From positions 1,674,001 to 1,738,000 of the forward strand of contig NZ_VFNC01000001.1 in assembly GCF_006715395.1 (NCBI RefSeq): a stretch of DNA of 64,000 nt, read 5' to 3'. The DNA is from Streptomyces sp. SLBN-31. Lineage in GTDB: Bacteria; Actinomycetota; Actinomycetes; Streptomycetales; Streptomycetaceae. Below the pieces are notes generated by a model, which had not been told where the DNA came from, made no database searches, and saw only the letters and a list, made by a program, of their open reading frames with translations. Below, piece by piece: positions 1 to 64,000 of this stretch. Every line of letters starts with the position of its first letter. Position 1 is the stretch's first letter. The position numbers and the translations under genes were made by a program.

Positions 1-579
1 CAGATCCACCAGCACCGGCCCGTCGGGACCGACGTGCACATTGCGGGGCAACGCGTCCCCGTGGATCGGCCCCGGAGCCAGCCGCGGCGTCAACGCGCCC
101 GCGGCCGCAGCGAACCCGTCCCGCCGCTCGCGCAGATACGCGGCGTCGGCCGGGTCGATCGCGTCCCCCGCGAGCCGCAGCCACCGCTCCACCCCGCCCA
201 GCAGTTCACGCGGCGGCAGCGCGAACGCGGGCGCGGGCAGGGCGTGGACCACCCGCAACAGTTCGGCCAAATCCCGGGGTTCGGCGGGCCGCACCGCGTC
301 CGGCATCCGCTGCCACACGGTCACCGGGTGCCCCTCGACCAGCAGCGGCTCCGGCCGCGCCGCCCGTACCGCCGGCACGCCGGCCTCGGCCAGCCACAGC
401 GCGATGGCCAGTTCGCGCCGCGCCCGGTCGAGCAGCTCCGCGTCCCGGCCCACCTTGACGACCAGGTCACCGGCGGCGAACACGGCGTTCTCGCCGAGGG
501 CGAGGAGCCGCGCGTCCCGTGCCGGGCCGGGCAGCACGTCCGCCGCGGCCAGTACGTCCCGCGCCCGTGCCTCGTCCAT
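1..579 (-). CDS. phosphotransferase (aminoglycoside phosphotransferase family), C-terminus cut off
   Basis: The 193 visible residues are the N-terminal part of an APH/choline-kinase-fold phosphotransferase; the gene runs off the left edge of the window. The kinase catalytic loop is visible as HGD (His173-Asp175) with Asn180, and a hydrophobic strand ends at Asp192, in the position of the metal-binding Asp. An N-lobe lysine lies in the segment DLVVKVG (residues 38-44). The ATG at 577-579 is preceded by GGAGG, which decides the start. The family transfers phosphate from ATP to small hydroxylated molecules; the substrate cannot be told from this sequence. It is divergent from the sugar ABC operon, so the two probably share the 580-765 promoter region. 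Confidence 0.8.
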   Translation of the reverse strand, partial: MDEARARDVLAAADVLPGPARDARLLALGENAVFAAGDLVVKVGRDAELLDRARRELAIALWLAEAGVPAVRAARPEPLLVEGHPVTVWQRMPDAVRPAEPRDLAELLRVVHALPAPAFALPPRELLGGVERWLRLAGDAIDPADAAYLRERRDGFAAAAGALTPRLAPGPIHGDALPRNVHVGPDGPVLVDL

Positions 580-765
580 CGTCCGCCTCCCATGTCCGCG
601 TATGCACCGGTGGACGGCGTCGAGAACGCGCCATCCATCGGCCAGTCTCGCATTCGCACAGGTCGGGGGGTGTGCGCGCTGCCTTGACGGCGCATGCCTC
701 CTTCACGACCATGACACGGGCCCGCCGGGTGCGAACGTCACGAGCCGTGCGAAGGAGCCGATGAC

Positions 766-1707
766 GTGACCTTGGTGACCGCGACGAAGCGGTCGGCGCA
801 GCGCACGCCGCGCGCCGCCGGCGGCCCGGACCGGCCGCTCCGCGACCGCGGGGCCTGGTTCCTCGTCCTGCCCGCGCTGATCCCGATCCTCGTCCTGAGC
901 GTCGGACCGCTGCTCTACGGCATCCTGCTGGCCTTCACCGACTCCCAGTCGGGCCGCACCCAGCCCACTCGGTGGATCGGCGGCCTCAACTTCCAGGACC
1001 TGCTGCACGACACACTGTTCTGGGAGTCGTTCCGCATCGGACTGGTGTGGGCGGTCGGCGTGACCGTGCCGCAGTTCCTGCTGGCACTCGGCCTCGCCCT
1101 GCTGCTCGGCCAGGACCTGCGGCTGAGGTGGCTGGCCCGTGCCCTGGCGATCATCCCGTGGGCCATGCCCGATGTGGTCGTCGGCATCATGTGGCGGCTG
1201 GTCTACAACCCGGACGCGGGCGTCCTCGCCGAGACCCTGCACGACCTCGGCCTCGGCGGCGGCCACGACTGGCTCAGCGGTCTGGGCACCGCCCTGCCCG
1301 CGGTGATCGTCGTGGGCGTCTGGGCCGGCATGCCGCAGACCACGGTGGCACTGCTCGCCGGCCTGCAGAACACCCCGCGCGAGCTGCACGAGGCCGCCGC
1401 CGTCGACGGAGCGGGCGCCTGGCGCCGCTTCCGCACGGTCACCTGGCCCGCCCTCAGACCGGTCGCCCTCGCCATCACCGCCCTCAACCTCATCTGGAAC
1501 TTCAACTCCTTCGCCCTGGTCTACGTCCTGACAGGCGGCGGTCCCGGGGGTCGCACCCGGCTGCCCATGCTGTTCGCCTACGAAGAGGCCTTCCGCTACG
1601 GCCAGTTCGGCTACGCGGCGGCGATGGGCTGCGTGATGGTCGCCGTGATCTCGGTGCTCCTCGCCCTGTTCCTGGTGGGCCGGCTCAGGGGAGGCGACGA
1701 CCGTTGA
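766..1707 (+). CDS. carbohydrate ABC transporter permease, MalF-type
   Basis: This 313-residue integral membrane protein belongs to the binding-protein-dependent permease family (MalF/UgpA type) and would form half of the channel of a sugar importer. It has about six hydrophobic segments, and the EAA loop that contacts the ATPase is seen as EAAAVDGAGAWRRF (about residues 208-221). The GTG start follows an AAGGAG ribosome site. The stop overlaps the TTG start of the second permease, so translation is coupled. The cassette has no ATPase gene; in Streptomyces such importers commonly share the MsiK ATPase, which is the likely partner here. The transported sugar is not evident from the sequence. 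Confidence 0.92.
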   Translation: MTLVTATKRSAQRTPRAAGGPDRPLRDRGAWFLVLPALIPILVLSVGPLLYGILLAFTDSQSGRTQPTRWIGGLNFQDLLHDTLFWESFRIGLVWAVGVTVPQFLLALGLALLLGQDLRLRWLARALAIIPWAMPDVVVGIMWRLVYNPDAGVLAETLHDLGLGGGHDWLSGLGTALPAVIVVGVWAGMPQTTVALLAGLQNTPRELHEAAAVDGAGAWRRFRTVTWPALRPVALAITALNLIWNFNSFALVYVLTGGGPGGRTRLPMLFAYEEAFRYGQFGYAAAMGCVMVAVISVLLALFLVGRLRGGDDR

Positions 1708-2537
1708 GGACCTCGACGACCGCGCGGGCCGGCCAGTACGCGGCCCTGCTCGCCTATCTCGCCTTCCTGGCCTTCCCGTTCCTCTGGCTGGTCTCGACCG
1801 CCTTCAAGTCGCCCCGCGAGCTGGGCAGTCCGCACCCGACCTGGATCCCGCGTCATCCCACCCTCGACAACTTCCGACAGGCCTTCGACGCGCAGCCCCT
1901 GCTGCACGCCGCCCTCAACTCCCTGCTGGCCGCCGTCGGTGCCGCCGTCGTCGCCGTGGTGATCGCGACCCCGCTGGCCTACGTCATGGCCCGCCGCCGT
2001 ACCGCGCTGACCCGGGGCGCCACCGGGTGGGTGGTGGTCAGCCAGGCGTTCCCCCTGGTCCTGGTGATCATCCCGCTGTTCCTGGTGCTGAAGAACCTCC
2101 GGCTGATCGACTCCCTGGCGGGGCTGACGCTGGTGTACGTGGTGTGGGCGCTGCCGTTCGCGCTGTGGATGCTCGCCGGGTATGTACGGGCGGTGCCGGC
2201 CGAGGTCGAGGAGGCGGCGGCCGTCGACGGCGCCGGGCGGGCCCGCACGCTCGTCTCGGTCGTCGCGCCGCTGCTCGCGCCGGGCATCGTGGCGACGGGG
2301 CTGTTCGCCTTCGTCACAGCCTGGAACGAGTTCTTCTTCGCGCTCGTCCTGCTGAAGACACCGCAGAAACAGACCCTGCCGGTCGTCCTCACCCATTTCA
2401 TCGGCGCCGAGGGTGTCGCGGACCTCGGCCCGCTCGCGGCGGCCGCCTTCCTCGCGACACTGCCCTCGCTGGTCGTGTTCGCGGTCGTGCAGCGACGTAT
2501 CACCGGCGGCATGCTCACCGGGGCGGTGAAGAACTGA
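1704..2537 (+). CDS. carbohydrate ABC transporter permease, MalG-type
   Basis: Second membrane half of the same sugar importer (277 residues). MalG/UgpE-type permeases have six transmembrane helices and an EAA loop, seen here as EEAAAVDGAGRARTL in the C-terminal half. The TTG at 1704 is the only start that gives a normal family N-terminus, and it overlaps the upstream stop as TTGA. The upstream frame stays open to 972 only because of the G+C content. The stop overlaps the ATG of the binding-protein gene (ATGA), so the three genes form one coupled operon. Confidence 0.9.
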   Translation: MRTSTTARAGQYAALLAYLAFLAFPFLWLVSTAFKSPRELGSPHPTWIPRHPTLDNFRQAFDAQPLLHAALNSLLAAVGAAVVAVVIATPLAYVMARRRTALTRGATGWVVVSQAFPLVLVIIPLFLVLKNLRLIDSLAGLTLVYVVWALPFALWMLAGYVRAVPAEVEEAAAVDGAGRARTLVSVVAPLLAPGIVATGLFAFVTAWNEFFFALVLLKTPQKQTLPVVLTHFIGAEGVADLGPLAAAAFLATLPSLVVFAVVQRRITGGMLTGAVKN

Positions 2538-3817
2538 TGCGCGCCAGACTCGTGACCCTCGTTGTCCTGGTCCTGCTGCTGGCCGGCTGCACGGGCGGCG
2601 GCGGCCCGGCGGACGGCGGCCGGATCACCCTCCGCTTCCAGTCCCTCGCCTGGCAGCAGGAGTCCGTGAAGGCCAACAAGGAGCTGGTGAAGGAGTGGAA
2701 CGCCGCGCATCCGGACGTCAAGGTCGAGTACGTGCAGGGCAGTTGGGACAGCGTCCACGACCAGCTTCTCACCTCCTTCGAGGGCGGTGAGGCCCCCGAC
2801 GTCATCCACGACGCCTCCGACGACCTCGCCGACTTCGCCTACGGCGGCTACCTCGCCGACCTGCGCGGACTGCTGTCGCGACGCCTGAAGTCCGACATCC
2901 CGCAGCGCAGTTGGCGCACGACGACCTTCGGTGACGGCGTGTACGGCGTGCCGTTCCTCCAGGAACCGCGGGTGCTCGTCGCCAACGCCACCTGGCTGAA
3001 GAAGTCGGGAGTGCGCATCCCGACGCCCCAACACCCATGGACCTGGGTGGAGTTCAGGCAGGTGACGAAACAGCTGAGTGGCGACGGCAGGTACGGCGTC
3101 GCCTGGCCCCTCAAGGAGCCCGTCTCCGCGACCCTCAACCTCTCCCTGTCGGCCGGCGGCGAGCTGTTCCACCGGGGCGCGGACGGCAAGGTGACCGTCC
3201 GTTTCGGGGCGGCCGACCAGGTGGTGCCCCGCACCGTCCACGACCAGGCGAACACCGACCACAGTGCCTCGCCCACGACCCTGGGCAGCGGCGGCTCGGA
3301 CACCCTGCCCGGGTTCTTCGGCGGCAAGTACGCGATGGTCCCGCTCGGCTTCTCCTACCGCCAGCAGATCGCCCAGCAGGCCCCCAAGGGCTTCGCCTGG
3401 CAGGTGCTGCCCGCCCCGGCCGGAGCGGACGGACCCGCCCAGGGCGTCAGCCCGCAGACGCTGTCCATCGCCGAGGACAGCCCGCACAAGAAGGAGGCCG
3501 CCGCGTTCGTCGACTTCCTGCTGCGGCCGCGGAACATGGTGCGGCTGGCGCTCGGCGACTGGATGCTGCCCACCGGCACCCGGGCCCTGAAGGACCCCGC
3601 CCTGCACACCGCCGAGAACGGCTGGGCCACCGGCACCGCCCTCGCCGCCCACCTCCGCTCGGCGCCCGCGCAGTCCGTCCGCGGCTACCCGGAGTGGAAG
3701 GACAAGGTGGCTACCCCCGCCTTCCAGGAGTACTACAGCGGGGCGATCGGTCTCGCCGAGCTGCGCCACCGCCTGGAAAAGGACGGCAACCTGGTCCTCG
3801 CCCGTTACCAGCGCTGA
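2537..3817 (+). CDS. extracellular sugar-binding lipoprotein of the ABC importer
   Basis: A 426-residue family 1 solute-binding protein that captures a saccharide outside the membrane and delivers it to the two upstream permeases. The N-terminus is a lipoprotein signal: basic MRAR, a hydrophobic stretch, then the lipobox LAGC near residue 17, so the mature protein should be lipid-anchored at Cys17. The body has the type I sugar-binder pattern, with a WNAAHPDVKVEYVQG strand early and AAFVDFLLRPRN near the end. The ATG overlaps the stop of the upstream permease. A strong hairpin follows the gene, marking the end of the operon. Confidence 0.92.
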   Translation: MRARLVTLVVLVLLLAGCTGGGGPADGGRITLRFQSLAWQQESVKANKELVKEWNAAHPDVKVEYVQGSWDSVHDQLLTSFEGGEAPDVIHDASDDLADFAYGGYLADLRGLLSRRLKSDIPQRSWRTTTFGDGVYGVPFLQEPRVLVANATWLKKSGVRIPTPQHPWTWVEFRQVTKQLSGDGRYGVAWPLKEPVSATLNLSLSAGGELFHRGADGKVTVRFGAADQVVPRTVHDQANTDHSASPTTLGSGGSDTLPGFFGGKYAMVPLGFSYRQQIAQQAPKGFAWQVLPAPAGADGPAQGVSPQTLSIAEDSPHKKEAAAFVDFLLRPRNMVRLALGDWMLPTGTRALKDPALHTAENGWATGTALAAHLRSAPAQSVRGYPEWKDKVATPAFQEYYSGAIGLAELRHRLEKDGNLVLARYQR

Positions 3818-3853
3818 ACCGTCCACCGAACTCGGCCGCGCGCGGGCGTGATC

Positions 3854-3892
3854 GAGGGCCCGCTGGTTCCCCCGGGAGACCAACGGGCCCTC
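3854..3892. terminator. bidirectional hairpin terminator between convergent genes
   Basis: Inverted repeat with outer arms GAGGGCCCG (3854-3862) and CGGGCCCTC (3884-3892), then one mismatch and a second stem TGGT/ACCA around a C/G-rich loop. It lies between the convergent ends of the sugar-binding gene and the MMPL gene, so it probably terminates both. There is no T-run, as is usual in Streptomyces. Confidence 0.75.
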
Positions 3893-3905
3893 AGCATGGG
3901 CGGGT

Positions 3906-6161
3906 TCAGACCCTCACGGGCTCACCCTCGTCCTTTGCCGCGTGCGTGATGGCGTCTGGCGCCTCGTCGTGCGTGAGGTCGGGCATCCGGTGCAGCCACT
4001 TCGGCAGGTACCAGTTGCGCTCGCCCAGCAGCGCCATCACGGCCGGCAGCAGCACGCCCCGGATGATCGTCGCGTCGATGAGCACCGCGGCCGCGAGGCC
4101 CACGCCCATCTGCTTCATGGACTGCATGGACAGCGTGCCGAAGATCGCGAACACGGCGACCATGATGACCGCGGCGCTGGTGACGACACCGGCCGTGGTG
4201 ACCACACCGTGGTGGATCGCTTCGTTCGTCGTACGGCCCCGCAGGCGTGCCTCGCGGATCCGGGAGACCACGAACACGTGGTAGTCCATGCTCAGCCCGA
4301 ACAGGATCACGAACAGGAACAGCGGCAGCCAGGTGATGATCGCCCCGACGCCCTCCGCGCCGACCAGGGAGGCACCCCAGCCGTGCTGGAAGACGGCGAC
4401 GAGGATGCCGTAGGCGGCGCCCACGGACAGGAGGTTGAGCACGATCGAGGTGATCGCGATGGTCAGCGAGCGGAACGACAGCAGCATCAGCGCGAAGGCG
4501 AACACCACGACGAACGCGAAGACCGGGACGACGGCGCCGCCGAGCTGGTCGTTGAAGTCCTTCGAACCGGCCACCTGGCCGGTGATCGGGGCCTGGACGC
4601 CGTCCACCTTGCCCAGCGTGGCCGGCCGCACCTCGTCGCGCAGCTTCTCCAGACTGGCGCCCGCCTTGTCCAGGTCGGACCCGCCGACCAGCGGGACGTA
4701 GACGTAGGCGATGTTCTGCGCGTCGTGCAGGGTGATCTGGACCGGGCCGCGCGAGGCGCCCGAACTGATCGCCCGCTCCTTGAAGTCGGCGAGCGCGCTC
4801 TTGACCTCGGGGGCGTTGATGTCCTTGGCCTTGACGACCGCCTCGGCCGGCTCGGAGCCGCCCGGGAAGGCGTCGTTGACGCGGTTGTACGTCTGCACGA
4901 TCGGCAGCGAGTCGCCGAACTCCTGGTCCAGCGTGAGGTTCTGGGTCTTCATGCCGAGCGCGGGAGCGGCGACGGCGAGCAGCGCGCCGGCCGCCACGAC
5001 CACCGACACCAGCGGCCTGGCCAGCACCGCGCGCACGACGGTGCTCCAGAACCGGCTCTGCCCGCCCGAGCGGGCGGCCCGGCGCTGCATGGCCTTGCGC
5101 AGGAACGGCACGCGTCCCTTCTCGACCCGCTCGCCCAGCAGCGACAGCAGGGCCGGCAGCACGGTAACCGAGCCGACCATGGCGACGGCGACGACCATCA
5201 GCGAGGCCAGGCCCATGCCCTCGAAGGTGGCGAGCCCCGTGAACAGCATGCCCGCCATCGCCACGCACACCGTGATGCCCGAGACGATGATCGCGCGGCC
5301 GCTGGTCGCGGCGGCGACCCGCAGTGCCGTCTGTCCGTCGCGTCCGGCGGCCCGCTCCTCCCGCTCACGGCGCAGGTAGAACAGGCAGTAGTCGACGCCC
5401 ACGGCCAGACCGACCAGCAGCATGACGGAGTTGGCGGTATCGGTCATCGGCTGGACGTGGCTGACGAGGCCCATCAGGCCCATCGTCGCCATGATCGCGG
5501 TGATCGCCAGGGCCACCGGCAGCAGCGCGGCCACCAGGGCGCCGAAGGCGATGAGCAGAATGCCGAGGGCCACCGGCACCGCGGAGTACTCGGCCTTCTG
5601 GAAGTCGTCCCCGAACGCGTCGTCGAAGGTCTTGCGCATGCTGGCGCCGCCGATCTCCTCGATCCGCAGCGACCCGTGGTCCTTCTGCACCCCGGCGACG
5701 GCCTTCAGCACCGGTTCCACCCGGTCGCCCGCGGTCTCCGCGTCGCCGCGCATGTCGAACCGCACCAGCGCGCTGCGCCCGTCCTTGGAGATCGTGTCCG
5801 TGGTGTACGGCGACTTCACGTCCGTGACCCGGCCGGTGGCATCCACGGCCTTCACGACCGCCGCGACCGCCGACCGGAACTCGGCGTCGGTGGCCTTCGG
5901 GCCGCTGTCCTTCGACTGGATCAGGACGGTCTCACCGGCCGGCTCCTTGATCCCCGCGTCATCGATGATCCGGGCGGCGGTGTGCGTCTCGCCCTTGAGC
6001 TGGTCGCTGTCCTTGAGATCCACCCGGCCGGCCGCCGAGCCGAGTCCCATCGCCAGGACGACGAACAGCACCCAGATCCCCACGGCGGCCCATCGGTGCC
6101 GGGCACTCCAGCCGCCCGCCCGGGCGGCGATGCCCCGCACCCGCGATTCCTCGTTCCCCAT
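3906..6161 (-). CDS. MMPL/RND family transmembrane transporter
   Basis: A 751-residue MMPL-family membrane protein. Actinobacterial members export lipids or hydrophobic compounds using the proton gradient. After the first helix (WAAVGIWVLFVVLAMGLG) comes an extracytoplasmic porter domain, then a helix bundle containing VGVDYCLFYLRREREE, a second porter domain, and a second bundle with GLSMDYHVFVVSRIRE. This is the duplicated 1+5, 1+5 helix layout of the family; the Asp-Tyr pairs mark the expected proton-relay helices. I chose the ATG at 6159-6161 (a GAGGGGG sequence lies upstream) over a frame opening 15 codons earlier. No TetR regulator is adjacent, but a small palindrome lies just upstream. 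The substrate is unknown. Confidence 0.9.
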   Translation of the reverse strand: MGNEESRVRGIAARAGGWSARHRWAAVGIWVLFVVLAMGLGSAAGRVDLKDSDQLKGETHTAARIIDDAGIKEPAGETVLIQSKDSGPKATDAEFRSAVAAVVKAVDATGRVTDVKSPYTTDTISKDGRSALVRFDMRGDAETAGDRVEPVLKAVAGVQKDHGSLRIEEIGGASMRKTFDDAFGDDFQKAEYSAVPVALGILLIAFGALVAALLPVALAITAIMATMGLMGLVSHVQPMTDTANSVMLLVGLAVGVDYCLFYLRREREERAAGRDGQTALRVAAATSGRAIIVSGITVCVAMAGMLFTGLATFEGMGLASLMVVAVAMVGSVTVLPALLSLLGERVEKGRVPFLRKAMQRRAARSGGQSRFWSTVVRAVLARPLVSVVVAAGALLAVAAPALGMKTQNLTLDQEFGDSLPIVQTYNRVNDAFPGGSEPAEAVVKAKDINAPEVKSALADFKERAISSGASRGPVQITLHDAQNIAYVYVPLVGGSDLDKAGASLEKLRDEVRPATLGKVDGVQAPITGQVAGSKDFNDQLGGAVVPVFAFVVVFAFALMLLSFRSLTIAITSIVLNLLSVGAAYGILVAVFQHGWGASLVGAEGVGAIITWLPLFLFVILFGLSMDYHVFVVSRIREARLRGRTTNEAIHHGVVTTAGVVTSAAVIMVAVFAIFGTLSMQSMKQMGVGLAAAVLIDATIIRGVLLPAVMALLGERNWYLPKWLHRMPDLTHDEAPDAITHAAKDEGEPVRV

Positions 6162-6204
6162 GACGGGCCTGCCCCCTCGTGAGCGGTGACAGCCCCGTGC
6201 CGCC

Positions 6205-6222
6205 ACCTTCCGTTTCGAAGGT
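6205..6222. promoter_or_regulatory. palindrome upstream of the MMPL gene
   Basis: ACCTTC, six bases, then GAAGGT: a perfect 6-bp inverted repeat about 45 bp upstream of the MMPL start. A TACCTT sequence on the minus strand overlaps it and could be a -10 box. The position suits a repressor site, but no binding protein can be named. Confidence 0.35.
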
Positions 6223-6247
6223 ATGGGCGAGGTAAGGCCGTCTCGTC

Positions 6248-6418
6248 GTGCTTCCCGGTGAAGTGCCGTGGCCGGAACTCATCCCCACGGACCCGGTGCC
6301 CTCACCGCTGGGGAGGACCGCGGCCCCCTACATCTATCCGGGCTACTCGGAGGTAGTGATCAGGGTGGCCGCGCCTGCCGTGGAGTGTCCGGTCCACCGG
6401 TCTCGCTCCTCTTTGTGA
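6248..6418 (+). CDS. possible small ORF of unknown function
   Basis: A 56-codon frame from a GTG to a TGA, in the otherwise gene-free 6162-6569 interval. Most third positions are G or C, as in the real genes around it, which is why it is listed. The product would be proline-rich with one Cys and a segment APYIYPGYSEVV. No convincing ribosome site precedes it and I do not recognise the product. It may be a small hypothetical gene, a gene remnant, or chance in a G+C-rich spacer. Confidence 0.25.
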   Translation: MLPGEVPWPELIPTDPVPSPLGRTAAPYIYPGYSEVVIRVAAPAVECPVHRSRSSL

Positions 6419-6517
6419 TTACGAAACCTTGTTGAACAAGTCACAGCTGCGTGTAGCTGTTGCCGTGGGCCCACCCGGTCGGCCAGAGTTTCGCGCAGTC
6501 CGCCCCCACGCGGACCT

Positions 6518-6562
6518 GGCCGTCGTGCCCACCCCCACGGGGCACGACGGCCGTCCTAGGGT
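6518..6562 (+). promoter_or_regulatory. 13-bp perfect inverted repeat overlapping a leaderless promoter
   Basis: GGCCGTCGTGCCC (6518-6530) and its exact complement (6540-6552) flank a 9-base spacer. TAGGGT at 6557-6562 is a -10-like box seven bases before the ATG at 6570, so the mRNA is probably leaderless and the inverted repeat covers the -35 area. It could be an operator for the downstream gene or a terminator for something upstream. Arm length and position favour regulation or attenuation at the promoter. Confidence 0.45.
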
Positions 6563-6569
6563 GTGCGCC

Positions 6570-7118
6570 ATGACGACGACGTACGCGGCGCTGCTGCGCG
6601 GCATCAACGTGGGTGGCAAGAAGAAGGTCCCTATGGCCGAGCTGCGGCAGCTCATGGAGGGCCTCGGACACGACGCCGTACGTACCCACCTGCAGAGCGG
6701 GCAGGCCGTGTTCGCGTCGGATCACGGCGACGAGGAGTCCCTGGCCGCCGAGCTCACGCAGGCCATCGAGCAGCACTTCGGCTTCCCCGTCGACGTGATC
6801 GTGCGCGACCACGCCTATCTGAAGGCGATCGCCGAGGACTGCCCCTTCCCGGCCGCCGACCTGGAGGCCAAGCAGCTGCACGTCACCTACTTCTCCGCAC
6901 CGGTCACCGCCGACCGGTTCGCGGAGATCGACCAAGAGGCCTGCCTCCCGGAGGAGTTCCGGCTCGGCGACCGCGCCCTGTACCTCTACGCGCCGGACGG
7001 CCTGGGCCGCTCAAGACTCGCCGAACTGCTCGCGAGGCCCCGCGTCAACAAGGGCCTGATCGCCACCACCCGAAACTGGAACACCGTGGTGAAACTGGTG
7101 GAACTCACGGCGGGTTGA
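6570..7118 (+). CDS. DUF1697 domain protein
   Basis: A 182-residue cytoplasmic protein of the DUF1697 family, recognised by the N-terminal TTYAALLRGINVGGKKKVPM segment, a THLQSGQAVF segment, and the C-terminal RPRVNKGLIATTRNWNTVVK segment. The family is widespread in bacteria and has no established biochemical role. The ATG has no ribosome site but has TAGGGT seven bases upstream, which fits a leaderless transcript. It stands alone between the MMPL gene and the ketopantoate reductase-like gene. Confidence 0.85.
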   Translation: MTTTYAALLRGINVGGKKKVPMAELRQLMEGLGHDAVRTHLQSGQAVFASDHGDEESLAAELTQAIEQHFGFPVDVIVRDHAYLKAIAEDCPFPAADLEAKQLHVTYFSAPVTADRFAEIDQEACLPEEFRLGDRALYLYAPDGLGRSRLAELLARPRVNKGLIATTRNWNTVVKLVELTAG

Positions 7119-7170
7119 GCGCGCGGGGGCCCGGGCCGCCGGTGGTCGGGCCGTGTGCGAGGCTCCTGCC

Positions 7171-8193
7171 ATGCGCTACATCATCATCGGAGCGGGCGCC
7201 GTCGGCGGGGCGATCGGCGGGCGGCTCGCGGGGGCCGGGCACGAGGTCGTCGCGGTTGCCCGCGGCGCGCAACTCGCGGCGCTGCGGGAGAGCGGGCTGC
7301 GGCTGACCGTACCGGACGGGCAGCACACCTACCGGCTGCCGGCCGTCGAAGGCCCGGGCGAGCTGGGGGAGTTGCGGGCCGACGACGTCCTCGTCCTCGC
7401 CGTCAAGACGCAGGACACGGTGGCCGCCCTGCGGGAGTGGGGGCCCGCGCCGGTCGACGGCGGCGGTACGGCCGCCGAGCGGCTGCCGCTGCTGTGCGCC
7501 CAGAACGGCGTGGAGGGACAGCGGCTCGCCCTGCGCGTCTTCCGGCACGTGTACGGCGTCTGCGTGTGGCTGCCCGCGACCTTCGTCGAACCGGGCCGCG
7601 TCTCCGCAGCCGGCGCCCCGCTCACCGGCATCCTGCACCTGGGCCGGTATCCCCACGGCACCGACGAGACCGCCCGGCGCATCGCCGCGGACCTGGACAA
7701 GACGCGGTTCCTCGAGGCGCCGGTGGTGCCGGACGTGTCGCGCTGGCAGTACGCCAAGCTGCTGTCCAACCTGGCCAACGCGCTGGAGGCGGTCTCCTCG
7801 GCCGCCGGTGACAAGGCGGGGGAGCTGTACCGGCGAGTGCGGGCCGAGGGCGAGGCCGTGCTCGACGCCGCCGGGATCGCGTACGCGAGCGTCGAGGAGC
7901 AGCGGGCCACGCGCGGCCACAAGGTCGACCTGGTCCCGCTCGACGGCGCGCCGCGCGGCGGCGGCTCCTCCTGGCAGTCGCTCAGCCGGGGCACCGGCAC
8001 CATCGAGGCCGACTACCTCAACGGCGAGATCGCGCTGCTGGGCCGGTTGCACGGCGTACCGACCCCGCTCAACGACCTCCTCCAGCGGCTCGCCAACACC
8101 TTCGCACGCGAGCACCGGGCGGCCGGCTCGATGCCGGTCGAGGAACTGGTCCGGCTCGCCGACGAGGCTGTCGCGTTTGTTCAAGAGTCCTGA
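7171..8193 (+). CDS. ketopantoate reductase-like (ApbA/PanE family) oxidoreductase
   Basis: A 340-residue NADPH-dependent oxidoreductase of the 2-dehydropantoate 2-reductase family. The Rossmann glycine motif GAGAVGGAIGGRL is within the first 20 residues. Family landmarks include VKTQDT, where the lysine contacts the cofactor, CAQNGVEGQR, and a C-terminal helical domain with the SNLANAL segment. The ATG at 7171 puts the glycine motif at the normal distance from the N-terminus; a GTG six codons upstream is less likely. Many Streptomyces members are paralogues rather than the pantothenate enzyme, and no pantothenate genes are nearby, so I do not assign panE. Confidence 0.85.
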   Translation: MRYIIIGAGAVGGAIGGRLAGAGHEVVAVARGAQLAALRESGLRLTVPDGQHTYRLPAVEGPGELGELRADDVLVLAVKTQDTVAALREWGPAPVDGGGTAAERLPLLCAQNGVEGQRLALRVFRHVYGVCVWLPATFVEPGRVSAAGAPLTGILHLGRYPHGTDETARRIAADLDKTRFLEAPVVPDVSRWQYAKLLSNLANALEAVSSAAGDKAGELYRRVRAEGEAVLDAAGIAYASVEEQRATRGHKVDLVPLDGAPRGGGSSWQSLSRGTGTIEADYLNGEIALLGRLHGVPTPLNDLLQRLANTFAREHRAAGSMPVEELVRLADEAVAFVQES

Positions 8194-8218
8194 GCGCCCC
8201 TTTCCTAGCGTGGGGCGC

Positions 8219-8812
8219 ATGACGTACGACGACCCCAAGCACCTGCACACGTACATGACCGAGTGCGCCGCCGAGGCGGCCCGCGTGGCGCGCGGCGTCC
8301 CGGCGGCCCGCCTCGGCGAGCCCACCCACTGCCCCGACTGGGACGTCCGGGCCCTGGTCAACCACTGGGTCCTCTACACCTCCCACGGTCTGGAGCACCG
8401 CGCCCTGCGCAAGCAGCTCCCCGAGGAGCTGACCGCCCGCGACTTCACCGCCGACCCGGACTGGGCCGAGGCCTACGCCGCCCAGCTGGACCGCGCCGTC
8501 GCCGCCTGGGCCGATCCGGCGGTGTGGGAGGGCGAGGTCGACCTGGGTATGGCCAAGATGTCCGCTCTCGACATCGCCTCCATGGTCGTCAAGGAGATGG
8601 CGGTGCACGGCTGGGACGTGGCCGCCGCCACCGGCCAGCGGTTCCGGATCTCCGACGACGCGGCCCGCTTCATCCTCCACGTGGTCGAGAAGCACGGCGA
8701 CATCTACCGGCAGTACGACGGCTTCGCCGACCCCGTGCCGGTGCCGGACGATGCCCCCGTCTTCGACCGGGCCCTCGCCGCCAGCGGGCGCGACCCCAAA
8801 TTGGGCCAATGA
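8219..8812 (+). CDS. TIGR03086-type (DinB-fold, mycothiol-linked) protein
   Basis: A 197-residue protein of the actinobacterial TIGR03086/maleylpyruvate-isomerase-like group, a four-helix DinB fold that often binds a metal and uses mycothiol. The family pattern is visible as THCPDWDVRALVNHW (residues about 39-53) and the MVVKEMAVHGWDVAAATGQ segment, where the spaced histidines are the expected metal ligands. TAGCGT lies seven bases before the ATG and no ribosome site is seen, suggesting a leaderless mRNA. The next gene is a mycothiol-linked thioredoxin-fold enzyme, so the pair may act in thiol-dependent detoxification. The substrate is unknown. Confidence 0.8.
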   Translation: MTYDDPKHLHTYMTECAAEAARVARGVPAARLGEPTHCPDWDVRALVNHWVLYTSHGLEHRALRKQLPEELTARDFTADPDWAEAYAAQLDRAVAAWADPAVWEGEVDLGMAKMSALDIASMVVKEMAVHGWDVAAATGQRFRISDDAARFILHVVEKHGDIYRQYDGFADPVPVPDDAPVFDRALAASGRDPKLGQ

Positions 8813-8867
8813 AAACGTGAACAATTGGGGCGGGACCCTGTGCCGCCTCGGGACTAGCGTCGACGGT

Positions 8868-9494
8868 ATGACCGACACCGCACCCATCCCCGTCGACTTC
8901 TGGTTCGACCCCGCCTGTCCCTTCGCCTGGATCACCTCACGCTGGCTGCTGGAGGTCGAGCGCGAGCGCGCGCTCGAGCTCCGCTTCCACGCGATGAGCC
9001 TGTACCTGCACAATATCGGCAACGAACTCCCCGACTGGTACCGGGAGTTGGTGGACCGTTCGATCGGCCCGGTGCGGGTGGCCGTGGCCGCGGCGGAGCG
9101 GCACGGGGAGAAGGTGCTGCGCGATCTGTACACCGCGTTCGGCACCCGCATCCACGTGGGCAAGGCCGACTCCACCGACCGCTTCGCCGCCGTGATCACC
9201 GAGTCCCTGGCGGAACTGGGCCTGCCGGCCGAACTGGCCGCCGCCGCGCACGACCCGTCCTACGACGAGGCAGTCCGCCGCAGTCACGAGGCCGGCGCCG
9301 AGCCCGACTCGGGCGGTTATGTCGGCACGCCCACCCTCCACGTCGACGGGACGGTGTGGTTCGGCCCCGTGCTGCGGGCCGTTCCCCGAGGGGCCAGGGC
9401 GGCCGCGCTCTTCGACAGCTTCCGCGTCCTGGCCACCGATCCCGACTTCTTCGAACTCAAGCGCACCCGCACGGGATCGCTCCGCTTCGACTGA
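8868..9494 (+). CDS. DsbA-like mycothiol-dependent nitroreductase family (Rv2466c-like)
   Basis: A 208-residue thioredoxin-fold protein resembling M. tuberculosis Rv2466c, a mycothiol-dependent reductase that activates nitro compounds. The active-site segment is FWFDPACPFAW with a single cysteine (Cys17); the second cysteine of the CPWC form is Ala20 here. A monocysteine site suits a mechanism that resolves the enzyme with mycothiol. A VGTPTLHVDG segment near residue 150 holds the cis-proline loop. The start is the ATG with TAGCGT seven bases upstream. It ends 20 bp from the convergent chelatase gene. Confidence 0.82.
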   Translation: MTDTAPIPVDFWFDPACPFAWITSRWLLEVERERALELRFHAMSLYLHNIGNELPDWYRELVDRSIGPVRVAVAAAERHGEKVLRDLYTAFGTRIHVGKADSTDRFAAVITESLAELGLPAELAAAAHDPSYDEAVRRSHEAGAEPDSGGYVGTPTLHVDGTVWFGPVLRAVPRGARAAALFDSFRVLATDPDFFELKRTRTGSLRFD

Positions 9495-9514
9495 CGGCCC
9501 GGGCCGAGCGCTGG

Positions 9515-10264
9515 TCAGGCGCCGAGAGCCGCCAGCGCCGGTGCGCGCACCGCGTCGTAACGTTCCAGCAGCACGCGGGCCACCTCCGGCGCCGGACCGA
9601 GGACGTCGGCGAGCACGTCCCCCTCGGCCGCGCCCCGCGCGATGCGGTCGGGAAGGAAGCCGGGGGCCAGGACGTACGGAGCGACGGCCACCCGCGCGCA
9701 GCCCAGGGCCCGCAGTTCCCGTACCGCGTCCTCGGTGCGGGGCAGAGCAGCGGAGGCGAACGCGGGTCGCACGGCGCACCAACCGGTGTGCCGCCACTCC
9801 CGCGCGATTTCTGCGATCACCGCGATCGCCTCCGGGTCGGTGGACCCCGCCGAGGCCAGCACGACCCCGGTCGAGGACTTGTCGGCGGGCGACAACCCCG
9901 CCTCGTACAACCGCCGTTCGAGGGCGGTCAGGAGCAGCGGCGAGGGGCCGAGCACCTCCGCCTGACGGATGCGCAGGCGCGACGGTGCCTCCCGCAGGAC
10001 CGCCGGGATGTCGGCCTTCGCGTGGAACGCGCGCGTCAACAGCAGCGGAAGGGCCACGACTTCACGGACGCCGTCCGCCGCCAGCGACTCCAGGACTCCC
10101 TGCACGGACGGGATGTTGAAGTCCAGGAAACCGGTCTCCACCCGGACCTCCGGGCGCAGCGCGCGCACCTCGCGGACCAGGGCATGCACCGTCGCGGCAT
10201 GCCGCGGGTCACGGCTGCCGTGCGCGATCACCACGAGGACGGGGCGGGCGGACGTCGTACGCAT
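9515..10264 (-). CDS. sirohydrochlorin chelatase (CbiX/SirB family)
   Basis: A 249-residue two-domain CbiX-type chelatase. It would insert Fe2+ into sirohydrochlorin to give siroheme, the cofactor of the sulfite reductase encoded in the same operon. The N-terminal half begins with LVVIAHGSRDPR (catalytic His15) and has the metal-site loop RAFHAKADIP; the C-terminal half repeats the fold in degenerate form with ASAGSTDP. A cobalt-specific role cannot be excluded, but the sulfur context favours siroheme. It is the last gene of the operon, six bases after the permease. Confidence 0.85.
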   Translation of the reverse strand: MRTTSARPVLVVIAHGSRDPRHAATVHALVREVRALRPEVRVETGFLDFNIPSVQGVLESLAADGVREVVALPLLLTRAFHAKADIPAVLREAPSRLRIRQAEVLGPSPLLLTALERRLYEAGLSPADKSSTGVVLASAGSTDPEAIAVIAEIAREWRHTGWCAVRPAFASAALPRTEDAVRELRALGCARVAVAPYVLAPGFLPDRIARGAAEGDVLADVLGPAPEVARVLLERYDAVRAPALAALGA

Positions 10265-10270
10265 GGAACC

Positions 10271-11155
10271 TCAGTTCCTCACGAGCAGGCCGCGGCTGCG
10301 CAGGACCCAGCGTTCGAGGGGGCTGAATACGATCAGGTCGATGGCGATGCCGACGAAGAGGATGAGCAGGATGGCTTCGAAGACCATGGCCATGTCGGAG
10401 GCGGTGCGGGCGTTTTCGAGGAGTTGGCCGAGGCCGACGCCGAGGTCGGGGAAGCTGGCGATGATCTCGGCGGCCATGAGGGAGCGCCAGGAGAAGGCCC
10501 AGCCCTGTTTCATGCCGGCGACGTAGCCGGGCAGGGCGGCGGGCAGGGTGATGTGCCAGGTGCCCTTGAGGCCGGTGGCGCCCATGGTGCGGCCGGCGCG
10601 CAGGAAGAGCGGGGGGACCTGGTCGACGCCGGAGACGAGGCCGTTGGCGATGGAGGGGACGGCGCCGAGCAGGATGACGGCGTACATCATGGAGTTGTTC
10701 AGGCCGAGCCAGATCACGGCGGGGGGTACCCAGGCGACGGAGGGCAGGGACTGCAGGCCGGACAGGATGGGGCCGATGGCGGCGCGGATGAACTTCACGC
10801 GGGCCACCAGCAGGCCCAGCGGGGTGCCGATGAGCAGCGCGAGGCAGAAGCCGAGCAGGCCCCGCGAGACGCTCGTCCAGATGTAACCCAGCAACGTGCC
10901 CTCCAGCCACGACTGGCGCAGCACGTGCCAGACGTCGGCCGGCGAGGGCAGCTTGCTCGGGTCGTCGACGATCCCGAAGGAGATCAGTCCCTGCCACACC
11001 ACGAGCACCACGGCGATCGCCGTGATCGGCGGCAGGACCTTGTTGACCAGGGTCTGGCGCAGGGACGCCCGTCCGGTGGTGGTGGTCTCCAGGGCGTCGA
11101 GGCCGGCCTCGACGCTCCCGGCGTCCTGGGCCGGTGTCGTGTCAGTGCTGGCCAT
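10271..11155 (-). CDS. aliphatic sulfonate/taurine-type ABC transporter permease
   Basis: A 294-residue membrane permease of the SsuC/TauC group. Six hydrophobic segments begin with LPPITAIAVVLVVWQGLISF, and the ATPase-contact loop is near GRTMGATGLKGTWHITLPAA. The ATG at 11153-11155 overlaps the end of the ATPase gene by 14 bases and has GGGGAG upstream, so the pair is coupled. By position in a sulfate-assimilation operon it should import sulfonates or a related oxidised sulfur compound. No substrate-binding protein gene accompanies it. Confidence 0.88.
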   Translation of the reverse strand: MASTDTTPAQDAGSVEAGLDALETTTTGRASLRQTLVNKVLPPITAIAVVLVVWQGLISFGIVDDPSKLPSPADVWHVLRQSWLEGTLLGYIWTSVSRGLLGFCLALLIGTPLGLLVARVKFIRAAIGPILSGLQSLPSVAWVPPAVIWLGLNNSMMYAVILLGAVPSIANGLVSGVDQVPPLFLRAGRTMGATGLKGTWHITLPAALPGYVAGMKQGWAFSWRSLMAAEIIASFPDLGVGLGQLLENARTASDMAMVFEAILLILFVGIAIDLIVFSPLERWVLRSRGLLVRN

Positions 11156-11927
11156 GGCGGCGGATCTCCCCACGCAGTACATCGGTGATCTCCAGGGACA
11201 GCTCGGCCACGGGTGCGTCCTCGATACGGCGCGGCTGGGGGATGCCGACCCGCCACTCGCGGGCGATACGGCCCGGGCGCGAGGACAGCAGGATCACCCG
11301 CTGCGCCAGGCGTACGGCCTCGCGCACGTTGTGGGTGACGAACAGCACCGACAGGCCCGTCTCGGCCCAGATGCGGGTCAGTTCGTCGTGCAGCACGTCC
11401 CGGGTGATGGCGTCCAGCGCGGCGAAGGGCTCGTCCATCAGCAGCAGCCGGCTGTCCTGGGCGAGCGCCCGGGCCATGGCCACGCGCTGGCGCATGCCGC
11501 CGGACAGCTCGTGCACCCGCTTGCCGTGCGCGCCCTTGAGCCGCACCAGCTCCAGCAGCTCCTCGGCCCGCCTGCGTCGCTCGGGCTTGGGAACTCCGCG
11601 GAGTTTGAGGGCGAGTTCGATGTTCTTGCCCGCGCTGAGCCAGGGGAACAGGGCGTGTTCCTGGAACATCAGGGCCGGGCGGCCGTCGGTGGTGATGGTG
11701 CCGGCGCTGGGTTCGTCCAGGCCGGCGACCAGGTTGAGCAGGGTGGACTTGCCGCAGCCGGAGGCCCCCAGGAGGGTGACGAACTCGCCCGGGGCGACAT
11801 CGAGGCTGATGTCGTCCAGGACGAGCTGCTGCCCGGCGGGGGTCGCGAAGGACTTCGAGACGTGCGCGATACGGGCGGCGTGCTCGACCGACTCGTCGGC
11901 CTTGGCGAGCGTCGTGATCGTGGCCAT
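11142..11927 (-). CDS. aliphatic sulfonate/taurine-type ABC transporter ATP-binding protein
   Basis: A 261-residue ABC ATPase that powers the adjacent permease. Walker A is GASGCGKST (residues 54-62), the signature is LSGGM (141-145), Walker B is LLLMDEP (161-167), and the switch histidine is His199. The VAGLDEPSAG and EHALFPWLSAGKN segments are typical of the SsuB/TauB branch. An AGGAGG eight bases before the ATG at 11925-11927 decides the start over a GTG three codons upstream. It lies 71 bp downstream of cysN, in the interval where a binding-protein gene would be expected. Confidence 0.9.
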   Translation of the reverse strand: MATITTLAKADESVEHAARIAHVSKSFATPAGQQLVLDDISLDVAPGEFVTLLGASGCGKSTLLNLVAGLDEPSAGTITTDGRPALMFQEHALFPWLSAGKNIELALKLRGVPKPERRRRAEELLELVRLKGAHGKRVHELSGGMRQRVAMARALAQDSRLLLMDEPFAALDAITRDVLHDELTRIWAETGLSVLFVTHNVREAVRLAQRVILLSSRPGRIAREWRVGIPQPRRIEDAPVAELSLEITDVLRGEIRRHGQH

Positions 11928-11969
11928 GGTCGTCACCTCCTGGGAATCTCGTCGTGGCCGTGGCGGGGA

Positions 11970-11991
11970 GGGCGGCGGACCGGTGCCGCCC
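11970..11991. other. hairpin between cysN and the ABC ATPase gene
   Basis: GGGCGGC (11970-11976) and GCCGCCC (11985-11991) form a 7-bp stem around an 8-base loop. It is the largest internal gap of the sulfur operon, so the hairpin could reduce read-through from the cys genes into the transporter genes or stabilise the cys mRNA end. Confidence 0.4.
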
Positions 11992-11998
11992 GGGACGG

Positions 11999-13327
11999 TC
12001 AGAAGTCCCAGCCGTCGTCCTCGGACTCGTCCTTGACGGGCTCCGGGGACGCGAACGACTCGCCGACCATGCCCGCGGTGAGCGTGGTGCCGTCGCTGGG
12101 GTCGATCAGGATGAACGAACCCGTGCGCCGGGAGTCCGCGTAGGAGTCCACCGGCAGCGGCTCCGCGGTACGGATCTTCACGCGGCCGATGTCGTTGGCG
12201 ACGAGCTGCCCGGGGTGCGGGTGCAGGGACAGGTCGTCGAGCGTGAGCCGGGACGGGATGTCCTTGACGATCGCCTTCACCGTGCGGGTGCCGTGCTTGA
12301 GCAGGACACGGTGGCCGACGGTCAGCGCGGCGTCGGCGACATGGCAGACGGTCGCCTCGATGTCCTGCGTGGTCGCCGGGGCGTCCTTGCTGGGCACGAT
12401 CAGGTCACCGCGCGAGATGTCGATGTCGTCCTCAAGCAGGAGCGTCACCGACTGCGTCGTCCAGGCGACGTCGACCGGCTCACCGAGCAGGTCGATGCCG
12501 GCGATCCGAGAGGCGCGGCCGGACGGCAGGACCGTCACCGCCTCGCCCACGTGGAACGAACCGGCGGCGATCTGCCCGGCGTAGCCGCGGTAGTCGGGGT
12601 GCTCGGCCGTCTGCGGGCGGATCACGTACTGCACGGGGAGGCGGGCGTGGCAGTGGCTCAGGTCGTGGGTGACCGGGACCGTCTCCAGGTGCTCCAGGAC
12701 CGTCGGGCCGCCGTACCAGTCCATGTTCGCGGACGGCTCCACCACGTTGTCACCGGCGAGCGCGGAGATCGGGATCGCGGTGACCTCGGGCACGCCCAGT
12801 TCGAGGGCGTACGCCGTGAACTCCTCGGCGATCGCCGCGAAGACGGACTCCTGGTAGTCGACGAGGTCCATCTTGTTGACGGCGAGGACCACGTGCGGGA
12901 CCCGCAGCAGGGCCGCGATCGCCGCGTGGCGGCGGGTCTGCTCCACGACGCCGTTGCGGGCGTCGACCAGGATCACCGTCAGCTCGGCCCTGGAGGCACC
13001 CGTCACCATGTTGCGGGTGTACTGCACGTGGCCGGGGGTGTCGGCGAGGATGAACCGCCGCCTCGGCGTGGCGAAGTAACGGTACGCCACGTCGATGGTG
13101 ATGCCCTGCTCGCGCTCGGCCCGCAGACCGTCGGTGAGCAGCGCGAGGTCGGGGGCGTCCTGGCCGCGGCTCGCGGAGGCGCGCTCGACGGCCTCCAGCT
13201 GGTCGACGAGGACCGACTTGGAGTCGTGCAACAGCCTTCCCACCAGAGTGGACTTGCCGTCGTCGACGGAGCCCGCCGTCGCGAAACGCAGAAGGGTGGT
13301 CTCGGAGATTTCCGTGGTCGTGCTCAT
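11999..13327 (-). CDS. cysN: sulfate adenylyltransferase subunit 1 (GTPase subunit CysN)
   Basis: A 442-residue GTPase subunit of ATP sulfurylase, which together with CysD makes adenosine 5'-phosphosulfate (APS) from sulfate and ATP. The translation-factor-type G domain has G1 GSVDDGKST (19-27), G3 DTPGH (96-100) and G4 NKMD (151-154), followed by beta-barrel domains. There is no fused APS kinase domain; that activity is the separate cysC product. The start lies two bases after the cysD stop, so the subunits are made together. Confidence 0.96.
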   Translation of the reverse strand: MSTTTEISETTLLRFATAGSVDDGKSTLVGRLLHDSKSVLVDQLEAVERASASRGQDAPDLALLTDGLRAEREQGITIDVAYRYFATPRRRFILADTPGHVQYTRNMVTGASRAELTVILVDARNGVVEQTRRHAAIAALLRVPHVVLAVNKMDLVDYQESVFAAIAEEFTAYALELGVPEVTAIPISALAGDNVVEPSANMDWYGGPTVLEHLETVPVTHDLSHCHARLPVQYVIRPQTAEHPDYRGYAGQIAAGSFHVGEAVTVLPSGRASRIAGIDLLGEPVDVAWTTQSVTLLLEDDIDISRGDLIVPSKDAPATTQDIEATVCHVADAALTVGHRVLLKHGTRTVKAIVKDIPSRLTLDDLSLHPHPGQLVANDIGRVKIRTAEPLPVDSYADSRRTGSFILIDPSDGTTLTAGMVGESFASPEPVKDESEDDGWDF

Positions 13328-13329
13328 GC

Positions 13330-14268
13330 TTAGAAGTACCCCTCGCGCTTACGGTCTTCCATTGCGGCCTCGGACATCTTGTCGTCGGCACGCGTCGCGC
13401 CGCGCTCGGTGAGCCGGGAGGCGGCGATCTCCGTGATGACCTGCTCCAGCGTCACGGCGTCCGAGTCGACGGCGCCCGTGCAGGACATGTCGCCGACCGT
13501 GCGGTAGCGCACGAGGCGCTTCTCGACCGTCTCGCCTTCCTTGGGGCCGCCCCACTCGCCGGCCGTCAGCCACATGCCGTTGCGGGCGAACACCTCGCGC
13601 TCGTGCGCGAAGTAGATCTCCGGCAACTCGATGCCCTCGCGGGCGATGTACTGCCACACGTCCAGTTCGGTCCAGTTGGACAGCGGGAAGACGCGGACGT
13701 GCTCGCCGGGCGCGTGCCGGCCGTTGTACAGGTTCCACAACTCGGGCCGCTGGCGGCGCGGGTCCCACTGCGAGAACTCGTCCCGCAGGCTGAACACCCG
13801 CTCCTTCGCCCGCGCCTTCTCCTCGTCGCGCCGCCCGCCGCCGAACACCGCGTCGAACTTCTCCGCCTGGATCTTCTCCGTCAGCGGCAGCGTCTGCAGC
13901 GGGTTGCGGGTGCCGTCCGGGCGCTCCTTGAGGACGCCGCGGTCGATGTAGTCCTGTACGGAGGCGACGTGCAGCCGCAGCCCGTGCTTGGCCACCGCCC
14001 GGTCCCGGTAGTCGAGGACCTCGGGGAAGTTGTGGCCGGTGTCCACGTGCAGCAGGGAGAACGGCACCGCGGCCGGGGCGAAGGCCTTCAGCGCCAGGTG
14101 CAGCATGACGATGGAGTCCTTGCCGCCGGAGAACAGGATCACCGGCCGCTCGAACTCGCCCGCCACCTCGCGGAAGATGTGCACCGCCTCGGACTCCAGC
14201 GCGTCCAGGTGCGAGAGGGCGTACGGAGCCTCCGTGCCCCCCTCGGTCTCGGCGACGGTCGTCGTCAT
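13330..14268 (-). CDS. cysD: sulfate adenylyltransferase subunit 2 (CysD)
   Basis: A 312-residue PP-loop ATP pyrophosphatase that catalyses adenylylation of sulfate with CysN. The PP-loop SGGKDS is at residues 47-52, and downstream family features include LLHVDTGHNFPEVL and the FGGGRRDEEKAR loop. The ATG overlaps the cysC stop and has GAGGGG upstream. Length and motifs are normal for CysD. Confidence 0.97.
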   Translation of the reverse strand: MTTTVAETEGGTEAPYALSHLDALESEAVHIFREVAGEFERPVILFSGGKDSIVMLHLALKAFAPAAVPFSLLHVDTGHNFPEVLDYRDRAVAKHGLRLHVASVQDYIDRGVLKERPDGTRNPLQTLPLTEKIQAEKFDAVFGGGRRDEEKARAKERVFSLRDEFSQWDPRRQRPELWNLYNGRHAPGEHVRVFPLSNWTELDVWQYIAREGIELPEIYFAHEREVFARNGMWLTAGEWGGPKEGETVEKRLVRYRTVGDMSCTGAVDSDAVTLEQVITEIAASRLTERGATRADDKMSEAAMEDRKREGYF

Positions 14269-14825
14269 GCCAGTCCCCTCTCGGTGAGCAGCGCGTGGAC
14301 CGCGGCCGCGGACTCCTGGACGGTCTGGTGCTGCGACTCGATGCGCAGGTCGGGCGACTCGGGCTGCTCGTAGGGGTCGTCCACACCCGTCAGCCCGGTC
14401 AGTTCGCCGGCCGCCTGCTTGGCGTACAGGCCCTTGACGTCACGCACGGAGCACACCTCGACCGGGGTCGCGACGTGCACCTCGATGTACGGCGCCCCGC
14501 CGTCCTGGTGGCGCTTGCGCACCGCCTCGCGGCTGTCGGCGTACGGCGCGATGACCGGGACCAGCGCCTTGACGCCGTTGCGGGCGAGCAGTTCGGCGAG
14601 GAAGCCGATGCGCTGCACGTTGGTGTGCCGGTCCTCGCGGCTGAAGCCGAGGCCTGCCGAGATGAACTCGCGGATCTCGTCGCCGTCGAGCACCTCGACG
14701 CGGTGGCCCTCCTCGCGCAGCCGGCCGGCCAGCTCGTACGCGATGGTGGTCTTGCCGGCACTCGGCAGACCCGTGAGCCAGACGGTGGCTCCGGTCGTCA
14801 CCTGCAACTCCTCAGTCGTCGTCAT
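14265..14825 (-). CDS. cysC: adenylylsulfate kinase (CysC)
   Basis: A 186-residue APS kinase that phosphorylates APS to PAPS with ATP. The P-loop GLPSAGKTT is at residues 19-27; the LDGDEIR and GFSREDRHTN segments bind APS, and CSVRDVKGLY follows. It overlaps both the cysH stop and the cysD start. Because the adjacent reductase carries an iron-sulfur motif typical of APS-using enzymes, PAPS may not be needed for reduction here; the kinase could supply sulfotransferases or salvage pathways instead. Confidence 0.95.
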   Translation of the reverse strand: MTTTEELQVTTGATVWLTGLPSAGKTTIAYELAGRLREEGHRVEVLDGDEIREFISAGLGFSREDRHTNVQRIGFLAELLARNGVKALVPVIAPYADSREAVRKRHQDGGAPYIEVHVATPVEVCSVRDVKGLYAKQAAGELTGLTGVDDPYEQPESPDLRIESQHQTVQESAAAVHALLTERGLA

Positions 14826-15532
14826 GCGTGCAGCCCGCACTCGGTCTTGGCCCGCCCGGCCCAGCGGCCGGCGCGCGCGTCCTCGCCCTCGAGCACCCGG
14901 CGGGTGCAGGGGGCGCAGCCGACGGAGGCGTAGCCGTCCATCAGCAACGGGTTGGTCAGGACGCCGTGTTCGGCGACATAGGCGTCCACGTCGTCCTGGG
15001 TCCAGCGGGCGATCGGGGAGATCTTGACCTTCTGGCGCTTCTCGTCCCAGCCGACGACCGGGGTGTTCGCCCGGGTCGGGGACTCGTCGCGGCGCAGGCC
15101 GGTCGCCCAGGCGAGGTAGTCGGTCAGGCCCCGCTCCAGCGGCTGCACCTTGCGCAGCTTGCAGCACAGGTCGGGGTCGCGGTCGTGCAGCTTCGGGCCG
15201 TACTCCGCGTCCTGCTCGGCGACCGTCTGACGCGGGGTGAGCGTGATGACGTTGACGTTCATCACGGCCTCGACCGCGTCGCGGGTGCCGATGGTCTCCG
15301 GGAAGTGGTAACCGGTGTCGAGGAACACCACGTCGACGCCGGGCATCGCGCGGGAGGCGAGGTGGGCGACCACCGCGTCCTCCATCGACGAGGTCACGCA
15401 GAAACGCTTTCCGAAGGTTTCCACCGCCCACTGGAGGATCTCCAGCGCGGAGGCGTCCTCCAGGTCTCGGCCGGCCTGCTCGGCGAGCGCCTTCAGGTCG
15501 TCGGTCGTCCGTTCTTCCGTCACCGCGGTCAT
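14822..15532 (-). CDS. cysH: phosphoadenylyl/adenylyl-sulfate reductase with iron-sulfur cysteines (CysH)
   Basis: A 236-residue assimilatory reductase that releases sulfite from activated sulfate with thioredoxin electrons. The catalytic cysteine is Cys232 in the C-terminal ECGLH. Two cysteine pairs, Cys123-Cys124 and Cys206-X2-Cys209, match the [4Fe-4S] ligands of bacterial APS reductases; enteric PAPS reductases lack them. I therefore infer APS as the main substrate. The P-loop-like SSMEDAVV segment and LDTGYHFPET are also present. The ATG overlaps the stop of the small zinc-ribbon gene. Confidence 0.95.
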   Translation of the reverse strand: MTAVTEERTTDDLKALAEQAGRDLEDASALEILQWAVETFGKRFCVTSSMEDAVVAHLASRAMPGVDVVFLDTGYHFPETIGTRDAVEAVMNVNVITLTPRQTVAEQDAEYGPKLHDRDPDLCCKLRKVQPLERGLTDYLAWATGLRRDESPTRANTPVVGWDEKRQKVKISPIARWTQDDVDAYVAEHGVLTNPLLMDGYASVGCAPCTRRVLEGEDARAGRWAGRAKTECGLHA

Positions 15533-15708
15533 GTCCGATCTCCCCCTGCTTCGGAGTGCTGGAGGCCCCGGGCCAGCAGCCCGAGGAACTTCAACTGGAA
15601 AGCCCTGTTGCACGCGGCGCATTCCCACGCGCCGTGGCCCTGCTCGCCCGGACGGAGGTCCTCGTCGCCGCAGTAGGGGCAGTAGAAGGGGGCGGCGCGC
15701 TCGCTCAC
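15529..15708 (-). CDS. small zinc-ribbon protein in the sulfite reductase operon
   Basis: A 59-residue protein with two Cys-X2-Cys knuckles (CPYC and CAAC), the signature of a small zinc ribbon, followed by a basic/aromatic tail (NRAFQLKFLGLL). The GTG start overlaps the sulfite reductase stop as GTGA and the TGA overlaps the cysH start, so it is translationally locked between the two reductases. Homologues in this position are, to my knowledge, conserved in streptomycetes without an assigned role. The position suggests a partner of sulfite reductase or CysH, perhaps in electron transfer or assembly. Confidence 0.85.
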   Translation of the reverse strand: MSERAAPFYCPYCGDEDLRPGEQGHGAWECAACNRAFQLKFLGLLARGLQHSEAGGDRT

Positions 15709-17402
15709 GACAGGGCCTCCTCGGAGGCGCGCGCGGCCCAGGCCGCGAACCGCTCGCCCTCCGCGCGTTCCGCCTGGAACCGCTTCAGGACGCGCTCGAC
15801 GTAGTCGGGCAGCTCCTCGGAAGTGACCTTCAGACCGCGCACCTTGCGGCCGAACCCGGCCTCCAGGCCGAGCGCGCCACCGAGATGCACCTGGTAGCCC
15901 TCGACCTGCTCGCCGCGGTCGTTGAGGACCAGCTGGCCCTTGAGACCGATGTCCGCCACCTGGATACGGGCGCAGGCGTTCGGGCAGCCGTTGAGGTTGA
16001 TGGTGATCGGCTCGTCGAAGTCCGGGATGCGGCGCTCCAGTTCGTCGATCAGCGCGGAACCGCGCTGCTTGGTCTCGACGATGGCGAGCTTGCAGTACTC
16101 GATGCCGGTGCAGGCCATGGTGCCCCGCCGGAACGGCGACGGCTTGGCCGTCAGGTCGAGCGCCTCCAGGGCCTCCACCAGCGGCTGGACCTGCGCCTCC
16201 TCGACATCGAGGACGATCATCTTCTGCTCGACGGTGGTCCGGACCCGGTTCGAGCCGTGCGCCTCGGCCACCTCGGCGATCTTCGTCAGCGTGGCGCCGT
16301 CCACGCGGCCGACGCGCGGGGCGAAACCGACGTAGAAACGGCCGTCCTTCTGCCGGTGCACACCGACGTGGTCGCGCCAGCGGCCCGCGGGATCGGCGGG
16401 CGCGGGGCCGTCGACCAGCTTGCGGCTCAGGTAGTCGTCCTCCAGGACCTGACGGAACTTCTCCGGGCCCCAGTCGGCGACGAGGAACTTCAGGCGGGCG
16501 CGGTTGCGCAGCCGCCGGTAGCCCCAGTCGCGGAAGATGCCGACCACGCCGGCCCACACCTCCGGGACCTCCTCCAGCGGCACCCAGGCGCCGAGCCGGA
16601 CGCCGAGCTTGGGGTTGGTGGACAGGCCGCCGCCGACCCACAGGTCGAAGCCGGGTCCGTGCTCGGGGTGTTCGACGCCGACGAACGCCACGTCGTTGAT
16701 CTCGTGCACGACGTCCAGCAGCGGGGAGCCGGAGATCGCCGTCTTGAACTTGCGCGGCAGGTTGGAGAACTCCTTGCTGCCGATGTAGCGGTCGTGGATC
16801 TCCTCGACCGCCCACGAACCGTCGATGATCTCGTCCTCGGCGATCCCGGCGACCGGCGAGCCGATCACGACACGCGGGCAGTCGCCGCACGCCTCGGTGG
16901 TGGACAGCCCGACGGCCTCCAGCCGCTCCCAGATCTCCGGCACGTCCTCGATGCGGATCCAGTGCAGCTGGATGTTCTGCCGGTCGGTGATGTCGGCGCT
17001 GCCGCGCGCGAACTCCTCGGAGATCTCGCCGATCACCCGCAGCTGCCGGGTGGTGAGGCGGCCGCCGTCGACGCGGACCCGCAGCATGAAGTACTTGTCG
17101 TCCAGCTCCTCCGGCTCCAGGATGGCGGTCTTGCCGCCGTCGATCCCGGGCTTGCGCTGGGTGTACAGGCCCCACCAGCGCATACGCCCGCGCAGATCGC
17201 TGGGGTCGATCGAGTCGAAGCCACGCTTGGAGTAGATCGTCTCAATGCGTGTCCGCACATTGAGACCGTCGTCGTCCTTCTTGAACTGCTCGTTGCCGTT
17301 CAGCGGAGTGAAGTGCCCCGCGGCCCACTGACCCTCGCCACGGTGACGGCTCACCTTGCGGCGGGAAGTCGCGGCGGCAGGGTTCTGCGGGGAGGCGGCC
17401 AT
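15705..17402 (-). CDS. ferredoxin-type nitrite/sulfite reductase (assimilatory sulfite reductase)
   Basis: A 565-residue siroheme and [4Fe-4S] reductase that converts sulfite to sulfide with six ferredoxin electrons. The cluster ligands are Cys431-X5-Cys437 (ACTGIEYC) and Cys473-X3-Cys477 (NGCPNAC), in the standard order. Tyr80 (GLYTQR) and Cys172 (ACGDC) occupy the neighbourhood of the Tyr-Cys crosslink described in M. tuberculosis NirA. The operon context with cysHCDN and a chelatase supports sulfite over nitrite. The ATG has GAAGGAC upstream. A short leader peptide ORF precedes it by about 130 bp. Confidence 0.95.
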   Translation of the reverse strand: MAASPQNPAAATSRRKVSRHRGEGQWAAGHFTPLNGNEQFKKDDDGLNVRTRIETIYSKRGFDSIDPSDLRGRMRWWGLYTQRKPGIDGGKTAILEPEELDDKYFMLRVRVDGGRLTTRQLRVIGEISEEFARGSADITDRQNIQLHWIRIEDVPEIWERLEAVGLSTTEACGDCPRVVIGSPVAGIAEDEIIDGSWAVEEIHDRYIGSKEFSNLPRKFKTAISGSPLLDVVHEINDVAFVGVEHPEHGPGFDLWVGGGLSTNPKLGVRLGAWVPLEEVPEVWAGVVGIFRDWGYRRLRNRARLKFLVADWGPEKFRQVLEDDYLSRKLVDGPAPADPAGRWRDHVGVHRQKDGRFYVGFAPRVGRVDGATLTKIAEVAEAHGSNRVRTTVEQKMIVLDVEEAQVQPLVEALEALDLTAKPSPFRRGTMACTGIEYCKLAIVETKQRGSALIDELERRIPDFDEPITINLNGCPNACARIQVADIGLKGQLVLNDRGEQVEGYQVHLGGALGLEAGFGRKVRGLKVTSEELPDYVERVLKRFQAERAEGERFAAWAARASEEALS

Positions 17403-17523
17403 GGTGATTACGTCCTTCGGGACAGGCGGAAAGCGGCTCTGGCCTGCGCGTACGTGCGCATGGGCATGCGTGCGCGTCTTTGCGCAGGGAAAGAGGAGAT
17501 GTCAGAAGATGTCGGGCGGCTCT

Positions 17524-17536
17524 GAGCTGTCAGCTC
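17524..17536. promoter_or_regulatory. palindrome overlapping the leader peptide stop codon
   Basis: GAGCTGTCAGCTC is a 6+1+6 palindrome that contains the TGA of the leader peptide. A stem here would form only when the ribosome clears the end of the leader, so it could be part of an attenuation switch for the sulfite reductase operon. Confidence 0.4.
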
Positions 17537-17589
17537 GCCGGACAGATGGCGCTGGACATGCGGCCGAGGTCGACGTGCCGCCGACTCAC
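17530..17589 (-). CDS. putative leader peptide of the sulfur assimilation operon
   Basis: A 19-codon ORF encoding MSRRHVDLGRMSSAICPAS. It matches the recurrent actinobacterial leader-peptide pattern RHVDL-x-R-xSSAIC, which has an arginine/histidine start and a cysteine codon near the end and is found upstream of sulfur and cysteine genes. The Cys codon is four codons from the stop, so ribosome stalling at low Cys-tRNA is a plausible sensor. The GTG start is chosen from the family pattern; an in-frame ATG at 17611-17613 would add eight residues. The stop lies inside a palindrome. The sulfite reductase start is 127 bp further on. Confidence 0.75.
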   Translation of the reverse strand: MSRRHVDLGRMSSAICPAS

Positions 17590-17635
17590 CAAGGCAATTC
17601 CAGTTCCAGACATGACGGAAGCGTGTCACGGCGAT

Positions 17636-17732
17636 CTGGACACAGTCCAGCTTCGTCCATGATGCGGACACCCTTGTCCCGACAGGTGAGACAAGAGTGT
17701 CGTCGATCACATACTGCGCACGGGCTCTTGTC
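17636..17732. promoter_or_regulatory. array of inverted repeats upstream of the leader peptide
   Basis: CTGGACACAGTCCAG (17636-17650) is a 6+3+6 palindrome. Upstream of it, CTTGTC (17673-17678), GACAAGAG (17690-17697) and CTCTTGTC (17725-17732) alternate in orientation; the last two are exact 8-base complements. Such a cluster in the promoter region of the sulfur operon suggests binding sites for a dimeric regulator, which I cannot name. No clear -35/-10 pair was identified. Confidence 0.45.
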
Positions 17733-17737
17733 CGTGC
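17718..17737 (-). terminator. hairpin just after the GNAT gene
   Basis: GCACGG (17718-17723) and CCGTGC (17732-17737) flank an 8-base loop, four bases beyond the stop of the upstream GNAT gene on the same strand. It probably ends that transcript before the sulfur operon promoter. It overlaps the inverted-repeat array, so the two readings compete. Confidence 0.4.
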
Positions 17738-17740
17738 AGG

Positions 17741-18313
17741 TCAGACGCGGTAGGCGCCGGGCCACGGCCCGGGAGCGGCCACCTCGGTCTGCTCCTCGAC
17801 CTTGGTGTCGAAGAGCCTGAAGCCCCTGCGCAGGTAGTTGTCCATGGCGTGCCGCCCGTCCAGGCTGCAGGTGTGCAGCCAGACCCGCTTCGTGCGGGCC
17901 AGCCCCGGCCAGCGGTCCGCGAGGTCCCAGGCGCGGGCGGCGCCGTACGACAGCAGGTGCCCGCCGATCCGGCGGCCCCGGAAGGCGGGGATCAGGCCGA
18001 AGTAGACGATCTCCACGACCCCGTCGTCCTGCGGCTCCAGCTCCACGTACCCGGCGGGCGTGCCGCGGTCGTAGGCCACCCACGTCTCCACACCGGCCCG
18101 CCCGAGGTGCTCCTCCCATCGGCCGTACGTCCAGCCGAGCCGGTCGATCCAGCGGATGTCGCCGCCGACCGACGCGTACAGGAAGCGACTGAACTCGGGG
18201 GAGGGGACCTCGGAGCGCACGATCCGCACGTCTCCCTCCGGCGCGGCGGCCGTCAGGAGGTCGGTCGGGGCGGTCTGCTCCAGGGACCAGGTGGTCACGG
18301 GGATGTTCGTCAT
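17741..18313 (-). CDS. GNAT family N-acetyltransferase
   Basis: A 190-residue acetyltransferase of the GNAT fold. The acetyl-CoA pyrophosphate loop is FRGRRIGGHLL (in the Q/RxxGxG/A position), preceded by the beta-4 strand EIVYFGLIP. The N-terminal half has GGDIRWIDRLGWTYGRWEEHL, a pattern seen in streptomycete acetyltransferases of unknown substrate. The ATG at 18311-18313 is the only start giving a normal GNAT length. It follows the secreted-protein gene by 17 bp and may be co-transcribed with it. Confidence 0.85.
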   Translation of the reverse strand: MTNIPVTTWSLEQTAPTDLLTAAAPEGDVRIVRSEVPSPEFSRFLYASVGGDIRWIDRLGWTYGRWEEHLGRAGVETWVAYDRGTPAGYVELEPQDDGVVEIVYFGLIPAFRGRRIGGHLLSYGAARAWDLADRWPGLARTKRVWLHTCSLDGRHAMDNYLRRGFRLFDTKVEEQTEVAAPGPWPGAYRV

Positions 18314-18330
18314 GCCCGCCAGGGAATCAT

Positions 18331-19596
18331 CTAGCCCAGAGATCTGTCGATCGAGCTCAGCGGCAGCGCGTAGAGCATCCGCCCGGACTGGGACCACACC
18401 TCGCCGGTCTCCTCCCAGTAGGACAGGGAGCCGGCCCGGCCGCTCCAGCAGCTGGTGGACTCGTCGGTGCCGCACTCGGTGGCCCGCGCGTCGCGGGTGT
18501 TCTGCCGCCACAGCGTGCCGTGCCCGGCCGGGTCGTCCGCGGCGCGGTCGAGATACCAGTTCGAGCCGTACGACAGGACGCCGCCGACGTCGGTCGTCTT
18601 CGTCTCGTACGCCCGGGTCGCCGACGCCTCGCCGGCGGCGTCCGTGGCCAGCAGCCCGGCGCGGGCCGGGTCGGAGCTGAACGCGTAGCGCCACAGGCGG
18701 GTGTGCCGGCCGCTGTCCGAGGACACCCGTTCGCTCGCGACCAGGCTGTCGGGCGCGGTGCTGCGGTCGAGGGAGATCGCCTCGGGGCGGGCGGCTCCGG
18801 CGGCCGCGCGGTAGGTGCCGATGGCCGGCAGCACGTACCGGTATCCGTTTGCCGCCCAGCCGCCGGGCACCTTGCCGACCCGGCCACTGTCGACGGTGGC
18901 CCGCTGGACGCGGTGCAGGTCGTAGACGTACAGGCCGTCGGCGGTGGTGACCAGCAGCTTGCCCTGGTACCAGGTCATGCCGGACACGGCGGAGGTCAGC
19001 CCCCGGTAGTCGCGGCCGCCGTCGACCGGGACGGCGAGCAGGGCCCAGGTGTAGACGAGGTTGTCGGGGTCGTCGGCGTCGACGAAGGCGACCCGGGCCA
19101 GACCCGGCGCGCCCGCCCGGCCGGCGTGCGCCCAGCCGGACAGCAGCACCCGGTGTTCGCCCCAGTGGCCGTCGTCGTCCGCGTCGCCCGAGGTGGTGAC
19201 CGCTCCGGCCCGCCAGCCGCGGGTGTCGGCGGCGTCCCAGCAGTACGCGCGCGTGGCCGCCGGCTCCACGGGCAGCGCGGCGCGGTCCGCGGTCGTGCAG
19301 TCGGCCGGCGTGCGCAGGGAGTGGTCGGCGTCGTCGAGGACGGCGCGCACGCCGACGGGCCTGCCCATCTCGGAGGCGAGCCGGTCCAGCGTGGCCTCGG
19401 GCACCAGCCGCTCCCGCAGCCGGAACTCCGCGGCGGAACCGGCGAGGGTCTTCAACCCCCCGGGATCCTTGCTGACCGTGGCCTGTGAGGCGCTGATCAT
19501 GGTGGCCGCCGCGGTGAGCGCGAGGGCGGTCCCGGCCAGGAAAGCGCGCAGCGCACGGCCCCGCTTCTGCCGACGGTGCCTGCCACGTTGCTTCAT
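18331..19596 (-). CDS. secreted protein of unknown function
   Basis: A 421-residue protein with a Sec signal peptide: basic KQRGRHRRQKRGR, then the hydrophobic ALRAFLAGTALALTAAATM, and probable cleavage after ISASQA. The mature part is rich in WY, D and G, with repeated short strands such as GMTWYQGKLLVTTADGLYVYD and YGSNWYLDR, which suggests a beta-propeller-like fold. It has four mature-region cysteines (two near residue 130, two near residue 400). The ATG has GGGAGGA upstream. I do not recognise an enzymatic motif. Confidence 0.75.
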   Translation of the reverse strand: MKQRGRHRRQKRGRALRAFLAGTALALTAAATMISASQATVSKDPGGLKTLAGSAAEFRLRERLVPEATLDRLASEMGRPVGVRAVLDDADHSLRTPADCTTADRAALPVEPAATRAYCWDAADTRGWRAGAVTTSGDADDDGHWGEHRVLLSGWAHAGRAGAPGLARVAFVDADDPDNLVYTWALLAVPVDGGRDYRGLTSAVSGMTWYQGKLLVTTADGLYVYDLHRVQRATVDSGRVGKVPGGWAANGYRYVLPAIGTYRAAAGAARPEAISLDRSTAPDSLVASERVSSDSGRHTRLWRYAFSSDPARAGLLATDAAGEASATRAYETKTTDVGGVLSYGSNWYLDRAADDPAGHGTLWRQNTRDARATECGTDESTSCWSGRAGSLSYWEETGEVWSQSGRMLYALPLSSIDRSLG

Positions 19597-19753
19597 AGGT
19601 CCTCCCGAGGCGAGCCAACTGCGTTCATTGGTCCGTGTGTTGACCAAAGGAGCAGGTGGGGTGGCCCGTAGAGGGATGCTACGGCAGTTCGGGGCGGCCC
19701 AGGGCTAAGACCCTGCAAATATGCGGAAGATGCTCCCTCGATGCCCCGCGATG

Positions 19754-21070
19754 TCACTCGGAGGGAGCGGAAGGACACATTCCCGGCGTGTCGTCCGGCG
19801 TGCGCTGCCCGATCACCGCCGGTGCCGTCGAGTGCGGCAACAGGTCCCGCGGGTTGGCCGGCAACAGCACCTCCACGTCGGCGCCCTCGGCGAAGCGGTA
19901 GGGGCGGTGCTCCAGCAGCCCGCCCAGGTAACGCCGTACCCGCGACATCTCGGCCCGGACCGTCACCGTACGGGCCGGGTCCCCGAACACGTCCTCGGCC
20001 AGGCCCGCCGCGCTCCGGCCGTCGCGGTGCAGGGCCAGCAGATACAGCAACTCGGCGTGCCGCGGACTCAGTTCGTGACTCCATGAACCCGCACTGCCGG
20101 ACACCGTCACCGTCCAGCGGCGCGGCCGCGTCAGATCCAGCACCACCCCGGTGGCCGTCCGCGGCACCGGCTCGTCCGAGACCCGGATCAACCAGCCCCC
20201 GGCCAGCGGCTCCACCGTGCACAGCCCGAACGGCGGCAGCCACCGACGGCCCGTCGAGAGGGATTTGGGCAGGAAGGTCCGGCTCGTGTACGGCATCCCC
20301 GTCACCGCCGCCGTCCAGCCGTCCCGGTCCACCGCCAGGGCCCGGCCGCCCACCCGGGCCAGCACCGGGGCCGCCACCGAGCGCAGCCGTTCCAGTGAGC
20401 CCAGATGCAGTTCGCGCAGCTTCGACTCGGCGAGCTTGGCCACCGAGTCGACCCAGGCGAGGGTGGCCGGATGCATCGTCTCCAGCGGCCCGCTGACGTC
20501 CACGACACCGAGCAGCCGGCCGTCGCGCGGGTCCGTGATGGGCGCGCCGGTGCAGGTCCAGGACGTCTGCGAGCGCACGAAGTGCTCGGAGGCGAAGACC
20601 TGCACGGGCCGGCGGGCCACCACCGGGGTGCCGATGCCGTTGGTGCCGATGACGCTCTCCCGCCAGTCGGCGCCGAGTTCAAAGCCGGTCCCGTCGGCCT
20701 TGCGCAGCACCGGCGAACTGCCCTCCCGCCACAGCACCCGGCCGTCGGGGTCGGCGATCACCATGATGTGGTGGGCGGTGTCCGCGACCGACAGCAGGCC
20801 CTCGCGCAGCACCGGCAGCACATGTCTGAGCTCCGAGGCCTCCCGGCGGCGCCGCACCTCCTCCTGGGACAGCAGCCCGGTGCGGAAGTCGTGGTCGGGG
20901 TCGACGCCGCTGCGCAGCATGCGTCCCCAGGACTGCTCGATGACCGGGCGGGGTGCGACCGGCGCGCGCTGCCCGGAGAGCGCGGCGGAGCGGACGTCGC
21001 TGAGTACCCGTGCCGCGCGAGCCGTGTCCACCACCGCGAGTTGCGTCACGTCCGTCGGCGTGAGTGCCAC
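19754..21070 (-). CDS. GAF domain transcriptional regulator
   Basis: A 438-residue cytoplasmic regulator. An N-terminal segment (SWGRMLRSGVDPD) resembles AcoR-type activators and is followed by a GAF sensor domain (about residues 80-220) with IGTNGIGTPVVARRPVQVF and LLGVVDVSGP. The C-terminal part (about 330-405) ends in a winged-helix-like HTH segment (LSPRHAELLYLLALHRDG, then MSRVRRYLGGLLEHRPYRF). The sigma54 AAA domain of true AcoR is missing, as in other actinobacterial members. I chose the GTG at 21068-21070 because GGGAGGA precedes it, over an ATG seven codons upstream. An inverted repeat in its promoter suggests autoregulation. The ligand is unknown. Confidence 0.82.
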   Translation of the reverse strand: MALTPTDVTQLAVVDTARAARVLSDVRSAALSGQRAPVAPRPVIEQSWGRMLRSGVDPDHDFRTGLLSQEEVRRRREASELRHVLPVLREGLLSVADTAHHIMVIADPDGRVLWREGSSPVLRKADGTGFELGADWRESVIGTNGIGTPVVARRPVQVFASEHFVRSQTSWTCTGAPITDPRDGRLLGVVDVSGPLETMHPATLAWVDSVAKLAESKLRELHLGSLERLRSVAAPVLARVGGRALAVDRDGWTAAVTGMPYTSRTFLPKSLSTGRRWLPPFGLCTVEPLAGGWLIRVSDEPVPRTATGVVLDLTRPRRWTVTVSGSAGSWSHELSPRHAELLYLLALHRDGRSAAGLAEDVFGDPARTVTVRAEMSRVRRYLGGLLEHRPYRFAEGADVEVLLPANPRDLLPHSTAPAVIGQRTPDDTPGMCPSAPSE

Positions 21071-21098
21071 TGGTCCTCCCGGAGGGAACATCCTGACT

Positions 21099-21136
21099 GT
21101 CCGTCCAATAGTGCCGTTCGTTCATGACGGACGGAC
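21099..21136. promoter_or_regulatory. inverted repeat in the promoter of the GAF regulator
   Basis: GTCCGTCC (21099-21106) and GGACGGAC (21129-21136) are exact complements separated by 22 bases, about 30-65 bp upstream of the GAF regulator start. A minus-strand CACTAT sequence between the arms could be the -10 box. The layout fits an operator, most simply for self-control. Confidence 0.45.
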
Positions 21137-21258
21137 ACAGTCCGGCCACAGACAGCAGCAAGTTGCAACCCCCTGCAACCCTGGTGAACGCTCCCGGCTT
21201 GTTTGAATATTGAGCGACGCCGTCCCGAGCGGCGTTCGCGGCCTCGACCGGGCCAGTG

Positions 21259-21300
21259 CGGCGGGGGTGGTGCCGTGTCGGCGCAGCACCACCCCCGCCG
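21259..21300. terminator. strong 15-bp hairpin downstream of the acyl-CoA dehydrogenase gene
   Basis: CGGCGGGGGTGGTGC (21259-21273) pairs perfectly with GCACCACCCCCGCCG (21286-21300) around a 12-base loop. It lies beyond the end of the minus-strand acyl-CoA dehydrogenase gene and is the strongest stem in the 21071-21421 gap, so it is the probable terminator of that gene. Confidence 0.7.
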
Positions 21301-21373
21301 TGTGCCTTCGGCGATCGGGCCGGCCTCGCCTCGGGGGTGGGGGCTTGGGCGCGACGGCGGGTGCGGGTCCGTC

Positions 21374-21404
21374 GTGGCTGGTCGCGCAGTTCCCCGCGCC
21401 CCTG
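21374..21404. repeat. Streptomyces-type dispersed intergenic motif
   Basis: The segment containing GTCGCGCAGTTCCCCGCGCC resembles a motif I recall as recurring downstream of genes in many Streptomyces genomes. Only one copy is present in this window, so its repeat nature rests on prior knowledge. The rest of the 21071-21421 gap holds the terminator and regulator inverted repeat and no gene that I can support. Confidence 0.4.
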
Positions 21405-21421
21405 GGTCCGCCGGCCTTGAG

Positions 21422-23056
21422 TCAGTCGGTAGGCCGGGCCCGATTCACCACCGGCTTCAGGTTCAGGGTGTGGGGCAGGGTGCCGAAGGCCGCGCCGGCG
21501 TCGCCGCCCAGGCGGGAGGCGCAGAAGGCGTCGGCCACCTCTGGGGGTGCGAACCGCACCAGGAGCGAACCCTGCAGGACCAGGGCGAGCCGTTCCGTCA
21601 GGCGCCGGGCGCGGGCCTCGATGCCGTCCAGGTCGGCCAGGTCGGTCAGCAGGTTCTTGATCGCCTGGTCGAGGCGGTGGTCGGCGCCCCGGGCCCGGCC
21701 CACCTCCTGGAGGTAGGCGTTCAGCGCCGTCGGCTCCCGGCGCAGGGCGCGCAGCACGTCCAGGGCCTGCACGTTCCCGGCGCCCTCCCAGATCGAGTTC
21801 AGCGGCGACTCGCGCGCCAGCCGGGGCAGCCCCGACTCCTCGACGTAGCCGTTGCCGCCCAGGCACTCCGCGGCCTCGACGACGAGCGGCGCGCACCGCT
21901 TGGTCACCCAGTACTTGGCGGCCGGCACCGCGAGGCGCAGCAGTGCCCGCTCCTGCTCGCCGCCGTCGTCGCAGGCGGCCGCGAGGCGCAGCGCGAGGGT
22001 GGTCGCCGCCTCGGACTCCAGGGCGAGGTCGGCGAGCACGTTGCGCATCAGCGGCTTGTCGACGAGTTTGCCGTCGAAGGCCTCGCGGTACGTGCAGTGG
22101 TGGACCGCCTGCGCCACCGCCTGCCGCATCAGACCGGCCGAACCGAGCACGCAGTCCAGCCGGGTCGCGGCCACCATGTCGATGATGGTGCGTACCCCGC
22201 GTCCCTCCTCACCGACCCGCCGCGCCCAGGTCCCGTCGAACTCGACCTCGGCGGAGGCGTTCGAGCGGTTGCCGAGCTTGTCCTTGAGGCGCTGCAGGAG
22301 GAAGACGTTGCGGGAGCCGTCATCCAGGACGCGGGGCACGAGGAAGCAGGTGAGCCCCTCCGGTGCCTGGGCGAGGACCAGGAAGCCGTCGGACATGGGC
22401 GCCGAACAGAACCACTTGTGCCCGGTGAGCGCGTACGTCCCGTCCTCGGCGAGCGGCGTCGCGGCCGTCGTGTTGGCGCGTACGTCACTGCCGCCCTGCT
22501 TCTCCGTCATGCCCATCCCGAACAGGGCACCGGCCTTGAGACGGGCGGGCCGCAGCTCGCGGTCGTAGATCATGGACGTGAGTCTGGGTTCCCAGACGGC
22601 GGCGAGGTCCGGGTCGGTGCGCAGCGCGGGGACGGCGGCGTGGGTCATGGACAGCGGACAGAGGTTGCCGGCCTCGACCTGCGTCCACACCAGGAACGCG
22701 GCCGCTCTGCGCACATGGCCCGCGGGACGGGCCCAGGCCGCCGTCAGCCCGGCCGCGACGCCCTTGCCGAGCACGCGGTGCCAGGCCGGGTGGAACTCGA
22801 CCTCGTCGACACGGTGGCCGTGCCGGTCGTGGGTGCGCAGCCGGGGCGGGTTCTCGTTGGCCTGCGCACCCCACTCCTGCACCTGGGCCGACCCGGAGGC
22901 CCGGCCGAGCGCGGACAGCTCGGCGTGGATCTCGTCCTGAAGGTCGGGGGAGACATGCCGGTCGACGGCCTCGCTGAGGACGCGGTCGGCGCGGTAGACG
23001 TCGTAGCCGGTCAGGGGAGGGGGCTGGTTGGACACGGTGTGCGTGGTGCCTGCCAT
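21422..23056 (-). CDS. acyl-CoA dehydrogenase, AidB-like
   Basis: A 544-residue flavoprotein of the acyl-CoA dehydrogenase family, close to the AidB branch (about 540 residues; AidB is induced by alkylation in E. coli). Landmarks are GMGMTEKQGGSDVRANTT (flavin/substrate-binding strand), TGHKWFCSAPMSDGFLVLAQ, LKDKLGNRSNASAEVEF, the CLGGNGYVEE helix, and IWEGAGNVQALDVLR near the C-terminus. The substrate is unknown; AidB itself shows little dehydrogenase activity. The ATG has TACTTT six bases upstream on its strand and no ribosome site, suggesting a leaderless mRNA. Alkylation-repair genes occur about 35 kb away, not in the same cluster. Confidence 0.88.
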   Translation of the reverse strand: MAGTTHTVSNQPPPLTGYDVYRADRVLSEAVDRHVSPDLQDEIHAELSALGRASGSAQVQEWGAQANENPPRLRTHDRHGHRVDEVEFHPAWHRVLGKGVAAGLTAAWARPAGHVRRAAAFLVWTQVEAGNLCPLSMTHAAVPALRTDPDLAAVWEPRLTSMIYDRELRPARLKAGALFGMGMTEKQGGSDVRANTTAATPLAEDGTYALTGHKWFCSAPMSDGFLVLAQAPEGLTCFLVPRVLDDGSRNVFLLQRLKDKLGNRSNASAEVEFDGTWARRVGEEGRGVRTIIDMVAATRLDCVLGSAGLMRQAVAQAVHHCTYREAFDGKLVDKPLMRNVLADLALESEAATTLALRLAAACDDGGEQERALLRLAVPAAKYWVTKRCAPLVVEAAECLGGNGYVEESGLPRLARESPLNSIWEGAGNVQALDVLRALRREPTALNAYLQEVGRARGADHRLDQAIKNLLTDLADLDGIEARARRLTERLALVLQGSLLVRFAPPEVADAFCASRLGGDAGAAFGTLPHTLNLKPVVNRARPTD

Positions 23057-23222
23057 GCCGCGAAAGTACCCCGTCTCGGCGCCGGCCAGCACAACTCCGC
23101 CGAGGACATTCCGGCCAACGGGGACATGACACAGGTGCGGCCGTGCCCCGGGCGCGGGATCCGGCCGTGTCGCCCGGGGCCGGGGGATGAGTGCACTCGG
23201 ACCTGCCGGATACCGTTAGGTC

Positions 23223-24359
23223 GTGCAGCCAGCAAGTGAGTCCTCGCAGCGGCCCTCCGGCCGTCTCCACCGGGCGCGTGCCCTCTACCGGAACGTCTCC
23301 AAGCGCCGGACCGCCTGGCTGCTGCTCAAGGACACCGTCAACTCCTGCATGGAGTACCGCATCCTCGGCCTCGCGGCGGAGGCCGCGTTCTTCACTCTGC
23401 TGTCCGTGCCGCCCCTGCTGCTCAGCCTCATCGGCCTGCTCGGCTACGTCGACGCCTGGACCGGCACCGACAGCATCTCCAGCCTGGAGACCAACATCCT
23501 GAACGCCTCGCGGACCGTCCTGTCCGACAAGGGCGTCAACGAGATCGCCGTGCCGATCCTGCACGACGTGATGAAGGGCGGCAGACCCGACGTCATCTCC
23601 ATCGGCTTCCTGTTCGCCCTCTGGTCGGGCTCCCGCGCGGTCAACGTCTTCATCGACACCATCACCGTGATGTACGGCCTCGACGGCGTGCGCGGCATCG
23701 TCAAGACCCGGATCGTGGCGTTCCTGCTGTTCCTCGCGGCCCTGGTGATCGGGTCGGTGGCGCTGCCGCTGATGGTCGCGGGCCCGGACGCGGTGGTGCG
23801 GATCGTTCCGTGGTCGGAGACGGTGGTGCAGGTCCTGTACTGGCCCGTGGTCATCATCCTGTCGATCGTCTTCCTGACCACGCTCTACCACGTGTCCGTG
23901 CCCGTGCGGTCCCCGTGGATCGAGGACGTGCCCGGCGCGCTGGTGGCGCTGGCGATGTGGGTGGTCTGCAGCTTCGTGCTGCGCATCTACCTCACCAACA
24001 CCATCGAGGGTGCCTCCATCTACGGCTCCCTCGCCGCCTCCGTCGCCGTGCTGCTGTGGATCGGGGTGGGCGCCTTCGCCGTGCTCGTCGGGGCCGCGGT
24101 CAACGCGGCGATCGACCGGGTGTGGCCGGCCGCGGCGACGGCCGCGGCCCGCGCCGCCAACGAGCGGCTGCGCGAGGCCCAGCTGGCCGAGCACGTGGCC
24201 CGTGCCGCGGCCGGGCACGACACCGACCCCGAGGACCCCGACATGCCCTCGGAGTTCCCCGAACGCTGGTCCCGCTTCCTGCCGCCCGAGGACGTCACCT
24301 CGCGCCTGCGCACCCACGTCAAGAGCACCCACCCGCCGCACAAGCCGGAGAGCTCCTGA
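23223..24359 (+). CDS. YihY/BrkB family membrane protein
   Basis: A 378-residue inner-membrane protein of the YihY/BrkB (formerly RNase BN) family, with about six transmembrane helices between residues 35 and 295. Typical segments are AEAAFFTLLSVPPLLLSLIG, LWSGSRAVNVFIDTI and YGSLAASVAVLLWIGVGAFAVLVGA. The C-terminal 80 residues are charged and cytoplasmic (EDPDMPSEFPERWSRFLPPED). The family may be involved in transport, but its biochemical function is unsettled. The GTG start has TACCGT six bases before it. Confidence 0.9.
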   Translation: MQPASESSQRPSGRLHRARALYRNVSKRRTAWLLLKDTVNSCMEYRILGLAAEAAFFTLLSVPPLLLSLIGLLGYVDAWTGTDSISSLETNILNASRTVLSDKGVNEIAVPILHDVMKGGRPDVISIGFLFALWSGSRAVNVFIDTITVMYGLDGVRGIVKTRIVAFLLFLAALVIGSVALPLMVAGPDAVVRIVPWSETVVQVLYWPVVIILSIVFLTTLYHVSVPVRSPWIEDVPGALVALAMWVVCSFVLRIYLTNTIEGASIYGSLAASVAVLLWIGVGAFAVLVGAAVNAAIDRVWPAAATAAARAANERLREAQLAEHVARAAAGHDTDPEDPDMPSEFPERWSRFLPPEDVTSRLRTHVKSTHPPHKPESS

Positions 24360-24413
24360 AGGCTCACGCCGAGCCGTCCGCCGCCTCGGCCGCGCGCGTC
24401 TACGCTGACCGCC

Positions 24414-25361
24414 ATGGACGCCCTCGCAGGTCTGCTGGAAGGCCCACGCGCGCGTGGCGCCTTCATGATCCGAGCGTGTTTCGATCCGCCCTGGGCCGTG
24501 CGGGTGGAGGACCGGGCCCCGCTGACAGTGATGCTCATGGTCCGCGGCGACGCCTGGGTCACCCCGAACGCGGGGAAGCCGGTGCGGCTGCGGGCCGGTG
24601 ACCTCGCGATCGCCCGCGGACCCGATCCGTACACCTGCGGCGACGATCCCGGAACGCGGCCGCAGGTGGTCGTCCTGCCGGGGGCGGAGTGCAGCTACCC
24701 CGACGGGCGGTCGCTGAACGGCACCATGGACCTGGGCGTGCGCACCTGGGGCACCCGGCCCGACGGCTCGGCCGTCCTGCTCATCGGCACCTACCTGTGG
24801 CAGGGCGAGGTCGGCGGACGCCTGCTGGACGCCCTGCCGCCGCTGCTGGCCCTCACCTCCGACATGTGGCCGTGCCCGCTCACGCCGATCCTCATGGAGG
24901 AGATCGTCCGCGACGAACCGGGGCAGGAAGTGGTCCTCGACCGGCTCCTCGACCTGCTGGTCATCGCCGCGCTGCGGGCCTGGTTCGGCCGCCCCGAGGC
25001 GGCGGCGCCCGCCTGGTACCGGGCGCTGGCCGATCCGGTGGTGGGGCGGGTGCTGCGGCTGGTCCAGGACGACCCGGCGCACCCGTGGACCGTAGCCTCA
25101 CTGGCCGCCAAGGCCGGGGTGTCCCGCGCGGCCCTCGCCCGCCGCTTCACCCTGCTCGTGGGCGAGCCCGTGATGACGTACCTGACCGGCTGGCGGCTGG
25201 CCCTGGCCGCGGACGCGCTGCGCGACACCGGCGACACCCTGGAGACGATCGCCCGCCGCGTCGGCTACGGCAGCGGGTTCGCCCTGTCCAGCGCGTTCAA
25301 GCGGGTCTACGGAGTCAGCCCGCAGGAGCACCGGGAGCGGCCGGCGCAGGCGCGCGCGTAG
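24414..25361 (+). CDS. AraC family transcriptional regulator with N-terminal cupin
   Basis: A 315-residue regulator with a cupin ligand-binding domain (about residues 10-190; [16 protein letters not shown] is a cupin strand) and a C-terminal AraC-type double HTH (about 215-305). The HTH is seen in [20 protein letters not shown] and [19 protein letters not shown]. The ATG has TACGCT seven bases upstream and no ribosome site. A second AraC-type gene follows after 10 bp, with its -10 box overlapping this stop codon, so each has its own promoter. No obvious target operon is adjacent. Confidence 0.9.
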
Positions 25362-25371
25362 GCTGGCGGGC

Positions 25372-26055
25372 GTGTACGAGGAGAGGCCCTCCCGGCTCAC
25401 CGGAGCGGTCGTGTGGCGCAACACCCCGGCCGAGGCCGGCGTGGGGCGGGTGCTGCCCGACGGCTGCATGGACCTGCTCTGGCACGACGGCCGGCTGCTC
25501 GTCGCCGGGCCCGACACACGCGCGTACGTCACCGACGGCGCGCCCGGACTGTGGGCGGGCGTCCGGTTCTTCCCCGGCACCGCGCCCTCGATCCTCGGCG
25601 TGCCCGCGCACGAACTGCGCGACCGGCGCGTCGAACTCGCCGCGCTGCGGCCCGCCGCGGAGGTCCGCCGCCTCACCGCACTGGTCGCCGCGGCCCCCGA
25701 ACCGGCCCTGGGCCTGGAGGAGTCGGCGTTGCGGCTGGCCGATGCCGGCGCGTCCCCCGACCCGCTGCTACGACACCTCGTCACGGCCCTCGACGCGGGC
25801 CGTCCCGTCGGCCGGGCCGCCGACGAACTGGGGCTCACGGCCCGGCAGTTGCACCGGCGGTCGCTGGTGGCCTTCGGGTACGGGCCCAAGACGCTGGCCC
25901 GGGTGCTGCGGCTGCAGCGGGCCGTGGGGATGGCCCGGCAGGGGGTGCGGTTCGCGGAGACGGCCGCCCGGGCCGGGTTCGCCGACCAGGCCCATCTGGC
26001 GCGTGATGTCCGGGAGTTGGCGGGGGTGCCGCTCGGCCGGCTACTGCTGGGGTAG
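25372..26055 (+). CDS. AraC-type HTH regulator with DUF6597-like N-terminus
   Basis: A 227-residue regulator. The N-terminal half ([24 protein letters not shown], then [15 protein letters not shown]) matches the DUF6597-like sensor domain of many actinobacterial AraC proteins, and the C-terminal half carries the HTH ([17 protein letters not shown], then [16 protein letters not shown]). The second HTH ends shortly before the C-terminus, as is normal for this subgroup. TAGGCT lies seven bases before the GTG and overlaps the stop of the previous gene. Its 3' end overlaps the convergent glyoxalase-fold gene by 15 bp. Confidence 0.87.
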
Positions 26056-26439
26056 CGGCGCGAACAGGTCGACGCCGTTGCCGTCCGGGTCGTGCACGAC
26101 CGCGTACCGCTGGCCCCAGAAGGCGTCCCACGGCTTGAGCTCGCCGTGGTGGCCGGCGGCGACGAGGTCCTCGTACAGCGCGTCGACCTCGGCGGGCGAC
26201 GCGCACCGGAAGGCGAGCGCGATCCGGCCGCCGCCGCTCGGCGGCCGCCACCCGGGGTGGAAGGAGCGGATCGTCTCCTCCGTGTCCAGGGCGAGGGTCG
26301 CCCCGCCGGGCAGTTCGGCCTCGACGTGCGGCTGGTCCTCGGCACCGTCGGGGAAGACGAGGCCGAGGCGGCGGTAGAAGGCGAGTGAGGCCGCCATGTC
26401 CGAGGCGACCAGGCCGATCACGGCGAATCGTGGAGTCAT
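26041..26439 (-). CDS. VOC (glyoxalase/bleomycin-resistance fold) protein
   Basis: A 132-residue single VOC-domain protein. It has the repeated beta-alpha-beta-beta-beta pattern with [14 protein letters not shown] at the start and [18 protein letters not shown] at the end, where the Glu/Asp and His positions bind metal in active family members. ATG at 26437-26439 is chosen because TACGGT lies six bases upstream on its strand. The frame stays open for another 130 codons into the minisatellite, which I judge to be noncoding. Substrate or ligand unknown. Confidence 0.85.
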
Positions 26440-26520
26440 GCGGCCACCGTAGGCAGAGGGCCGGACGACGGTCTTGAAGGAATCGGACGAACCCGACCGG
26501 GATCGTGGCACCGACGGGGA

Positions 26521-27115
26521 GGGTTGGTGACCGACGGGACGGGGCGGGGTGGGCCGGGATCGATGGAACCGGACGGGGTGGGCCGGTGATCGGGGGGACT
26601 GGGCGGGGTGGGGCGGTGATCGGTGGGTCCGGGCGGGGTGGGCCGGTGACCGACGGGACGGGGCGGGGCGGGCCGGGATCGATGGGTCCGGGCGGGGCGG
26701 GCCGGTGACCGAGGGGTCCGGACGGGGCGGGCCGGTGACCGAGGGGACCGGACGGGGTGGGCCGGTGACCGAGGGGACCGGGCGGGGAGGGCCGGGAATC
26801 GAGGGGACCAGGCGGGGAGGGCCGGGGATCGCCGGCACCGGCCGGGGAGCCGGAGGTCGACGGAACCGGCCGACGGGGATCGACGGGTCCGGGCGAGAGG
26901 GCCGGAGGTCGACGGAACCGGCCGGGGGGGGATCGACGGGTCCGGGCGGGAGGGCCGGTGATCGATGGAACCGGACGGGGTGGGTCGGTGATCGGTGGGA
27001 CCGGGCGGGGAGGGTCGGGAATCGAGGGGACCAGGCGGGGGAGGCCGGAGATCGACGGAACCGGGCGGAGAGGGCCGGGGATCGACGGAGTCGACACGGG
27101 CGGCCGGAGATCTCG
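26521..27115. repeat. minisatellite of about 20 degenerate 29-30 bp units
   Basis: Tandem array filling the spacer between two glyoxalase-fold genes. A typical unit reads GGGCCGGTGACCGAGGGGAC followed by CGGGCGGGGA. Units at 26699, 26729, 26759, 26789 and 26819 have an exact 30-bp period; units starting at 26551 and 26670 are 29 bp; copies decay after about 26849. Most units contain CCGGT, ten bases, ACCGG, so each can fold as a small hairpin. One strand would encode a PPRPVPSVTG-type repeat, but the 29-bp units shift the frame, so coding is unlikely. The remaining spacer (26440-26520) holds the promoter of the upstream gene and nothing else that I see. Confidence 0.85.
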
Positions 27116-27139
27116 GGAGTCGTCAGGGATGGCCGAGGT

Positions 27140-27772
27140 TCAGGAGAAGGTGACGGGGCCGCGCGGGGTGTCCACGGTGAAGGTGAGCGCCACCGGGCCC
27201 TCGGTCAGGGGGAGTTCGGCGCCCACGGCGGCCAGCAGTGGGCGGATCTGGGCCGGGTCGGGGGCGCTCGCCGACAGCCGGAGCAGCGGGGTGACGGGCA
27301 GCCCGGAGGCCGACGGGTGGACGGCGGACCCCCAGTCGATGAGAAAGGGCACCAGACCGGAGGGGTGCTGGGTGTCACCGTCGGTCAACCGCCACCGCAG
27401 CAGGCTGCCGTCGGGTCGGCGGCGGCTCATCGGGCGGATGTCGCCGGGATCGTAGCCGCGGGCCCGGGCGGACATGACCGCGGCGTCCAGGTCGGGCGGG
27501 CTGAGGGCCCAGGTCACCGTCCGTGCTGACGCCAGCTCGTCGACCGCGAACGGGCGCGGGCCGTCCGGCTCCGTCTGCTCAGGGTCCGGCCCGATGATCT
27601 CCAGGTAGCTCGAACCACCCAGCGCCACAAGGAAATTGCGCGTACCGAGGCCGACATGGGCGCCGCCGGGAGCGGGCGGGACGCCGGTGCGCCGCGCGAA
27701 GTCGGCGACCGTCGCCGCCAGGTCGGGGGTGGCGAGGACGAGGTGGTCCAGACGCGCGGGGATGACGTTCAT
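27140..27772 (-). CDS. glyoxalase-like domain protein
   Basis: A 210-residue protein of the Glyoxalase_3 type: DHLVLATPDLAATVADFARR at the N-terminus, GTRNFLVALGGSSYLEIIGPD, then a second, more divergent VOC-like half ending in FTVDTPRGPVTFS. The His10 and Glu58 positions could bind metal. TAGCCT lies eight bases upstream of the ATG on its strand, suggesting a leaderless mRNA. The gene lies immediately beyond the minisatellite. The function is not established. Confidence 0.85.
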   Translation of the reverse strand: MNVIPARLDHLVLATPDLAATVADFARRTGVPPAPGGAHVGLGTRNFLVALGGSSYLEIIGPDPEQTEPDGPRPFAVDELASARTVTWALSPPDLDAAVMSARARGYDPGDIRPMSRRRPDGSLLRWRLTDGDTQHPSGLVPFLIDWGSAVHPSASGLPVTPLLRLSASAPDPAQIRPLLAAVGAELPLTEGPVALTFTVDTPRGPVTFS

Positions 27773-27826
27773 CGAAGTCGAGGCTAGAGGGCGAGGGGCC
27801 TGCGATGGAACACCTGTGCGGTGGCC

Positions 27827-28342
27827 TCAGCAGGAGAACCGGGCGTCGATCTCGGCGGCCGTCATGGGCCCCTCCCGCGTCCAGTACTTCCCCGCGGGGA
27901 CCCGGGCCGCCCTGACCTTCCGGACCTCGAAGACGTCTCCGGTGCCGTCGTCGCCGCCCGCGTAGACGACGGACACGTCGAGCCACTTCGGCAGAGTCGC
28001 GGGGGGCGCCTTCGGATGTGCCGTACGGAAGTCGTCCGCCGCCCACAGCGTCACCGCACCGGTCCGGCCCTCGGCCGTCCTCGGACCCCGCGCCCGCCAC
28101 AGCAGGTCCTCGGAATCGCTGTCGTACACCTCGACCGTCCGCACCGTGTCACCGGCGCAGACGGGCGCCTTGAAGGACACGCGTGAGCCGTCGACGCGCA
28201 GGCCCACCAGGATGGTCGTCTCCGGATCGGACATCCGGTACACCATGTACTCGAAGGCGCCCACGGCGCCGAGCACGACGACGAGGATTGCCGACCCCAT
28301 CAGCACGAAGGGCCACACGGGTCTCTTCCGGTACTCGTTCAC
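27827..28342 (-). CDS. single-pass membrane protein of unknown function
   Basis: A 171-residue protein with a short basic N-terminus (NEYRKRPVWP), one transmembrane helix (about residues 12-34, FVLMGSAILVVVLGAVGAFEYMV) and an extracytoplasmic domain of about 135 residues with a cysteine pair (one in KAPVCAGDT, one at the C-terminus). The GTG at 28340-28342 is preferred because the membrane helix then begins at the normal distance. It is divergent from the ThuA-like gene with only 39 bp between starts, so their promoters overlap. I do not recognise a family. Confidence 0.7.
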   Translation of the reverse strand: MNEYRKRPVWPFVLMGSAILVVVLGAVGAFEYMVYRMSDPETTILVGLRVDGSRVSFKAPVCAGDTVRTVEVYDSDSEDLLWRARGPRTAEGRTGAVTLWAADDFRTAHPKAPPATLPKWLDVSVVYAGGDDGTGDVFEVRKVRAARVPAGKYWTREGPMTAAEIDARFSC

Positions 28343-28381
28343 CGGCGGGAACACCCCCGGTCCCCGGCTAGGCTCGCGCTC

Positions 28382-29038
28382 ATGGCCCCCCGACTCCTCG
28401 TCTACACGCGCACTGCCGACTACCGCCACGACTCCATCCCCGCCGCCGTCGCCGCCGTACGCGCGCTCGATGATCTCGAAGTGGACCATAGCGAAGATCC
28501 CGCCGTCTTCGAGAGCCCTCTGCACGGCTATGCCGCCGTCGTCTTCCTCTCCACCAGCGGCGAGGTGCTCACCCCGGCGGGGCGGGAACGGCTGGCCGCC
28601 TTCGTGGAGGGCGGCGGTGGGTTCGCCGGGGTGCACGCGGCAGCCTGCACGGAGTACGAGTGGCCGTACTACGGCGAGTTGCTGGGTGCCCGATTCGACC
28701 GGCACCCGGCCCACCAGCCGGGACGGGCCGTCGTGGAGGACCGCGCGCATCCGGCCACCCGCCACCTGCCCGCCGTCTGGGACTTCACCGACGAGTGGTA
28801 CGACTTCCGTACCAACCCCGGTGACCGGGTGCGGGTGTTGGTGAGCGCCGACGAGTCGTCGTACGAAGGCGGCGGCATGGGTGCCGACCATCCTCTGGCC
28901 TGGTGTCGGGAGCAGGGCGCGGGCCGGGTGTTCTACACCGCCCTCGGACACGCCGCCGAGGCCTACGAGTCGCCGGAGTTCCGGGAGCATCTGCGCGGCG
29001 GCATCGGCTGGGCGGGGCGGACGCTCACCGAACCGTAG
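28382..29038 (+). CDS. ThuA-like domain protein
   Basis: A 218-residue protein of the ThuA/trehalose-utilisation family (class I glutamine amidotransferase-like fold). Landmarks are RLLVYTRTADYRHDSIPAAV, FLSTSGEVLTPAGRERLAAFVEGGGGFAGVH, the DEWYDF segment and GRVFYTALGHAAEAYESPEFREHLRGGI. Members act on sugars (3-keto-glycosides in some studies), but the reaction is not settled. TAGGCT lies seven bases before the ATG. It converges on the GNAT gene with a 14-bp overlap. Confidence 0.88.
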   Translation: MAPRLLVYTRTADYRHDSIPAAVAAVRALDDLEVDHSEDPAVFESPLHGYAAVVFLSTSGEVLTPAGRERLAAFVEGGGGFAGVHAAACTEYEWPYYGELLGARFDRHPAHQPGRAVVEDRAHPATRHLPAVWDFTDEWYDFRTNPGDRVRVLVSADESSYEGGGMGADHPLAWCREQGAGRVFYTALGHAAEAYESPEFREHLRGGIGWAGRTLTEP

Positions 29039-29600
29039 CGCCGTCGGCCGGCCGCGCGGGGCGGTTCAGGCGCCAGACGACGTCGATGCCGACGAGCGAG
29101 GGGGTCTCCGGCGCGGCCCGCTCGTGGCCGATCTCGGTGAACCCCAGACGGCGTGGGACCGCGCCACTGGCCGTGTTGGCCACGTCGTGGGTGATCTCCA
29201 CGTACTCCACGCCCGGCAGGGCGAACATCTCGTCGACCAGGGCCGCCGTCGCTCTCGTGGCGATGCCCCGGCCGGTGGCGGCCGGGTGCAGCCAGTACCC
29301 CATCCGCCATCTGACGGGCGCGTCCACGCGGTAGGTCTGGCACATGCCGACGAGCGTGCCGCCCTCCGCGATGGCGTAGTTGTAGGCCTCGTCGGCAGCC
29401 CACTTCGCCTCGGCCTTCGCGAGGAAGTCGCGGGTGCTCTCCTCGCCGTGCCGGGCGACCCAGCCCATCCACGGGCGCAGGTGGTCCACGGACTCCTCGA
29501 TCAGCCTGAACGCCGGGGCGAAGTCGTCCTGCGGCCGCCAGCGTCGCAGCACCAGGCCGCCGCATTCGATGAACTGACTCGGTCGCTCCATGACAGCCAT
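29025..29600 (-). CDS. GNAT acetyltransferase, RimJ/RimL-like
   Basis: A 191-residue acetyltransferase of the RimJ/RimL subgroup. LVLRRWRPQDDFAPAFRLIEES begins the fold and LHPAATGRGIATRATAALVDEMF holds the acetyl-CoA-binding Q/RxxGxG/A region; the EYVEITHDVANTASGAVPRRLGF segment follows. Two in-frame ATGs (29600 and 29591) are possible and neither has a clear ribosome site, so the first three residues are uncertain. This subgroup acetylates ribosomal proteins or small amines; the target here is unknown. Confidence 0.85.
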   Translation of the reverse strand: MAVMERPSQFIECGGLVLRRWRPQDDFAPAFRLIEESVDHLRPWMGWVARHGEESTRDFLAKAEAKWAADEAYNYAIAEGGTLVGMCQTYRVDAPVRWRMGYWLHPAATGRGIATRATAALVDEMFALPGVEYVEITHDVANTASGAVPRRLGFTEIGHERAAPETPSLVGIDVVWRLNRPARPADGATVR

Positions 29601-29657
29601 GATCGGTTCGCGGCACGCGCCACCGCAACGGGGTGCGAAAACGGGCCGCATCACCGG

Positions 29658-30710
29658 TTACGACCGTGTCATCGGCGCGCGTGCCGTGCTCGCCCGCTGC
29701 ACGAGCCGCGTCGACAATTCCGTACGCGTGCCCTCGGGGCGGTCGCCCTCCATCATGCGGACCAGCAGATGCAGGGCCGTCGCCGCCATCTCCGCAAGGG
29801 GCTGACGGACGGTGGTGAGCGCGGGACTGGCCCAGCGGGACTCGGGCAGATCGTCGAAACCCACGACACTGACGTCCTCGGGCACCCTCAACCCCCTTTC
29901 GGTCAGCGCCTCGTAGACCCCGAGGGCCATGCGGTCCGAACAGACGAAAACCGCCGTCGGGGGCTCACGCAGGTCCAGCAGGTCCAGCATGCGGCGATGG
30001 GCGACCGACTCGTCGAAGCCGGCGTGGCGGACGTACTCGGGACGGTGCCGGATGCCCGCCGACGCGAGGGCGGAGCGATAACCGGCGACCCGCGCGCTGC
30101 TGCACATCTTGCGCTGGTGGCCGGCGATCACCGCGATGCGCTCGTGACCGAGCGCCAGAAGGTGCTCGGTCGCCGTCACACCGCCCTGCCAGTTCGCCGC
30201 GCCCACGGACACGACACCCGGCGGCGGTTCCAGCACCGGATCGATCAGGACGTAGGGAATGCGGTGCTGGTCCAGCCAGGCGTACTGCGAGGGAGTCAGT
30301 TCGGACAGGTTGAACAGCACCCCGGAGGAGCCGCGCGCGATCAGCTTGTCCAGCCAGCCGCGCTCGGGCCGCGCACCCCGGGTCCGGGTCAGCCCCGCCG
30401 AGACCACGACCTCCAGCCCGGCGTCGTGCGCCGCCCCCTCGACTCCCTGCAGGATCGCGCCCGACCACGAACTGTCGAGCGAGTGCACGACCAGGTCGAC
30501 CAGGCCGGGCACCTTCGCCGCGTCGAACCGGGGTCTGCGGACGTAACCGAGGCGGTCCAGCGCCTCCGTCACCCGACGGCGGGTCTCAGGAGCCACGTCC
30601 TCCCGGCCGTTGACCACCTTGGACGCGGTCGGCACGGAGACCCCCGCCTCGCGGGCCACCACGGCCAGTGTGGGACCGGCGGCCACGCCGGCACTCCCCG
30701 TACGGACCAT
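29658..30710 (-). CDS. LacI family transcriptional repressor, likely regulator of the pectin island
   Basis: A 350-residue LacI/GalR repressor. The N-terminal HTH and hinge are LAVVAREAGVSVPTASKVVN (15-34) and the following RRRVTEALDRLGYVRRP; the C-terminal sugar-binding domain ends with VSVVGFDDLPESRWASPALT and TTVRQPLAEM. Upstream and throughout the next 10 kb are AAGCGCTT palindromes, the usual core of LacI-family operators, in front of plant-polysaccharide genes. I infer that this protein binds them and is released by a sugar from pectin or arabinogalactan. A GGAGAGG precedes the ATG. Confidence 0.92.
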   Translation of the reverse strand: MVRTGSAGVAAGPTLAVVAREAGVSVPTASKVVNGREDVAPETRRRVTEALDRLGYVRRPRFDAAKVPGLVDLVVHSLDSSWSGAILQGVEGAAHDAGLEVVVSAGLTRTRGARPERGWLDKLIARGSSGVLFNLSELTPSQYAWLDQHRIPYVLIDPVLEPPPGVVSVGAANWQGGVTATEHLLALGHERIAVIAGHQRKMCSSARVAGYRSALASAGIRHRPEYVRHAGFDESVAHRRMLDLLDLREPPTAVFVCSDRMALGVYEALTERGLRVPEDVSVVGFDDLPESRWASPALTTVRQPLAEMAATALHLLVRMMEGDRPEGTRTELSTRLVQRASTARAPMTRS

Positions 30711-30771
30711 AGGGAACCACCTCTCCGGCCCGCCCGAGGGCCATGAAAAGTTTCGACAGGTGCGCGACAGT

Positions 30772-30779
30772 AAGCGCTT
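30772..30779. promoter_or_regulatory. LacI-type operator (AAGCGCTT)
   Basis: An exact AAGCGCTT palindrome (context TAAGCGCTTCC) 62 bp upstream of the LacI gene start, in the spacer shared with the divergent carboxylesterase gene. Position and sequence fit autoregulation by the LacI protein and possible control of the esterase. Confidence 0.65.
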
Positions 30780-30954
30780 CCTACCCTAGGTTCACCGGCT
30801 GGGGCGGGGAAGAGGTCGGACTTCGCCAGGTCTTCACAGGCCTTGGCTTTCGAAACTTCGAACGTGGTGGGTGGGGGCCGGGTCTCCGGCGGCCACTACC
30901 ACCGAAGCGGCCTCGGCTACCGGAATGTACGCCAAGTAGCCCTCGTATCGCACT

Positions 30955-31005
30955 CTGCACCGGAATACCGCCGGGATCTGTGGTGCTCTGTTGTTACCGG
31001 TGCAG
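30955..31005. promoter_or_regulatory. inverted repeat before the carboxylesterase gene
   Basis: CTGCACCGG (30955-30963) and CCGGTGCAG (30997-31005) are exact complements 33 bases apart, ending 27 bp before the carboxylesterase ATG. In mRNA this could form a long hairpin near the ribosome site; in DNA it could be a paired operator. The rest of the 30711-31032 gap holds the LacI site and no ORF with third-position G/C bias. Confidence 0.4.
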
Positions 31006-31032
31006 TAGCGCGGTGAGGAGGCTGGTGGGCAC

Positions 31033-32616
31033 ATGACGGCAGCAATCCAGACGGACCCCGTGGTCGCCACCCCGTACGGGGCGGTACGCGGTCGGTTCGA
31101 GCAGGGGATCGCGGTGTTCCGGGGCATCCCGTACGCCGCCCCTCCCTTCGGCCCCCGCAGGTTCCGGCCGCCCGTCCCGCCCGAGCCCTGGGACGGCGTG
31201 CGCGACGCGGGTTCCTTCGGGCCGACGGCGCCGAAACCGCCGTACTCCGAAGCCTTCGACAAGTACCTCTCCGACCCCGTCGTGCCGGGCGACGACTGCC
31301 TGAACCTGAACGTGTGGACTCCGGAACCGGGCCCGGGGGCCGGGCTGCCGGTCCTGGTGTGGCTGCACGGCGGCGCTCTGACCAGGGGTTCGTCCGGCGT
31401 GCCCGTGTACGAAGGGCGGACCTTCGCCCGCGACGGCGTCGTCTTCGTCTCGGTGAACTACCGACTCGGAGTCGAGGGCTACGGACTGTTCCCGGACGCC
31501 CCCGCCAACCCCGGCCTGCGCGACCAGCTCGCCGCCCTGCGCTGGGTGCACGAGTCGATAGCCGCCTTCGGCGGCGACCCGGACCGCGTCACCCTCGCCG
31601 GACAGTCCGCGGGGGCGATCAGCGTCGGCGCCCTCCTGGCCGCCCCGCAGGCGCAGGGGCTCGTGCGGCGGGCGGTCCTGCAGAGCGGGCCGCCCGAGGC
31701 GTTCGAACGGGACAAGGTACGGCGCATGGTGCGCCGTATGGCCACACGCCTGAAGATCCCCGCCACCGCCGCCGCCTTCGCCGACGTCGACCGCGAGCTG
31801 CTGCTGCGCACCCAGGCCGAGGTGGGCAGACTCAGCAGCCCCGTCCTCGGCGGCCCCTCCTTCGGCATCGTCGTCGACGGCGACCTCGTCCCGCGCGACC
31901 CCCTGGACGCCGTCGTCGACGGCGAGGCGGCCAGCGGCGTCGACCTGATGATGGGCTGGACCAGCGAGGAGTACCGCCTCTGGCTCGTCCCCGGCGGCCT
32001 CCTGGAACGCGTCGACCGGCTCGGAGCCGTCGCCCTCGCCGGTGCCATGGCCCGCTGCCGCTGCGGTACCGAGGTGCCCCGCGGCTACCGCGCCCTGCAC
32101 CCGGGGGCCGGCACCGCCGAGATCGTCGGCCAGATGGTCACCGACCACCTGCTGCGTCGCCCCCTGCACCGCCTGGCCGACGCCCGCCCCGGCGGCTCCT
32201 GGGTGTACGAGTTCGCCTGGCCCTCGCGCCTGCCCGGTCTCGGCTCCTGCCACGCCCTGGAACTCGGCTTCGTCTTCGACAGCGGCGATGTACCGGAGTC
32301 CCGCAAGCTGGCCGGCGACGGGGCGCCGCAGGAACTGGCCGACGCGATGCACGGCGCGTGGGTGGGGTTCGCCGCCGACGGCGACCCCGGCTGGGAGGCC
32401 TGGGACCCCCGGCATCCGGTACGGATCTTCGACGCCGGCGAGCCCCGCACGGCGTACGGCCCGCGCGACGCCGAGCTCGCGCTGTGGACGGCGGCCGAAA
32501 CCACGCCCGACGAGCCGCCCGGCACCGGCGAGCCCGACCCGACACTCGCACGGGCGGCGGAACTGCGCGCGACGATACGACGGCTGCGCCGCTCAACCGG
32601 AGTGCGCCGCACCTGA
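31033..32616 (+). CDS. type B carboxylesterase
   Basis: A 527-residue alpha/beta hydrolase of the carboxylesterase type B (cholinesterase-like) family. The oxyanion-hole motif HGGA is at 112-115, the DDCLNLNVW signature at 87-95, and the nucleophile is Ser192 in GQSAG. No signal peptide is seen, so it acts in the cytoplasm. The ATG follows GAGGAGG. It shares an intergenic region containing a LacI-type site with the repressor gene, so it may de-esterify imported plant-wall fragments; this role is an inference. Confidence 0.9.
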   Translation: MTAAIQTDPVVATPYGAVRGRFEQGIAVFRGIPYAAPPFGPRRFRPPVPPEPWDGVRDAGSFGPTAPKPPYSEAFDKYLSDPVVPGDDCLNLNVWTPEPGPGAGLPVLVWLHGGALTRGSSGVPVYEGRTFARDGVVFVSVNYRLGVEGYGLFPDAPANPGLRDQLAALRWVHESIAAFGGDPDRVTLAGQSAGAISVGALLAAPQAQGLVRRAVLQSGPPEAFERDKVRRMVRRMATRLKIPATAAAFADVDRELLLRTQAEVGRLSSPVLGGPSFGIVVDGDLVPRDPLDAVVDGEAASGVDLMMGWTSEEYRLWLVPGGLLERVDRLGAVALAGAMARCRCGTEVPRGYRALHPGAGTAEIVGQMVTDHLLRRPLHRLADARPGGSWVYEFAWPSRLPGLGSCHALELGFVFDSGDVPESRKLAGDGAPQELADAMHGAWVGFAADGDPGWEAWDPRHPVRIFDAGEPRTAYGPRDAELALWTAAETTPDEPPGTGEPDPTLARAAELRATIRRLRRSTGVRRT

Positions 32617-32723
32617 GCCGGTCCCTGAAGTCGCCGTGCAGGACGAGCGCCGGACCGGGGCCGAGGCCATGGGCACGATGGGCGGCCGGACAGCCGCGCT
32701 CCCGGTCCTGGGCAGGTGTTCCG

Positions 32724-33641
32724 TCAGGGCGTCAGCGCCGCCGCGATCCCGGTGATCGCCTCCGGCCCCACCCGGCAGCACCCGCCGATCAGCCGCGCCC
32801 CGGACGCACGCCACCCCGTGACCTCCTCGGGCGTGAAGCTGGAGCGCCCGGCCCAGGCGCGGGCCCCGGCGTCCCAGGCCTCCCCGCTGTTGGGGTAGAC
32901 GACCACCGGCTTGCCCGTGACGCGCGCGGCGATCCGGACCGCGCCGTCGACATCCTCCGGGGCACAGCAGTTCACGCCCACCGCGATCACCTCGTCCACG
33001 TCGGCGGCCAGGGCGAACGCCTCCTCCAACGGCTGCCCGGCCCGGGTGTGCTCGCCGTCCGCGGTGTACGACAGCCAGGCCTGCACCCCCAGCCCCCGCA
33101 CCACCCGCAGCAGCGCCCGCGCCTCGTCGGCGTCCGGGACCGTCTCCAGGGCGAGCACGTCGGGACGGGCCGCGGCCAGTACCTCCAGGCGCGGCCGGTG
33201 GAAGTCGGCGAGCTCGTCCACGCTCAGCCCGTACCGGCCCCGGTACTCGGAACCGTCCGCGAGCATCGCCCCGTACGGGCCCACCGAGGCCGCCACCCAC
33301 AGCGGCCGGGCGACCCCCTTCGCCGCCGCCCGCCGCGCCGCCTCACGCGCCGACTCCACGCTCAGCGCGAGGAGTTCGGCCGCCCTCTCGCGGCCGATCC
33401 CGCGCTTGGCGAAGCCCTCGAACGTGGCCTGGTAGCTGGCGGTGATCGCCACGTCCGCGCCGGCCTCGAAGTACGCGAGGTGGGCCTCGGTGATCGCCTC
33501 GGGCCGCTCGGCGAGCAGTCGCGCCGACCACAGCTCGTCGCTCAGGTCGTGCCCGGCAAACTCGAGCTGATTGGACATTCCGCCGTCGAGGACGACGGTT
33601 CCGGAGGCCAGGGCGGAGGCGAGGGAGGTGTCGCTGGTCAT
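32724..33641 (-). CDS. mmuM: homocysteine S-methyltransferase (MmuM-like)
   Basis: A 305-residue zinc-dependent methyltransferase that makes methionine from homocysteine using S-methylmethionine or S-adenosylmethionine. The zinc ligands are Cys in GVNCCAP (225/226) and the pair in GGCCRVGP (288-289). TVVLDGGMSNQLE near the N-terminus and the WVAASVGPYGAMLADGSEYRG segment are typical. TAGCCT lies six bases upstream of the ATG on its strand (leaderless type). S-methylmethionine is a plant metabolite, which fits the neighbouring plant-polymer genes. Confidence 0.92.
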   Translation of the reverse strand: MTSDTSLASALASGTVVLDGGMSNQLEFAGHDLSDELWSARLLAERPEAITEAHLAYFEAGADVAITASYQATFEGFAKRGIGRERAAELLALSVESAREAARRAAAKGVARPLWVAASVGPYGAMLADGSEYRGRYGLSVDELADFHRPRLEVLAAARPDVLALETVPDADEARALLRVVRGLGVQAWLSYTADGEHTRAGQPLEEAFALAADVDEVIAVGVNCCAPEDVDGAVRIAARVTGKPVVVYPNSGEAWDAGARAWAGRSSFTPEEVTGWRASGARLIGGCCRVGPEAITGIAAALTP

Positions 33642-33739
33642 GCCACGAGGCTAGGCGAAGGGCGGACCGCCGGCCGCGATCGTCCACTCAGTGAGCACGG
33701 TGACCAATAGGTGGGATGCCTGGCTGCCGCGCCTGCGGG

Positions 33740-35851
33740 TCACTCCCGTGCCGCATGTCTCCCGCCGCTCCGGCGGTCGCCGTGCCCTCGCCGTCGGACC
33801 ACCGGTACCACGAGCCCGAAGAGCATGCCCAGTGCGAGTACGTACGGCCACGAGCCCAGGCCGCTGCTCGCCGTGTCGGCGGGGTGCGGACCGGCCGCCG
33901 CGGCCGTGCCGGACGGTCCGGAGTGCCCGGCCTTCGGCGTGGGAGATGGTTCGGCGGCCGTCAGGGTCACGTCGTTGCCGTCGCCGCCCCGGTAGCTGAT
34001 CCGGTAGGTGGTGCCGGCGAGCTTCAGCCGGGCACCTTCCCCCAGGCCGGTGAACGCGCCCTCGGTCCGCGCCCCGCCGCCGTGGTCGAGGACGGTGATC
34101 ACGCGCGCCGATCCTGCCGCCGCGGCCGAGAAGTCGAGGGCGCCCGCCAGCCGGACGGCACCGGACACCCTCAACGGCCGCTTTCCCAGCACAAGTTCGC
34201 CCTTATGGCGCTGCGTGAAGGTACCGGCGATCCTCAGCCCGCCAGCGACCACCCCGTCATTGGTCACCGCGCCCCGCACGGTGCCCTCACCGCTCAGCGA
34301 GGTCGCCACCCGCAGCCCCGCCCGCCCCGCGTCCAGCCGCGCCGACGCCGAGGTGAGCCGAATCGCCTTGCTGTGCAGCAGGGTCGCCCCACCGCGCAGC
34401 GCCAGCGTGCCCTTGCTGATGGTCGTGTCACCGGTGTACGTCACCTCGCCGCCGGTCAGCGTGGTCGTCGCCGCGCCCGACTGCACCAGGGAACCCGACC
34501 CGCCGATCCGCGACAGGGACACGGGAGTCGACGCGTTCCGCACGACGAGCGTGCCGTCGTCCACCACCCGGCGGCGGTCCGTGCCCGTCAGCAGGGAGCC
34601 GTCACGGCTGCCGTCGGCCCCCAGTCCGAGCCGCAGCACCGCGCCCTTCTCCACGGTCGTGGAGCCGTCGTAGTACTGCTTGGCCGCGAAGGTCACGTCG
34701 TTCCCGGGGGTTCCCGCGATGACGACGTCCCCGGCGCCGGGCGTGGCGAGCGTGTCGTGGTACCGGCCGCCGCCGATCGGAGCGCCCAGGGTGACCGGCC
34801 CGTCGTAGTCGAAGGTCAGCTTCGAGCGGCGGCCGCTTGCCTCGTGCAGGTTGATGTAGACGGTGTCCTTGGTGCCCGGCATGAAGATCCGGTGGGTCGT
34901 GCCGTCGCCCCACCGCACGTCCGCGCCTTCGATGTTGGTGCCCCGCTTGTTCAACTGGTGGGCGATGGGGCGCCAGTTGAGGCCCGGGTCGCTCAAGGAC
35001 GGAGCGGTGTCACCGCCCCGGTCGCTGTAGCTGTACTGGCCGGTGAGCACGACCTTGCTGCCTGGGCGGGTGTGGACGTTGACGTCGCTGCCGTACGCGC
35101 GCTCGTAGAAGTTCTGCCGAAGCGTGATCGTCCGGTACAGCGGGGTGTCGATGATCCAGGAGCCCTGGTTGAGGATCGCCCGGGCGCGGGGCAGTGCCAC
35201 CGGGAACTCGGGGCGCCCGGCGGCCGTGCCGGTGCCGTTGTCGATGACGCCGGAGAAGGGCTGGGTGCCGGCCAGGTCGAGGGTGCCCCACATGCTGCGC
35301 GGCTGGGTCACCAGGCCGGAACCGCTGATCGTGCCGATGTTGAAGGTGCGGGTCAGCGACAGGCGCAGGGTGCCGTCGACCCGGATGTTGAGCTGGTTCA
35401 GCCGGAAACCGGGGGTGGCGTACGGGAAGTGGCCGATCAGGCCGGTGCCGCCGCCGGTGCCGTACTGCAGGGTCGTCCCGCGCTCGACCGTGATCGCGGG
35501 CGGGTCGGGGTCGGCGACCGTGGTGTACGGGTGGTTGCCGCCCGGCGTCCGCACGGTCTGCCGCTGCCGGGAGCGCGGCAGTGTGAAGTCGCTGTCCCTG
35601 GTGAGGACCAGGGTGCCGCCGCCGCGCACGGTGAGGGTGCCCTCGCCGCGGAAGACGCCGTCGTACGTCGTCGTCCCGGAGGGCACGGTGACCACCGTGT
35701 CGCCGGTGAGCGTCACGTCCCGGTCGGCGAGGACGTCGGCGGTCGCGTCACGGACGCCGGCCGCCGCGGCCGGGCCGCCGGTGGCGAGCAGGGCGGCCAC
35801 CGCCGCGAGGGCGCCCGCGGCGGCTGATGTCTTGTGGATATGGCTGCGCAC
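33740..35851 (-). CDS. large surface protein with autotransporter-associated beta-strand repeats
   Basis: About 703 residues: Sec-type signal peptide (ALAAVAALLATGGPAAAA), then a long region of short beta-strand repeats such as GTLTVRGGGTLVL, GDTTISKGTLALRGG and GEGTVRGAVTNDGVVAGG, which match the autotransporter-associated (PATR) repeat type and predict a right-handed beta-helix. A Pro/Ser/Gly spacer, one transmembrane helix (WPYVLALGMLFGLVVPVV) and a basic tail follow, so it should be anchored in the Gram-positive membrane and project outward. It lacks a beta-barrel translocator. The start is uncertain: GTG at 35851 keeps a normal signal peptide; another GTG lies at 35902. It may bind or act on plant polymers. 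Confidence 0.75.
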   Translation of the reverse strand: MRSHIHKTSAAAGALAAVAALLATGGPAAAAGVRDATADVLADRDVTLTGDTVVTVPSGTTTYDGVFRGEGTLTVRGGGTLVLTRDSDFTLPRSRQRQTVRTPGGNHPYTTVADPDPPAITVERGTTLQYGTGGGTGLIGHFPYATPGFRLNQLNIRVDGTLRLSLTRTFNIGTISGSGLVTQPRSMWGTLDLAGTQPFSGVIDNGTGTAAGRPEFPVALPRARAILNQGSWIIDTPLYRTITLRQNFYERAYGSDVNVHTRPGSKVVLTGQYSYSDRGGDTAPSLSDPGLNWRPIAHQLNKRGTNIEGADVRWGDGTTHRIFMPGTKDTVYINLHEASGRRSKLTFDYDGPVTLGAPIGGGRYHDTLATPGAGDVVIAGTPGNDVTFAAKQYYDGSTTVEKGAVLRLGLGADGSRDGSLLTGTDRRRVVDDGTLVVRNASTPVSLSRIGGSGSLVQSGAATTTLTGGEVTYTGDTTISKGTLALRGGATLLHSKAIRLTSASARLDAGRAGLRVATSLSGEGTVRGAVTNDGVVAGGLRIAGTFTQRHKGELVLGKRPLRVSGAVRLAGALDFSAAAAGSARVITVLDHGGGARTEGAFTGLGEGARLKLAGTTYRISYRGGDGNDVTLTAAEPSPTPKAGHSGPSGTAAAAGPHPADTASSGLGSWPYVLALGMLFGLVVPVVRRRGHGDRRSGGRHAARE

Positions 35852-35913
35852 GCGGGTGGAGACGTCCCGGGGGCGCCGTCGATAACAGAAAACCGGCGCC
35901 ACGACAGAAACCG

Positions 35914-35926
35914 GGAAAGCGCTTCC
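35914..35926. promoter_or_regulatory. LacI-type operator between divergent surface-protein and GH43 genes
   Basis: GGAAAGCGCTTCC contains the AAGCGCTT core within longer near-symmetric flanks. It lies between the divergent genes, upstream of the GH43 promoter and 63 bp from the surface-protein start, and so could control both. Confidence 0.7.
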
Positions 35927-35946
35927 TGCAACTCACGTCAGACCCG

Positions 35947-35975
35947 TTGACCTCCAGGTTCCACACCCTTACCTT
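35947..35975 (+). promoter_or_regulatory. vegetative-type promoter of the GH43 genes
   Basis: TTGACC (35947-35952), 17-base spacer, TACCTT (35970-35975): a good match to the main Streptomyces sigma factor consensus. Transcription would start near 35982, giving a leader of about 58 bases before the GH43 ATG. Confidence 0.6.
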
Positions 35976-36039
35976 TTCGGCGTTCGTAATGACAGATGCC
36001 GTTTGGTATCTCGAACATTCCCCCCGAGAGGCAAGCCGT

Positions 36040-37125
36040 ATGAGCCGCGATGACGACCTGCCCGCAAGTACCCCGCCCCCCACACGCCGCCTGATGCTGA
36101 AGGGAGCCGCGCTGGCCGCGGGCGCCCTGGCGGCGACCCCCGGTACGGCCGGCGCCGCGCCGAGAACGAAGACCGCCCCGCTCGTGAACCCGCTCGTCCG
36201 GCAGCGCGCCGACCCCTTCATCCACCGTCACGCCGACGGCTTCTACTACTTCACCGCCACCGTCCCCGAGTACGACCGCATCGTCCTGCGCCGCTCCCGC
36301 ACCCTGAACGGCCTCGCCACCGCCGCGGAGTCGGTCGTCTGGCACAAGCACGCCACCGGGGTCATGGGCGCGCACATCTGGGCGCCGGAGATCCACCGCG
36401 TCGGCGGCAAGTGGTACGTCTACTTCGCCTCCGCCCCCGCGGAGAGCGTCTGGGACATCCGCATCTGGGTCCTGGAGAACGCCAACCCCGACCCGTTCAA
36501 GGGGACCTGGGTGGAGAAGGGCCAGGTGAGGACCGCCTGGGAGACCTTCTCCCTGGACGCCACCACCTTCAGTCACCGCGGCACCCGCTACCTCGTATGG
36601 GCCCAGCACGAGCCCGGCATGGACAACAACACGGCCCTGTGGCTGTCGAGGATGGCGAACCCGTGGACCCTGACGGGACCTCAGGTCCGCCTGTCGACGC
36701 CGGAGTTCGACTGGGAGTGCGTCGGCTACAAGGTCAACGAGGGCCCCGCCGTCCTCGCCCGCAACGGCCGCCTGTTCCTGTCCTACTCGGCGTCCGCCAC
36801 CGACCACCACTACTGCATGGGCCTGCTCACGGTCGACGCGGACGCCGACCTGATGGACCCCGGCAACTGGTCCAAGTCCCCGACCCCCGTCTTCACCAGC
36901 AACGACACCACCCAGCAGTACGGCCCCGGCCACAACTGCTTCACGGTCGCCGAGGACGGCCGCAGCGACGTCCTCGTCTACCACGCCCGCCAGTACAAGG
37001 AGATCACCGGCGATCCCCTGAACGACCCCAACCGCCACACCCGGGTCCAGAAGCTCGGCTGGAATCCGGACGGCACCCCCGACTTCGGCATCCCCGTGGC
37101 CGACACGGCCGCCGACCGCAGCTGA
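36040..37125 (+). CDS. secreted GH43 glycoside hydrolase (arabinan/xylan-type side-chain enzyme)
   Basis: A 361-residue five-bladed beta-propeller enzyme of family GH43. It has a Tat signal peptide (RRLMLKGAALAAGALA) with cleavage after about residue 39. The family triad is visible: Asp58 in RADPF (base), Asp173 in SLDATTF (pKa modulator) and Glu234 in NEGPAVL (acid); WAPEIH (114-119) is the standard blade-2 motif. Most relatives are alpha-L-arabinofuranosidases or arabinanases, which fits pectin side chains; a beta-xylosidase cannot be excluded. ATG follows GAGAGG. The next gene starts 15 bp downstream, probably in the same mRNA. Confidence 0.9.
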   Translation: MSRDDDLPASTPPPTRRLMLKGAALAAGALAATPGTAGAAPRTKTAPLVNPLVRQRADPFIHRHADGFYYFTATVPEYDRIVLRRSRTLNGLATAAESVVWHKHATGVMGAHIWAPEIHRVGGKWYVYFASAPAESVWDIRIWVLENANPDPFKGTWVEKGQVRTAWETFSLDATTFSHRGTRYLVWAQHEPGMDNNTALWLSRMANPWTLTGPQVRLSTPEFDWECVGYKVNEGPAVLARNGRLFLSYSASATDHHYCMGLLTVDADADLMDPGNWSKSPTPVFTSNDTTQQYGPGHNCFTVAEDGRSDVLVYHARQYKEITGDPLNDPNRHTRVQKLGWNPDGTPDFGIPVADTAADRS

Positions 37126-37139
37126 GGAGAGTGTGTGAG

Positions 37140-38549
37140 ATGAGACGTGTCCACGCGGTACTGCTCGCCCTCTGCCTGGGCCTGTTCGGCGCCCTCGCGA
37201 CCGCGGGCCCGGCCCAGGCGGCCACCCAGACGATCACCAACGGCACGCAGTTCACCGACACTTCGGGCAACCCCGTGCACGCCCACGGCGGCGGGGTCAT
37301 CAAGGTCGGCTCGTACTACTACTGGTTCGGGGAGGACCGCAACTCCGACAACACCTTCCGGTACGTGGACGCCTACCGCTCCACCGACCTGAAGAACTGG
37401 GAGTTCAGGAACCACGTCCTGACCCAGTCCTCCGCCTCCGAGCTGGCCACCGCCTACATCGAGCGCCCGAAAGTCATCTACAACGCTTCCACCGGCAAGT
37501 TCGTGATGTGGATGCACAAGGAGAACGGCGTCGACTACAGCCAGGCCCGCGCGGCCGTCGCCGTCTCCGACACCGTCGACGGCGACTACACCTACCAGGG
37601 CAGCTTCCAGCCGCTCGGGCAGTACATGTCCCGGGACATCACCACCTTCGTCGACACCGACGGCACCGCGTACATGGTCTCGGCGGCCAACGAGAACTAC
37701 GACCTGCACATCTACCGCCTCACCGCCGACTACACGGCCATCGCCGGCCTGGTCGCCAACCCCTGGCCGGGCGGCCACCGCGAGGCTCCGGCGCTGTTCA
37801 AGCGGGGTGGCGTCTACTTCATGCTCACATCCGGAGCCACGGGCTGGAGCGCAAACCAGCAGCAGTACGCCACCGCGACCTCCCTCTCGGGCCCGTGGAC
37901 GTCATGGACGAACGTCGGCGACTCGACGGCCTACAACTCCCAGACCGCCTACGTGCTGACGGTCACCGGCACCTCGGGCACCTCCTACCTCTACATGGGC
38001 GACCGCTGGGGCAACTCCTTCGGCGGCACGGTCAACGACTCGCGCTACGTCTGGCTGCCGCTGACCTTCCCCGGCTCGACCTCCATGTCCATGTCCTGGT
38101 ACCCGGAGGTCACGGTCGACACCACCGCGGGCACGGTCGCCGGGACCGGTGCCACGTACAACACGCTCGTCGCCCGCAACAGCGGCAAGTGCGCGGACGT
38201 GCCGAACCAGTCCCTGTGGCAGGGCGTCGCCGTCAGTCAGTACACCTGCAACAGCGGCACCAATCAGAAGTGGTGGTTCAAGGACCTCGGAACCGGTTAT
38301 TACGAGCTGATGGGCCGAGGCAGCTCCCTGTGCCTGCAGGAGAACGCCTCCAGTGTCACCCAGGAGAACTGCACCGGCGCCACCGCCCAGCAGTGGTCGG
38401 TGGTCACCTCCGGCTCCTACGTGAACATCAAGGCCCGCGCCACCGGCGAGTGCCTGGACGTGTCCGGCGCGTCCACCGCCAACTCCGCCGCGGTCATCAC
38501 CTACACCTGCAACGGAGCCACCAACCAGCAGTGGACGCGCGGCACCTGA
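37140..38549 (+). CDS. secreted GH43 enzyme with ricin-type CBM13, exo-beta-1,3-galactanase type
   Basis: A 469-residue secreted protein: Sec signal peptide (cleavage after AGPAQA, about residue 27), a GH43 catalytic domain (about 30-330) and a C-terminal beta-trefoil CBM13 (about 335-469) with three QxW-type repeats. HAHGGGVIKVGSYYYWFGED, IERPKVIYN and SRDITTFVDTDGTAYMV match the GH43_24 exo-beta-1,3-galactanases, which have the same GH43+CBM13 layout in S. avermitilis and act on arabinogalactan. It follows the other GH43 gene by 15 bp with GAGGAGAG as ribosome site. It converges on the lyase gene. Confidence 0.88.
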   Translation: MRRVHAVLLALCLGLFGALATAGPAQAATQTITNGTQFTDTSGNPVHAHGGGVIKVGSYYYWFGEDRNSDNTFRYVDAYRSTDLKNWEFRNHVLTQSSASELATAYIERPKVIYNASTGKFVMWMHKENGVDYSQARAAVAVSDTVDGDYTYQGSFQPLGQYMSRDITTFVDTDGTAYMVSAANENYDLHIYRLTADYTAIAGLVANPWPGGHREAPALFKRGGVYFMLTSGATGWSANQQQYATATSLSGPWTSWTNVGDSTAYNSQTAYVLTVTGTSGTSYLYMGDRWGNSFGGTVNDSRYVWLPLTFPGSTSMSMSWYPEVTVDTTAGTVAGTGATYNTLVARNSGKCADVPNQSLWQGVAVSQYTCNSGTNQKWWFKDLGTGYYELMGRGSSLCLQENASSVTQENCTGATAQQWSVVTSGSYVNIKARATGECLDVSGASTANSAAVITYTCNGATNQQWTRGT

Positions 38550-38561
38550 TGTTCCGTCGGG

Positions 38562-40238
38562 TCAGGCCAGCAGGTCGATCGCGTCGATCGACGTGCCGGC
38601 GCTGAGGAAGGACGTCGTCCCCGAACCGCTCACCACGTTGATCTTCAGCACGTTGTACTGGCCGGTGTCCGTGAGCCAGGCACTCGCCGGAACGCTGTAG
38701 GTGAACGTGTGGTTGTTGCCCCGGTAGGAGCCCACGGTCAGCGACCGGGTGCTCGGCTGGGAGGGCGGTGAGGGGATCGACGACGTCCAGTCGTTGACCG
38801 AGATCTGCGGCCGTCCGTTGGCGTAGGCCGTCGTCACGCCGATCCGCAGGGTGTGCGCGGCGGCGGCCTGGGCGGCCGTCAGCCTGAAGTAGACGATGAT
38901 GCCGCTGTTGACGTCCTTCCAGAGGTAGCAGGGGAAGGCGGAGGTCTCGGTGCCGCTGCCGACGACGACGTTCCCGGTCCAGGACGCGGCCCGGACGTCG
39001 GACGGGTGGGCGTACGTCATCAGGTCCGCGTTCTTGAAGCCGCTCGGCGTGCCGTTCCACTCGCCGATGCGCCAGATCGCGCTCGCGTTGCCCGGGTCGT
39101 TGGAGGCCGGGATCGCGATGGTGTTCAGGGTGGTCGTGCCACCGGCCGCGACCGTCACCGAAGCGGTGTGGACGGCCAGTTCGCCCTTGAAGACGGTCAG
39201 CGTGTACGTCCCCGGCAGGACGCCCGCGATGGAGAAGTAACCGTCCGACGACCTGGCCGAACCCCAGTACTGCGCAGTTGAGTTGGCCAGCCCCACGGTG
39301 TACGGGAACGCCGTGTTGCGGCCGGTGATGCCGACCCCGGCCACCTTGCCGCGCCCGCTCGCGGCCACGTACCCGGAGATGCCGAGCGCATCAGCCCAGG
39401 AGGTGGTGAGGTTGGCGTGGTGGAGCGAGGACGACGGCGCGCCGCCGTCGGTGAAGGCGATGACGTACGGGCCCTGGAGGCCGAAGCGCTGCGACTCCGT
39501 CTGGTTCTCGCCGTAGTAGAGGATCTCGTACAGGCCGCCACCGTCGGCGCTCTGGTGGCGCAGCAGCGAGCGGTAGAAGGGGCCGCCGGAGGCCTTCTCG
39601 TGGTTGGAGCGGACGACGTACAGGCCGACGCTTCCCGTGCTCCAGCCGATGTAGTCGTAGTCGATGACCCTGAGCTTGGAGTAGTGCTTGGAGCGGGTCT
39701 GTCCGTCGGACTTGGCGAAGACGTCCGAGGCCTCGATGGTGCTGGTCGTGTACGTGTAGGAGTCGGGCTCGTCGTTGAGGAACAGGCCCGCTTTGACGCG
39801 CACGATGTAGCGGGTCGCGGAGACCGAGTCGTCGGCCTTGTTGGTCCACAGGTAGACGTTGTTCTCGCCGCTGCGGGCCGCGTAGTAGTGCTTGAGCGTG
39901 CCGTATGCGACGGAGATCAGGATCGTGGAGCCGGACTGCTTGACGCTCACGGCGGAGGTGCCCAGGCCGGATTCGACGTGGGAGTTCTTGCCGCCGTAGC
40001 CCTGGTACTCCGTGCCCTTGTAGACCAGGGAGGTCAGGTCGCCGTTGGTCTTGCTGACCTTGAAGACGAGGCTCGCGCCGGTGTCGACGACGTAGTGGGA
40101 GCCGTCGTCGCTCCAGCCGAAGCCCGCGGCGGACGCGGACGGGGCGAGGGGTCCGGCGAGCGCCGCGGTGCCGACGGCGGCCGCGGAGCCGAGGACGAAG
40201 GTGCGGCGGCCGACCGGTCTGTTCGCGGTGTCGGACAT
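38562..40238 (-). CDS. rhamnogalacturonan lyase (PL4 family)
   Basis: A 558-residue secreted polysaccharide lyase that cleaves the rhamnogalacturonan I backbone by beta-elimination. It has a Tat signal (GRRTFVLGSAAAVG) with cleavage near residue 37. The three-domain layout of rhamnogalacturonate lyase B is visible: N-terminal beta-sandwich (FKVSKTNGDLTSLVYKGTEYQGYG through PFYRSLLRHQ), a small fibronectin-like middle domain (FSIAGVLPGTYTLTVFKGEL) and a C-terminal carbohydrate-binding-like domain (IWRIGEWNGTPSGFKNADLM). AAGGAGG precedes the ATG. It is divergent from the acetylesterase, with LacI-type sites between. Confidence 0.92.
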   Translation of the reverse strand: MSDTANRPVGRRTFVLGSAAAVGTAALAGPLAPSASAAGFGWSDDGSHYVVDTGASLVFKVSKTNGDLTSLVYKGTEYQGYGGKNSHVESGLGTSAVSVKQSGSTILISVAYGTLKHYYAARSGENNVYLWTNKADDSVSATRYIVRVKAGLFLNDEPDSYTYTTSTIEASDVFAKSDGQTRSKHYSKLRVIDYDYIGWSTGSVGLYVVRSNHEKASGGPFYRSLLRHQSADGGGLYEILYYGENQTESQRFGLQGPYVIAFTDGGAPSSSLHHANLTTSWADALGISGYVAASGRGKVAGVGITGRNTAFPYTVGLANSTAQYWGSARSSDGYFSIAGVLPGTYTLTVFKGELAVHTASVTVAAGGTTTLNTIAIPASNDPGNASAIWRIGEWNGTPSGFKNADLMTYAHPSDVRAASWTGNVVVGSGTETSAFPCYLWKDVNSGIIVYFRLTAAQAAAAHTLRIGVTTAYANGRPQISVNDWTSSIPSPPSQPSTRSLTVGSYRGNNHTFTYSVPASAWLTDTGQYNVLKINVVSGSGTTSFLSAGTSIDAIDLLA

Positions 40239-40309
40239 GGGGGTGCCTCCTTCGGAGGGCGTGTGGGGGTTGCGGATGAGTGTGAGGGTGACAGTTGAAT
40301 CGATTTTGC

Positions 40310-40377
40310 GAAAGGGCTTTCACTCAGTGGAGGTCGCCCATCTTGTGAAAATGCCCGAAGGGCTAGAAAGCGCTTGC
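40310..40377. promoter_or_regulatory. two LacI-type operators between divergent pectin genes
   Basis: GAAAGGGCTTTC (40310-40321) and GAAAGCGCTTGC (40366-40377) lie between the rhamnogalacturonan lyase and acetylesterase genes. The second overlaps the -35 region of a TACGGT box (40387-40392) for the acetylesterase, a repressor-like position; the first is 72 bp from the lyase start. Both resemble the sites at 30772 and 35917. Confidence 0.68.
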
Positions 40378-40442
40378 CAGAGGGGGTACGGTCCAGCCGC
40401 CAGCCCTGTCGCCCAGTGGCGTCCCGTCGGAGGGATTCGCGA

Positions 40443-41489
40443 ATGAGACGTTTCAGCCTCACCGTGTCCGCCGCGCTGATCCTGAGCGCCTGCCTGACCG
40501 CCCTACCCGCCCAGGCGCACGACGGCCCCGGTGCCCTCGGCATCGACGCCTGCACCGCCACCGCCTGCCACTTCGACGTCCCGCCCGGGACCTACGACGT
40601 ACGGGTCCTGCTCGGCGGCGACGCCGACTCCGGCACCGCCATCGCGGGCGAGACCCGGCGCTCCCTGCTCCCCGAGACGTCCGTCGCGGCCGGCGAGCGC
40701 GTCGCCCGCAGCTTCACCGTCGACGTCCGCACACCGGAGGGCGAGCCGACCGGCCCCGACGGAACCCCCGGCCTGGACCTGGCGGTCGGCGGATCGGCGC
40801 CCGCCCTCGCGGACGTCCGCGTCACCCCGGCCGCCCGGCACACCCGCCAGATCGTGCTGATCGGCGACTCCACGGTCTGCGACCAGCCCGCCGACCCCTA
40901 CTCCGGCTGGGGTCAGCAGCTCCCGCAGTTCCTGCGCAGGGGCGTGTCCGTCGCCAACTACGCCGACTCCGGCGAGAGTACGGTCACCTATCTGGGGAAC
41001 CCGCGGTTGTGGGGCACCGTCCAGCCGCTGATCCGCCCAGGAGACCTGGTGCTCATCCAGCTCGCGCACAACGACAAGACCACGGACGAGACCACCTACA
41101 GAGCCAACCTGGAAACGCTGGTGACCGGGGTGAGAGACAAGGGCGGACGGCCCGTCCTGGTGACGCCGATCGTGCGACGGTGGTTCAATGCCGACGGCAC
41201 CTTGAACAACAACACCGCACTGCTCGTCAATGGTCTCGGTGTGGACCATCCCGCTGTCATCCGGTCGGTCGCGGCGGCGGAGCACGTACCGCTCATCGAC
41301 CTGACGGCGAAGACGAAGGCACTGGTGGAATCCCTTGGCGTCGAAGGCTCCAAGGCGATCTACCTCTACAACGAGAAGAAGGACAACACCCACACCTCCG
41401 TGCACGGCGCCACCGTGTACGCGGGCCTTGTCCGCGACGAACTCCTCGCCCAGCACCTGGTGCCCGGGGGCACGGTGCGGGTGGGATGA
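40443..41489 (+). CDS. rhamnogalacturonan acetylesterase (SGNH/GDSL hydrolase)
   Basis: A 348-residue secreted SGNH esterase that removes acetyl groups from rhamnogalacturonan so the lyase can act. Signal peptide MRRFSLTVSAALILSACLTA. The blocks are GDST (nucleophile Ser143), a glycine in ADSGES (177), HND (Asn210) and the catalytic pair DNTH (Asp314, His317). An N-terminal beta-domain (about 28-130) precedes the hydrolase, as in the family. GGAGGG lies nine bases before the ATG. The following DUF2264 gene is 81 bp downstream. Confidence 0.92.
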   Translation: MRRFSLTVSAALILSACLTALPAQAHDGPGALGIDACTATACHFDVPPGTYDVRVLLGGDADSGTAIAGETRRSLLPETSVAAGERVARSFTVDVRTPEGEPTGPDGTPGLDLAVGGSAPALADVRVTPAARHTRQIVLIGDSTVCDQPADPYSGWGQQLPQFLRRGVSVANYADSGESTVTYLGNPRLWGTVQPLIRPGDLVLIQLAHNDKTTDETTYRANLETLVTGVRDKGGRPVLVTPIVRRWFNADGTLNNNTALLVNGLGVDHPAVIRSVAAAEHVPLIDLTAKTKALVESLGVEGSKAIYLYNEKKDNTHTSVHGATVYAGLVRDELLAQHLVPGGTVRVG

Positions 41490-41570
41490 GCCCCTGGGGC
41501 GTCTCGACCGGAACCGGGGCGCCCCAGGTCCCCCTTCTCCAGTGCCGCCGTGAGCCGTGAAAGAGAGCCG

Positions 41571-43262
41571 ATGCACCTGCCCCCCGCCGACGACGCCCGC
41601 AGCCCGTACACCGGTTACACCCGCGCCCACTGGGAGGCGGCCGCCGACGCCCTGCTCGCAGCGGTCGAGCCCTACGCCTCCGAGGGCGGCGCGCTCTACC
41701 ACCTCCCCGGGGACCGCCAGAGCTGGTCCGGCCGTCTCTCCGACGGTCTGGAGGGCTACGCCCGTACGCTGCTGCTCGCGGCCTTCCGCCGGGACGAGAC
41801 CGCGCTGCAGCGCTACGCCGAGGGCCTCGCGGCCGGCACCGCGGGCGTGTGGCCCCGCGTCGAGGACCGCGGCCAGCCCCTCGTCGAGGCCGCGTCGGTC
41901 GCCCTCGCCCTGCGCCTGACCCGGCCGCTGCTGTGGGACCGCCTGGACGACGGGGTACGGCAGCGGGCGGCGGCCTGGCTGGGCGACGCGCTGACCGCCG
42001 ATGCGTGGCCCTGCAACTGGGAGCTGTTCCCCGTCACCGTGGGCGGATTCCTCGACGAGATCGGTTACGAGACGGCGGCCTCCCGCAAGGCGATCGACCA
42101 CGGTCTCGCCCGTATCGAGGACTGGTACCTCGGCGACGGCTGGTACACCGACGGCGACGGCCGCAAGTTCGACTACTACAACGGCTGGGCGATGCACCTG
42201 TACCCGGTGCTGCACGCCTGGCTCGCCGACGACCCCCGGCTGCTGGAGCTCTACGGCGGCCGGCTCTCGCGCCATCTGGAGGACTACGCCCGCCTGTTCG
42301 GAGGCGACGGCGCGCCGATGCACCAGGGCCGTTCCCTCACCTACCGCTTCGCGACGACGGCCCCGGTGTGGCTGGGCGCCCTGTGCGGCCGTACGCCGCT
42401 GTCGCCGGGCGAGACACGGCGGCTGGCGTCCGGCGCGCTGAAGTACTTCCTGGAGCGGGGCGCGGTGGACGAGCGCGGCCTGCTCACCCTCGGCTGGCAC
42501 GGCCCCGACCCGGCGGTCCTGCAGGGCTATTCGGGCCCCGCCTCGCCCTACTGGGCGAGCAAGGGCTTCGTCGGCCTGCTCCTGCCCCCGGACCACCCGG
42601 TGTGGACGGCCCCCGAGGAGCCGGGTCCGGCCGAGCGGGCCGACGCGGTCACGCCGGTCGGCCCGCCCAACTGGCTCCTCCAGTCGACGACTTCGGACGG
42701 CCTGGTACGCCTGCACAACCACGGCAGCGAGGACGTCCGCTACGACCCGTACTACACGCGGCTGGCGTACTCGACCGCGACGGCGCCCTCCTCCTCGTAC
42801 GACAACAGCGTGTTCGTCGGGGACGATCCGAGCCGGACGGGGATCGAGCCGTTGGGCGTCGGGGAGGGCTGGGCGGCCTCCCGGCACACGACGGGCGGAG
42901 GAGCGCGGGTGACCAGTGCGGTGCTGGCGCGCGGGGCCGTGGAGGTACGGGCGCACCTGGTCTGCGGGGCCGAGCCGGGTACGACGGTGCGGGTGACCGG
43001 CTGGCCGACGGCGGAGCGGGGCCCGCGGGCCGAACTGGCGCCCGCGCTCGGCCTGTCACCGGCGCTGACCGGCACCACCGGCGACGGCGACACGCTCTTC
43101 GTCGCGCTGGCCCGCCTCACCGGTGAGGCGGACCCCGTGCCGCTGACCGAGACGGTCGACGTACGGGCCGACGGGCAGCGGGAGTTGAGGGTGCACTGGA
43201 GCGAGGGGCCCGAGCTGCGGGTGGTGTTCGGTGCGACGGCGGTCGAGGTCATCGCGGAGTGA
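41571..43262 (+). CDS. DUF2264 domain protein, probable glycan-processing enzyme
   Basis: A 563-residue protein of the DUF2264 family with no signal peptide. It has an (alpha/alpha)-barrel-like N-terminal half (TRAHWEAAADALLAAVEPYA, NWELFPVTVGGFLDEIGY, DGRKFDYYNGWAMHLYPVLH) and a beta-sandwich-like C-terminal half, a layout shared with heparinase-type lyases and unsaturated glucuronyl hydrolases. The DYYNGWAMHLYP tract is the most conserved-looking part. Its place after the lyase/esterase pair suggests it works inside the cell on imported unsaturated oligosaccharides. An AGAGAG precedes the ATG; a GTG seven codons upstream is possible. Confidence 0.8.
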   Translation: MHLPPADDARSPYTGYTRAHWEAAADALLAAVEPYASEGGALYHLPGDRQSWSGRLSDGLEGYARTLLLAAFRRDETALQRYAEGLAAGTAGVWPRVEDRGQPLVEAASVALALRLTRPLLWDRLDDGVRQRAAAWLGDALTADAWPCNWELFPVTVGGFLDEIGYETAASRKAIDHGLARIEDWYLGDGWYTDGDGRKFDYYNGWAMHLYPVLHAWLADDPRLLELYGGRLSRHLEDYARLFGGDGAPMHQGRSLTYRFATTAPVWLGALCGRTPLSPGETRRLASGALKYFLERGAVDERGLLTLGWHGPDPAVLQGYSGPASPYWASKGFVGLLLPPDHPVWTAPEEPGPAERADAVTPVGPPNWLLQSTTSDGLVRLHNHGSEDVRYDPYYTRLAYSTATAPSSSYDNSVFVGDDPSRTGIEPLGVGEGWAASRHTTGGGARVTSAVLARGAVEVRAHLVCGAEPGTTVRVTGWPTAERGPRAELAPALGLSPALTGTTGDGDTLFVALARLTGEADPVPLTETVDVRADGQRELRVHWSEGPELRVVFGATAVEVIAE

Positions 43263-43331
43263 TCCCCTGGGGGCGGACCACCTCCGAATCTCCGTTGCCC
43301 GCGTCGGCCCGGCCGTCCGAGAATCCCTCCC

Positions 43332-43700
43332 ATGACCTCTGCCATCCGCCACACCACCGTCGACTGCGCCGACGCCTACGCCCTCGCCGGCTTCTGGTCG
43401 CAGGTCCTCGGCCACCCCCTGCACCCGGATGACAAGCCCGGCGATCCCGAGGCGCTGATCGAGCAGGCGGGCCTGCTGTTCGTCACCGTGCCGGAGGGCA
43501 AGACCGTCAAGAACCGCGTGCACTTCGACCTCCAGCCGCAGGACCGCACTCGCGACGAGGAGGTCGACCGCCTGCTCGCGCTCGGCGCCACCCTCGTGGG
43601 CGACCACCGCAAGCCGGACGGCACCGGCTGGGCCACGTTCACCGACCCGGAGGGCAACGAGTTCTGCGTGGAGCGCAGTGCGGCGGAGCGCGCCGGCTGA
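43332..43700 (+). CDS. VOC family glyoxalase-like protein
   Basis: A 122-residue single-domain VOC protein, a common streptomycete glyoxalase-like type: AIRHTTVDCADAYALAGFWSQVLG at the N-terminus and WATFTDPEGNEFCVERS at the C-terminus. The NRVHFDLQPQDR segment is typical. Metal-binding residues are incomplete compared with glyoxalase I, so it may be a binding protein or an enzyme of unknown substrate. It stands alone after the pectin island. Confidence 0.87.
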   Translation: MTSAIRHTTVDCADAYALAGFWSQVLGHPLHPDDKPGDPEALIEQAGLLFVTVPEGKTVKNRVHFDLQPQDRTRDEEVDRLLALGATLVGDHRKPDGTGWATFTDPEGNEFCVERSAAERAG

Positions 43701-43740
43701 ACGCCGTCCATCCGGGGCAGGCGGCCGAACGCGCCCACAC

Positions 43741-43774
43741 TTCGGCGACCGCCGAAACGATCGGGGCCTACCGT
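43741..43774 (+). promoter_or_regulatory. palindrome and leaderless-type promoter before the PEP mutase-like gene
   Basis: TTCGGCGACCGCCGAA (43741-43756) is a 7+2+7 palindrome. TACCGT follows at 43769-43774, six bases before an ATG at 43781. The palindrome sits where the -35 box would be, so a repressor bound there should block transcription. Confidence 0.55.
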
Positions 43775-43780
43775 TCCCGT

Positions 43781-43822
43781 ATGACCGAGCCCCCCGTCGG
43801 TGCGGTGGTGGAGCACCCATGA
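43781..43822 (+). CDS. possible 13-residue leader ORF coupled to the PEP mutase-like gene
   Basis: ATG at the predicted transcript start opens a 13-codon frame encoding MTEPPVGAVVEHP. Its TGA overlaps the ATG of the next gene (CCATGA). A leaderless mini-ORF that ends on the downstream start would feed ribosomes into that gene, which has only a GGAG ribosome site. It has no regulatory run of one amino acid. Confidence 0.4.
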   Translation: MTEPPVGAVVEHP

Positions 43823-44598
43823 CCGCCTTCGCCGACCTCCACCACGCCGATCAGCCCCTGTTCCTGCCCAACGCCTGGGACCACGCCTCGGCAACGGCCC
43901 TCGCCGCGCGCGGATTCCGCGCGATCGGCACGACCAGCCTGGGCGTCGCCGCGGCCGCCGGTCTGCCCGACGGCGCCTCCGCGACCCGCGACGAGACACT
44001 CCGGCTGGCCCGTACCCTGGGCGCCGGGCCCTTCCTGCTGTCGGTCGACGCGGAGGACGGGTTCAGCGAAGATCCGGACGCGGTGGGGGAGTTCGCGCGT
44101 GAGCTGGCCGCCGCCGGTGCCGTCGGGATCAACCTGGAGGACGCTCTCGGGCCGCTCCAGCGGCACGCCGCCAAGATCGCCGCCGTCAAGGCCGCGGCAC
44201 CCGGCCTCTTCGTCAACGCCCGCACCGACACGTACTGGCTGGCGCAGGGCAACGAGACCGAGACGCTACGACGACTCGACGCCTACCAACAGGCGGGCGC
44301 CGACGGCGTGTTCGTCCCGGGCCTCACCGACCCGGAGACCATCGTCGCCCTCGTGGAGCGTGTCCGAGTCCCCCTCAACGTCCTCTACTCGCCCGCCGGC
44401 CCCAGCGTCCCCCACCTCGCCGACCTCGGAGTGCGCCGGATCAGCCTCGGCTCACTGCTGTACCGGCACGCGCTGGGGGCGGCCCTGGAGGCGGCGGCGG
44501 ACATCGCGACCGGCCGCCGCCCGCTGGGCACGGCACCGTCGTACGCCGAGGTCGACGGCTTGCGGCGCCAGGGGACGCCCCCGAGCACCCTGCGCTAG
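43819..44598 (+). CDS. isocitrate lyase/PEP mutase superfamily protein
   Basis: A 259-residue TIM-barrel protein of the isocitrate lyase/phosphoenolpyruvate mutase superfamily. PNAWDHASATALAARGFRAIGTTS opens the barrel; LLSVDAEDGF carries the metal-binding Asp, GINLEDA a second acidic site, and NARTDTYW the next strand. The catalytic-loop KKCGH/KDTFG motifs of true isocitrate lyase and PEP mutase are absent, so it is of the oxaloacetate/methylisocitrate-like hydrolase or lyase group, with the reaction undetermined. The start overlaps the mini-ORF stop. Confidence 0.85.
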   Translation: MTAFADLHHADQPLFLPNAWDHASATALAARGFRAIGTTSLGVAAAAGLPDGASATRDETLRLARTLGAGPFLLSVDAEDGFSEDPDAVGEFARELAAAGAVGINLEDALGPLQRHAAKIAAVKAAAPGLFVNARTDTYWLAQGNETETLRRLDAYQQAGADGVFVPGLTDPETIVALVERVRVPLNVLYSPAGPSVPHLADLGVRRISLGSLLYRHALGAALEAAADIATGRRPLGTAPSYAEVDGLRRQGTPPSTLR

Positions 44599-44601
44599 GG
44601 C

Positions 44602-45417
44602 CTAGGCGGTCCGCGCCCGGCCCTCCGCATCCCGGGTGGCCAGCGTCGCCACGAGCCGCTCGGCGAACGCGACGGGGTGCTCGCCGGCCCCGACGTGCCC
44701 TCCGGGGAACTCGGCGAAGCCGGCTCCGGTGCGACCGGCGATGAACTCGGCCGTCCGATGGAGGAGTTGACCACGGGAGTCGGACCCCGCGGCGAGGGTG
44801 AGCCGGTCCGAGAGGGTGGCCAGGGCGGCCGGGTCGGGAGCATAAGAGGTGAAGTCCCGCACGACATGGGCGAGGAAGAGCGCCATCGGGTCGGCCAACT
44901 CCTCCTCCCTGGACAGCGGTCGATCCGAGACGGTCTCGCCCGGCTCCTGCCCGGTGAGCCCGGCGCCGAGCCGGGCGGCGGCCGCCCGCGGTCCGGCGGC
45001 GCGGTAGGTGTCGTACACCTCCCGGAACATGGCCCGGTGCCGCGCCCCGTCGGGCAGCACCCCCACGCAGGGCGGCTCGTGCGCGACGACGTGCCGCAGC
45101 CGCTCGGGACGGCGGGCGAGCAGGTCGAGCGCGGCGATCGCGCCGGAGCTGAAGCCGACGACGTACGCCGACTCCCCGTCGTCCAGCACCTCTTCGAGCA
45201 CCCGGCAGGCGCCGTCGCTCCACTCCTCCACCCGCTGGTCGGCGACCGGCTCGCCGAGCCTGCCGTGCGCCAGCCCGAGCGGGTCGTACGTCACCACGGT
45301 GAACCGCTCGGCGAGCACGTCCGTCATCGGGCCGAGTCCCATCGGGTGTCCGGCACCTCCGGGGACGACCAGCAGGACGGGCCCGTCGCCTCGTCGGTCG
45401 TAGCGCGGTTCAGTCAT
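44602..45417 (-). CDS. alpha/beta hydrolase
   Basis: A 271-residue alpha/beta-fold hydrolase. The oxyanion region is PGGAGHPMGLGP, the nucleophile elbow is GFSSGA, and the C-terminal catalytic histidine lies in EFPGGHVGAGEHP; the acid is probably the Asp in AAGSDSRG. No signal peptide. The ATG overlaps the end of the upstream TetR gene by eight bases, with GGAAGGA as ribosome site, so the two form an operon and the hydrolase is the likely target of that repressor. Substrate unknown. Confidence 0.88.
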   Translation of the reverse strand: MTEPRYDRRGDGPVLLVVPGGAGHPMGLGPMTDVLAERFTVVTYDPLGLAHGRLGEPVADQRVEEWSDGACRVLEEVLDDGESAYVVGFSSGAIAALDLLARRPERLRHVVAHEPPCVGVLPDGARHRAMFREVYDTYRAAGPRAAAARLGAGLTGQEPGETVSDRPLSREEELADPMALFLAHVVRDFTSYAPDPAALATLSDRLTLAAGSDSRGQLLHRTAEFIAGRTGAGFAEFPGGHVGAGEHPVAFAERLVATLATRDAEGRARTA

Positions 45418-46006
45418 CGTCGTGCGTTCCTTCCCGGGGCCAGTGTTCGAGGGCGATGTGCAGTGCGTCGACCGCCTTGTCCCAGGACCTGCGCACATCG
45501 CGCGGGGCACCGAAGCCGCCGCTCGCCTCCAGGGCGCAGTAGCCGTGGAAGGTACTGCGCAACAGGCGTACGGCGTCGGTGAGATCGGGTTCCTCCAGGC
45601 CGTAGGCGCGGAGCATGCCGTAGGTGATCTCGGCGGTGCGGCGCAACTCGGGGGAGTCGGCGACGAGGGACTGGTCGATGCGGATCTGGGTGGCCGCGTA
45701 CCGTCCGGGGTGCTCCAGCGCGAACTCCCGGTAGGCGCCCGCGAAGGCGGCCAGCGCGTCCTTCCCGGCCCGGCCGGCCACGGCCGTCGCGATGCGGTCG
45801 ATCAGCTCGCCGCCGGCCAGGAACGCCATCCGCGTCCGCAGATCCTGAAGGCTTCTGACGTGCGAGTAGAGACTCGCGTCCTTGACGCCGAAGTGCCGGG
45901 CCAGAGCGGAGAGCGTGACGTTCTCGAACCCCACCTCGTCGGCGAGATCGGCGGCGGCCGCGGTGACGCGCTCGGGACTGAGACCGGCCCTGACCATGAC
46001 ACCCAC
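45410..46006 (-). CDS. TetR family regulator, probable autorepressor
   Basis: A 198-residue TetR-type regulator. The HTH is NVTLSALARHFGVKDASLYSHV (about residues 29-50), and the C-terminal ligand domain contains HPGRYAATQIRIDQSL, a pattern of the TetR_C_33 subgroup. GTG at 46006 or ATG at 45997 can both serve as start. A 17-bp palindrome lies right upstream of the start, a typical autoregulatory site. It is co-transcribed with the alpha/beta hydrolase downstream. Confidence 0.9.
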   Translation of the reverse strand: MGVMVRAGLSPERVTAAAADLADEVGFENVTLSALARHFGVKDASLYSHVRSLQDLRTRMAFLAGGELIDRIATAVAGRAGKDALAAFAGAYREFALEHPGRYAATQIRIDQSLVADSPELRRTAEITYGMLRAYGLEEPDLTDAVRLLRSTFHGYCALEASGGFGAPRDVRRSWDKAVDALHIALEHWPREGTHDDD

Positions 46007-46010
46007 CCAT

Positions 46011-46027
46011 TCCTAGAGGTCCTAGGA
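46011..46027. promoter_or_regulatory. TetR-type operator palindrome
   Basis: TCCTAG (46011-46016) and CTAGGA (46022-46027) flank five bases. It lies four bases before the TetR GTG and just downstream of a minus-strand TAGGCT box (46031-46036), so a bound dimer would cover the transcription start. A separate perfect palindrome CCGATTAATCGG is at 46061-46072, further upstream. Confidence 0.6.
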
Positions 46028-46106
46028 AAGAGCCTAGCTGTCCGAGTTTGCTGAGGGCCACCGATTAATCGGCGTCCCCGCGGTAGCCGTGCGGCATCCG
46101 CGCGGG

Positions 46107-46907
46107 TCAGCCGTTCACCCCCGTGTAGTGGTCCAGGCTCCACCGCCACAGCAGCCTCGCGGCGAGGTAGGCGAGTACGCCGAGCACGGGGGAGGCGGCC
46201 GCCAGCCAGTACGGGACACCCGTGTCGTGGCCGTGCCCGGTGAGGACGGCCGCCGGGAAGTAGGCGACGAACGCCAGCGGGATACCGAAGGTGAGCAAGC
46301 CGCCGACCGCCCTGGGCAGGACGTTCAGCGGGTAGCTGCCGAACGTGCCGAGCAGCTCCTCCAGCCAGCGGCTCCAGTAGTCGGCGGTCGGGAAGCGCAG
46401 GGACGCGGAGGCCACCGCCGTGAACAGGGCGGCCTCCAGCAGCATGCCGCCGACGAGGCAGACGACGAAATAGGTGATGCGCCCGGCGTTCCAGTCGAGG
46501 TGACTGCGGGACAGGGCGCCGATCATCAGCCCTGTGGCCACGGTCAGGTCACCGATCGCGTTGGTGGGGAAGTACTGCAGCTGCACCTGCCGGTGGACCG
46601 GCATGGGCCGCAGCAGGTAGACGTCGATCTGCCCCTCCTGGATGAACCGGCCGATGCCGTGCATCCGGCCCAGGACCAGGACGAACAGGCCGTGCGCCAG
46701 CATCCGCGTCGCCGGGATCAGCAGCACGTCGGAGCTGTCCCAGCCGCCCATCCCGGTGAACCGGGTCAGCAGCACGGTCGCGAACACGATCACCGACACC
46801 TGCCAGATCGCGCCGATCGCGATCATCAGCAGGAACTCGGTGCGGTACTCCAGCTGGGAGCGGAAGTTGAGGCACGTGACGCGCCAGGCGATCCGGACGG
46901 CGTTCAT
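46107..46907 (-). CDS. ABC-2 type transporter permease (second subunit)
   Basis: A 266-residue six-helix membrane protein of the ABC-2 (DUF990-like) exporter class. Hydrophobic segments include FLLMIAIGAIWQVSVIVFATVLL and LAFVAYFPAAVLTG; the cytoplasmic loop RMHGIGRFIQEGQIDVYLLRP is typical. It is the last gene of the MFS / ATPase / permease / permease operon, five bases after the previous gene. With the other permease it would form the channel for an unknown exported compound. Confidence 0.87.
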   Translation of the reverse strand: MNAVRIAWRVTCLNFRSQLEYRTEFLLMIAIGAIWQVSVIVFATVLLTRFTGMGGWDSSDVLLIPATRMLAHGLFVLVLGRMHGIGRFIQEGQIDVYLLRPMPVHRQVQLQYFPTNAIGDLTVATGLMIGALSRSHLDWNAGRITYFVVCLVGGMLLEAALFTAVASASLRFPTADYWSRWLEELLGTFGSYPLNVLPRAVGGLLTFGIPLAFVAYFPAAVLTGHGHDTGVPYWLAAASPVLGVLAYLAARLLWRWSLDHYTGVNG

Positions 46908-46911
46908 GACC

Positions 46912-47715
46912 TCAGCCTCCCTGGGAGATGACCCGGCGGGCGGCCCGCCGCCACAGGAACCGGGTGAACAGGTGGAGCAGCACGACCCAACCGGCCTGGA
47001 TCGCCAACTGCAGTGGTGCGTCGGACAATTCGATGCGGCCGACGTACAGCGACAGCGGGACGTTGAGCGTCGCCTGGAAGGGCAGGAAGGTGCTCAGGGT
47101 CCGGAACCACGCGGGGAAGAACCACAGGGGGGCGTACACCCCGGACATCAGGTTCTGCGCGAAGATCAGGATGAGCATGGCGGCGCTGTTGCGCACGGTC
47201 CAGAAGCACATCTGGTCCAGCAGGAGCATGACGTGGTAGAGCACGAGCTGCCCGAGCAGCAGGCTGAGCACGAACACCCCGGCCACGGCGGCCGATCGGG
47301 GCGGTTCCACCACCCCGGCGGCGAGGCACACCGCGTATCCGGCCAGCGCCCACGCTGCCCCGTAGACCTGCTCGCCGAGGGCGCGCAGGGCGTGGTAGCG
47401 GGCGGGTGACAGCGGCCGCAGGTACCAGTAGACGATGGTGCCGAAGTGCATGTGCTGGATGACCGTGTCCCGGCCCGCGTACTGGTCCAACTCCCGCAGC
47501 CGGGAAGCGAGTACGGCCAGGACGGCGTAGGTGACGGCCTGCTCGCGGCTCATCCCGGCCGAGATCGGGGTGCGGTCGTACAGGCCGTTCCACAGAGAGG
47601 CGACCAGCACCACCTGGACGGTCAGCCGAACCAGCACGGCCGTCATCCGGTGCGGGGCGTGCAGTTCGCCGAGCGGGGTGACGCGGGCGGCGCGCCAGGC
47701 GTGCAGGACGGTCAT
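46912..47715 (-). CDS. ABC-2 type transporter permease (first subunit)
   Basis: A 267-residue membrane protein with about six helices, related to its downstream neighbour and of the same ABC-2 class. RDTVIQHMHFGTIVYWYLRPLSPARYHALR is cut by the same kind of short cytoplasmic loop as in the partner. The ATG at 47713-47715 follows the ATPase stop almost directly (the two reading frames touch), so ATPase and permease are made together. Confidence 0.86.
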   Translation of the reverse strand: MTVLHAWRAARVTPLGELHAPHRMTAVLVRLTVQVVLVASLWNGLYDRTPISAGMSREQAVTYAVLAVLASRLRELDQYAGRDTVIQHMHFGTIVYWYLRPLSPARYHALRALGEQVYGAAWALAGYAVCLAAGVVEPPRSAAVAGVFVLSLLLGQLVLYHVMLLLDQMCFWTVRNSAAMLILIFAQNLMSGVYAPLWFFPAWFRTLSTFLPFQATLNVPLSLYVGRIELSDAPLQLAIQAGWVVLLHLFTRFLWRRAARRVISQGG

Positions 47716-47716
47716 C

Positions 47717-48724
47717 TCAGACCCCCTCGGCAACGGGTCCCGCGTGCACGTACGCGGCCCGCATCACGTCCTCCAGGTCCGCCTCGTCGATGGCGATGCC
47801 CGTCACCTCGTACCGCTCGATGACCGCCTTGAGCGCCTGGTGGACGGTGGGCGCGTCGGGTCCGTCCGGGCCGAACACGACCTGCGGGCCCTCCTGCCGC
47901 AGCAGCGCGATGCCCGGCGGCGGTACGACGTCGGTGTGCGCGTCGGCGAGGGTGGCCCGCACCTGCCAGGTCGAGCCGTACGTGCGGCGGATCTCGTCGA
48001 GCGTGCCGTCCATGACCAGCCGCCCGTGGTTGACGAGCACGACCCGCTCGGCGAGCCGCTCCACCTCCGTCATGTCGTGCGTGGTCAACAGGACCGTACG
48101 GCCGCGCTGTTCGACCTGGTGCCGCAGGAACTCCCGCACCTGCTCCTTGACCACCACGTCCATGCCGATGGTCGGCTCGTCCAGGAAGACCACCGGCGGG
48201 TCGTGCAGCAGCGCGGCGGCCAGGTCGCAGCGCACCCGCTGACCCAGGGAGAGATGGCGCACCCGGGTGTCCCAGAAGGACGACAACTCGAGGATGTCGT
48301 CGAACTCCTGCAGACGCGCGGCGTGTTCGGCCTTCGGCACCTCGTAGATGTCCCGCAGGATCGCGAAGGACTCCCGCACCGGCAGGTCCCACCACAGCTG
48401 GGTGCGCTGCCCGAACACCGCGCCGATGTTACGGGCGTTGCGCTCCCGGTCCTCGTACGGCACCACGCCCGCCACCCGGGCCTCGCCGGAGGTGGGGGTG
48501 AGGATGCCGGTGAGCATCTTGATGGTGGTGGACTTGCCGGCGCCGTTCGGGCCGAGCAGGGCGAGGAGTTCGCCGGGTGCCACGTCGAAGGAGATGTCGG
48601 AGACGGCGTGCTTGACGGCCCGCTCCGGGTTGACGAGGGATCTGAGGGCCCCGGCGAAACCGGGCCGGCGGACGGTGGTGTGGAACGAGCGGGACAGGGA
48701 GCGGACCTCGATGCTGCCGATCAC
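47717..48724 (-). CDS. ABC exporter ATP-binding protein
   Basis: A 335-residue ATPase of the DrrA/NatA-like exporter class. Walker A is GPNGAGKST (58-66), the signature is LSLGQ, Walker B is VVFLDEPTIGMD, and the H-loop is LLTTHDMTE. A C-terminal extension of about 90 residues (ATLADAHTDVVPPPGIALL onwards) matches the regulatory tail of this class. The GTG at 48722-48724 overlaps the MFS stop as GTGA. Confidence 0.9.
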   Translation of the reverse strand: MIGSIEVRSLSRSFHTTVRRPGFAGALRSLVNPERAVKHAVSDISFDVAPGELLALLGPNGAGKSTTIKMLTGILTPTSGEARVAGVVPYEDRERNARNIGAVFGQRTQLWWDLPVRESFAILRDIYEVPKAEHAARLQEFDDILELSSFWDTRVRHLSLGQRVRCDLAAALLHDPPVVFLDEPTIGMDVVVKEQVREFLRHQVEQRGRTVLLTTHDMTEVERLAERVVLVNHGRLVMDGTLDEIRRTYGSTWQVRATLADAHTDVVPPPGIALLRQEGPQVVFGPDGPDAPTVHQALKAVIERYEVTGIAIDEADLEDVMRAAYVHAGPVAEGV

Positions 48725-49884
48725 TCGACGGACCTCCGGGTGAGCTGGATCAACCACACGGTCGCCACGAGCGAGGCGGCGGAGAGCAGCGCGAGCAGCC
48801 AGGGGACCGCGTGGATGCCCGAGACCTCGATGCCCGCTCCCAGCAGTGGGGGAGCCGCCACTCCGCCGACCATCGACGCGGCGATGACCCAGGCACCGGC
48901 GCGCCTCGCCTGGGGAAGCGCCCTGTTCAGCCAGGGCAGTCCGGTCGGGAAGACCGGCGCGATGAACAACCCGACTCCCGCGTACGCCAGCGGCGCCACT
49001 CCCTCCACCAGCGACAGCAGCAGACACGCGGTCATGCCGGCCGCGCACAGGGCGAGGATGCGTTCGGGGGAGTGCCGCAGGGCGATCGGCACGATGAGGA
49101 ACCGGCCCGCGGTCAGCATCAGCCAGTACACGGACGTCGCCGAGGCGGCCACGGTCGCGCTGTAGCCGACGGTCTCCAGATGGGTGGGCTCCCAGCCGCC
49201 GACGCCCGCCTCCACGGCGACGTTGAGGACGTACAGGACGAGGAAGCCGAGCAGGACACGGGACAGGCCCAGCGAGCCCGGTCTCGACTCCACCGGCTCG
49301 ACGGGGTCCGTGCGCACGCCGCTGGTGCACAGCGCCAGCGCCGCGGCGAGGACGGCACAACCGCCGAAGGCGTACGCGTAGTTCCCGGGCCCGGCCCATG
49401 CCACCACCGCCGGCCCCAGGACCGCCCCGATGCCGAAGTGGGCGTTGAGGACGTTCAGCATGGCCGTGGACCGGTCGCCGAAGCCGACCGCGAACAACTG
49501 GTTGAGGCCGTAGTCGATGCCGCCGAAGCCGAGACCGCCGAGGAAGGCGGCGGCCAGCGCGAGCGGCCAGGCCGGCGCCAGCGCGAAGCCCGCGCCGCCC
49601 AGCGCCATGAGGGCGTAACTCGCCGCCAGCATGGCCCTGTTGCTGATCCGGGAGTGGATCGCGTTGAAGGCCAGGACGCCGGCCACGCCGCCCGCGAAGT
49701 GCAGGCTCAGACCGAGGCCCGCGCCCGAGGGGGACAGGCCGAACTCCTCGCGCAGGCCCGGGACGGCGGGCCCGTAGAGCGCCTGGAGGATGCCGATGAG
49801 GACGAATCCGACGCAGGACGCGACCGCGGCCGGGCGGCTGAACAGCCGGCCGGCCGCACCGGACCGCACTTCCGTGTCCGCCAC
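48721..49884 (-). CDS. MFS transporter
   Basis: A 387-residue major facilitator with about twelve helices. The first helix pair (VASCVGFVLIGILQALYGPAVPGL) and the loop NAIHSRISNRAML in the position of the 2-3 loop are visible. GTG at 49882-49884 with GGGGGAG upstream is preferred over an ORF opening 28 codons earlier. The promoter TTGTCG-17-TAGCCT lies just upstream. It heads an operon with an ABC-2 exporter, so both systems may export or exchange related compounds. Substrate unknown. Confidence 0.87.
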   Translation of the reverse strand: MADTEVRSGAAGRLFSRPAAVASCVGFVLIGILQALYGPAVPGLREEFGLSPSGAGLGLSLHFAGGVAGVLAFNAIHSRISNRAMLAASYALMALGGAGFALAPAWPLALAAAFLGGLGFGGIDYGLNQLFAVGFGDRSTAMLNVLNAHFGIGAVLGPAVVAWAGPGNYAYAFGGCAVLAAALALCTSGVRTDPVEPVESRPGSLGLSRVLLGFLVLYVLNVAVEAGVGGWEPTHLETVGYSATVAASATSVYWLMLTAGRFLIVPIALRHSPERILALCAAGMTACLLLSLVEGVAPLAYAGVGLFIAPVFPTGLPWLNRALPQARRAGAWVIAASMVGGVAAPPLLGAGIEVSGIHAVPWLLALLSAASLVATVWLIQLTRRSVE

Positions 49885-49939
49885 CCGATCTCCCCCGAAG
49901 AACTTCCGGCCGGGCCACGACGGCCACCGGCGCCGCGCC

Positions 49940-49968
49940 AGGCTATGACCCGGGCGGGCATTCGACAA
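49940..49968 (-). promoter_or_regulatory. promoter of the MFS / ABC-2 operon
   Basis: On the minus strand TTGTCG (49963-49968), 17-base spacer and TAGCCT (49940-49945), the canonical spacing of main-sigma-factor promoters. Transcription should begin near 49933, about 50 bases before the GTG of the MFS gene. Confidence 0.65.
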
Positions 49969-49974
49969 GGGGTT

Positions 49975-51313
<1,339 letters not shown>

Positions 51314-51347
51314 TACAACTTCCTCGCGAGGCCGGAGGGCCACTCCC

Positions 51348-52355
51348 ATGTCCGAGCGTCCCCCGGCGCTGTTCGCCATGACCGCCGGCAACCTGCCGCT
51401 CGTCTTCCCTCCGGAGGTGCTGGCCCGGCTGCGCGAGGCGGTGGACGTCGACCCGGACCTGATCGCCGAGGACTTCACCGAGGCGCGCGTGCGCGAGGCG
51501 CTCGCCCGCACCGAGATCCTGGTCACCGGCTGGGGCTGCCCCCGGCTGGACGCGGCCGTCCTCGACGCGGCGCCCCGGCTGCAGGCCGTCCTGCACTCGG
51601 CCGGCTCGGTCAAGGGCTTCACCACGCCCGAGGTCTGGCGGCGGGGCATCGCCGTCTCCTCGGCGGCCGACGCCAACGCCGTCCCGGTCGCCGAGTACAC
51701 CCTCGCGATGATCCTTCTGGCCGGGAAGGACGTCCTCGCCGCCAGGGAACGCCTGCGCGCCGAACGCGGCCGGCACGGCTGGGGCGTCGTCCCCGGCATC
51801 GGCAACCACGGCCGCCGCGTCGGGGTGATCGGCGCCTCCCGCATCGGCCGCCGCGTGATCGCCCTGCTGGCCCCCTTCGACCTGCGCGTCAGCCTCACCG
51901 ACCCGTACGTCACCGAGGACCGGGCGGCCGAACTCGGGGTGCCGCTCCTGCCGCTCGACGAACTGCTGCGCACCTCGGACGTCGTCACGGTCCACGCCCC
52001 CGAGACCCCGCGGACCCGCCACCTCGTCGGCCGCCGGGAACTCGCCCTGATGCCCGACGGGGCGACCCTGATCAACACCGCCCGCGGCAGCCTGGTCGAC
52101 CACGACGCCCTCGTCGAGGAAGTGCGCGCCGGGCGGCTGAGGGCCGTCCTCGACGTCACCGACCCCGAGCCGCTCCCCGCGGACTCACCCCTCTACGACC
52201 TCCCCGGCGCCTTCGTCACCCCTCACCTCGCAGGTTCCCAGGGCAACGAACTCTCCCGGCTCGGCATGACGGTCGCCGAGGAGGCCGCCCGGCTGCTGGC
52301 GGGTGAGCAGCTCGCCCATCCGGTGGATCCGGGGGCGTTGGAGCGCGAAGCCTGA
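51348..52355 (+). CDS. D-isomer-specific 2-hydroxyacid dehydrogenase
   Basis: A 335-residue NAD(P)-dependent oxidoreductase. The Rossmann motif is GVIGASRIGRRVIALL (about 159-174); the catalytic Arg and Glu lie in INTARGSLVDHDAL and DVTDPEPLP, and the histidine is in TPHLAGSQGNE. ATG is chosen because GGAGGG lies nine bases upstream. It is divergent from aldO with a shared regulatory region. It reduces or oxidises 2-hydroxy acids, in the line of glycerate or phosphoglycerate dehydrogenase; exact substrate unknown. Confidence 0.9.
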   Translation: MSERPPALFAMTAGNLPLVFPPEVLARLREAVDVDPDLIAEDFTEARVREALARTEILVTGWGCPRLDAAVLDAAPRLQAVLHSAGSVKGFTTPEVWRRGIAVSSAADANAVPVAEYTLAMILLAGKDVLAARERLRAERGRHGWGVVPGIGNHGRRVGVIGASRIGRRVIALLAPFDLRVSLTDPYVTEDRAAELGVPLLPLDELLRTSDVVTVHAPETPRTRHLVGRRELALMPDGATLINTARGSLVDHDALVEEVRAGRLRAVLDVTDPEPLPADSPLYDLPGAFVTPHLAGSQGNELSRLGMTVAEEAARLLAGEQLAHPVDPGALEREA

Positions 52356-52417
52356 GCGAGGCTGGCGAGGCTGCGGATTTCGTGGCGATGTAGCTGTGCG
52401 GCAGCGCTATCCGCAAA

Positions 52418-52450
52418 GATATGGCACTTTGGGTGCGATATCGGTAGCGT
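52418..52450 (+). promoter_or_regulatory. near-perfect 25-bp palindrome at a leaderless promoter
   Basis: GATATGGCAC (52418-52427) and GTGCGATATC (52433-52442) are complementary at nine of ten positions, with a five-base centre. TAGCGT follows at 52445-52450, eight bases before the ATG at 52459. The palindrome covers the -35 area and is a clear operator candidate for an unidentified regulator. Confidence 0.6.
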
Positions 52451-52458
52451 CCTGCCGT

Positions 52459-53121
52459 ATGACGCACGCACCGCTCCCGGAGACCGACCTCACCCGGCAC
52501 CGCCGCCTGCGCGAACAGGGCAGCCTCGACCGTGCCGACCTCGACGCCATCCTCGACGCGGGGTTCGTGTGTCACCTGGGCGTGGTGGTCGACGGCCGGC
52601 CACTGGTCGTGCCGACGGTCTACGGGCGCGACGAGCGGCAGCTCTACCTGCACGGTTCGGTAGCCAGCCGCAGCCTCGCGGGCGGCACCCCGGTGTGCGT
52701 CACCGTCACGCACGTGGACGGGCTGGTCCTCGCCCGCTCCGTCTTCGAGCACGGCGTCAACTACCGCAGCGCCATGATCCACGGCGAGGCCCGCAAGGTC
52801 ACCGACCCCGAGGAGAAGCTGGCCGGGCTGCGCCTGCTCACCGAACACGCGGCGCCCGGCCAGTGGTCGTACGCCCGCGGCCCCAACCGCAGGGAGCTCG
52901 CCGCCACCACCCTCCTCGCCCTCTCCCTCGAACAGGCCTCCGTGAAGATCCGTACCGGGGCCCCCGACGACGGCGACGGCCCCGACGCCGAGCTGGGCCT
53001 GTGGGCCGGCACCCTGCCGCTGACCCGGTCCTGGGGTGCCCCCGAGCCCGACCCGCTTCTGCCGCCCGGTCTGCCGATACCAGGACACATCGCGCGACGT
53101 GAGGGGACCCGGCACGGCTGA
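52459..53121 (+). CDS. pyridoxamine 5'-phosphate oxidase-like flavin-binding protein
   Basis: A 220-residue split-barrel flavoprotein of the PNPOx-like family (the FMN-binding type, not PdxH). HLGVVVDGRPLVVPTVYGRD and LYLHGSVASRSL are the phosphate- and flavin-contacting strands; FEHGVNYRSAMIHGEARKV follows, and the conserved RGPNRRELAATTLLAL near the C-terminus fits the nitroimidazole-reductase-like branch. Substrate unknown. The gene stands alone under a palindromic promoter. Confidence 0.85.
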   Translation: MTHAPLPETDLTRHRRLREQGSLDRADLDAILDAGFVCHLGVVVDGRPLVVPTVYGRDERQLYLHGSVASRSLAGGTPVCVTVTHVDGLVLARSVFEHGVNYRSAMIHGEARKVTDPEEKLAGLRLLTEHAAPGQWSYARGPNRRELAATTLLALSLEQASVKIRTGAPDDGDGPDAELGLWAGTLPLTRSWGAPEPDPLLPPGLPIPGHIARREGTRHG

Positions 53122-53179
53122 GCGCCGGGCGGAGGCATACGGTGGGGAGTCGAACGCCTGAGCCGGGAGGAGAGTCGGG

Positions 53180-54523
53180 ATGGGCAGCCGTACCGCACTG
53201 GTCGAGGATCTGATGGAGCGGTTTCCGCAGGTACCGCGGGAAGCCGTCTTCAAAGAGGACCTGCTGCGTGGTGGTGTGGCCTTCGACCCCTCCGCGCTGA
53301 GCGACAACGAGGGCGGCGAGGTCAAGCCGAAGTCGTACTTCATCTTCTCCTTCGACCACGGGACCCTGCCCGAGCTCGGCGAGGCCGCCCTGCGCCGGCC
53401 CCCGGAGGAGATCATCCTCACCGGCGGCCCCTACGACCTGCGCCGCACCGTCGTCTCCGTGCGCGTGAACCCGTCCTCGCCGTACCGCGTCGCCGCGAAC
53501 GACGAAGGAGTGCTCGGCCTCTACCTCGACGGCCGGCGCATCGCCGACGTCGGCGTGCCGCCCATGCCCGAGTACTACCGGCACACCCTGTCCAACGGGA
53601 AGTCGGTCATGGAGGTCGCCCCGACCATCCAGTGGGGCTACCTGATCTACCTCACCGTCTTCCGCGTCTGCCAGTACTTCGGCGCCAAGGAGGAGTGCCA
53701 GTACTGCGACATCAACCACAACTGGCGCCAGCACAAGGCGGCCGGGCGCCCGTACACGGGTGTGAAGGACGTCGAGGAGGTGCTGGAGGCCCTCGAGATC
53801 ATCGACCGGTACGACACAGCCAAGGCCTCCACCGCCTACACGCTCACCGGCGGCGCGATCACCAAGACGGTCTCCGGGCGGGACGAGGCCGACTTCTACG
53901 GCCACTACGCCAAGGCCATCGAGGAGCGCTTCCCGGGCCGCTGGATCGGCAAGGTCGTCGCGCAGGCGCTGCCCAAGGACGACGTGCAGCGGTTCAAGGA
54001 CTACGGCGTGCAGATCTACCACCCCAACTACGAGGTGTGGGACGAGTACCTGTTCAAGATGTACTGCCCGGGCAAGGAGCGGTACGTCGGCCGGGACGAG
54101 TGGCACAAGCGCATCCTGGACTCGGCGGACGTCTTCGGCGCGCGCAACGTCATCCCCAACTTCGTCGCGGGCGTGGAGATGGCCGAGCCCTTCGGCTTCA
54201 AGACGGTCGACGAGGCCATCGCCTCGACCACCGAGGGTCTGCGCTTCTTCATGTCGAACGGCATCACGCCCCGCTTCACCACCTGGTGCCCCGAGCCCAC
54301 GACGCCGCTCGGCAAGGCCAACCCGCAGGGCGCCCCGCTGGAGTACCACATCCGGCTGCTCCAGGCCTATCGCCAGACCATGGAGGACTTCGGTCTGTCC
54401 TCGCCCCCCGGTTACGGCCCGCCCGGCCCCGGCCGCGCCGTCTTCTCCGTCAGCTCCTTCATGGACAGCCTTCCGGCGCGGGAGACGGAGGGCGAGAGTG
54501 CGCAGGAGACGGCGGAGGTGTGA
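53180..54523 (+). CDS. radical SAM protein with non-canonical CX8CX2C motif
   Basis: A 447-residue radical SAM enzyme. The cluster cysteines are Cys164, Cys173 and Cys176 (FRVC, then EECQYC), spacing CX8CX2C instead of CX3CX2C. TLTGGAITKTVSG fits the glycine-rich SAM-binding strand, and WCPEPTTPLGKANPQGAPLEYHI is a later conserved block. An N-terminal domain of about 150 residues precedes the barrel, and no SPASM or B12 domain is visible. GGAGGAGAG precedes the ATG. No substrate peptide or partner enzyme is adjacent. The reaction is unknown. Confidence 0.85.
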   Translation: MGSRTALVEDLMERFPQVPREAVFKEDLLRGGVAFDPSALSDNEGGEVKPKSYFIFSFDHGTLPELGEAALRRPPEEIILTGGPYDLRRTVVSVRVNPSSPYRVAANDEGVLGLYLDGRRIADVGVPPMPEYYRHTLSNGKSVMEVAPTIQWGYLIYLTVFRVCQYFGAKEECQYCDINHNWRQHKAAGRPYTGVKDVEEVLEALEIIDRYDTAKASTAYTLTGGAITKTVSGRDEADFYGHYAKAIEERFPGRWIGKVVAQALPKDDVQRFKDYGVQIYHPNYEVWDEYLFKMYCPGKERYVGRDEWHKRILDSADVFGARNVIPNFVAGVEMAEPFGFKTVDEAIASTTEGLRFFMSNGITPRFTTWCPEPTTPLGKANPQGAPLEYHIRLLQAYRQTMEDFGLSSPPGYGPPGPGRAVFSVSSFMDSLPARETEGESAQETAEV

Positions 54524-54617
54524 GCGACCTCTGTGCACGGTGAGTCGAAGCGTGGTCTCCTTGCGTACATGAGGCCGGAGTTGTGGCCCGGCGGCGGTTC
54601 CACAGGGGTCTGTCAGG

Positions 54618-54645
54618 ACAACTGAACACAGCGCTTGTCAGTTGT
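54618..54645. promoter_or_regulatory. inverted repeat before the cellulose-binding regulator gene
   Basis: ACAACTGA (54618-54625) and TCAGTTGT (54638-54645) are exact complements separated by 12 bases, about 95 bp upstream of the gene. GGTTCCACA at 54596-54604 also recurs twice downstream of the gene. Operator or terminator of the radical SAM gene; not decided. Confidence 0.4.
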
Positions 54646-54740
54646 GAGAAAAACGTGAAAGGCTCCTGCCCTGCCGCGAGGTTCCCCCCAACTCCTTTGC
54701 CGTCATGGTGAGTTGACCTCGCTTTCAATGCAGGAGACCC

Positions 54741-56231
54741 ATGCCCGACCTGCCGACCCCGAAGGACGCCGCCGAGGCCGCGCTGTTCTCCGAGTGCTGG
54801 GACGCGGTGCTTTCCTACGCCGACCTGTGCACCGCCGGCGCCACCGCGGCCACGCAACTCGCCTCCGAGGCGTTCGCGCTCGGTATACGCGAGGTCCGCG
54901 CCACCGAGACCGGACCCGTCGCCCGAAGCACCGGCCGCCGCTCACCCCGACTCCCCATGATCCCGCTGCTGTTGACCGCCGTGCGCAGCACGGCGGCCGA
55001 CTGGGAGGAGGCCGGACAGGGCGACGACCTCGACCCCGACCTGCGCCTGTGGCTCAACTCCGAGAAGGCCACGCGCTACACCGGCCCGCCGCTGCAACGC
55101 CCGCTCGCCCTGCGCGCCCTGCGCGACCTGCAGGACGCGGACGCGACACTGCTGTGGCTCGCCGAGGTGGAGGCGCTGCCGTACTCCGTGGTGGCCCGCA
55201 GGCTCGGCCTCGACCCGGCGCTCGTCGGCGAGGAACTCACCGAGGTGCGCCGCCTGTTCCGCGACCGCTGCCACCGCGCCCACCTCGACATGCCGCTGGA
55301 CGCGAACTGCCGCAGCTACGCCCGCCTCCTCGACGCGGTCACCCGCTCGCCCGGCGCCGACATCCCCGCCGACCTCTCGCGCCACCTCGCCACCTGCGTG
55401 GAGTGCGCCGAGGCCGCCGCCTGTCTGCGCTCGCACGGCGGCGGACTTCCCACGGCCCTCGCCGGCGGCGTGATCGGCTGGGGCGGCCTCGCCTACCTCG
55501 AACGCCGCAGGCGGGCCGCCGAGGTGCGGCTCGGCGCCGGGCGCCCCGACCCGGCCGAGAGCGAGCACGGCGAGCCCAGGTCCGGCGCGGACCGGGCGCG
55601 CACCGTGCGCAACGGCCTCCTCGTCGCCGCCGTCCTGGTCTCGCTGCTCGCGCTGGCCGTGTCCCTGATGCCGTTCGGCGGCGCGAACGGCGACATCACG
55701 GCGGGCGACACCCCGTCCGACAGCAGCCCCGTGGCCGCCCCCCGGCCCTCCCCGCCGCCCGTCACCTCCTCCCCGAGCGGGTCCTCCCGGTCCCCGTCCC
55801 CGACCACGACCGTCTCCGGGACGAGGACAGGCGACGACAAGAAGCCCGACCCCGAACCCCAGGGCACCTCGTCGTCCGCCGCGGGTGGCGGCGGTGCCAC
55901 GGTGAAGGAGGCGGCCACCTGCACGGTCGGCTACGACCTGGTCAACGAGTGGCCCGACGGCTTCCAGGCCACCGTCTCCGTCACCACGACGAAGGCCCTG
56001 ACCAACTGGAGCGTCGGCTGGTCCTTCGAGGACGGCCAGCAGGTCGGCCAGATGTGGGACGCGAGCGTCGCCCAGACCGGCTCCCGGGTCACTGCCACCG
56101 CCGCCGACTACAACAAGGCCGTCCCCGCGCACGGCACGCTCTCCTTCGGTTTCCTCGCCTCCTGGAAGACCAAGAACTCGCCGCCCCACGACTTCACGCT
56201 CAACGGGCGGCCCTGCGAGAAAACCGGTTGA
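54741..56231 (+). CDS. putative transmembrane cellulose sensor: sigma-like and anti-sigma zinc-finger domains fused to extracellular CBM2
   Basis: A 496-residue protein with an unusual domain order. Residues 15-55 (YADLCTAGATAATQLASEAF) and 120-180 (RDLQDADATLLWLAEVEALP, then VVARRLGLDPALVGEELTEV) resemble sigma regions 2 and 4. Residues 190-222 form an anti-sigma zinc site, Cys190, His215-X3-Cys219-X2-Cys222 (RHLATCVEC). One transmembrane helix is at about 289-311, then a Ser/Pro/Thr linker. Residues 392-496 are a CBM2-type cellulose-binding domain with Trp404, Trp423, Trp427, Trp439 and Trp475 and a Cys394/Cys492 pair. The layout suggests a receptor that senses cellulose outside and acts on transcription inside. 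GGAG precedes the ATG. The domain reading is mine and needs a profile search. Confidence 0.75.
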   Translation: MPDLPTPKDAAEAALFSECWDAVLSYADLCTAGATAATQLASEAFALGIREVRATETGPVARSTGRRSPRLPMIPLLLTAVRSTAADWEEAGQGDDLDPDLRLWLNSEKATRYTGPPLQRPLALRALRDLQDADATLLWLAEVEALPYSVVARRLGLDPALVGEELTEVRRLFRDRCHRAHLDMPLDANCRSYARLLDAVTRSPGADIPADLSRHLATCVECAEAAACLRSHGGGLPTALAGGVIGWGGLAYLERRRRAAEVRLGAGRPDPAESEHGEPRSGADRARTVRNGLLVAAVLVSLLALAVSLMPFGGANGDITAGDTPSDSSPVAAPRPSPPPVTSSPSGSSRSPSPTTTVSGTRTGDDKKPDPEPQGTSSSAAGGGGATVKEAATCTVGYDLVNEWPDGFQATVSVTTTKALTNWSVGWSFEDGQQVGQMWDASVAQTGSRVTATAADYNKAVPAHGTLSFGFLASWKTKNSPPHDFTLNGRPCEKTG

Positions 56232-56237
56232 CGGGAC

Positions 56238-56267
56238 ACCGGCGCGGCGGGCTACTGTTGCGCCGGT
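56238..56267 (+). terminator. hairpin after the cellulose-binding regulator gene
   Basis: ACCGGCGC (56238-56245) and GCGCCGGT (56260-56267) form a perfect 8-bp stem with a 14-base loop, starting seven bases after the stop. It overlaps a possible promoter (TTGACG at 56228-56233 and TACTGT at 56253-56258, spacer 19) for the small ORF downstream. Either reading is possible. Confidence 0.5.
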
Positions 56268-56307
56268 TCCACAACGAGCCCTGAACAGGTTCCACAAGGA
56301 GCCCTGA
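56265..56307 (+). repeat. 20-bp direct repeat before the 22-codon ORF
   Basis: GGTTCCACAACGAGCCCTGA (56265-56284) and the same sequence with one change (56288-56307) are separated by three bases. GGTTCCACA also occurs at 54596. They may be paired binding sites or an RNA element between the promoter and the small ORF. Confidence 0.5.
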
Positions 56308-56333
56308 CCGGAGGAAAGAGGAGGTGTCGACCG

Positions 56334-56402
56334 ATGGCTGTCTTTGCGACGAGCGCTGCCCGCATCCAGATCATCAAGTCCACCTCCGTGGCCGCCGGCT
56401 GA
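56334..56402 (+). CDS. 22-residue small ORF upstream of rsgA
   Basis: ATG with GAGGAGG about eight bases upstream opens a 22-codon frame (MAVFATSAARI, then QIIKSTSVAAG) ending 45 bp before the rsgA start. The ribosome site is one of the best in the window, which argues for translation. The peptide is not a known toxin or RiPP precursor that I recognise. It could be a leader peptide, a small functional peptide, or a translation enhancer for rsgA. Confidence 0.45.
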   Translation: MAVFATSAARIQIIKSTSVAAG

Positions 56403-56447
56403 CCACAGCTAACCCGTCGCCGGGGCCGCCCCTGTGAAGGGTCACCC

Positions 56448-57539
56448 TTGACTTCCAGTTCTGTCTTCTCCGCGCTCGCTCCCTACGGCTGGGACGAGGC
56501 ATGGGCGGACGTGTTCGCCCCGTACGACACCGAAGGCCTGCTGCCCGGGCGCGTGCTCCGGGTCGACCGCGGTCAGTGCGACGTGGTCACCGCCGACGGG
56601 GTGCTGCGGGCCGACACCGCGTTCGTCACCCCGCACGACCCGTTGCGGGTCGTGTGCACCGGCGACTGGGTCGCCGTCGAACCCGGCGGCAACCCCCGCT
56701 ATGTGCGCGCGTATCTGCCGCGCCGCACCGCCTTCGTGCGCTCCACCTCCTCCAAGCGGTCCGAGGGGCAGATCCTCGCCGCCAACGTCGACCACGCCAT
56801 CGTCGCGGTGTCGCTGGCGGCCGAGCTCGACCTCGGGCGCATCGAGCGGTTCGTCGCCCTGGCCTGGGAGTCCGGCGCCCAGCCGCTCGTCGTCCTCACC
56901 AAGGCCGACCTCGTGCCGGACGCGGTGACGCGGGCCCACCTGGTCCAGGACGTGGAACTGTCGGCGCCCGGCGTGACCGTGCTGCCCGTCAGCGCCGTGG
57001 ACGGCGGCGGACTCGACGTCCTGCGCGCCGCCGTCGGCGACGGCACCTCCGTGCTGCTCGGGCAGTCCGGCGCGGGCAAGTCGACCCTCGCCAACGCGCT
57101 CGTCGGCGCCGACGTGATGGACGTGAAGGCCATCCGGGACGTCGACGGCAAGGGACGCCACACGACCACCACCCGCAACCTCCTCGCCCTGCCCGGCGGG
57201 GGCGTCCTGATCGACACTCCCGGACTGCGCGGCGTGGGCCTGTGGGACGCCGAGAGCGGCGTCGGGCAGGTCTTCTCCGAGATCGAGGAACTGGCCCGAC
57301 GCTGCCGCTTCCACGACTGCGCACACAGCGCCGAACCCGGCTGCGCGGTGCTGGCCGCCGTGGACGCCGGGGAACTCCAGGTACGACGACTGGACAGCTA
57401 CCGGAAGCTGGTCCGCGAGAACCAGCGGATCGTGGCCAAGACCGACGCCCGGGCCCGCGCGGAACTGCGCCGCGACTGGAAGCGCAAGCACGCGGAGGGC
57501 AGGGCGGCAATGGAACTGAAGAGGGGCCGCCGCACCTGA
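56448..57539 (+). CDS. rsgA: ribosome small-subunit-dependent GTPase A
   Basis: A 363-residue circularly permuted GTPase that aids 30S ribosome maturation. Motif order is diagnostic: G4 TKAD (151-154), then G1 GQSGAGKST (205-213), then G3 DTPG (256-259), with the zinc-finger cysteines Cys286, Cys291, His293 and Cys299 at the end. An OB-fold domain occupies the first 100 residues. The start is TTG with a GAAGGG ribosome site. The C-terminal helix is basic. Confidence 0.95.
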   Translation: MTSSSVFSALAPYGWDEAWADVFAPYDTEGLLPGRVLRVDRGQCDVVTADGVLRADTAFVTPHDPLRVVCTGDWVAVEPGGNPRYVRAYLPRRTAFVRSTSSKRSEGQILAANVDHAIVAVSLAAELDLGRIERFVALAWESGAQPLVVLTKADLVPDAVTRAHLVQDVELSAPGVTVLPVSAVDGGGLDVLRAAVGDGTSVLLGQSGAGKSTLANALVGADVMDVKAIRDVDGKGRHTTTTRNLLALPGGGVLIDTPGLRGVGLWDAESGVGQVFSEIEELARRCRFHDCAHSAEPGCAVLAAVDAGELQVRRLDSYRKLVRENQRIVAKTDARARAELRRDWKRKHAEGRAAMELKRGRRT

Positions 57540-57622
57540 GAGCCGCCGGAGGCCCAGGGCGCCGCTCCTTGGACGCGCTCTGGGCAAGCCGACGGGAGCC
57601 CGGCGTCACCGCGCGTCGAGGT

Positions 57623-57850
57623 CCTCCGACGGGCGGATGGCCGGGCGGATGGCCGGCCGGGGAGCGCCCTCGGGTAGTCGGTGGGCGGTTCGGGGCTGCC
57701 CGACGCGCGCTCGGGCCGGCGGCTGTCGGAGGCGTGCGCCTGAGAGCCCCCTCCGACGGGCGGATGCCCCATCGGGGCGCGCCGCTGCGGCGGTTGGTGG
57801 GCGGTCCGGGGGCTGCCCCGACGCGCGCTCTGGCGGGCGGAGGCGCTGCC
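57623..57850. repeat. imperfect direct duplication in the gene-free spacer before ada-alkA
   Basis: CCTCCGACGGGCGGATG occurs at 57623 and 57750, and GTGGGCGG with the following GACGCGCGCTC recurs about 116 bp apart, so a segment of roughly 110 bp is duplicated with small insertions. The whole 57540-57969 interval shows no supported gene; its open frames are G+C artefacts. The block before the Ada start is probably its promoter. Confidence 0.6.
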
Positions 57851-57969
57851 CCGTCAGGGGGCCGATGGCCGGTCAGGGGTGCGCCTCCAAAGGGCGCCCT
57901 CGCCCGGCCCGGTGTCGTGTCCGATTTCCGCCAGCCCCCGGGCGGCGCGCGGCGCAGACTGGAGGAGTG

Positions 57970-59352
57970 ATGGACGAGGACACCAGGTATGAGGCCGTGC
58001 GCAGTCGGGACGCTCGTTTCGACGGGGAGTTCTTCTTCGCCGTCGAGACGACCGGCATCTACTGCCGTCCCAGCTGCCCGGCCGTGACCCCGAGGCGCCG
58101 CAACGTCCGTTTCTTCGCGACGGCCGCCGCGGCGCAGGGCGCGGGCTTCCGGGCGTGCCGTCGCTGTCGTCCGGACGCCGTGCCGGGGTCGGCCGAGTGG
58201 AACGCTCGCGCCGACGTGGTGGGGCGCGCCATGCGGCTGATCGCGGACGGCGTCGTCGACCGCGAGGGCGTCGCAGGGCTCGCCGGGCGGCTCGGCTACA
58301 GCGCCCGGCAGGTGCAGCGGCAGCTGACCGCCGAGCTCGGGGCCGGGCCGGTCGCCCTGGCCCGGGCCCAGCGCGCGCACACCGCGCGGGTGCTGGTGCA
58401 GACGACCGAACTGCCGATCACGGAGATCGCGTTCGCCTCCGGGTTCGCCAGCGTCCGCCAGTTCAACGACACCGTCCGCGAGGTGTACGCCTCTACACCG
58501 AGCGAGCTGCGGGCCGCCGCGCCCCGGCAGCGGGGCCGGCGCCCCGCCGCGGGGATCCCGTTGCGGCTCGCGTACCGGGGGCCGTACCAGACCGGTGCCG
58601 TCTTCGACCTGCTCGCCGAGGAGGCCGTGCCCGGCGTGGAGGAGGTGGTCGGGGAGCGCGGCCGCCGCACCTACCGCCGTACCCTCCGCCTCCCGCACGG
58701 CACCGGAGCCGTCGCCGTCGACGAACGGGCGGGCGCGTCCGCGGCGGCGTCCGCGGCGCATCCCGGCGGCTGGCTGGAGGCCCGGCTGCAGCTGACCGAC
58801 CCGCGCGACCTCACCACCGCCGTCGGCCGGCTGCGCAGGCTGTTCGACCTCGACGCCGACCCGTACGCGGTCGACGAGCGGCTCGGCGCGGACCCACGGC
58901 TCGCACCCCTCGTCACCGCCCGCCGGGGCCTGCGCTCGCCGGGCGCCGCCGACGCGGACGAGGCGGCGGTACGGGCCCTGGTGGGGTCGCGGGCGAGCGA
59001 ACGGCTGGTACGGCGCTACGGCAAGGCACTGGACTCGCCCTCCGGCAGCCTCACCCACCTCTTCCCGGAGCCGGCGGTCCTCGCCGAGGCCGAACCCGAG
59101 GGCACCCTCGGCGCACTCACCGCCGCCCTCGCCGACGGCGCCCTGCGTCTCGACCCGGGCGTCGACCGCGACGAGGCGCGGACCGCACTGCTCGCCCTGC
59201 CCGGCATGGACTCCGGCACCGTCGCCGAGATCCGCACCCGCGCCCTGGGCGACCCCGACGTCGCCCCGCCCGGCCTGGACGTCCCCGACGCCTGGCGCCC
59301 CTGGCGCTCGTACGCCCTACGACACCTGCGCGCAGCAGGAGAGTTGGACTGA
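57970..59352 (+). CDS. Ada-AlkA fusion: methylphosphotriester sensor and DNA-3-methyladenine glycosylase
   Basis: A 460-residue fusion protein of the adaptive response to DNA alkylation. The N-terminus is the Ada zinc domain with Cys32, Cys36, Cys63 and Cys66; Cys32 (GIYCRPSC) is the methyl acceptor that switches the protein to an activator. An AraC-type HTH follows (about 85-175), then an AlkA glycosylase with the N-terminal AlkA fold (LRLAYRGPYQTGAVFDLL) and the helix-hairpin-helix LLALPGMDSGTVAEIRTRAL. The catalytic Asp is probably the one in PPGLDVP. GGAGGAG precedes the ATG. The ogt gene follows after six bases, so the two repair genes are one operon. Confidence 0.93.
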   Translation: MDEDTRYEAVRSRDARFDGEFFFAVETTGIYCRPSCPAVTPRRRNVRFFATAAAAQGAGFRACRRCRPDAVPGSAEWNARADVVGRAMRLIADGVVDREGVAGLAGRLGYSARQVQRQLTAELGAGPVALARAQRAHTARVLVQTTELPITEIAFASGFASVRQFNDTVREVYASTPSELRAAAPRQRGRRPAAGIPLRLAYRGPYQTGAVFDLLAEEAVPGVEEVVGERGRRTYRRTLRLPHGTGAVAVDERAGASAAASAAHPGGWLEARLQLTDPRDLTTAVGRLRRLFDLDADPYAVDERLGADPRLAPLVTARRGLRSPGAADADEAAVRALVGSRASERLVRRYGKALDSPSGSLTHLFPEPAVLAEAEPEGTLGALTAALADGALRLDPGVDRDEARTALLALPGMDSGTVAEIRTRALGDPDVAPPGLDVPDAWRPWRSYALRHLRAAGELD

Positions 59353-59358
59353 ACCGCG

Positions 59359-59859
59359 ATGACCACCCTGTGGACCCGTGTCGACAGCCCCGTCGGCGCC
59401 CTGCTGATCACCGCCGACGCCACCGGCGCCCTGACCTCGGTCTCCGTGCCTGGGCAGCGCAACGGGCGTGAGGTGGAGGCGAGTTGGCGGTACGAGCCGG
59501 CCCTCTTCCGGGAGGCCGAGGAACAGCTGGACGCCTACTTCGCCGGTGATCTGAAGGACTTCCGGCTGCCGTTCAGCACCGCGGGCAGCGAGTTCCGGGA
59601 GCGGGTGTGGGCCGCCCTGGACTCCGTCCCCTACGGCGCCACCACGACCTACGGAGAGATCGCCGCGCGGATCGGGGCACCCCGGGCGGCCGTACGGGCC
59701 GTCGGCGGCGCGATCGGCGCCAACCCGCTGCTCATCGTGCGGCCCTGCCACCGGGTGATCGGCGCGAACGGCGCGCTGACGGGGTACGCGGGCGGCCTGG
59801 AACGAAAGGTGCGCCTGCTCACCCTGGAGGGCTGCCTGGAGCCCGCCGGTTCCCCCTGA
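59359..59859 (+). CDS. ogt: methylated-DNA--protein-cysteine methyltransferase
   Basis: A 166-residue suicide methyltransferase that removes O6-methyl groups from guanine. The acceptor is Cys130 in the diagnostic RPCHRVIG motif; the Ada-like N-terminal ribonuclease-H-like fold precedes it, and YGATTTYGEIAARIGAPRAAVRAVG forms the winged DNA-binding helix. It is co-operonic with the Ada-AlkA gene and presumably induced by it. It converges on the DUF456 gene with a three-base gap. Confidence 0.95.
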   Translation: MTTLWTRVDSPVGALLITADATGALTSVSVPGQRNGREVEASWRYEPALFREAEEQLDAYFAGDLKDFRLPFSTAGSEFRERVWAALDSVPYGATTTYGEIAARIGAPRAAVRAVGGAIGANPLLIVRPCHRVIGANGALTGYAGGLERKVRLLTLEGCLEPAGSP

Positions 59860-59862
59860 CGG

Positions 59863-60345
59863 TCACCCCCGGATCACCACGCCCAGCCACGTCCCGGCGA
59901 TCAGCAGACAGGTGAAAAGCTCCGCCAGCACGCTGGAGCCGCCCGAGCGCATCGCGGTGCGCAGGGCCGCCATCGCCTCGCCGTGCCCGCCCAGACGCAG
60001 GCGTTCACACAGGTAGATGCCGCCCATGAAGCCGGGGATCGCGCCCAGCACGGGAAACAGCAGGAAACCGAGGAACGCGCCGGCCCCCGCGTACACCCAC
60101 ATCCGCGGGGTCGCCCCGCTCGCCCGCAGCCGTCGGGGCGGCAGCGCCCAGCGCACGACCTGGGAGAGGAACAGCGCGACCGTCGCGCCGACCAGGACCC
60201 ACCAGGCGACCGGTCGCGGGTCCTTCAGCGCCCACCACAGGATCGCGGCCCACACCAGCCACGACCCCGGCACCCCGGGCACCAGCACCCCGCACAGGCC
60301 GAGCAGGAGGACCAGGCCGACCAGCACGAGGTCCCACACTCCCAT
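59863..60345 (-). CDS. DUF456 family membrane protein
   Basis: A 160-residue hydrophobic protein with about four transmembrane helices, of the DUF456 family: VLLLGLCGVLVPGVPGSWLVWAAILWW at the N-terminus, PVLGAIPGFMGGIYLCERLRLGG in the middle, and ELFTCLLIAGTWLGVV at the end. The GVLVPGVPG and GAIPGFMGG turns are the family's characteristic pair. Function unknown. Start ATG at 60343-60345. Confidence 0.88.
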   Translation of the reverse strand: MGVWDLVLVGLVLLLGLCGVLVPGVPGSWLVWAAILWWALKDPRPVAWWVLVGATVALFLSQVVRWALPPRRLRASGATPRMWVYAGAGAFLGFLLFPVLGAIPGFMGGIYLCERLRLGGHGEAMAALRTAMRSGGSSVLAELFTCLLIAGTWLGVVIRG

Positions 60346-60381
60346 GAGCCCAGGGTGCCCGACGGGAGCCGAATGTGCAGG

Positions 60382-60492
60382 TCAGGATCGCTCCCGAGGC
60401 ACCCAGCGCCGTTCGCACTCCGCCAAGGCGACGGCACGGCCCTGTCGGCCCCGCCCGTCTGCGGCGCAGTCCCGGGCCTGCTCACAGCTCAT
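60382..60492 (-). CDS. possible small cysteine-containing ORF
   Basis: A 36-codon frame (MSCEQARDCAADGRGRQG onwards) with three cysteines and a basic C-terminus. Its third positions are mostly G or C, and GGAGTGGAG lies just before the ATG, which argues mildly for coding. I do not recognise the product. The rest of the 60346-60710 interval holds the hairpin and palindrome below and the promoter of the PP2C-like gene. Confidence 0.28.
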   Translation of the reverse strand: MSCEQARDCAADGRGRQGRAVALAECERRWVPRERS

Positions 60493-60551
60493 CTCCACTC
60501 CGTCGGCGCACCGTCGGCACGCAGGGGATCCGGGCCCGGGGCACCCCGGTG

Positions 60552-60595
60552 GTCGCCGGGCGGCTCTCCCGTGGGGGGTGGAGCCGCCCGGCGAC
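60552..60595. terminator. strong 15-bp hairpin in the spacer before the PP2C-like gene
   Basis: GTCGCCGGGCGGCTC (60552-60566) pairs perfectly with GAGCCGCCCGGCGAC (60581-60595) around a 14-base loop. No nearby gene on either strand ends exactly here except the small ORF, so it may instead insulate the PP2C-like gene promoter. Confidence 0.55.
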
Positions 60596-60628
60596 GTCCT
60601 CCGTACCCCTGTTCGACGACTCACTCGA

Positions 60629-60649
60629 CACGCCGTTCGACACGGCGTG
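60629..60649. promoter_or_regulatory. 21-bp palindrome upstream of the PP2C-like gene
   Basis: CACGCCGT (60629-60636) and ACGGCGTG (60642-60649) flank a five-base centre. It lies 62 bp before the ATG of the PP2C-like gene, in operator position. Confidence 0.45.
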
Positions 60650-60710
60650 CCGTGCGGGATTTTCCCCATGCCCCGTTTTCATCCGGCCCCCGCGGTGGAC
60701 AATTAGGGGC

Positions 60711-62120
60711 ATGAGTCAGCAGGGGGGAAGGCCCACCGGGCACGACGACGACTGGTGGGGACAGCTGTACGACGACTCCACCGAGGACACGGGGCCCACC
60801 CCCGCGGCCGACACTCTGGACGACCGGTTCGCCTCCGCGGCGGGAGCGGTGCACACCGGGGCGGGGGAGCGGGGCGAGGACACCGATCCCGCGACGGGAC
60901 CCGGGGTTCCGCAACAGCGCTCCGGGAGCACCGAGACACCGCCTCCCGAACAGCCGCCGTCCAGCAGGACCTCCACGGCAATCGGTACGGCGCTCCCCGC
61001 TCCGCCCGGAGCCCCCGCACCACCGCCCCGGCCGCCGGCGGACCCGGCCCCGGGGACCCGGGCCCAGGACATCCCGCCCCCGCCACCGGCCCAGGACGAC
61101 TCCCCGCACCCGCCCCACGCGGCCACCCACCTGGACCTCCCCGCCTTCCCCCCGCTCCCCGTCGACTACGTGGGCTCCGGCCCCCCGACCTACGACGCCG
61201 AACCCACCGCCCTCCCGCCCGCCGACCCCGACGACCTGGACGACCTGGTCGCCGACACCGTCCTCGACGGCGCCCGGTACGGCTCCTGCACCCTGCGCGC
61301 CGCCTCCGCCCGCGGCGACTCCGCCCGCTACCGCGGCGAACCCCGCCGCGACTCCCTCCTCACCGCCCGCTTCGGCACCGCCGAGCACGCCCTGGTCCTC
61401 GTCGCGATGGCCACCGGCGCCCGGGCCACGCCCGGCGCCCACCGCGCCGCCGCCGAGGCCTGCCACTGGATCGGCAGGGCCGTGGGCCGCAGCCACGCAC
61501 GGCTCGCCGAGGACATCCGGGCGGGCAGGCGCGGCGACCTGAAGTCCGGCCTGCACCGCCTCACGGACCGCAGCCTCGGCAAACTCCGCGCCAGTGCCGC
61601 CGAACAGGGCGTCGACCCCGAGGAGTACGCGGCCACCCTGCGCTGCCTGCTGCTGCCCGCCGACCCGGAGTGCCGTACGCGCGTCTTCTTTGGCGTCGGT
61701 GACGGCGGACTGTTCCGCCTCAGGGACGGTGAATGGCAGGACATCGAGCCCCGCGTCACCGACGTCACCGGCGAACCGGTCGTCGGCTTCGGCTCACTGC
61801 CGGCCGAGACCCCCGAGGGCGACCGCCTGACGATGGACCTGGGCATCCCTACACCCCCGAGCCCCTACGAACCCGCCCCGGAACCACCCCGGGAACCCTT
61901 CCGCTTCCGCGCCTCCATCGCCCACCCGGGTGACACGCTCCTGATGTGCACCAGCGGCTTCGCGGAACCGCTGCGCGGCGAACCGGACCTGTGCCGCCAT
62001 CTGAAGGGCCGGTGGTCCGCCCCCACCCCGCCGGGGCTCGCCGCGTTCCTCGCCGACACCCAGGTCCGCGTCAAGGGATACGCGGACGACCGTACGGCCG
62101 CCGCCGTGTGGGAGGCGTGA
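60711..62120 (+). CDS. protein phosphatase 2C-like protein with long Pro-rich N-terminus
   Basis: A 469-residue protein. Residues 1-165 are low-complexity and Pro/Ala/Asp-rich (many PPPP and TPP runs), probably disordered. Residues about 185-465 resemble the PP2C fold: RYGSCTLRAASARGDSARYRGEPRRD in the place of the first motif, FGTAEHALVLVAMATGA, and VGDGGLFRLRDGEW followed by PGDTLLMCTSGFAEPL. The usual Asp-Gly of the metal site is poorly kept, so it may be a degenerate phosphatase. No signal peptide. Start ATG at 60711. Confidence 0.75.
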   Translation: MSQQGGRPTGHDDDWWGQLYDDSTEDTGPTPAADTLDDRFASAAGAVHTGAGERGEDTDPATGPGVPQQRSGSTETPPPEQPPSSRTSTAIGTALPAPPGAPAPPPRPPADPAPGTRAQDIPPPPPAQDDSPHPPHAATHLDLPAFPPLPVDYVGSGPPTYDAEPTALPPADPDDLDDLVADTVLDGARYGSCTLRAASARGDSARYRGEPRRDSLLTARFGTAEHALVLVAMATGARATPGAHRAAAEACHWIGRAVGRSHARLAEDIRAGRRGDLKSGLHRLTDRSLGKLRASAAEQGVDPEEYAATLRCLLLPADPECRTRVFFGVGDGGLFRLRDGEWQDIEPRVTDVTGEPVVGFGSLPAETPEGDRLTMDLGIPTPPSPYEPAPEPPREPFRFRASIAHPGDTLLMCTSGFAEPLRGEPDLCRHLKGRWSAPTPPGLAAFLADTQVRVKGYADDRTAAAVWEA

Positions 62121-62187
62121 CGCGGCGCGTTGTGAATTCATGTAACCCGTAGGGACCTGTCGGAGACCGAAGGGGCATGAGAGCACC

Positions 62188-63930
62188 ATGGCCAAGCAGA
62201 ACGTCGCCGGACAGTTCGTCGACATCCTCGTCCGAGCCGGAGTCAAGCGCCTGTACGGCGTCGTCGGCGACAGCCTCAACCCGGTCGTGGACGCCGTGCG
62301 CCGCAACGCCGCCATCGACTGGGTGCACGTCCGCCACGAGGAGACCGCCGCCTTCGCTGCCGGCGCCGAAGCCCAGATCACCGGCAAGCTCACCGCGTGC
62401 GCCGGCTCCTGCGGCCCCGGCAACCTGCACCTCATCAACGGCCTGTACGACGCCCACCGGTCCATGGCCCCCGTGCTGGCCCTCGCCTCGCACATCCCCT
62501 CCAGTGAGATCGGCCTCGGCTACTTCCAGGAGACCCACCCCGACCAGCTGTTCCGCGAGTGCAGCCACTACAGCGAGCTCATCTCCAGCCCCAAGCAGAT
62601 GCCGCGCCTGCTGCAGACCGCCATCCAGAACGCGGTCGGGCGGTCGGGCGTCGCCGTCGTCTCCCTGCCCGGCGACATCGCCGACCAGCCCGCCCCCGAA
62701 CGGGCCGCCGAGAGCGCGCTGGTCACCTCCCGGCCCACCGTCCGGCCGGGCGACGCCGAGATCGAAAAGCTGGCCGACATGATCGACCGCGCCCAGAAGG
62801 TCACCCTGTTCTGCGGCAGCGGCACGGCCGGCGCCCACGCCGAGGTCATGGAGTTCGCCGGGAAGATCAAGTCACCCGTCGGCCACGCCCTGCGCGGCAA
62901 GGAGTGGATCCAGTACGACAACCCGTACGACGTCGGCATGAGCGGACTGCTCGGCTACGGCGCCGCCTACGAGGCCACCCACGAGTGCGACCTGCTGATT
63001 TTGCTCGGCACCGACTTCCCCTACAACGCCTTCCTGCCCGACGACGTGGCGATCGCCCAGATCGACGTCCGGCCGGAACACCTGGGCCGCCGGTCGAAAC
63101 TCGACCTGGCCGTCTGGGGCGACGTGCGCGAGACCCTGCGCTGTCTGATCCCACGGGTCAAGGAGAAGACCGACCGCCGCTTCCTGGACCGCATGCTGAA
63201 GAAGCACGCCGGCGCCCTGGAGGGCGTGGTCAAGGCCTACACCCGCAAGGTCGACAAGCACGTCCCCATCCACCCGGAGTACGTGGCCTCCGTCCTCGAC
63301 GAACTCGCCGACGACGACGCGGTGTTCACCGTCGACACCGGCATGTGCAACGTCTGGGCCGCCCGCTACATCTCGCCCAACGGCCGCCGCCGGGTCATCG
63401 GTTCGTTCTCGCACGGCTCCATGGCGAACGCCCTGCCGATGGCGATCGGCGCGCAGTTCACCGACCGCGGCCGGCAGGTGGTGTCGATGTCGGGCGACGG
63501 CGGATTCTCCATGCTGATGGGCGACTTCCTGACGCTCGTGCAGTACGACCTGCCGGTCAAGGTCGTCCTCTTCAACAACTCCTCGCTCGGCATGGTCGAG
63601 TTGGAGATGCTGGTCGCCGGGCTGCCCTCCTACGGCACCACCAACAAGAACCCCGACTTCGCGGCCGTGGCCCGCGCGTGCGGTGCCCACGGAGTGCGGG
63701 TGGAGAAGCCCAAGGACCTCGCCGGGGCCCTGAAGTCCGCCTTCAAGCACAAGGGCCCCGCTCTCGTCGATATCGTCACCGACCCCAACGCCCTGTCCAT
63801 CCCACCGAAGATCAGCGCCGAGATGGTGACGGGCTTCGCCCTGTCGGCGTCGAAGATCGTCCTGGACGGCGGTGTGGGCCGGATGCTCCAGATGGCCCGC
63901 TCCAACCTCCGCAACGTCCCGCGGCCCTAG
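62188..63930 (+). CDS. poxB: pyruvate dehydrogenase (quinone)/pyruvate oxidase
   Basis: A 580-residue thiamine-diphosphate and FAD enzyme that decarboxylates pyruvate to acetate and passes electrons to quinone. The catalytic glutamate is in HVRHEETAAFAAGAEA (about residue 51); the GDG (436-438) with NN at 463-464 is the diphosphate/Mg2+ site; FCGSGTAGAHAEV and LGTDFPYNAFLP lie in the FAD domain. The Streptomyces members are near 580 residues. A GAGAG precedes the ATG. Its last four bases overlap the convergent partial gene. Confidence 0.93.
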   Translation: MAKQNVAGQFVDILVRAGVKRLYGVVGDSLNPVVDAVRRNAAIDWVHVRHEETAAFAAGAEAQITGKLTACAGSCGPGNLHLINGLYDAHRSMAPVLALASHIPSSEIGLGYFQETHPDQLFRECSHYSELISSPKQMPRLLQTAIQNAVGRSGVAVVSLPGDIADQPAPERAAESALVTSRPTVRPGDAEIEKLADMIDRAQKVTLFCGSGTAGAHAEVMEFAGKIKSPVGHALRGKEWIQYDNPYDVGMSGLLGYGAAYEATHECDLLILLGTDFPYNAFLPDDVAIAQIDVRPEHLGRRSKLDLAVWGDVRETLRCLIPRVKEKTDRRFLDRMLKKHAGALEGVVKAYTRKVDKHVPIHPEYVASVLDELADDDAVFTVDTGMCNVWAARYISPNGRRRVIGSFSHGSMANALPMAIGAQFTDRGRQVVSMSGDGGFSMLMGDFLTLVQYDLPVKVVLFNNSSLGMVELEMLVAGLPSYGTTNKNPDFAAVARACGAHGVRVEKPKDLAGALKSAFKHKGPALVDIVTDPNALSIPPKISAEMVTGFALSASKIVLDGGVGRMLQMARSNLRNVPRP

Positions 63931-64000
63931 CTGTCGTAGGGGACCCAGGCGCGGTCGCCGGAGTCGTTCGTGCCGTACCAGTAGCGCGGCATGTCCGTGA
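63927..64000 (-). CDS. C-terminal end of a convergent gene, cut by the window edge
   Basis: The last 24 codons of a minus-strand frame (TDMPRYWYGTNDSGDRAWV, then PYDS) with strong third-position G/C bias, ending in TAG that overlaps the PoxB stop. Tryptophan and tyrosine are enriched. Too short to assign a family. Confidence 0.45.
   Translation of the reverse strand, partial: TDMPRYWYGTNDSGDRAWVPYDS

Follow-up and report, generated by a model that had tools for sequence, protein, structure and literature searches.

A candidate cellulose receptor of Streptomyces that carries a degenerate sigma factor homologue and a zinc anti-sigma domain on one chain

A gene in the 64,000-nucleotide stretch of Streptomyces sp. 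SLBN-31 DNA analysed here (the window, to which all coordinates refer) encodes a protein of 496 aa (54741..56231, + strand, ATG start), which consists of a pseudo-sigma part, a zinc anti-sigma (ZAS) domain, a transmembrane (TM) helix, a linker and a CBM2 domain. The reading that we favour, with a probability of roughly 0.5, is that this protein is a cellulose-binding receptor derived from an ECF52 sigma factor, whose folded, zinc-clamped pseudo-sigma would signal by partner exchange or release and not by reading promoters. The first-pass annotation had proposed a fusion of sensing and transcription control in one polypeptide, and all five parts do indeed reside on a single chain. The fusion itself, however, is not new, since the succession of sigma factor, zinc finger, TM segment, Pro-rich linker and carbohydrate-binding module is known for ECF52 and ECF53 proteins, as two reports describe for ECF52 (SCO4117), which has been studied by experiment (PMC5826349, PMC8999054). 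What is new here is that none of 21 members of the receptor family matches the Pfam profile Sigma70_r2, and that contact positions which are invariant in ECF52 are mostly lost or acidic.

The cytoplasmic half begins with a degenerate sigma2-like domain (residues 8-105; 54762..55055) and a sigma4-like domain with a degenerate recognition helix (residues 118-184; 55092..55292), both delimited by ECF52 homology, an AlphaFold2 model and residue comparison. These are followed by the ZAS-type domain with its conserved following helices (residues 185-268; 55293..55544), a TM helix at about residues 291-310 (55611..55670), a poorly conserved, Ser/Pro/Thr-rich extracellular linker at about residues 313-391 (55677..55913) and the CBM2 domain (residues 392-493; 55914..56219), all on the + strand. 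The single TM helix, placed by hydropathy, corresponds to the best 19-residue window at residue 292 (mean 2.66), and in 81/81 orthologues hydrophobicity peaks in a window that begins at 287-305 and has a mean >1.6; both the helix and the linker named in the annotation are thus borne out. Profile-profile comparison and structure modelling together establish that residues 8-265 are a homologue of the sigma2-sigma4-zinc part of ECF52: the two families, aligned separately, match in hhalign with a probability of 99.1% and E 6e-19, and residues 1-270 match the ECF52-like protein of SLBN-31 (L019) at E 6.1e-15. The AlphaFold2 model of residues 1-270 has a pLDDT of 92.5 and a pTM of 0.89, and ECF sigma chains predominate among its top VIA rows. 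It deviates by an rmsd of 12.7-14.2 A from four anti-sigma-bound chains (1or7, 6in7, 8z6g, 6dxo) and by 22-29 A from RNAP-bound ECF chains. The earlier proposal of sigma-like helices therefore stands as a statement on homology and fold, but it finds no echo in Pfam: no sigma or zf-HC2 match above threshold falls in the N-terminal half, which, taken literally, is the outcome that the annotation had named as its own refutation, and CBM2 is the only domain of the receptor to exceed its cut-off.

The open reading frame is a real gene that is kept across Streptomyces. A database search returned 850 proteins resembling the receptor at E <=0.001 (7990 candidates scored); the 120 matches listed share 69-96% identity with it at a query coverage of 99-100%. 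A genome scan across bacteria and archaea led to 283 relatives, of which 80, all Streptomyces by title, were kept and form the orthologue set together with the window gene (n=81). The start M-x-DLPTP, with ATG at the same place, recurs in 78/80 extracted orthologue loci. Within the order, the gene occurs in 20/60 genomes (E 4.5e-93 or better), in single copy each: in SLBN-31, in 19/44 other Streptomyces genomes and in 0/15 genomes of other families. The wider family defined by the N-terminal module, with members unsorted by type, is represented in 56/60 genomes. Median dN/dS was calculated per domain over 900 random orthologue pairs, with dS taken from the entire gene. It amounts to 0.16 in the ZAS domain and following helices, 0.28 in the sigma4-like, 0.33 in the sigma2-like and 0.47 in the CBM2 domain, so that the sigma-like and zinc parts change more slowly than CBM2; the TM stretch reaches 0.76 and the linker 1.31, a value that comes from an unreliable alignment. 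The cytoplasmic fold and its zinc site are under purifying selection, and the gene is not dead.

The putative zinc ligands of the receptor, C190, H215, C219 and C222, at exactly the positions annotated at first, are unchanged in 81/81 orthologues and in 70/70 diverse aligned relatives. Their spacing is C-x24-H-x3-C-x2-C in 80/81 orthologues, with x25 in the remaining one; the ECF52 rows, whose ligands occupy homologous positions, have x25 at the first gap in 15/15 cases. The ZAS domain and the helices after it (residues 233-268) are the best conserved receptor part, with mean column identities of 0.90 and 0.96, respectively, and the lowest dN/dS. The region matches the anti-sigma factors RslA and ChrR at E 0.007-0.009. 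The Pfam profile zf-HC2 matches 14/15 ECF52 rows and, at E up to 1, none of 21 receptor-family members.

ECF52 proteins (SCO4117 in S. coelicolor, L019 in SLBN-31) and the receptor share the order of their parts, homology over residues 8-265, a TM helix, a Pro-rich linker and a C-terminal carbohydrate-binding domain. They differ in the latter, which is NPCBM in 13/15 ECF52 rows and CBM2 in the receptor, and in the state of the sigma part: ECF52 proteins keep the contact residues and usually match the sigma and zf-HC2 profiles, whereas the receptor has lost contacts and yields none of these matches above cut-off. In numbers, Sigma70_r2 matches 15/15 ECF52 rows at E up to 0.01, 12/39 other paralogues and, at E up to 1, 0/21 receptor-family members; the receptor gene is also absent from the 81 places in the SLBN-31 genome that match this profile. 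Sigma70_r4_2 matches 12/15 ECF52 rows at E up to 0.01, with L019 itself below cut-off (20.8 bits); it finds 3/21 receptor-family members (best E 0.075), and its match to the receptor is sub-threshold (12.4 bits against a cut-off of 25.7, E 0.13). Because no sigma factor is recognisable by the Pfam test, the receptor is not classed as an ECF52 sigma factor.

The decay can be followed at individual residues, at positions which we take to be core- and DNA-contact sites and which were picked after viewing the alignment. Two reference sets were used: 15 ECF52 rows, hand-picked from the search list, and a small control of SLBN-31 sigma factors. For the latter, 30 loci supplied 48 candidate frames, among them wrong ones; 14 could be aligned, of which 7 rows span sigma2 and up to 13 span sigma4. 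Position 39 is D in 15/15 ECF52 and 7/7 control rows and Q in 88% of the 81 orthologues. Position 168, R in 15/15 ECF52 rows and in 92% of 13 control rows, is Q in 85% or E in 14% of orthologues, and positions 164 and 165 are acidic in 89% and 98% of them; the recognition helix of the SLBN-31 receptor carries E164, E165 and E168, where most orthologues have Q168. Positions 93/94 are basic in 15/15 ECF52 rows, and position 94, R in ECF52, is G in all 81 orthologues. However, R occurs at 93 and at 94 in only 43% each of the 7 canonical SLBN-31 rows, so the pair is an ECF52 trait and its loss alone says little. On average, the recognition helix has a net charge of -0.36 in orthologues (n=81), +2.33 in ECF52 (n=15) and +4.08 in SLBN-31 sigma factors (n=13), and that of regions 2.3-2.4 is +0.46 (n=81), +4.73 (n=15) and +4.86 (n=7), respectively; over the whole sigma4 helix-turn-helix (residues 147-174) the values are +0.70, +1.47 and +3.54, with a small gap to ECF52. 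At sites presumed to contact core and DNA, residues retained in ECF52 have thus disappeared from the sigma part. Two contact residues remain: E at position 43 in 99% of orthologues, as in all ECF52 rows, and R170 in 98%; partial sigma activity is therefore still possible.

Judged from these residues, the loss of contacts argues against the receptor acting as a sigma factor on promoters, and the control of transcription by the receptor chain itself, as first annotated, does not sit well with positions that are fixed in 15/15 ECF52 rows and mostly lost or acidic here. The closest competing explanation, which we consider rather doubtful, is that the protein is a true membrane-tethered sigma factor of the ECF52 kind, in which cellulose would trigger proteolysis or opening and release an active sigma factor with altered promoter specificity and its own regulon. 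It is favoured by the end-to-end homology and identical layout, by purifying selection on the sigma-like part, by the retention of E43 and R170, and by the reported effect of SCO4117 on transcription and development (PMC5826349). D39 and R168 are lost, however, positions 164/165 are acidic and no sigma profile matches above cut-off. The upstream DNA bears on the same question: about 120 bp before the start (54621..54740, + strand; footprint of 79 sequences) are strongly conserved in 79 loci, nearly base for base in places. This region is probably the promoter and leader of the receptor gene, and it could be an autoregulated promoter, which would favour a true sigma factor. Yet the exact two-part pattern derived from it, tried in this exact form only, occurs once in the SLBN-31 genome. 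An Rfam search of 54400-54900 returned no match.

The genes around the receptor do not include a partner sigma factor, in agreement with the first-pass annotation: the flanks are formed by a radical-SAM gene and rsgA. The former, encoding a variant radical-SAM protein (NF045502; 53180..54523, + strand), is a constant upstream neighbour. It is the nearest upstream gene among nine neighbour genes queried in 80/80 receptor loci, at a distance of 192-623 bp in 77 loci and of 1.06-1.58 kb in 3, and it adjoins the receptor gene in 19/19 sampled genomes. With 39/60 genomes of the order, it is more widely spread than the receptor. Downstream, rsgA lies inside the fetched flank in 58/80 loci. In a genome that lacks the receptor gene (L222), the radical-SAM gene and rsgA directly adjoin, as expected if the receptor gene is a clean presence/absence unit. 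A micro-ORF of 22 aa (MAVFATSAARIQIIKSTSVAAG; 56334-56402, + strand) with a strong AGGAGG Shine-Dalgarno sequence was observed 46 bp before rsgA. Its pattern recurs in 26/59 rsgA-bearing sequences (the window, L222 and 57 fetched loci), in each case 35-134 bp ahead of rsgA, and it resembles an rsgA leader peptide. One locus (L081) contains two copies (7591-7668 and 13239-13307 in the numbering of that locus), and rsgA was not found in this locus.

Where the decay began can be approached with a quick IQ-TREE of 70 N-termini, comprising the window and 69/73 relatives; L114, L151, L153 and L154 were left out of the alignment for over-long matched stretches, and an earlier step had removed L146, which duplicates L125, as well as a partial frame of L124. 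All four sigma traits are intact in 21 rows: the 15 of ECF52, four that belong to a different family of the order and two more from Streptomyces. One ECF52 row (L170) falls apart from the other 14. The receptor belongs to a clade of 46 rows (SH-aLRT 99), lectin-type receptors included, of which 35 are scored as lost, 11 as partial and none as intact; nested within it, on a stem of 1.06, is the CBM2 branch with its 19 rows (support 100). Trait changes on the tree amount to 9 for the three-state labelling and to 3 for intact versus the rest. In the simplest reading of this tree, a single onset of decay would have preceded the parting of the lectin and CBM2 branches.

SLBN-31 itself encodes Ricin B paralogues, for example L002, L005 and L009, of the same degenerate clade, with 33-36% identity to the receptor; they share the N-terminal module and layout and end in a ricin-type C-terminus instead of CBM2. 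In most lectin rows E43, present in the CBM2 receptor, is gone as well: L002 and L005 have M-x-A, L009 has Q-x-Q. A search of mostly open literature found no paper on these lectin-type paralogues. A broader proposal, which we advance tentatively, would be that Streptomyces made a whole family of pseudo-sigma receptors out of an autoinhibited one-component sigma factor: core and promoter contacts would have been lost where one clade begins, the zinc-clamped sigma/ZAS pair would then have served as a general signalling module of the cytoplasm, joined to ricin or CBM2 sensors, and signals would pass by partner exchange with other sigma and anti-sigma proteins. As separate observations, L002 and L005 lie ~20 kb apart in SLBN-31, and two N-terminal-module paralogues are spaced ~11-20 kb in SLBN-31 and several other sampled genomes, a pairing that looks conserved; L009 is located directly 3' of a gene resembling a SigB/SigF-type sigma factor (340-aa frame with an adjoining Sigma70_r2 place); and a further N-terminal-module paralogue (L003), whose frame meets a TAG after the TM region, may be defective in SLBN-31.

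Among the effectors described for contractile injection systems (CIS) are TM proteins that end in a ricin domain (PMC10066040). A corresponding role of the lectin paralogues as effectors of the Sco4257/4258 type was rejected, with no sheath match in SLBN-31 at E 1e-5. In 9 other genomes, the surroundings of the sheath genes (17 stretches, some ending early at contig ends) give a best E of 0.095 with the receptor-family profile, and four ricin proteins found there, presumably those of the Sco4257/4258 type, start with a different, unrelated-looking N-terminus. ORF starts between L002 and L005, judged by eye, are unlike CIS genes, and CisA is likewise a different protein (PMC12237407).

The extracellular sensor is well defined. 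Pfam PF00553 (CBM_2) matches residues 394-492 at E 1.5e-25 (89.9 bits against a cut-off of 24), which bears out the CBM2 domain with conserved Trp residues and a Cys pair that had been annotated: Cys394/Cys492 and Trp404/423/427/439 are invariant in the 81 orthologues, and Trp475 is present in 80/81. The closest solved structure is 6qfs_A, an exoglucanase/xylanase CBM (E 5.8e-19), which we take to be the Cex CBM. W404, W439 and Y457, likewise invariant in the 81 orthologues, align with the W/W/W surface aromatics of Cex CBM2, presumably W17/W54/W72 with their cellulose-binding role. With the aromatics of the binding face kept, cellulose is a plausible ligand of the receptor. Streptomyces genomes with the receptor gene also contain more other CBM2 matches (median 10, n=19) than those without it (median 2, n=25; Mann-Whitney p 1.2e-4, which ignores the kinship of the genomes), and the medians are again 10 and 2 in genomes >=7.5 Mb (18 and 14 genomes).

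A different ligand, which would be compatible with any account of the cytoplasmic part, could be a glycan of the producer itself. Streptomycetes make a β-glucan of the CslA/GlxA type, and this polymer or chitin might be sensed during growth or development. Solved structures matched by the CBM2 profile include modules of the chitinase type (ChiC E 2.6e-12), the Pfam-scanned neighbours (PNPOx-like, radical SAM, RsgA) include no cellulase, and CebR-like operators with <=3 mismatches are not above chance in the 64-kb window (4 matches, 7.7 expected), none of them directly upstream of the receptor. The related SCO4117 reportedly controls development (PMC5826349). However, co-occurrence with many CBM2 genes points to the use of plant polymers, and we regard an own-glycan ligand as unlikely. 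Still more improbable is a mere attachment protein, in which CBM2 would tie hyphae to cellulose or to their own β-glucan with the cytoplasmic domain as a non-signalling anchor: the intact binding face, the eroded sigma contacts and the larger number of CBM2 matches in receptor-bearing genomes (kinship ignored) would suit it, but the ZAS domain and following helices are the best conserved part, and an anchor needs no invariant zinc ligands.

In the favoured reading, a single-pass membrane receptor would have arisen from an ECF52-type one-component sigma factor. Outside the cell, CBM2 would bind cellulose or a cellulose-like glucan via W404/W439/Y457, while inside the pseudo-sigma and ZAS would make a closed module. 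For ECF52/ECF53 fusions, activation by proteolysis or conformational change has been proposed (PMC5826349, PMC8999054, PMC10766802); likewise, the module might be opened or freed once the ligand is bound, perhaps together with a regulated cut close to the TM helix. We infer that the steps beyond ligand binding and the closed sigma-ZAS module would proceed by protein-protein exchange: the freed ZAS might capture a sigma factor in trans or, alternatively, the pseudo-sigma might titrate another anti-sigma factor.

Two known systems offer functional parallels. RsgI of clostridia, to which the receptor had been likened, resembles it in having an extracellular CBM, one TM helix and a cytoplasmic anti-sigma domain, but has a separate sigma partner, SigI, and a different anti-sigma domain; the comparison concerns the way of working only. 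The N-terminus of the receptor is sigma-ZAS, and the RsgI Pfam domain does not match it at E up to 1. PhyR of alphaproteobacteria, which is not known to possess a ZAS, TM helix or CBM, fuses a receiver domain, for which no Pfam match was found in the receptor at E up to 1, to a sigma-like domain, and again only the way of working is compared. This sigma-like domain reportedly acts on an anti-sigma factor instead of on promoters (PMC5830050), which is the mode of action suggested above for titration. A search covering mostly open literature found no paper on a CBM2 or degenerate-sigma version of an ECF52-type fusion.

If the favoured reading is correct, a transcription factor would have been turned into a receptor module with its fold and inhibitor retained. 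The perception of cellulose by streptomycetes is usually explained only by the uptake of soluble cello-oligosaccharides and CebR, and the receptor is a candidate for the perception of insoluble cellulose at the cell surface. For multidomain proteins annotated as sigma-like, these observations suggest that contact residues should be checked before such proteins are counted as sigma factors.
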